Source: Chloroflexota bacterium
GTDB lineage: Bacteria; Chloroflexota; Ktedonobacteria; Ktedonobacterales; Ktedonobacteraceae
Direction of reading: 5' to 3'
NCBI GenBank assembly: GCA_005881495.1
Contig: VBHI01000055.1
Span: forward strand, 1-22,519
DNA length: 22,519 nucleotides
Shown here: positions 1 to 22,519 of the stretch, piece by piece
Layout of the letters: every line of letters starts with the position of its first letter
How positions within the stretch are numbered: the stretch's first letter is position 1
Program-made: the position numbers and the translations under genes
Notes under the pieces: generated by a model
Databases searched by the model: none
What the model was told of the DNA's origin: nothing
The model's input: only the letters and a program-made list of their open reading frames with translations

Positions 1-59
1 GTATTCTCTTGCAGCGCTTCTGGCGTGGTGGCCTGGGAGCCGGCAGTGTCAAAGGCTGA
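1..59 (+). CDS. Carbohydrate ABC transporter permease, C-terminal end only
   Basis: Frame 3 is open from the left edge and stops with TGA at 57-59. The last residues read LLQRFWRGGLGAGSVKG. Sugar ABC permeases of the MalG/UgpE (BPD_transp_1) type characteristically end in a pattern like LQRYFVxGLxAGAVKG, so this is very probably the end of such an inner-membrane subunit. The rest of the gene lies outside the window. The following gene starts 60 bases later and looks like a beta-galactosidase, which suits a sugar uptake and hydrolysis operon. The call rests on only 18 residues. A competing reading in frame 1 is open to 126 but resembles nothing I know. Confidence 0.5.
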   Translation, partial: ILLQRFWRGGLGAGSVKG

Positions 60-118
60 TGGCGCAGACGACAGTCGTGGAGACGAAAAGCTCGTTAAAC
101 AATTGAAGCTGACGAAAG

Positions 119-328
119 ATGACTGAACCAACGCAAGACAGCAACAGCAAGCTGACGCCCTATCTGCGGAAACAGGAGAGTGCGACCCAGCTCGTCGTCG
201 ACGGCAAGCCGTTCCTGGTTCTCGGCGGTGAGCTGCACAACTCCAGTTCATCAAGCCTCGAGTACATGCGACCAATCTCCAGATCGGGGAGAAGGTGCTG
301 GCCTACAATCCGAAAACGCACCAGATAG
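119..328 (+). pseudogene. Truncated GH35-like beta-galactosidase, N-terminal fragment
   Basis: The ORF begins at ATG 119. Its first ~52 residues look like the N-terminus of the bacterial beta-galactosidases often annotated as GH35 or DUF5597-containing: a start like LTPYLRKQESATQLVVDG, followed by KPFLVLGGELHNSSSSSLEYM. An intact member is about 500-550 residues. Similarity stops after MRP at about base 273, and the rest of the frame (ISRSGRRCWPTIRKRTR) is junk read across a junction. No TIM barrel or catalytic glutamates remain, so it is inactive. It sits 60 bases after a sugar permease end, the expected operon position. The break coincides with the start of a HINT-like coding stretch in another frame, which points to recombination or deletion rather than a point mutation. 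Confidence 0.6.
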
Positions 329-381
329 AAATGGCAACCCGTTCTTCACCTCGCAAAAAGAAAGACAGAGAGAAACAATAA
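274..381 (+). pseudogene. HINT (intein/pretoxin-type) domain fragment fused out of frame
   Basis: Frame 1 from about 274 reads LQIGEKVLAYNPKTHQIEM, then a basic tail ending at TAA 379-381. The pattern 'L-x-x-G-[ED]-K-V-x-A-Y-[ND]-x-K-T' is typical of the pretoxin HINT domains of polymorphic toxins and RHS-like proteins. There is no start codon, no splice-block cysteine and no toxin, so it is a relic of roughly 20-25 recognisable residues. It abuts the broken beta-galactosidase. The family call rests on one short motif. Confidence 0.4.
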
Positions 382-397
382 TCATCCAGGAGCCAGA

Positions 398-520
398 ATG
401 ACCACCAACAACTGCATGAACACCACCAACCAACATCAAAATAAACTCCACAGTTCCAAAATAATAGCGCGCAATGTGCGCGCTATTTACCCAAAATACC
501 GAGCACACCTGAAACAGTGA
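398..520 (+). CDS. Possible 40-residue small ORF, unknown
   Basis: ATG 398 is preceded by AGGAG at 388-392 with a five-base gap, a good ribosome binding site. The product would start MTTNNCMNTTNQHQNK and end in a basic region around ARNVRAIYPKYRAHLKQ. I recognise no family. It follows the HINT fragment by 16 bases. An 11-bp inverted repeat (463-487) lies inside it, which argues either that this is really a terminator region or that the repeat encodes the basic tail. It may well be spurious. Confidence 0.2.
   Translation: MTTNNCMNTTNQHQNKLHSSKIIARNVRAIYPKYRAHLKQ
463..487. terminator. 11-bp inverted repeat with 3-base loop
   Basis: AATAGCGCGCA, loop ATG, TGCGCGCTATT is a perfect stem. No clear T-run follows on either strand, so a factor-independent terminator is only possible. 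It lies downstream of the broken sugar/HINT region and upstream of pcrA, where a terminator would be expected. Confidence 0.35.
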
Positions 521-561
521 AACACTTGACCCGCAGCCATCAGCACCAGAACCATTACCGC

Positions 562-590
562 TATTCTATAGCCTCCACCTGTGATACAAT
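562..590 (+). promoter_or_regulatory. Candidate extended -10 promoter for pcrA
   Basis: TGATACAAT at 582-590 is an extended -10 element (TG, one base, TACAAT) with only a weak -35 (TATTCT, 562-567, 17-base spacer). A start near 597 would give a leader of about 65 bases. A TATAAT at 637-642 is closer to consensus, but it would start transcription almost on the ribosome binding site and has no -35. Confidence 0.3.
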
Positions 591-660
591 ACCAGGGATT
601 GAAAATGCAACTAAGCGCGACGAAGGTCACGCCTCATATAATATCTGCTGGAGATAGGTG

Positions 661-3156
661 ATGATGATGGAACACACAGATTTGTTGGCTGGACTCAATG
701 AGCCGCAAAAGAGGGCCGTGACTATGACAGAGGGGCCGCTGCTTATTCTGGCAGGACCCGGGAGCGGCAAGACCCGCGTCATCACTCACCGCATGGCCTA
801 CCTCGTACAGCAGGAGCATGTCTCACCCTGGCGCATCCTCGGCGTTACCTTTACCAACAAAGCCGCGAAGGAGATGCGCGAGCGCCTGGAGAAACTGGTG
901 GGGGTCAACGAGTCCAAAGAGATGACCATCGGCACCTTCCATGCCATCTGCGCTCGTATCCTGCGCATAGAAGCAGATTATCTCGCCCCCTTAGGACTCA
1001 ATAAGTCTTACGTCATCCTGGATACCGACGACCAGGCCGTGCTGGTAAAACAAGCGGTGAGAGATTTGAATCTGGATGAAAAGCAGTACAAACCTGCTAC
1101 CATGCAGGCGTTGATCTCGCGTGCCAAGAATGACCTGCTGGTCCCTGAACAAATGGCCGAGCAGGCGGCAAAATACATTGAAGAAGTGGCGGCGCGCGTC
1201 TACAAAGTCTATCAAAAACTGCTGCGCGCCAATAATAGCGTCGATTTTGATGATCTGCTGCTGCTCACCGAGCAATTGTGGCGGCGTGAAGGCGATGTCT
1301 TGCACCGCTACCAGTTGCGCTGGCAGTATATCCACGTCGATGAGTTCCAGGATTGCAACCTGCCTCAATATAAGTTGATACGCCTGCTGGGGTATGGCAC
1401 AAGCGATAGACACGAGGGGCTGGGGAATGTCTGTGTCGTGGGCGACGATGACCAGATGATTTATAGCTGGCGTGGGGCTAGCTCCGCCAATGTACAGCAA
1501 TTCGAGCTGGATTTTCCGCGCACGAAGATCGTCATGTTGGAGCAGAATTATCGCTCCACTCAGTCTATTCTCGACGCGGCCCAGAACGTGGTGCGGCGCA
1601 ACAGGTCGCGCAAGGACAAGAAACTCTGGACAGCATTAGGCACGGGCGAGAAAATCACCGTCTACGAGGCCTATAACGAAGAAGAAGAAGGGCTTTTTGC
1701 CGCTCGCGAAATCACGCGCTTGCTCGCCCGAGGAGAGATTGAGAAGCGTGGCGATGTGGCCGTGATGTATCGTACCAATGCACAGTCACGCGCCATCGAA
1801 GAACAATTCCTGCGCGCGAATATTCCCTACAAGGTCATCGGTAGCCGCAAGTTCTATGAGCGCAAAGAGATCAAAGATATGGTGGCCTACCTGCGCTTGC
1901 TGCTGAATAAGCACGATGAGTTAAGCCTCAAACGTATCATCAATGTGCCCAATCGCAAAATCGGCCCGAAAACAGTTGGTGACCTGCAGCAGTGGGCAAC
2001 AGAAAAAGGCGTGACGCTCTACCAGGCTATACAACAGGTGGAGCTGCATCCCACGCTGGGGAGAGCCGCCAAAAATGCCCTGACTGAATTCGGGCGCTTG
2101 ATGGCCGACCTCACCAATGCCCTGGATGAACTGGCGCTGCCAGAGCTGCTCGATAGAATCGCCGAGAAAAGCGGCTATGGTCCGGAACTGCGCGGCGAAG
2201 CCGGGACTGATTTGGATCGCTGGGCCAACGTGCTGGAATTGCGCCGGGTCGCCGAAGACTACTCTGAGATTGAAACGCGTATCGCGCTTGAGCTGTTCCT
2301 GGAGAATGTCGCGCTGGTGGGCGGCGCGGATACGACGCAAACGGGCGAGAACGGCAAGCTGATTCAGGAAGAGAATAGCGACGCGGTAACCCTGATTACC
2401 CTGCATGCCGCCAAGGGACTGGAGTATCCCGTTGTCTTTATCGTCGGTATGGATGAAGGCTCGCTGCCCCATTCGCGCTCGGTAGACAAACCGGAACAGT
2501 TGGAGGAGGAGCGGCGCCTGGCGTATGTTGGCTTTACTCGGGCTATGCGTCGCCTCTACCTTGTGCGCGCCTACCGCCGTTCTTTTTTCGGCGAGTCCCA
2601 CTCTACCGAGCCATCGCGTTTCCTGGACGATATCCCATCGTCCTTGATAGCCAATCCCGCAACTGCTACGAGTACCGGTACGCGTGAGACAGGTGGCACG
2701 CGCTCACAAACAAGTACGCGTACGACACGCCGCAGTACGAATTGGGATGACGACGACGACTACAACGACTACAACCAGGACCAGGGCTACTCGCGCGATA
2801 CTGGACGAACATTTGGTAGTGGCAAAAGCAACACCTTTGGCGGGAATAGCGCAGCAAAACCAGGCCGCATCATCCCTCCGAGTTGGGCGCCACGTACCGG
2901 CTCATACTCATCGCCGACTGTGCCACCATCAGCGCCCTCGGGAAAAAATTTACCACCACCGCCCGCGCCGCAACCTGACAAGCCGAAGGAGCAGCAGTAC
3001 AAGCCCGGTGATAAGGTACGGCACGATAAATTCGGTGAGGGCGTCATTCTCAAAAGCGAGATGGAGCAGAACACTGAGTTTGTGGAGGTACAGTTCAAGG
3101 GGAAAACAGGCAAAAAGCGGTTGAGCATGGATTTCGCCAAACTGGAAAAAATATAA
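661..3156 (+). CDS. pcrA: ATP-dependent DNA helicase PcrA/UvrD (superfamily 1A)
   Basis: This is a 3'-5' DNA helicase of nucleotide excision repair and replication-fork maintenance. All SF1A motifs are present: GPGSGKT (about 32-38), TFTNKAAKEMRERL (Ia), DEFQD (II, about 227), GDDDQMIYSWRGA (III), QNYRST (IV), LHAAKGLEYPVVF (V) and EERRLAYVGFTRA (VI). Motif III has GDDDQMIY where PcrA/UvrD usually has GDxDQSIY. After residue ~660 comes a long, low-complexity Thr/Arg/Asp/Pro-rich linker, then a C-terminal Tudor-like module from about 780 (YKPGDKVRHDKFGEG) as in Bacillus PcrA, where it contacts RNA polymerase. The length of ~831 exceeds the usual 720-740 because of the linker. GGAG at 650-653 is seven bases before ATG 661. 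GTG 658 and ATG 664 or 667 are also in frame. It appears monocistronic. Confidence 0.95.
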   Translation: MMMEHTDLLAGLNEPQKRAVTMTEGPLLILAGPGSGKTRVITHRMAYLVQQEHVSPWRILGVTFTNKAAKEMRERLEKLVGVNESKEMTIGTFHAICARILRIEADYLAPLGLNKSYVILDTDDQAVLVKQAVRDLNLDEKQYKPATMQALISRAKNDLLVPEQMAEQAAKYIEEVAARVYKVYQKLLRANNSVDFDDLLLLTEQLWRREGDVLHRYQLRWQYIHVDEFQDCNLPQYKLIRLLGYGTSDRHEGLGNVCVVGDDDQMIYSWRGASSANVQQFELDFPRTKIVMLEQNYRSTQSILDAAQNVVRRNRSRKDKKLWTALGTGEKITVYEAYNEEEEGLFAAREITRLLARGEIEKRGDVAVMYRTNAQSRAIEEQFLRANIPYKVIGSRKFYERKEIKDMVAYLRLLLNKHDELSLKRIINVPNRKIGPKTVGDLQQWATEKGVTLYQAIQQVELHPTLGRAAKNALTEFGRLMADLTNALDELALPELLDRIAEKSGYGPELRGEAGTDLDRWANVLELRRVAEDYSEIETRIALELFLENVALVGGADTTQTGENGKLIQEENSDAVTLITLHAAKGLEYPVVFIVGMDEGSLPHSRSVDKPEQLEEERRLAYVGFTRAMRRLYLVRAYRRSFFGESHSTEPSRFLDDIPSSLIANPATATSTGTRETGGTRSQTSTRTTRRSTNWDDDDDYNDYNQDQGYSRDTGRTFGSGKSNTFGGNSAAKPGRIIPPSWAPRTGSYSSPTVPPSAPSGKNLPPPPAPQPDKPKEQQYKPGDKVRHDKFGEGVILKSEMEQNTEFVEVQFKGKTGKKRLSMDFAKLEKI

Positions 3157-3187
3157 CAGCCTACCCCCAAAGCCTTCCTACATTACG

Positions 3188-3214
3188 TTGATTTGTTTCA
3201 GTAAGGCAAATCAA
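3188..3214. repeat. 8-bp inverted repeat TTGATTTG-N11-CAAATCAA
   Basis: A perfect 8-bp dyad with an 11-base centre starts 31 bases after the pcrA stop. AT-rich arms and no T-run make it a poor terminator. Its size and spacing would suit an operator for a dimeric repressor of the following exporter, but it lies about 65 bases upstream of the candidate -35. Confidence 0.4.
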
Positions 3215-3253
3215 TAGACCAGATTCGGGGAGGCATATTTCATTGATCATCGA

Positions 3254-3302
3254 TCTTTCATCTCAGTGCCCTACTGATACAGTTATTATCCGTCTTTCAT
3301 CT
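3254..3302 (+). promoter_or_regulatory. Candidate exporter promoter flanked by two TCTTTCATCT direct repeats
   Basis: The 10-mer TCTTTCATCT occurs at 3254-3263 and again at 3293-3302, 39 bases apart. Between them, TGATACAGT (3275-3283) is an extended -10. The first copy overlaps the -35 position and the second overlaps the expected start (~3290). This is a plausible binding arrangement for a regulator of the MFS operon. It is inferred from position only. Confidence 0.3.
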
Positions 3303-3385
3303 GGACCGGGGTAAGATGTACACATTAGAAGACGACAGCAGATAGTTCTGGTGGTGCTGCTACAGGCGCTCTCCATCACCCATCA

Positions 3386-5860
3386 TTGAGCACCCAGGTG
3401 ACAAGCTCTTTCAAAAAGATCACCACCCCCACGCAGCCACAGGCGGGCGGGAAAGGCGTTGCCCTTGGCGCTCTGACCATAGCCTGTATCGGCGTCTTTT
3501 TTACGGCGATGGACCAGACGGTCGTAGTGACGGCGCTGCCGCCTATTGCCAACGACTTGAATATCGGAGTGACCAAACTAGATCACGCGGCCTGGATTAT
3601 CAGCGCGTACCTGCTCGGTTTTGTGATTGCCATGCCGCTCATGGGACGCGTCTCTGATATCTATGGGCGGCGGCGTATCTTTTTACTTTGCCTGAGCATC
3701 TTTGGCATAGGTTCCATTCTCTGCGGACTTGCTCCTGTCTTTGGGCAAATGTGGGATCTGGGCTTTTTAAACGCCTTCAACATTGATACTTCTTCTCCAG
3801 GATTGATCTGGCTGATTGCCGCGCGTTTTATCCAGGCAGTTGGTGGTGGTGCGGTTGTACCGGTGGCGATGGCCATCGCGGGCGATTTTTATGGAGAACA
3901 GCGGCGTGCGCTGGCACTGGGTGTCATAGGCGCTGCCACCGAGGCTGGTGGGGTTATTGGCCCGCTCTATGGCGCGGTGATCGTACAGCAATTTGGCTGG
4001 CAATATATCTTCTATCTCAATGTTCCTATCGTAATTGGTTTGATGATCACGGCCTGGAGATTGATTCCCAGCGGGTCGCGCCTGCGCGAAGGTATCGACT
4101 GGGTTGGTACGGTTCTACTCGGTTTAGCGCTGACCTGCCTGAGCCTTGGCCTGGCTCAGCAAGGCACCGACCTTGGGCCAACTCCCGCCAACGCCCCTGC
4201 TCCACAAAATAATCCGATCGCCATTGGCCTGGCCATTGTTCTCCTGTTAGCCTTCGTACTGGTCGAGCGAAAAGTACGCTGGCCGGTAGTAGATTTATCA
4301 CTTTTCAAACGCCTTCCCTTTGGCGCGGCGTCGCTGGTAAGCCTCTTTGTAGGGGCTGCGCTGATTATTGCGATGGCCGATATTCCCATCTTTGTCGATA
4401 CCGTATTACAACGCCCGGTGCTTGATAGCGGACTTGCATTGCTGCGTCTCACCGCCATGATCCCGCTGGGAGCATTGGTAGGTGGCTGGCTCTGTGGCCG
4501 CATTACCTGCCGTTTTACGGGAGTGTTGGGGCTGCTCTTTACAGCGACCGGCTTTTACCTGATGAGTCGCTGGCCTATCCACGTCGACTGGAATCAGATC
4601 ACTATCAGTACAGTCACGACCGGTTTTGGTTTTGGGTTGGTGATTGCCCCTATTGGCACGACAGCGATCAATGCAGTAAGAGCCAGGCAAGCGGGTATGA
4701 GTTCCGCCATCGTCACCTCGCTGCGTATGGTGGGCATGATGCTGGGGCTGGCCGCGTTGACGTCCTGGGCTCTGGCATACTTCAAACAACTGGTCTCGAC
4801 CTATCCTTCGCTTCCCCTCACGGCGACGACTGCGCAGTTTGCGGATTGGTCAAGGGGTTATGCCGCTCATATTATTCAATCTGCACACACCGTCTACGGT
4901 GCCGTATTTTTCACCGCCATGGCGCTCTGCCTGATTGCCACTATTCCCGCCCTCTTCTTATGGGGCCGCAAGGCTGCGGTGGTTGAGCAGCTTGTGCCGG
5001 ATAGCAATGCCGCACCTGATCCACACGAAGCCGACACCGTGGTAGTCACGGTCGTCGCCGCGGCTGATGTTTCGATTGACCCTGCACTACCTGCAGAACT
5101 GGCTCAGCCACCACTGCCGCCAATCAATGGGAATGGAGGCAATGGAGGCAATGGTGGTAATATTGGACGCAATCCCAGGAAGCGGCGGCATTTGATTATA
5201 GCGGCGGCGAGCCTCATATTAGTCGTGTTGCTGGTCGTGGCAGGAGTATTTGCGGCCTTTCTGTGGCAAGCACCCGCTTCGCCTCTCACTTCAGCGCATC
5301 CAATGAATCCGGCAACTGCGACGCCTGTTTCCGGCCCGCGTATGATCCAGCTTGCCCTCGATCAGACGGCGCTCACCTCAATCTTTGTCTCGCAAATGGG
5401 AATGAAGCAAGGCGCATTGACCGATATGAAGGTCATGCCCATTCCAGGGGATGGAGTGATCATGAGCTTGAACTTGCACATTGACGCAAACGGTATTCAC
5501 CGGGTCATGCCGGTTGAAATGGATGGCGTCCTTGGCATCGATAAACAGCAAAACATTCAAATCCACGTGCTGCACCTTAGACGCGACGGCATAGACGCCG
5601 GCCCGGCGGCAGCCGCGAGCATGGGGAAGGCTGTGAACGAGCTGTTGATTAGCTCGCTTATGCCGGCGCTACATGGTCAATTCAAGGGTGTGAAACTCAT
5701 CTCTGCACACACCAATAAGTCAATCGGGTGTGCCAATGGAACAGAAATGTTTGTACTTTTGATCCAGGCACCTCCCATTCAGGGCATAGCAGCGCAACCG
5801 ACACCGGTACCATTCTGCTTCAAAGGCCCGATCGATCTCAATAAACTTCTACCGCATTAA
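3386..5860 (+). CDS. DHA2-type (EmrB/QacA) MFS exporter with extra C-terminal TM and extracytoplasmic domain
   Basis: A proton-coupled drug or metabolite exporter. Residues ~25-530 form a 14-TM MFS: TM1 carries FTAMDQTVVVTALPPIANDL (DHA2 type), motif A is GRVSDIYGRRR (~87), motif C is GGVIGPLYGAV (~187). Usual members have 480-550 residues, but this one has 824. After TM14 comes an acidic/Pro linker, then a GNGGNGGNGG tract (~581-593, encoded by 9-base repeats), a basic anchor (RKRR), an added TM (IIAAASLILVVLLVVAGVF, ~602-627) and a ~180-residue outer domain. That domain has beta-strand character with DGVIMSLNLHIDANG and resembles lipid-binding LmeA/DUF2993-like domains (inference). The start is TTG 3386 or GTG 3398. 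Neither has a good ribosome binding site, but a stop at 3326 rules out longer starts. It is 27 bases from the next gene, so the two likely form an operon. Confidence 0.85.
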   Translation: MSTQVTSSFKKITTPTQPQAGGKGVALGALTIACIGVFFTAMDQTVVVTALPPIANDLNIGVTKLDHAAWIISAYLLGFVIAMPLMGRVSDIYGRRRIFLLCLSIFGIGSILCGLAPVFGQMWDLGFLNAFNIDTSSPGLIWLIAARFIQAVGGGAVVPVAMAIAGDFYGEQRRALALGVIGAATEAGGVIGPLYGAVIVQQFGWQYIFYLNVPIVIGLMITAWRLIPSGSRLREGIDWVGTVLLGLALTCLSLGLAQQGTDLGPTPANAPAPQNNPIAIGLAIVLLLAFVLVERKVRWPVVDLSLFKRLPFGAASLVSLFVGAALIIAMADIPIFVDTVLQRPVLDSGLALLRLTAMIPLGALVGGWLCGRITCRFTGVLGLLFTATGFYLMSRWPIHVDWNQITISTVTTGFGFGLVIAPIGTTAINAVRARQAGMSSAIVTSLRMVGMMLGLAALTSWALAYFKQLVSTYPSLPLTATTAQFADWSRGYAAHIIQSAHTVYGAVFFTAMALCLIATIPALFLWGRKAAVVEQLVPDSNAAPDPHEADTVVVTVVAAADVSIDPALPAELAQPPLPPINGNGGNGGNGGNIGRNPRKRRHLIIAAASLILVVLLVVAGVFAAFLWQAPASPLTSAHPMNPATATPVSGPRMIQLALDQTALTSIFVSQMGMKQGALTDMKVMPIPGDGVIMSLNLHIDANGIHRVMPVEMDGVLGIDKQQNIQIHVLHLRRDGIDAGPAAAASMGKAVNELLISSLMPALHGQFKGVKLISAHTNKSIGCANGTEMFVLLIQAPPIQGIAAQPTPVPFCFKGPIDLNKLLPH

Positions 5861-5887
5861 GAAGGTTTCACGAGGAGATGAAGATAG

Positions 5888-7021
5888 ATGAGACAGTCGA
5901 AATACAGATGCTATGTTCAGGCTGGTTGGGTCACGTTGCTGTCAGCCCTCATGCTGAGCCTGGTGGTGACACCGGTAAGCGCGACGAGCAGCAGAGCTGT
6001 TCATGCAGCACAACGACTGGATAATGCCACATCTGTTGGCGCAAGCACGTACATTACAACAGGTACGCTGGTACCGCTCTTTCAGAACCGTATCGATCAG
6101 CATGTTCCCGGGGCGTTCAACAACGCTATCAACAATTTGGTGAGTACCCTGCCGAGGCAAGATCAGGGCTGGGCGCTGCAAATGGCAACTACGCTCATCC
6201 AGCCCTCTGCCACGTTAACCGGGCTTACGACGCAACCGGGTGGGCTGGTGACGTCATTGCGTATCAGCCTCTATCCTGGTGACCCACAACCAATTAACTC
6301 CAGTATGCTGGTGAGCTTCAGTGTGCTTGATTCGTCAACGATACAGGTCAGCGCAAAGCCGATCAATGGTAGTCCTACGTTGGTCAATGGGCCACTGGCA
6401 ACCTTCCAGATTCCCCTCGGTCAGCTTAATAGTATCAATACAACGCCTGCATGTGGCGATGCTGCCCTGGCGGTAAAACTGCAATTTCCTATTGCTCTGG
6501 GGCATACACAAACGCAGGTTCAACAAAACACGGCATTGAACGTCTTCGCCAGCCCGCGCGAGGTACGTAACACGCCCTCAACAAATACGAACGCCTACGT
6601 AGAACTTCCGGCCTCATCTCTGGCCTCGATTGGCGATAGCGTCGGAGACCTGCACATTAATACCAGTACGACAGCAAAAAATATCAACATTAGTGTGCAG
6701 GGGAGCAACCTGGTTATCAACTCGGATATTTACGACTCGTTCTGGGGCAAAATTGGTACGGCTACAACGACAGTAGCGCCGACAGCGGCAGGAGGAAATC
6801 TGGCTGTACACGTGTTGAGTACGACGATTACCATCCTAAATATATTCACATTCCCGTATGACAGCTACAATCAGCAGATCCAGCAGACATTGAACTCGAA
6901 GCTGAATGGTGCGCTGGCTGGCAAGTTTACCGTGACGCGGGCAGCGATTGGCCCCAACGCACAACTCCCCTGCGCTGCCGGCAATAGCCTTGTGCTGACG
7001 GGTAGCGCGAGTTTGGGATAA
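5888..7021 (+). CDS. Secreted protein of unknown function, operon partner of the MFS exporter
   Basis: The 377 residues begin with a signal peptide: basic MRQSKYRCYVQ, a hydrophobic core around WVTLLSALMLSLVVTPVSA, and possible cleavage after VSA or VHA. The mature part is Thr/Ser/Asn-rich with alternating hydrophobic strands and two cysteines (PACGDAA and LPCAAGN) that could form a disulfide. Two LmeA-like stretches start FQNRIDQHVPGAFNNAIN and YNQQIQQTLNSKLNGAL, an arrangement reminiscent of lipid-binding tubular domains (inference, weak). GAGGAG at 5872-5877 sets ATG 5888. It starts 27 bases after the exporter stop. The exporter itself carries an outer domain of similar style, so the pair may handle a lipidic substrate across the envelope. 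I cannot name the family. Confidence 0.75.
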   Translation: MRQSKYRCYVQAGWVTLLSALMLSLVVTPVSATSSRAVHAAQRLDNATSVGASTYITTGTLVPLFQNRIDQHVPGAFNNAINNLVSTLPRQDQGWALQMATTLIQPSATLTGLTTQPGGLVTSLRISLYPGDPQPINSSMLVSFSVLDSSTIQVSAKPINGSPTLVNGPLATFQIPLGQLNSINTTPACGDAALAVKLQFPIALGHTQTQVQQNTALNVFASPREVRNTPSTNTNAYVELPASSLASIGDSVGDLHINTSTTAKNINISVQGSNLVINSDIYDSFWGKIGTATTTVAPTAAGGNLAVHVLSTTITILNIFTFPYDSYNQQIQQTLNSKLNGALAGKFTVTRAAIGPNAQLPCAAGNSLVLTGSASLG

Positions 7022-7040
7022 GAGATACTGCATCGAAAAT

Positions 7041-7070
7041 GTAGGGGAGATGTGCATTGCGCTCCCTTAC
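7041..7070. terminator. Possible hairpin between convergent genes
   Basis: GTAGGGGAG and CTCCCTTAC can pair over nine positions (one G-U) around a 12-base loop, between the ends of the secreted-protein gene and the convergent methyltransferase gene. No T-run follows, so the terminator role is inferred from position. Confidence 0.3.
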
Positions 7071-7094
7071 AGATCACCCAGAACTAAGGAGATC

Positions 7095-8237
7095 TCACTC
7101 CGGCCCAATTATGGCAAAAGGCCAGCTCTGATCACCGATCGTGATCATGGCTTGATCTTCTGTAATACGCACTTTGTAGCCTGCCTCAGGATACAGATGT
7201 TCATACATCGCGATACTCTCTTTGATCTGTTCCTCCAGATGCTCACTATCTCCATACACTGTGATTCGATCATCATGAACCCGCACGGCAGCGCCAACTG
7301 ATGCTTGCTCTAACAGATACACATCAGGCTGATCTTTTCCAGCGTTCCAGCGATAGTGCTTGCTTACTCTTGGAAGTACGCATTGCAGCAGCAAGCTATA
7401 CGAGGTGTTATTGAGCAACTCAGTCAGATTGTCAGAAAGCTTCGCATCATGGCGAGGAAGTGCGTCATACTTCTTCCAATGTATGCCACTTCTCGATGGC
7501 AGACCACTTGGACTATGCATCTCCATGTACTGTGCGTCGATGTCTAGCAAACGACCTTCCAGGGTCGTTGAGTTGAGTTTCTCTAAACGTACGAAAATAC
7601 TCGCCAGGTTGAGAAGCACATTGCAGATGAGCACGCCACCTTGCTTCAATTGATACAGCCATGCACGTGGAATGTATTTTACGCCACAAGTCGCCAATAA
7701 GCGATCATATGGTGAATTAGCAGGATAACCAGCAAAGCCATCTCCACTGACAGCCAGCACATTTCCTGCTCTCGTATAAGACAGATGAAGCTTTGCAGTG
7801 CTCACCAGTTCTTCATCAATGTCGATACTTATTACCTGACCAGTACGACCAACCATGTGACCCATCAAGGCTGCATTGTAGCCCGTTCCGGCCCCGATCT
7901 CTTGTACGCGATGACCGCTTTGCAAATCTAAAGCTTCAAGCTGAACGGCCATGATGGAAGGCTGAGAACTGGAGCAGACTGGCCGCCCATGTGCATCTAG
8001 TTTTGTGACCAGCGGCTCATCTCGATAAATTGCTTCCAGCGATGGTGATGGAACCGGGTCCCAGGAAAAGCTATTTCCTTGTTGCTCGTAATATCGCTCA
8101 ATAAACAGATTACGTGGTACGCTCAAAAAAGCTTCACGCACGCTGGTTACAAGCGGTCGAGACAGGCGCCGCTCGATTTCTTCCACTAAACGATATCGAT
8201 ACGGTTGCGTATTGACGGCAGTATCTTGCTGGAGCAT
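7095..8237 (-). CDS. PIMT-family (L-isoaspartyl O-methyltransferase-like) graspetide tailoring enzyme, TgmC-like
   Basis: A 380-residue SAM-dependent methyltransferase. The N-terminal ~220 residues are protein-L-isoaspartate O-methyltransferase: VREAFLSVPRNLFIERYY, motif I VQEIGAGTGYNAALM, an acidic SAM loop ISIDIDEELV, and RLLATCGVKYIPRAW. Housekeeping Pcm is ~210 residues. The extra ~150-residue C-terminal domain is typical of PIMT homologues in ATP-grasp RiPP clusters (TgmC, the fuscimiditide enzyme) and in lasso clusters, where they methylate an Asp of the modified peptide to give an aspartimide. The start is ATG 8237, 23 bases after the ligase stop, with a weak purine-rich site (AGAAAGAG). 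It is the third gene of precursor-ligase-methyltransferase. It looks intact, although the ligase before it is broken. Confidence 0.8.
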   Translation of the reverse strand: MLQQDTAVNTQPYRYRLVEEIERRLSRPLVTSVREAFLSVPRNLFIERYYEQQGNSFSWDPVPSPSLEAIYRDEPLVTKLDAHGRPVCSSSQPSIMAVQLEALDLQSGHRVQEIGAGTGYNAALMGHMVGRTGQVISIDIDEELVSTAKLHLSYTRAGNVLAVSGDGFAGYPANSPYDRLLATCGVKYIPRAWLYQLKQGGVLICNVLLNLASIFVRLEKLNSTTLEGRLLDIDAQYMEMHSPSGLPSRSGIHWKKYDALPRHDAKLSDNLTELLNNTSYSLLLQCVLPRVSKHYRWNAGKDQPDVYLLEQASVGAAVRVHDDRITVYGDSEHLEEQIKESIAMYEHLYPEAGYKVRITEDQAMITIGDQSWPFAIIGPE

Positions 8238-8260
8238 CAGTTACTCTTTCTTATAGGTAC

Positions 8261-8924
8261 TTACGCTTCATTCCTCGCGGCCAGCAGACGCGCGAGGCTT
8301 TGATACAAGGGTAGATCTGTTGAACCATCTAGCCAGCCAAATTGTCCTACTGGATTGGTCTCAACGTACACATATCTGTTATCCGAGGTGTAGAAATCCC
8401 AGCAACTTATAGATGATCTTTCCACCACACTCTATATGAAACTGCTTCAACGCGTCAGGGTCGTTGGTAATGAGCGTGCGTGGGATATCTAAACCGAGCG
8501 AATGTGCTATTTGCAACTGGCGCGCTTTATACGATGCTTCACGGATCGCGTCTGGATGATTTACCCACAATCCAGGGATAGTACGTAAAAGGCCCCAAAG
8601 ACCCGATCTAGCCTCGCGCTCAATAAATTCTTTTTCTATTGCTGGCAGGGCTGTGTTCGCAGTGATGTGAGTTGGCCGGCGATACCACACACTGCCGGCC
8701 TCTTCCAAGTGGATCGGTCTTCCATCAGAGAGTAGTAAGCTGCTCTTACTACCAGCGTTACCAAGGCGGGCAATCAGCACAGCTTGAGTGGGAAAATCGC
8801 CGGGATCAAAAAGTACCCAGGGGTGATCGAGTTTGTCTAGCTCTATCACTAAATGGCTTACATGTGGATCATCACGGTTAGACAAAATAAGTGTTTTCTT
8901 TACGATAACATTCCTCTTCGTCAT
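8261..8924 (-). pseudogene. ATP-grasp graspetide ligase (TgmB/MvdD-like), internal deletion plus frameshift
   Basis: Intact enzymes (~320-330 residues) activate Asp/Glu side chains of the precursor with ATP to form omega-ester or omega-amide crosslinks. Here residues 1-~175 from ATG 8924 match the N-terminal half: TLILSNRDDPHVSHLVIEL, FDPGDFPTQ, SVWYRRPTH, then the first ATP-binding lysine GGKIIYK. The frame then runs into LLGFLHLG and stops at 8379. In the other frame, directly at that point, the family C-terminus appears: DFYTSDNRYVYVETNPVGQF, GWLDGSTDLPLYQSLARLL, stop 8261-8263. The two halves abut, so about 95-110 residues between the lysine and the metal-binding E-x-N motif are gone. These include the Q-E and D-x-R segment needed for catalysis. 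The start overlaps the precursor gene by 47 bases. Confidence 0.8.
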
Positions 8925-9144
8925 CTTCCTCGTCTTCGTCGTATATAGGATCAAGTTTGCTCGTGCCATCATTTGACGTCTCCTCGCTATCGCTAGTGGT
9001 GACCTTTCCAAACAATGGCGAAGGGTTTTTTGGCAATGGCACATATAAAAACTGCATGCCAAAGGGAGAATCTTGGCGTGCCTGAATATGCTCTAGCTCT
9101 GGTGAATGATAAATAGGATTCTCAGTTTCTATGGTAGAGGACAT
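8878..9144 (-). CDS. Graspetide precursor peptide, TgmA-like
   Basis: An 88-residue peptide, substrate of the neighbouring ATP-grasp ligase. ATG 9144 has a strong GGAGAGGGG site upstream. A longer in-frame start at 9225 would run past this site and overlap the promoter. Leader residues 1-47 contain SPFGMQFLYVPLPKNPSPLF. The PFG[LM]xF motif is the recognition element of ATP-grasp-targeted RiPPs. The presumed core (48-88) is rich in Thr/Ser acceptors (TTSDSEETSNDGTSK) followed by ten consecutive acidic residues (69-78) and a tail CYRKENTYFV, consistent with ester/amide crosslinking. Its last codons overlap the ligase start. It has no cleavage GG motif. Core boundaries are inferred. Confidence 0.75.
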   Translation of the reverse strand: MSSTIETENPIYHSPELEHIQARQDSPFGMQFLYVPLPKNPSPLFGKVTTSDSEETSNDGTSKLDPIYDEDEEDDEEECYRKENTYFV

Positions 9145-9216
9145 ACTAACCCCTCTCCTAATCAGACAAGCAGCAACACGCACTTCCATAATAGCACTAC
9201 AGTCGACGACATCGTC

Positions 9217-9245
9217 AGTGTACAATATCGTCTACTATCAGTCAA
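9217..9245 (-). promoter_or_regulatory. Sigma-70-type promoter of the graspetide operon
   Basis: On the minus strand TTGACT (9240-9245) and TACACT (9217-9222) are separated by exactly 17 bases. Transcription would start near 9210, giving a leader of ~65 bases before the precursor ATG at 9144. GACGAT occurs both in the spacer and just after the -10. Confidence 0.55.
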
Positions 9246-9302
9246 ACAAAATATCATAACTAACCCTGCCAACGCAGTTAAGATGATTGCAGATTTTCCC
9301 CA

Positions 9303-9331
9303 TTGCATTTTCCACGTATTAGGTGTATATA
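9303..9331 (+). promoter_or_regulatory. Candidate radC promoter
   Basis: TTGCAT (9303-9308) and TATATA (9326-9331) are 17 bases apart in the region divergent from the graspetide operon. Both boxes are imperfect. The leader would be about 35 bases. Confidence 0.3.
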
Positions 9332-9372
9332 AGGTTCAGCAAACCACTCTATAAAATAAGGAGAGGCCCCCT

Positions 9373-10107
9373 ATGATGCCTACCGTCGAAAAAGCCTCTG
9401 GTAAACTTGCCCTCGTCAAACTCGAATACCACCCCACCATCCATGACATGCCCACCGAAGAACGACCGCGCGAACGACTCCAACACTATGGCCCCAAGGC
9501 CCTCTCAACAGCGGAATTGCTGGCTATTATCTTGCGCACCGGCACATCGCGCGACAACGTGATCGAGTTAGCCGGCAAGTTACTGGCGAAATACGGCGGT
9601 CTCAGCGGCCTGATGCGCGCAGAATTTAGTGAACTATGTACGGAGCATGGACTGGGAGAAGCCAAAGCCTCGCAATTGAAGGCCGCTTTGGAGATGGGAC
9701 GGCGACTTGGTATGCTGCAAGATGATGAGAAATACCAGATTAAATCTCCTGCCGACGCGGCCAATCTGGTGATGCCAGAGATGATGTATCTGGATCATGA
9801 GCAGATGCGGATTTTAGTCCTGGATACGAAAAACCAGGTCATGGAGAATTTCAGCCGCTACCAGGGCACGGTCAACAGCTCGGTCCTGCGCGCAGCGGAA
9901 ATATATCGCCAGGCCATTATTCGCAACTGTCCTGCCGTGATCATCTGTCACAATCATCCCAGTGGAGACCCGACGCCTTCGCCTGAGGATATCCAGGTTA
10001 CCGAGCAGTTGGTTGAGGCGGGAAAGCTTCTAGATATTGAGTTAGTCGATCACATTGTAATTGGGAGCCACCGCTTTGTCAGTTTGAAAGAGAGGTTGCG
10101 CTGGTAA
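9373..10107 (+). CDS. radC: RadC family JAB-domain protein (UPF0758)
   Basis: The 244 residues have the standard RadC layout. The N-terminal helix-hairpin-helix region is ~40-110 (LSTAELLAIILRTGTSRDN, then LCTEHGLGEAKASQLKAAL). The C-terminal JAB/MPN metalloprotease-like domain is ~125-244 with the JAMM signature HNHPSGDPTPSPED: His193, His195, Ser203 and Asp206. The biochemical role is unsettled; the original repair assignment was withdrawn, and the family is often tied to mobile DNA and recombination. ATG 9373 follows AGGAG (9359-9363), with a second ATG immediately after. The gene is single, divergent from the graspetide genes, and ends 8 bases before the large palindrome shared with lon. 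Confidence 0.93.
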   Translation: MMPTVEKASGKLALVKLEYHPTIHDMPTEERPRERLQHYGPKALSTAELLAIILRTGTSRDNVIELAGKLLAKYGGLSGLMRAEFSELCTEHGLGEAKASQLKAALEMGRRLGMLQDDEKYQIKSPADAANLVMPEMMYLDHEQMRILVLDTKNQVMENFSRYQGTVNSSVLRAAEIYRQAIIRNCPAVIICHNHPSGDPTPSPEDIQVTEQLVEAGKLLDIELVDHIVIGSHRFVSLKERLRW

Positions 10108-10114
10108 GCGCAAA

Positions 10115-10178
10115 ATAGAAGGATGGTGCTGAATTATGCCAAACGTCGGTTTAGCATAATTCAGCACCATCCTTCTAT
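10115..10178. terminator. Perfect 25-bp palindrome shared by radC and lon ends
   Basis: Arms at 10115-10139 and 10154-10178 are exact reverse complements. After one C/A mismatch the hairpin continues with AAAC/GTTT around a GTCG tetraloop, giving about 30 paired positions. It starts 8 bases after the radC stop, and the lon stop codon lies inside the right arm. It probably terminates both convergent transcripts, although no T-run follows. The length and perfection are unusual for a plain terminator and could also mark a dispersed palindromic repeat. Confidence 0.6.
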
Positions 10179-12865
10179 ACTTCCTGCGCCTGTGCTGCCG
10201 CGACCTTCTCGATCTTCCGTCTCTTCGGACGTTCGTGGCCGTTGGCGGTCTCTGTGGCTTTCGCCTTGTGATCCTGCTTCGCGGGTTCAAGCGCGGCATC
10301 GAGCACCTGGCGAATTTCGGTGACGAAGACAAAGTGCATCTCATCGCGCAGCTCTTTGGGCAGGTCTTCCAGCAAATCCTGCTCGTTCTTCTTGGGCAGA
10401 ATGACCGTGCGAATGCCTGAGCGGTATGCCGCCAGCACCTTCTCTTTGACCCCACCAATGGGCATTACCTTGCCACGCAGCGTAATTTCACCGGTCATGG
10501 CGACATCAGAACGCACCTTGCGACCACTTGCCAGCGAAACCAGCACGGTCACCATGGTCACGCCGGCCGAGGGTCCATCTTTGGGGATGGCGCCCGCGGG
10601 CACGTGAATATGGACATTCTGATTAGCTGACTCTTTCATAACGTCACCCAGTTGCCCGGTCAGGATTAACTGATTCTGCTTGCTTGCCATGGCGGCAGCC
10701 TCGATGAAGATGATCTCACCGCCCACAGCTGTCCACACCAGCCCGGTGGCAATACCAGGGCGGTCAATGCGTTCAGCCGCTTCCTCGAAGAAGCGCTGTC
10801 GCCCGAGGTACTCGGGAATGTGTTCGGCTGTTACGGCAATAGGTGTCTTCCTGCCCTCCGCGATCTGCTTCGCCACTTTGCGGCAGAGCGAACCAACTTC
10901 TCGTTCCAGGTTACGCACGCCCGCCTCGCGCGTATAGTCGCGGGCAATACGGCGCAAGGCATCATCATCAACGGTCAGTTCGTCTTTGTTTAGCCCATTG
11001 GCCTCAAGCTGCTTGGGCAAAAGGTAATTGCGCGCGATATGCAGTTTCTGCTCTTCGGTATAGCCCGAGAGTTCCAGGATCTCCATACGGTCGCGCAAGG
11101 CCGCCGGAATTGTCTCCAAGGAATTGGCTGTGGCGATAAACATCACCCTGGACAGGTCAAAAGCGAGATCCAGGTAGTTATCACGGAAGTTATAGTTTTG
11201 CTCAGGGTCAAGCACTTCCAGCAAGGCCGAGGAGGGATCGCCGCGCCAGTCTGCGCCGACCTTATCAACCTCGTCCAGCATGATCACCGGGTCATTGGCC
11301 TCCACGCGGCGCAGCGTCTGTATGATGCGTCCAGGCATGGCGCCGATATAGGTGCGGCGGTGACCGCGAATCTCGGCCTCATCGCGAATGCCGCCAAGCG
11401 ACATGCGGGCGAACCTTCGTCCGAGCGCTCTGGCGATTGACTGGCCAAGCGATGTCTTGCCAACCCCAGGAGGGCCGACAAAACAGAGAATCGGTTCGCG
11501 ATTGATCTGCCGTGTGGCCTCATCTGATTGCAATGGCTGTGTCGGCCTGATTCCTTCTGAGTCAGCGCCCTCGGAAGCCGCCTCAGCTTCCTGCTGGAGA
11601 CGCTCAGCAACGCGCTCTTCCTTCAAGCGGCGCACTGCCAGGTACTCGAGGATGCGATCTTTGATCTTTTCCAGGTCGTAATGGTCGTGGTCAAGCACCT
11701 GGCGTGCGTGGGGCACATCGATCTTCTCGCCGGTGCTCTTAGACCAGGGCAGGCTTGCTAGCAATTCGAGGTATGTGCGAATGATGCTATATTCAGGTGA
11801 GACAGTGGGTAACTTCTCAAGCCGTGAAAGTTCACGGTTTGCTTCTTTCAGTGCCTCCTCTGGCATCTTCGCTTCATCGATCTTGCGGCGTAGCTCGTTG
11901 GCAGTGGCCTGCTCTTCGCTTTCCTCGCCAAGTTCACGCTGAATAGCCTTGAGCTGTTCGCGCAACAGGTATTCGCGCTGTACTTTGCCCATTTCTTCCT
12001 GCGCGCTTGTCTGAATCTTCTTGCCAAGCTCGAATATTTCCAGCTCATGCGATAGGTAGTTGCTGAGGTTTTCCAACTTGGCGCGTACAGAATCGAGTTC
12101 AAGCAATTTCTGACGCAGTTCAAGCTCCATCTGCATGAAGGTGGCAATCACGTACACAACCTGGCGCGGTTCTTCCAGGTTCAGCGTGGCGGCGGCAACC
12201 CCTTCGGGTACATTCTGTACCAGGGCGACCAGTCGCTGGAAGTAGCTGACGACGTTACGTTTAATGGCCTCGGTTTCGTTGTCAGTTTCCTGCGTATCCG
12301 GCTTCAGCGTAACGTGGGCGGCCAGGTAGGGTTTTTCTTGCGCCAATTCGCCGATCTCCACCCGCTCAAGGCCCTGCACAATAATCTGAATAGTGCCATC
12401 GGGCATACGGATCATGCGAGCAACACGCGACACTGTGCCAATTTTGAAGATATCATCCAGGCCAGCCTGCTCCGTCTCGGCTGATTTCTGTGCTACCAAT
12501 ACGACCAGGCGATCGCCGCGCATGACGTCATCGATCAGGCGAATAGAACGCTCCTGGCCTACACCAAGCGGTTGCACTGCGAAAGGGTAAATGACGATAT
12601 CTTTGAGCGGTAAAACTGGCAGCACATCGGGGATAGTCAAACGCTCCTCTTCCTCTGAGCTTTGCCGTTCCTCCGCCTCTTCTTCAGGCTTTTGATCGCC
12701 TGGCTCTTTGTCCTGGGGCAAGGAGGTACCGTCTGGTGTTTCGCCAGCAAGAGGCTGTTTGTTTTCATCATCGGTGTGGTTATCTTCACCTGGAGCAGCG
12801 GCGGGCTTTATTGCTTCCGGCTGATCCTCGTGCTCTATTTCGGGTTGTATATGTTCTTTTTCCAT
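10175..12865 (-). CDS. lon: ATP-dependent protease Lon (LonA)
   Basis: A cytoplasmic AAA+ serine protease that degrades misfolded and regulatory proteins. Counted from ATG 12865: an acidic Glu/Asp/Pro/Lys-rich extension (~1-75), the Lon N-terminal substrate domain (LPVLPLKDIVIYPFAVQPLG), a coiled-coil segment, Walker A GPPGVGKT (464-471), Walker B VIMLDEVDKVG (~526), and a peptidase domain with the catalytic dyad Ser766 in KDGPSAGVT and Lys809 in GVKEKVLAAY, 43 residues apart as in E. coli Lon. The total is ~896 against a usual ~780-820. The excess is the acidic N-terminus, an insert just before Walker A (AASEGADSEGIRPTQ) and a basic C-terminal tail (RPKRRKIEK). ATG 12865 is preceded by GAGAAG. 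TTG 12883 is possible but lacks a site. It lies 47 bases after hsp20. Confidence 0.95.
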   Translation of the reverse strand: MEKEHIQPEIEHEDQPEAIKPAAAPGEDNHTDDENKQPLAGETPDGTSLPQDKEPGDQKPEEEAEERQSSEEEERLTIPDVLPVLPLKDIVIYPFAVQPLGVGQERSIRLIDDVMRGDRLVVLVAQKSAETEQAGLDDIFKIGTVSRVARMIRMPDGTIQIIVQGLERVEIGELAQEKPYLAAHVTLKPDTQETDNETEAIKRNVVSYFQRLVALVQNVPEGVAAATLNLEEPRQVVYVIATFMQMELELRQKLLELDSVRAKLENLSNYLSHELEIFELGKKIQTSAQEEMGKVQREYLLREQLKAIQRELGEESEEQATANELRRKIDEAKMPEEALKEANRELSRLEKLPTVSPEYSIIRTYLELLASLPWSKSTGEKIDVPHARQVLDHDHYDLEKIKDRILEYLAVRRLKEERVAERLQQEAEAASEGADSEGIRPTQPLQSDEATRQINREPILCFVGPPGVGKTSLGQSIARALGRRFARMSLGGIRDEAEIRGHRRTYIGAMPGRIIQTLRRVEANDPVIMLDEVDKVGADWRGDPSSALLEVLDPEQNYNFRDNYLDLAFDLSRVMFIATANSLETIPAALRDRMEILELSGYTEEQKLHIARNYLLPKQLEANGLNKDELTVDDDALRRIARDYTREAGVRNLEREVGSLCRKVAKQIAEGRKTPIAVTAEHIPEYLGRQRFFEEAAERIDRPGIATGLVWTAVGGEIIFIEAAAMASKQNQLILTGQLGDVMKESANQNVHIHVPAGAIPKDGPSAGVTMVTVLVSLASGRKVRSDVAMTGEITLRGKVMPIGGVKEKVLAAYRSGIRTVILPKKNEQDLLEDLPKELRDEMHFVFVTEIRQVLDAALEPAKQDHKAKATETANGHERPKRRKIEKVAAAQAQEV

Positions 12866-12912
12866 AGTATTCTTCTCACTCAATACAGGGAATATTCACT
12901 CGCTCTCTTCGG

Positions 12913-13392
12913 CTATTGTTTTGTGGTGCTCGGCTGTATTTGAACACGTTCTGAAATGCTCTCAGGCATCTTTTTTGGTAGATCAACCCATAAAAAACCA
13001 TTTTCGTAACGTGCCTTTATGTTATCTCTATCAATGGGAGAGAGAATAAGCACCTCAACGCGAAATGGCCCATAGCGAATTTGTGCTTCATCATAGTACA
13101 GGTTCTCATTACGTGCGGGATCGTCGTGCCTTTCACCACTTATCACAAGAGCATCTTCATACAGCGTCACCTCGATTTCTTCTTCTCTCATCCCCGCGAG
13201 TTCTATTTTGATAGTCATCATCTCTGCTGACTCGCGTATGTCAGCCAGGGGTCGCCATGTTGCCGAACGTTGAAGAATAGACTGGTGGCTTTGTCGTAAA
13301 GCATCATGTAAAAGTTGACGGTAGTGACGCTCCAGTTGTTGCTGCGATCCATCTGTATAGCGGTAGGTCACATACCGGTAGCGAATACGCAT
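12913..13392 (-). CDS. hsp20: Small heat-shock protein, Hsp20/alpha-crystallin family
   Basis: A 159-residue ATP-independent holdase. The N-terminal ~45 residues are Arg/Gln/Tyr-rich (RYRYVTYRYTDG). The alpha-crystallin domain runs ~47-145: WRPLADIRESAEMMTIKIEL, AGMREEEIEVTLYEDALVIS, GERHDD, and the diagnostic ending YENGFLWVDLPKK. The C-terminal I-x-I anchor is represented only by VQI. ATG 13392 has AGAGGG upstream. lon follows on the same strand after a short gap, so chaperone and protease are probably co-transcribed and stress-induced. I see no CIRCE-type repeat. A GGGAA-N5-TTCCC dyad lies 42 bases upstream. Confidence 0.9.
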   Translation of the reverse strand: MRIRYRYVTYRYTDGSQQQLERHYRQLLHDALRQSHQSILQRSATWRPLADIRESAEMMTIKIELAGMREEEIEVTLYEDALVISGERHDDPARNENLYYDEAQIRYGPFRVEVLILSPIDRDNIKARYENGFLWVDLPKKMPESISERVQIQPSTTKQ

Positions 13393-13433
13393 AGTTGGTT
13401 CCCTCTAATATATACGTACCATCGGGGTGCTTA

Positions 13434-13448
13434 GGGAATGTTGTTCCC
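13434..13448. promoter_or_regulatory. GGGAA-N5-TTCCC dyad upstream of hsp20-lon
   Basis: A perfect 5-bp inverted repeat with a five-base centre lies 42 bases before the hsp20 start. It may be an operator or a leader hairpin. I could not place a convincing sigma-70 promoter around it. Confidence 0.25.
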
Positions 13449-13522
13449 GGAGGGATGTTGGATCTCCCACGTATTTTTCCCTATTTCTCTCCCCATAGGA
13501 TAAATTACCTGCGAACGAAAAA

Positions 13523-13568
13523 GGCAAAAGGTACAAAGTACAGGATATTTTGCTCTTTGACCTTTGCC
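13523..13568 (-). terminator. Rho-independent terminator after the zinc-ribbon gene
   Basis: GGCAAAAGGTACAAAG (13523-13538) pairs with CTTTGACCTTTGCC (13555-13568), with single-base bulges, around a 16-base loop. Read on the minus strand the stem is followed by CCTTTTTCG, a T5 tract. It lies 36 bases after the stop of the small minus-strand gene. On the plus strand TTTTG follows, so it may also work weakly in the other direction. Confidence 0.6.
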
Positions 13569-13603
13569 TTTTGTCGCGAATGTGCTCGAAGGAGAAAAAT
13601 GGA

Positions 13604-13819
13604 TTACGATATAGCCAGGTCTTTTTCTCCATTAGCGAGGGCTTTCTGGCATTCTGGGCAGAGATATTCATACTCAGAATTGCTATCGGAAAGCACGTCA
13701 CTCTGGATAATACGGGCATCACGTAATCGTGTTATCTTGTTACATCTTGCACAATTGACATATGTTTCCGAGATGGCGGTACGTCGGGTTCCAAGAACGT
13801 CTTCCTGCATGTCCGACAC
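13604..13819 (-). CDS. Small four-cysteine zinc-ribbon protein, unknown role
   Basis: A 71-residue protein with two CxxC knuckles about 30 residues apart (NCARCNKITRLRDARI, then YLCPECQKALANG), which should bind one zinc ion in a ribbon. No catalytic domain is visible. GTG 13819 gives 71 residues. ATG 13810, preceded by AGGTG, gives 68 and may be the true start. It is followed by a good terminator, so it is its own transcription unit, separate from hsp20-lon downstream. Such proteins may act as transcription or translation accessory factors, but nothing here fixes the role. Confidence 0.65.
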   Translation of the reverse strand: MSDMQEDVLGTRRTAISETYVNCARCNKITRLRDARIIQSDVLSDSNSEYEYLCPECQKALANGEKDLAIS

Positions 13820-14132
13820 CTGCCTTTCTTTCCGTTTCAGTAGTTTCTAACGCCTAGCAGAGTAAGACCTAAAGTATCTTGTCCAAAGAAGAGAGGACGT
13901 ACATTAACAGTCCACATAAGGCCTTCTTGCATGACCCCGTCCGTATTGATTATGGCACGTCGAACGGAAAATTGCAAGTGAGTTTGACGAGTGCCTGACT
14001 ATGTGCTACTATATTTCCATAATCTTCATTGGTACCTATTTCACCTGGTACCTGAGTGAACCGCTGGATTTTGAGTGCGTGATTGCTATGGATGGCTAGA
14101 GTGGCCGTCCCTACAAAAAGGCAAGAAATACC
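13820..14132. other. Intergenic region between divergent small genes
   Basis: About 310 bases without a supported gene. It holds the plus-strand promoter listed separately and two GGTACC palindromes 16 bases apart (GGTACC starts near 14032 and 14048). The end, around TGGCCGTCCCTAC (~14101-14114), looks like the edge of a dispersed intergenic repeat, but only one copy is in this window. A minus-strand ORF (13950-14144) crosses this region and is not convincing. Confidence 0.35.
13984..14012 (+). promoter_or_regulatory. Sigma-70-type promoter for the proline-rich hypothetical
   Basis: TTGACG (13984-13989) and TACTAT (14007-14012) are separated by exactly 17 bases. The transcript would start near 14019 and have a ~115-base leader before ATG 14133. 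Confidence 0.5.
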
Positions 14133-14636
14133 ATGCTCACGCAAGGGATCAAACGCTGGTTAACTAAGCTGTTTGGGTGGTGGCCCTGGAAGAAGCAACA
14201 TGAGCGCCAATATGCTCAAGCAACAAACCTTTTGAACAAAGGCGCTGCGCAGGAATCCATTTTCCGCTCAACAAATGATGGGGCTCCTCCCCATTCTGGT
14301 GTTGCTCCTCTTATTGTTGGACAGGGTGAAACGAGCCAGACAAGTCTCTCAACCATAGATGAATGGCCAGAGCGTGTCGTTCAGGCAACTCCACCCTCCA
14401 TTGAAAAGGTCGATCCGCCGCAACCACCAGCACTTTTACCAATAACCCCTCCCAATGATTCTTCGCCAATAGCTGAAGACATTTCCGAGAATGCTAACTC
14501 TTTATTTTCAGAAGGACCACCACCTTCGCCAACGCCAGATCAGAAATTGGAATTTCTACAGTATCTTGTCAATCGGGGCATTGTGAACGAGGGCTTTGTC
14601 GAGGGGCAGGTACCTGAGCAGTATAAAAATAAATAG
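14133..14636 (+). CDS. Hypothetical protein, tryptophan-rich N-terminus and proline-rich middle
   Basis: The 167 residues fall into three parts. An N-terminal basic, aromatic helix (IKRWLTKLFGWWPWKKQ) could lie on a membrane surface. A low-complexity Pro/Ser/Thr-rich middle spans ~50-130. A compact C-terminal segment (PDQKLEFLQYLVNRGIVNEG, ending PEQYKNK) looks folded. There is no signal peptide and no family I recognise. The start ATG 14133 has only AAGG some 12 bases upstream. A good promoter precedes it, and it is convergent with the next gene. The coding call rests on the open frame, the promoter and the ordered C-terminus. Confidence 0.6.
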   Translation: MLTQGIKRWLTKLFGWWPWKKQHERQYAQATNLLNKGAAQESIFRSTNDGAPPHSGVAPLIVGQGETSQTSLSTIDEWPERVVQATPPSIEKVDPPQPPALLPITPPNDSSPIAEDISENANSLFSEGPPPSPTPDQKLEFLQYLVNRGIVNEGFVEGQVPEQYKNK

Positions 14637-14637
14637 C

Positions 14638-14677
14638 AAGGAAAGAGAAACATAATACGCCATGTTCCTCCTTCCTT
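14638..14677. terminator. Weak imperfect hairpin between convergent genes
   Basis: AAGGAAAGAGAA (14638-14649) can pair imperfectly with TTCCTCCTTCCTT (14665-14677), directly after the stop of the plus-strand hypothetical. One mismatch, one bulge and no strong T-run make this tentative. Confidence 0.25.
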
Positions 14678-14698
14678 ACTATCTTTTCTCCCTATGGA

Positions 14699-15520
14699 CT
14701 ACTCTGCCGCGCTATAGCCTTGCGCCCTCGCCTCATCCTCGGAGACGAAGAAGATGGTCTCTTGCGCGCTCTCGCCGGGTAATTTCTCCAAAGGATAGTA
14801 GCGTTTTGTACCGACAACGCCTGCAAAAGCGGCATTGGCGGGAACTTCGACCGCTTTTGCGCTATTTACGCCAACGGTCTGCATTGTCGCTGCGGAGTTT
14901 CCTTCATTGTCCAGGTGAAGGATTTCGTCTGCAGGCTTTCCGGGCCGCCCTTGTCCCAGGCTACTTGCGCCATTCAAGTTTTGCTGCTGCGGCAATTCAA
15001 TCTGCCCTTCTTCCTCGTCGGCACTTTGTTTACCCAGGCGTTTGCGTAACAATACAAACGTAATAACAGCAGCAGCAACCATGCCAAGGCTAAAGCCCAG
15101 GACCGTCCAGAATGTGCCGCTTCGCTTGCGAAGAGGCTGCAAGAGCTGATCGCCGCGTTCGGCCATTACATGCGTGACCTGGCTGCCACGTTCGGTTAAA
15201 TCGCGCGTTACCTGACCACCACGATCGGCCAGTACGTGTCTGGCCTGGCTGCCACGTTCGGTCAAATCGCGTGTAACTTGACCCCCGCGCTTAAATAGAC
15301 CATAACTCCAGTCACGGCCAGTTGCGCTCAGCTGCTTTATGGTCGTATTCATACCGGCGCGCTGGGCAGTATCTGTCGCTGTAGTGAATAGTATTTCTTG
15401 ACGCTTACGCAAGAAATACTTGATGTTCGAAGCGATGGAGGCGAAGAAGGTCAGTGAAAGAAGACCTACGCGCAACCAGCGACCAGTGTTTGTTTTAGTA
15501 TGCAAATGTTCATTTTTCAT
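14699..15520 (-). CDS. Two-TM membrane protein with five 11-residue repeats, unknown function
   Basis: A 273-residue protein. A hydrophobic segment lies at ~15-35 (RWLRVGLLSLTFFASIASN). Residues 78-132 are five tandem 11-mers of the form R-G-[GSD]-Q-[VAL]-x-x-x-[LM]-[TAR]-[EDK], predicted amphipathic helix. A second TM is at ~136-158 (FWTVLGFSLGMVAAAVITFV) and is followed by RKR. The C-terminal ~35 residues (TKRYYPLEKLP, then TIFFVSEDEARAQGYSAA) resemble the Ada-like or 'sunset' motif that usually ends F-x-[ST]-E-x-E-A-x-x-A-G-Y, but without its cysteine and histidine ligands. ATG 15520 has a near-perfect AAGGAGGAG site, so strong translation is expected. It may be an envelope or LEA/YtxH-like stress protein; this is a guess from architecture. 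Confidence 0.65.
   Translation of the reverse strand: MKNEHLHTKTNTGRWLRVGLLSLTFFASIASNIKYFLRKRQEILFTTATDTAQRAGMNTTIKQLSATGRDWSYGLFKRGGQVTRDLTERGSQARHVLADRGGQVTRDLTERGSQVTHVMAERGDQLLQPLRKRSGTFWTVLGFSLGMVAAAVITFVLLRKRLGKQSADEEEGQIELPQQQNLNGASSLGQGRPGKPADEILHLDNEGNSAATMQTVGVNSAKAVEVPANAAFAGVVGTKRYYPLEKLPGESAQETIFFVSEDEARAQGYSAAE
15125..15289 (-). repeat. Five tandem 33-base (11-codon) repeats inside a membrane protein gene
   Basis: The encoded units are RGGQVTRDLTE, RGSQARHVLAD, RGGQVTRDLTE, RGSQVTHVMAE and RGDQLLQPLRK. Units 1 and 3 are identical at protein level, and units 1-2 and 3-4 look like a 66-base duplication. An 11-residue period suits a long right-handed or LEA-like amphipathic helix. 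Confidence 0.75.
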
Positions 15521-15613
15521 ATTCTAACTCCTCCTTGTGCTTTGTCCGCTAAAGGCCTGTTGATCCTTCTGGGCGAAAATAGGGAAACACGCTAAAGGGT
15601 TTGACAAAGAAAT

Positions 15614-15633
15614 AGGCGCGATTTGTCGCGCCT
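15614..15633. repeat. 8-bp perfect hairpin AGGCGCGA-TTTG-TCGCGCCT
   Basis: A GC-rich stem with a four-base loop, about 95 bases upstream of the 15520 start on the minus strand. TTTG follows on the plus strand and ATTTC on the minus. It could be a weak terminator of upstream minus-strand transcription or a leader structure. Confidence 0.35.
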
Positions 15634-15894
15634 TTGCAACAGACCTGTCTATCTTCCGGTTATAGTATGTCAGGTTGCGTCACTCTATGTCAAGAAAGGA
15701 ATGGCTCTTATTACGCTATATGCCATGAAATTTGGCCGGGGCATATCATCACAGTCGTAGGGGCGGGAGAGGTGAGGAGTGGAGAGGGGACGCTTGCGTC
15801 GCCCATGGGGGGCAGGTGCGAAGCGGCAGGGAAACAGGACGCCGGGCGACCCAGGGGTCCCCACCCTTCTTCACTGCTCGTTTCACATTAGCTA
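15634..15894. other. G-rich intergenic stretch without a supported gene
   Basis: The plus strand from ~15757 to 15790 is almost all purine with several GG, GGG and GGGG runs (GTAGGGGCGGGAGAGG and GGAGTGGAGAGGGG). GC-rich short dyads follow up to ~15870. The plus-strand frame through here (15634-15891) has atypical composition and no ribosome binding site, so I do not call it a gene. It may be a dispersed repeat or a structured spacer with four-strand potential. Confidence 0.35.
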
Positions 15895-16371
15895 TTATTC
15901 TTCGGTGGCGGCCTCACTCAATCGCAACACGAGGCGACAGAAGTGAAGCATGGCAGCAGCAAACTCTAAATAGGCAGCATCGCTGGCTGCGGCCTGTTGC
16001 GTTACCGATGCACGGCGGCGTAACGCGCGTAAGACGACCAATACATCCTCTTTGAGCGATGGATCAAGATCACCACGCTGCATCAGGCGAACTACTTGTA
16101 TGACAATGGACTCAACTTCGCGCCGCATTAAGCGTAGATCACTTAACCAGGCATCCTCATCCTCATCTATGCTGCTATTACTTGCTCTCCCCCAGATGAA
16201 TGCATCTGTGGACTGCGTTTGCCGTTTGGAGTCTTTCTTCTCTCGAAAGGGAAGTATCTCCTGTTGATGGTCTTCATGTACGTATGTCGGTCCGAGGTGA
16301 GTCCTGGGTTCTTCCAACGTCACCCCTAGCTCACGGAGTAGCACTGCCAGTTCATCTTCCCAGCTAGCCAT
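15895..16371 (-). CDS. Hypothetical helical protein
   Basis: A 158-residue protein from ATG 16371 (starting MASWEDELAVLLRELGVTLE), preceded by AAGGAAGG at a suitable distance. An upstream in-frame start (16398) gives nine more residues but has no site. A charged, disordered middle (~45-75) separates a short N-terminal helix from a C-terminal all-helical region (~80-158: WLSDLRLMRREVESIVIQVV, then LKEDVLVVLRALRRR and a final AYLEFAAAMLHFCRLVLRL). There is no TM, signal peptide or known motif. It has its own promoter with a palindrome in the spacer. I recognise no family. Confidence 0.6.
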   Translation of the reverse strand: MASWEDELAVLLRELGVTLEEPRTHLGPTYVHEDHQQEILPFREKKDSKRQTQSTDAFIWGRASNSSIDEDEDAWLSDLRLMRREVESIVIQVVRLMQRGDLDPSLKEDVLVVLRALRRRASVTQQAAASDAAYLEFAAAMLHFCRLVLRLSEAATEE

Positions 16372-16449
16372 AGAGCACCTTCCTTGTAGAACAACCAAGC
16401 AAATGAAATAGCGGTTGGTATCACCTTCGTGGCCCGAAACCTTATTCGC

Positions 16450-16478
16450 AGTGTAACATAGTGTGTCACACTTGTAAA
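16450..16478 (-). promoter_or_regulatory. Promoter of the helical hypothetical with a palindromic operator in the spacer
   Basis: On the minus strand TTTACA (16473-16478) and TACACT (16450-16455) are 17 bases apart. The spacer contains the perfect palindrome AGTGTG-A-CACACT (16460-16472), well placed for a repressor to block RNA polymerase. The leader would be about 72 bases. Confidence 0.5.
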
Positions 16479-16502
16479 TGGCCCAAAAAGGTCAGGAAGT
16501 GC

Positions 16503-17258
16503 TTAATTTTTCTTTGCCGGCGGTGTCAGTGTAAATGCTTTGTCGACATTAATGTCACCGTGGAAGCTGAAAGATTTCAACCCTTTGATGGCGCTGGCGT
16601 TGATGCTCAGATCAATAGTGGGGCTGTAACCGCTTTGCTTCTGGATAAGAATAGTGTACGAAGGTTGTCCATTCACTTTCTTTACCACGTGGGGAACATA
16701 CCATGAAAGTGAGATATAGGAGATGCAGTTCTTCGGCGTCTCCGTGAGACCTCCCCACATCGCGCGACCCGCTAAATCGCTCCTCAGTGCTGTTGGTGAG
16801 CCAAGGCTGTCGATCACCCAGGGTGTATTGAATCCGCCCCGCAGGCCCAGAGAATAATTCCCACTGGGACAGTAACGAGCGTTGCTTGGAAAGGATGAAC
16901 TATACTGGCTGCACCCCGTCGGTACAGGTGTTGAACCACCTCGCTTTGGTGACGGCCCCCTTGATCTGGGTCTGCAGAGCGGTCTTCCTGTGTCAAAACC
17001 ATCACCGCTGATGAATTGAGCGTTCCTGGGAGCATAGACGCGAATATAATCGGCATAGGTATCGAAGCCGTAGACAGGCCCTCTTTGCTGGTAATTGAGA
17101 GTGATAGTCAGGTTATGCGTCGCTCCGCCATGAGCGTCCAGCGTCACGGAGTCTTGCTCGGTGGTATGCACATACTGGCTGGCTTTGCTGATACTGATGT
17201 TCGCTTGCACGGATATAAAACCGTCCTGCTTATCGAACGTATCGATCGAGCCGCTCAA
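16503..17258 (-). pseudogene. DUF4012 protein, 3' fragment after frameshift
   Basis: This frame continues the upstream DUF4012 gene. Coherent sequence can be followed upstream of the nominal TTG start (17258) as NPAAEAWLAEHGLSGSIDTF, the typical link before FISVQANISISKASQYV, so the true join is near 17300. The rest is the beta-rich C-terminal part of DUF4012 proteins (ATHNLTITLNYQQRG, YADYIRVYAPRNAQF, GDGFDTGRPL) with Cys pairs, ending TLTPPAKKN. It has no ribosome binding site or signal of its own, and would probably not be made alone unless by frameshifting. No slippery heptamer is visible at the overlap. Confidence 0.7.
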
Positions 17259-19717
17259 GCCATGCTCAGCCAGCCATGCTTCTGCTGCTGGATTACCTTT
17301 GCATGACGTACACGGTCAAGCATCAATTTGCCAAGTGTCGAAGTAAAAGCTTTACGACCAGCATGAGAATAATCTCCGCTGATCTGTTTCTCTCGTGCGA
17401 TAGCCGAGAAGTCTTGTTGATAGTAGTGGAGGCGCTCTTCTAAGTTCTTTGAAGTTATCGTCTCGTTATATCCTGGTACTTTGATCGGGCCAATAACGTC
17501 CAGGATATGTCCAATGAGCGTGGGTGTGAAGGCGATATCGCCATCAATCGGTCCCCCGCCCTCATCCTGGTAGAGCTGCATTGTCATACGCGCAGTAGTG
17601 GGGAAATCGCCGGACAGGTTCGAGTCGCGTACGCCCCAGTTTCCAAAATTCATCCAGCCATATCCCGGAGGTGCGGTACGCCCAATAGCCGTGCCATTTT
17701 CAGCATAGTCGATAAGCGTGACATCTTTCAGCGTAAAGGGGGACATACGGCCGTCCTGTATCTGCAAAATGCCGTATTGTCCGGTGAAACCACCGCCCGG
17801 TCGTATTTCTGCCCTGTCCATTGTCTGTACCAGGTAACGGCGCTGCTGGCCTGCACCCAGTAACCAGGCAGCTATACCAATCAATCCCTGGGCCTGCACG
17901 ATCATATCTCGCGCATTTGGCAACAAGTCCAGGACGGAAACGAGTTGCTGTTTCTGTTTATCGCTGATAGGTATATCTTTGATGGATACCTGGCTCATTT
18001 GCTCTTGAATATCGTCGATGTAGTAGAGGGCATGAACCATTGCACCTTCAATGGCAGTAACATCTGCAACACTGATAACGGGCTTGGTGGACCCGCTGGA
18101 GAGAGGCAAACCATGGATGATGTTTGCGCCGATAAGAGCAATGCCACTCAGCTCATTCCCCATGCGTGAGACGTCCAGAGCGACCTGCACCAGCCTTTGC
18201 GCCATGTCCAGTTTATTCGTATACTGTGGCGCGAATTGCGTAATGGCAGCCTGGACATCAGTGCGATTCACCAGTTGTTGCAATTGCACGAAATCACCTT
18301 CCGCCGCCTTAAACTCGATTTGTGCCTGTTGTAAATTATTTGCGTTAAGTGCTGCTGTCGGATCGCTCTTTGAGATAGGGAGTAAACTTTTTACCTTCAG
18401 CAGGTGATTGATCCCATCGTGCGCGATGCCACTGATATTATTATAGGCACTATAGGCGGCGAATCCCGCGCTTACAGGTACCAGGATAAAGAGCAAAATT
18501 GTGGCGATTACGGCTAAGCTGATAAATTGTAATGAACGCCACTTTATATGGTGAGTGTGTTCATCGCGCAGCCAGCGCTTGCGTACCATGCGTCGCTGTA
18601 GCGCTACCTTCCTGGCGTTGGTATCGTTTCGTCTGATGTACGCTGGCGCAAATGGCACGAGGGTAGTGTTAGAGCGAGCGGGCAGCAGCGTCTGCTCCTC
18701 TGCATGACCATTCAGAGCTGGAAGCCCTGTCCTCTCCTCTTCATGTACGTCGTCTGTTATTCTTACTGCCACAACAATTGCATTTCGCGCGTCGGAAGGT
18801 ACTGGAACGTTATCGTGGGGTTCACCATCGCTATCGTTGAGGTGCTCTGTTATTGTTTCTTCGCCGTCTAGAAGGACAGGTTCTGTCTCCAGAGTTGTTT
18901 CGTCGACAATTGTCTCGTCCTGGTCCGGGGAAACCTCTTCTATCTGCTCAGGCTCTGCAATTTCCTCATTGTCACCAGCGGCAAGCATGTCTGCTTCTAA
19001 GGTTGCTTCCTCGATCACATGCCCCACCTCCACATCTCCCTCTTCCGCATCGATAATTTCCTCTTCCATAGTAGCAGAGGTATGCTCAGCTTCCTGTGAT
19101 GCGGCAGGAATCTCTTCTTCCTCTTCCGTCAATGGCACTAGTGTACCAGTAGGTTCATCGAAAGAGGCAGAGTCTTCTACCGTCGCTTCTTCATGAGCCA
19201 GCAGGGGTGCTAATGTGACGGTAGGTTCATCCTTGCTGTCAAGTATTTCTTCATCCGCGAGGGGAGCCGTTGTATCTGCCTCTGTAGAGGTAGGGCCTGC
19301 CGAACATTCCGTGAGGGTCTGCGTGCTTTCTTCAGCTATTTCAGGTAATGCAGGTATTTCAGCCGCCTCTTCGGTAGCAGGTTGAGGAGAATGATCTGCA
19401 ACATTGGCGCCAGGAAGCAAAGCACGAAATCCCCAGGGAGTGCCATCTGGATCCAGCATCAAACATCGTTCAACCAGTTGCATGAGACTCTCAGACGAAA
19501 TATGGTTCAGCTGCGAAATTTCATCGATGGTGGCTTCGGTTGTAAAGTACTCTTTAATAGCGGATTTACGTTTATAATATTTTTTCTTTGCTCGCGCGCT
19601 TAGTGATGAGATATTTTCTTCCTGCCAGGAAGAGATGTCGCGCATCCGCTTAGCGAATTTCGGAGTGTTTCCCACTCGTGCTCCAGGCAAGGCGCACCTC
19701 CGCGGTTCTATGTACAT
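17255..19717 (-). CDS. DUF4012 membrane protein, 5' portion of a frameshifted gene, with transposase-like N-terminal domain
   Basis: The 820 residues of this frame include: ~45-110, a helix-turn-helix-like region (KRKSAIKEYFTTEATIDEIS, then LMQLVERCLMLDPDGTPWGF) resembling the N-terminal domain of Ktedonobacteria transposase/integrase proteins; ~115-330, an acidic, Glu/Thr-rich disordered stretch; a basic patch (RRMVRKRWLRDE); a TM at ~392-421 (ISLAVIATILLFILVPVSAG); then an outer DUF4012 domain with its signature GQQRRYLVQTMDRAEIRPGGGF. The family is widespread in Gram-positive-type bacteria and its function is unknown. After LGKLMLDRVRHAK the frame degenerates into VIQQQKHGWLSMA and stops, while the family sequence resumes in another frame. 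About 20-25 residues expected at this point seem missing. ATG 19717 has no clear ribosome binding site. Confidence 0.75.
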   Translation of the reverse strand: MYIEPRRCALPGARVGNTPKFAKRMRDISSWQEENISSLSARAKKKYYKRKSAIKEYFTTEATIDEISQLNHISSESLMQLVERCLMLDPDGTPWGFRALLPGANVADHSPQPATEEAAEIPALPEIAEESTQTLTECSAGPTSTEADTTAPLADEEILDSKDEPTVTLAPLLAHEEATVEDSASFDEPTGTLVPLTEEEEEIPAASQEAEHTSATMEEEIIDAEEGDVEVGHVIEEATLEADMLAAGDNEEIAEPEQIEEVSPDQDETIVDETTLETEPVLLDGEETITEHLNDSDGEPHDNVPVPSDARNAIVVAVRITDDVHEEERTGLPALNGHAEEQTLLPARSNTTLVPFAPAYIRRNDTNARKVALQRRMVRKRWLRDEHTHHIKWRSLQFISLAVIATILLFILVPVSAGFAAYSAYNNISGIAHDGINHLLKVKSLLPISKSDPTAALNANNLQQAQIEFKAAEGDFVQLQQLVNRTDVQAAITQFAPQYTNKLDMAQRLVQVALDVSRMGNELSGIALIGANIIHGLPLSSGSTKPVISVADVTAIEGAMVHALYYIDDIQEQMSQVSIKDIPISDKQKQQLVSVLDLLPNARDMIVQAQGLIGIAAWLLGAGQQRRYLVQTMDRAEIRPGGGFTGQYGILQIQDGRMSPFTLKDVTLIDYAENGTAIGRTAPPGYGWMNFGNWGVRDSNLSGDFPTTARMTMQLYQDEGGGPIDGDIAFTPTLIGHILDVIGPIKVPGYNETITSKNLEERLHYYQQDFSAIAREKQISGDYSHAGRKAFTSTLGKLMLDRVRHAKVIQQQKHGWLSMA

Positions 19718-19823
19718 GAATTACGTTTTTATCTTTTGATGAGAACTGTGTGTTCTGCGGTTTGAGGTTGTGAAACTGTTGTCGTTCTTGTTGTAACCTA
19801 CCCCCCAGGTAAAAGTCAAGTAA

Positions 19824-19852
19824 ACTATATCACACTTCAGTGATTTTCTAAA
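19824..19852 (-). promoter_or_regulatory. Candidate extended -10 promoter of the DUF4012 gene
   Basis: On the minus strand TTTAGA (19847-19852), 17 bases, then TATAGT (19824-19829) with an upstream TG one base away (TGATATAGT). The spacer holds CACTGAAGTG and the octamer AAGTGTGA, which also occurs in the promoter spacer of the hypothetical gene at 16450-16478. The leader to ATG 19717 would be ~100 bases. Confidence 0.45.
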
Positions 19853-19968
19853 GTAAGCAGTCGGCCTTTTTTCTCCACCCCTTTTTCTCCACTCAATAAT
19901 AGATGACGACTGAAATCAGTAATATGTTGCACCCACCTGGAAAATAGCATAGATAGGACATACGAAAT

Positions 19969-19996
19969 AGAGGGGTGTTTTTCATAGCATCCCTCT
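19969..19996 (-). terminator. Hairpin downstream of the aminopeptidase gene
   Basis: AGAGGGGTG (19969-19977) pairs with CATCCCTCT (19988-19996) with one mismatch around a 10-base loop, 30 bases after the minus-strand stop at 20026. Only ATTTC follows, so it is a weak candidate. Confidence 0.4.
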
Positions 19997-20025
19997 AAAT
20001 ACTATCGTTGTGAGCGGTCAAAATG

Positions 20026-22519
20026 TTACTTGAGCCTGGCTTCGAGCGCCCCCAATTGCTCTTTCAGCTTGCGGTTCTCCTCACGCACCTGGTCAAGGTC
20101 TTTGCGCAGTAGCTTCAACTGTTCTTCGGATTTATCACCGGTGCGCAGTGCATGAGCAGCTACCCGCATATCGCGCTGCACGCGTGTTTCGGTCTCATGG
20201 CTAGCGAGGCGCTCCAGGATGCTGATAGCGCGTTTTTCACCAAGTGACATCAGGGCAACGGCAGAGACGGCGCGCACCGGTTCCCAGTGATCGTGCTCCA
20301 CCGCGTGACAAAGCGCCGTCACAGCGCGTTGGCGCGCTTCTTCGGTGTACAGATGGCGGTTCCCACCCAGCGTCAACATGCCTGAGGAGGCAGCATAACG
20401 GAGCGTGATAGGTCGATTGCTATCGTTAAGATAGGTGGCAAGTATATCAACTGCCCGATCGTCCCCCGATTCTGCCATGCCGTTGAAAATACCGCGCTGC
20501 ACGGAATGATTCAATGATGGGCGATCAATCAACTTCTCTAAGTGATCAACGCTGCCTGCACTGCGGGTTTTCCCCAGTGAATGCGCCGCCGCGCTTTCGA
20601 CCCGGTAGCTGATATCGCCACGTTCCAGCAGAGCTTTCAGCGCTTGTGCGGAACGCTCCGCAAGCTCTGCTTGTTGCGGTACCTGGAACTTCCCCAGCGT
20701 CTCGGCGATGGTGGTGCGCACGCGGGAAAACTCCGGGCTGGTGAGTTCTTGCAGTCCCTCTAACAGGATAGATTGCGCTCGTTCGCTACCGATGACGCCC
20801 AGCGCCTCGGCTGCTGCCACGCGCACGCCCCAGAACGTGTCATTGAACACGGCCATCTTCAGGGCCTCGATGCTCTCATCACTACCATCTTCGCCTAATG
20901 CCTCGGCTGCCTCAATGCGACCCAGCACATCTGGATCGTGGGCAAACTGGTAGCGCATCATCTTTGTGGAGCGCTCGAATTTAAGCGTTTTAAGCAGCCA
21001 GCCGTCCGGGTCGAAGCGCACCATCACAGGTTCTCGTTCCAGGGGGATGTAGAAGCTCTGCTCAACCTGTCCATCTTCGCCCGACATCACACGCATGGCT
21101 ATTGTGCGTGTCTCTGTCGTGTGTTCATCTTTGGCGGCCTCATCCGAGGTTGGGACAGTGAAAGCCAGGTCAACCGGCGTGACAAAACAGGGAGTGAGAT
21201 CATCGACCTGTTGCGTTTGCTTGATCCTTACCCTGGCCATGGAATGTTCACCATCCCATGAATAATTCACCTCAAACGCGGGATAGCCTCCCTGGTACAC
21301 CCATTGCTGGAAGAACTGCGCCAGGCTGCGCCCGGTCACCTCCTCAAAAGTACGCTCCAGGTCTGCGGTGATCACCTCTCGCTCGCGATATCGTTCGAGA
21401 TATACTTTGACGGCGCGTCTGAACGTCGCATCGCTGAGCTGGTGTCGCAGCATATGCAGGACCCAGGCGCCCTTGTTATACATGTGCCCATCAAACAATT
21501 CAAAGCCGTCATTGTGATAGACATGGTAGACAATTGGACGGCGGTACTGCCCGTCTTCACCAAGGTAGCCTTTTTTGAGATTGAGCAACGACTGCTTAAA
21601 GTAGTCCGTGCCAAGATCGTGCTCGTTCCATAGTTCCTCGAAGTAGGTAGCAAACCCCTCGTTTAACCAGCCATTCGGCCAGTCTCGACAGGTCACCAGG
21701 TCGCCGAACCACTGGTGTGCCAGTTCGTGCGCTACAACTGGCACGTAATCGAAATCGAGAGCGGCGCGCTCATCGAGCAGGAGTGCAAAGCTGTGGGTAG
21801 TCGCGGTTGTATGCTCCATCGCGCCGGTATAAATCTCGACGACCGTTTGCGCGTACTTGTCGTAGGGATAATCGACGCCGGTATAGTCCGCAAAAAAGCG
21901 CATCATCTCGGGAGTTTTGCCCATATAATAGCGCGCATCGTCTTTGCGATCAGGGCGAACATAATAGTTGACCGGTTTCCCGTTGTAGGAATCTTCGATG
22001 ACCGCGAATTCGCCGACCACCAGCGAGATCAGGTACGCGGCATGAGGTATGTCATGTCGCCAGTGATGGGTTTTTGTCGCGCCATGGTCGGTAACGCTGA
22101 TCAAGTTGCCATTGGCGATGGTCTGGAAATGTGCAGGGACAGTGACAATGATCTCGGTCGTAGCGCGATCATTGGGCGCGTCATGACAGGGGAACCAGTA
22201 GCTGTGGTAGCGCGGCTGCCCAAATGTCCAGGCCTGCACCGGGCGAGTCGGGTCCTCGGGCGCTGGCTTGATGAAATGCAGGCCAGTGCGCGGCTTCGCA
22301 TGATACTCTACAGCAACGGTGAACTCTTCGCCATAGTGGTAAGGGCGATCAAGTGCCAAAGTAAGCTTCTTGGCATCATTGCTGAAGGCTAACACTTGAC
22401 CGCCTGTCAGCGTAATGCGCTCGACTTGCAGGTCGATTGCATCAAACGAGATGCTTTTGACCTCTTCATAGAGTGCAGAAAAGGTAGTGCTCACTGTGCC
22501 ACTGACGGTTTCTTGCTCG
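20026..22519 (-). CDS. M1 family metallo-aminopeptidase with C-terminal HEAT repeats, 5' end outside window
   Basis: A zinc aminopeptidase. The frame stays open to the right edge and reads EQETVSGTVSTTFSALYEEV, the usual early strands of the M1 N-terminal domain, so the GTG at 22494 is not the true start. The substrate-binding motif is GAMEH (near 21815), with His where GAMEN is usual, a known variant. The zinc site is HELAHQW (near 21720) with the third ligand in WLNEGFATYF 18 residues on. A catalytic-Tyr region (YNKGAWVLHMLRH) follows. Beyond the catalytic core are an immunoglobulin-like domain and several HEAT-like repeats (DESIEALKMAVFNDTFWGVR, then VAAAEALGVIGSERAQSIL), about 20150-20960. 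The protein ends in a heptad coiled coil (VREENRKLKEQLGALEARLK). It probably trims peptides, and the repeats and coil suggest oligomerisation or partner binding. No signal sequence can be judged. Confidence 0.92.
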   Translation of the reverse strand, partial: EQETVSGTVSTTFSALYEEVKSISFDAIDLQVERITLTGGQVLAFSNDAKKLTLALDRPYHYGEEFTVAVEYHAKPRTGLHFIKPAPEDPTRPVQAWTFGQPRYHSYWFPCHDAPNDRATTEIIVTVPAHFQTIANGNLISVTDHGATKTHHWRHDIPHAAYLISLVVGEFAVIEDSYNGKPVNYYVRPDRKDDARYYMGKTPEMMRFFADYTGVDYPYDKYAQTVVEIYTGAMEHTTATTHSFALLLDERAALDFDYVPVVAHELAHQWFGDLVTCRDWPNGWLNEGFATYFEELWNEHDLGTDYFKQSLLNLKKGYLGEDGQYRRPIVYHVYHNDGFELFDGHMYNKGAWVLHMLRHQLSDATFRRAVKVYLERYREREVITADLERTFEEVTGRSLAQFFQQWVYQGGYPAFEVNYSWDGEHSMARVRIKQTQQVDDLTPCFVTPVDLAFTVPTSDEAAKDEHTTETRTIAMRVMSGEDGQVEQSFYIPLEREPVMVRFDPDGWLLKTLKFERSTKMMRYQFAHDPDVLGRIEAAEALGEDGSDESIEALKMAVFNDTFWGVRVAAAEALGVIGSERAQSILLEGLQELTSPEFSRVRTTIAETLGKFQVPQQAELAERSAQALKALLERGDISYRVESAAAHSLGKTRSAGSVDHLEKLIDRPSLNHSVQRGIFNGMAESGDDRAVDILATYLNDSNRPITLRYAASSGMLTLGGNRHLYTEEARQRAVTALCHAVEHDHWEPVRAVSAVALMSLGEKRAISILERLASHETETRVQRDMRVAAHALRTGDKSEEQLKLLRKDLDQVREENRKLKEQLGALEARLK

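Follow-up and report, generated by a model that had tools for sequence, protein, structure and literature searches.

A probable disrupted graspimiditide cluster with its own precursor family in an apparent relative of the Ktedonobacteraceae

The window, a 22,519-nucleotide stretch of DNA that we infer to come from a bacterium related to Ktedonobacteraceae, carries what is probably a group 13 graspetide (graspimiditide) cluster in disrupted form, whose precursor belongs to a separate family. Among relatives the family most likely represents group 13 graspetides with a new precursor variant. A precursor, an ATP-grasp ligase and a PIMT-type methyltransferase follow one another on the minus strand, in the order that the first-pass annotation had given them. 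We file the cluster as Tgm/fuscimiditide-like because TIGR04187 and TIGR04188 are the best NCBIfam matches, the genes stand in tgmA-tgmB-tgmC order and some precursor relatives seem to share contigs with ligases. The earlier claim of a Tgm/fuscimiditide-like cluster holds for the family; in this copy the ligase lacks its central part.

Gene layout and the break in the ligase

The cluster region comprises the following features.

8878–9144, minus strand: precursor peptide of 88 residues, with PFGMQFL leader motif (27–33), core (T49–D71), acidic run (D69–E78) and lineage-specific tail (C79–V88); supported by 18 relatives, an alignment and position counts
8379–8924, minus strand: N-terminal part of the ATP-grasp ligase frame, 181 residues to a premature stop; TIGR04187, PF21068
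8261–8377, minus strand: ligase C-terminal remnant in another frame, 38 residues and a stop, beginning RYVYVETN; from translation, the same residues closing the ligase relative P0141
7095–8237, minus strand: intact PIMT-type methyltransferase of 380 residues with an extra C-terminal domain; TIGR04188, PF01135, tree and structure model
9217–9245, minus strand: promoter-like site TTGACT-17-TACACT; not above chance

The ligase ATG (8924) falls inside the acidic codons of the precursor, giving a 47-nt overlap between the two frames. Upstream of the precursor ATG lies AGGAGAGG, and directly before the ligase ATG the purine-rich acidic codons end in GAGGAAG, so that these codons may double as the ribosome site of the ligase. 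The overlap looks special to the window lineage, since in P0145-like relatives the ligase start Met aligns with residue 9 of the window ligase, which is Val. The promoter called clear at first pass does exist as a site, but a scan of 6900–9500 found four promoter-like sites where shuffled sequence gave 3.4 (sd 1.6), a chance-level count, and we dropped it as supporting evidence. Rfam matched nothing within the window at gathering thresholds. On the plus strand, a DHA2-type MFS transporter (3386–5860; TIGR00711, 182.7 bits against a cut-off of 230.2) has a C-terminal extension of ~300 residues, and the next ORF, of 377 residues, has no match in Pfam (span of the two, 3386–7021); the exporter was left out of the cluster because of its opposite strand and the intervening ORF.

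As judged by profile matches, the ligase frame is of the TgmB type. It matches TIGR04187 (E 2.4e-41, 142 bits) above MvdD (86 bits, E 3e-24) and MvdC (71 bits, E 8.8e-20) and contains the PF21068 pre-ATP-grasp domain (E 1.6e-7), the TIGR04187 match covering profile positions 3–166 of 312 only. The frame stops soon after IYKLLGF, and the last 38 residues sit in another frame. Where P0141 (93% identity over 72% of the query) carries 114 residues between these two landmarks, the window shows 16 bases, a gap of ~326 bases (~109 central residues) that is not a multiple of three. That the ligase is broken here had been implied by the first-pass proposal to look for relatives "with an intact ligase". 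Where group 13 calls for a working TIGR04187-type ligase, the window offers the right family in a broken frame, and we therefore file this copy as disrupted. Without its central part the ligase would be unable to cross-link, and, if the sequence is correct, nothing cross-linked should come from this copy.

Ligase breaks may not be unique to the window copy. Four intact ligase relatives cover the whole of TIGR04187 (286–300 bits, cut-off 350), and a profile built from 14 relatives hits ATP-grasp ligases of solved structure (5ig9, E 9.6e-55; CdnC, 4.9e-51; AMdnB, 1.4e-47). Among the 120 listed of 194 ligase relatives, 25 fall short of 305 residues, and six of the 25 (P0142, P0160, P0176, P0210, P0214 and P0216) continue into foreign tails of at least 9 residues after different points; some of these breaks could be explained as assembly errors.

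An assembly error could also lie behind the window break, in which case the ligase would be intact in the living organism and the cluster an ordinary working one, of the same family and mechanism. We regard this as possible while leaning against it. P0140, with 99% identity over 98% of the query, is open through the break point, and two other genes in the window look cut. One is a short plus-strand ORF (119–328) whose residues 14–54 align with positions 1–41 of the 510-position GH35 beta-galactosidase model NF051902 (E 1.4e-14); it reads as a cut fragment because the rest of the gene is absent. The other is a minus-strand DUF4012 protein (17255–19717; PF13196, E 1.1e-24) that overlaps by 4 bases an ORF in another frame (16503–17258), which may be its continuation; a 9-base direct repeat (17258–17266 and 17272–17280) marks the joint. 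The six foreign-tailed ligases, broken at different points, fit repeated real loss as well as they fit repeated error.

The precursor family

The precursor recovered 18 relatives besides the window's own protein from a database of 5.8 billion proteins, at E-values (1.1e-26 to 2.9e-7) that put them beyond chance. All 19 aligned precursors share the core ETSNDGxSKLD followed by acidic residues, with E, T, S, N, D, G, S, K, L, D, D and D of the core invariant. The leader motif P[FL]G[LMI]xF[FLI] occurs in 18 of the 19, the exception (P0011) being a fragment that starts downstream of it; the window's own PFGMQF confirms the PFG[LM]xF motif reported at first pass. Every precursor has Asp-Gly between the core Thr (window Thr56) and the core Asp (window Asp65). 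Relative to the core Thr, 17 of the 18 relatives have Thr at −6, and 11 have Thr or Ser at −4, a position taken by Asp in the window. In all 18, Asp occupies both +4 and +6 counted from the core Asp. A PFG leader element with Thr, Asp-Gly and Asp nested behind it is the precursor pattern of group 13, and at the level of pattern this family displays it.

The acidic run is more variable: at its longest it reaches 10 residues in the window and P0011, 8–9 in eight relatives and 4–5 in the other nine, and five of the 18 relatives have just four acids at the C-terminal end. Only the window and P0011, among the 19, begin the tail with ECYRK. P0011 has the core and ECYRK as in the window and then continues differently, so the region behind the precursor differs there. 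The tail is also present in a strain whose ligase is open past the break, since the N-terminus of P0140, a ligase on another contig, is an other-frame reading of window-type precursor DNA. To judge from the alignment, what makes the core unusual is mostly common to the whole family and agrees with the Thr / Asp-Gly / Asp order reported for graspimiditides; the ten-acid run and the odd tail vary locally. The first-pass description of the core is thus accurate as to the ten consecutive acids (D69–E78) and the CYRKENTYFV tail; its suggestion of a core outside any described group gives way to one shared family-wide.

Existing models do not see these peptides. Pfam matched none of the 19, and TIGR04186, the TgmA precursor model, matched none of six family precursors at E up to 10, nor the window's 88-residue precursor at E up to 1; in a control it recognized all four reference TgmA sequences given to it (of six fetched). 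The precursor HMM check proposed at first pass misses the family members given to it, and mining by Pfam or TIGR04186 would overlook the family as far as these members show. Literature searches did not find the core strings TSNDGT, SNDGSSKLD or SNDGTSKLD, which published lists of graspimiditide cores may still contain, or any work on graspetides in Ktedonobacter. Chloroflexi are covered by one review (PMC13001092), and the main text of PMC8939145 mentions neither Chloroflexi nor Ktedonobacter.

A microviridin-like product, in which the invariant Lys63 would be amide-linked to a downstream acid and the methyltransferase would play a secondary part, appears improbable. The family does not vary at Lys63 or at the +4 and +6 acids, the ligase shares its fold and pre-ATP-grasp domain with MvdC/MvdD systems, and its profile also matches the solved graspetide ligases named above. 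Nevertheless, TIGR04187 outscores both Mvd models, the window encodes a PIMT-type partner, and the four characterized products of the methyltransferase-linked group are reported to carry Thr-Asp esters (PMC13001092).

Linkage elsewhere and the methyltransferase

Some precursor relatives seem to share contigs with ligases. We compared contig sizes among the 18 precursors, 120 of 194 ligases and 120 of 508 methyltransferases, taking 60 offsets as the chance level. Four of the 18 precursors paired with a ligase on same-size contigs (8072, 1475, 2272 and 11958 bases; chance mean 0.3, maximum 2), as did 14 methyltransferases with ligases (chance mean 0.9, maximum 3). Two pairs were counted as chance: P0051/P0239, a methyltransferase-ligase pair whose 1441 bases are too short for both genes, and P0013/P0100, the sole precursor-methyltransferase pair, whose 1024 bases leave no room for a ligase between. 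Linkage outside the window rests on these equal sizes and on the N-terminus of P0140. The first-pass annotation had named a lack of precursor relatives beside ligases as the outcome that would undo its reading; relatives do exist, some of them apparently on ligase contigs.

The proposed search for the same trio with an intact ligase yielded intact ligases in relatives but no second locus with all three genes in genome-contig, viral-contig or plasmid searches; the full trio was seen only in the window. In a scan of genome contigs the methyltransferase hit a single locus, a PIMT of Lokiarchaeota with 26% identity, in a genome with no TIGR04187 match. Viral contigs scanned with the ligase and precursor alignments gave nothing confirmed, and among plasmids no relative of the precursor P0005 was found and all ligase matches lay below 60% identity.

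The methyltransferase matches TIGR04188 best (E 3.2e-62, 211 bits, cut-off 380) and also matches PF01135 (E 8e-38); three relatives score 209–230 bits against the same cut-off. It joins TgmC in the tree (SH-aLRT 99), with 29.5–29.6% identity to annotated TgmC over 88–91% of its length. The match and the tree together place a PIMT-type methyltransferase in the cluster, as in group 13. The long C-terminal domain said to resemble those of RiPP-associated PIMTs is present in the structure model (pLDDT 90.4) as strand 262–266, helices 271–275 and 278–287, strands 291–296, 305–310, 316–321 and 324–329, and helix 332–348, the order of elements reported for such domains (PMC10787088). A WXXXGXP motif near the C-terminus is described as conserved in lasso, graspetide and imiditide methyltransferases (PMC13001092); its strict form is absent from the window enzyme. 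Across 121 sequences (the window and 120 of 508 homologues, 107 of them at least 340 residues long), 26 have the strict motif, 52 a relaxed one and 43 neither.

With precursor and methyltransferase frames open and the ligase frame not, the window could be taken for an imiditide-like system whose methyltransferase would modify the strongly acidic precursor directly, in linear form and with no ligase involved. Imiditides and pamtides likewise pair a precursor with a methyltransferase bearing the same kind of C-terminal domain, the Asp-Gly is invariant, and imiditide enzymes are thought to recognize linear substrates by charge (PMC13001092). We consider this very unlikely: graspimiditide methyltransferases are reported inactive on linear precursors (PMC13001092), the precursor's leader is of the ligase type, the two intact genes flank a ligase remnant, and the relatives keep a ligase to which they appear linked. 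Just as much a long shot is a lineage that, having lost its ligase, uses the methyltransferase on the linear acidic precursor, a graspetide cluster turning imiditide-type; if true, a family with breaks at several points would show how ligase-free imiditides arise from graspetides. That the enzyme is a housekeeping protein-repair Pcm lying by chance beside a graspetide remnant is hardly credible despite a PIMT-like catalytic domain that closely fits Pcm structures, given its extra C-terminal domain, 211 bits to TIGR04188 against 108–124 to Pcm models, and the distance of three of four Pcm sequences in the tree (E. coli, R. etli and Limimaricola; an annotated Chondrocystis pcm fell elsewhere), so that the grouping with Pcm which the first-pass annotation held would count against it did not appear.

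Predicted product and comparison with known clusters

Returning to the group 13 reading, the chemistry can be sketched from fuscimiditide, in which two Thr-Asp esters are reported to nest around a loop before the methyltransferase forms an aspartimide (PMC12291112, PMC13001092). In relatives with intact genes, the ATP-grasp ligase would recognize its precursor by the PFG leader, the PFG part of the RPFG motif being the reported graspimiditide recognition sequence (PMC13003496). It would link hydroxyls of Thr/Ser that precede the Asp-Gly with side chains of Asp that follow it, shaping the core into a nested stem-loop. The methyltransferase would act second, on Asp59 just before Gly60, and this methylation would lead to an aspartimide in the loop. 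Applying the fuscimiditide pattern to the core, and in window numbering, the likeliest links would be Thr56–Asp65 (an 8-residue loop) and Thr50–Asp71, with an extra link from residue 52 to Asp69 where residue 52 is Thr or Ser; an alternative inner link would be Thr56–Asp69 (a 12-residue loop). Reported graspimiditide loops span 10–12 residues, and the shorter predicted inner loop counts against this reading. The group 13 filing is further weakened by ligase and methyltransferase relatives that score under curated cut-offs, by the TIGR04186 miss and by the missing WXXXGXP motif.

The fuscimiditide cluster (ThfA/ThfB/ThfM, group 13) resembles the window in its three gene types, its PFG leader element, and a loop that holds the methylated Asp between an upstream Thr and a downstream Asp (PMC12291112, PMC13003496). 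It differs in core sequence and in an inner loop of 10 residues rather than the predicted 8 (or 12), and the window adds a long acidic end, a broken ligase and named relatives outside the Actinomycetota. The tgmA-tgmB-tgmC loci of Streptomyces plasmids (TIGR04186, TIGR04187, TIGR04188) share gene order and enzyme families, but TIGR04186 leaves the window precursor unmatched, and the ligase and methyltransferase found here form a divergent branch under both cut-offs.

According to a 2026 review, 99% of 1326 catalogued group 13 clusters come from Actinomycetota and few from Chloroflexi (PMC13001092). Ligase breaks at several points raise the question whether the methyltransferase keeps a role without a ligase. 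In this family the named relatives belong to the Ktedonobacteria, the core (ETSNDGxSKLD) is compact and strongly conserved, the predicted loop may be smaller than those reported, and relatives keep intact ligases.
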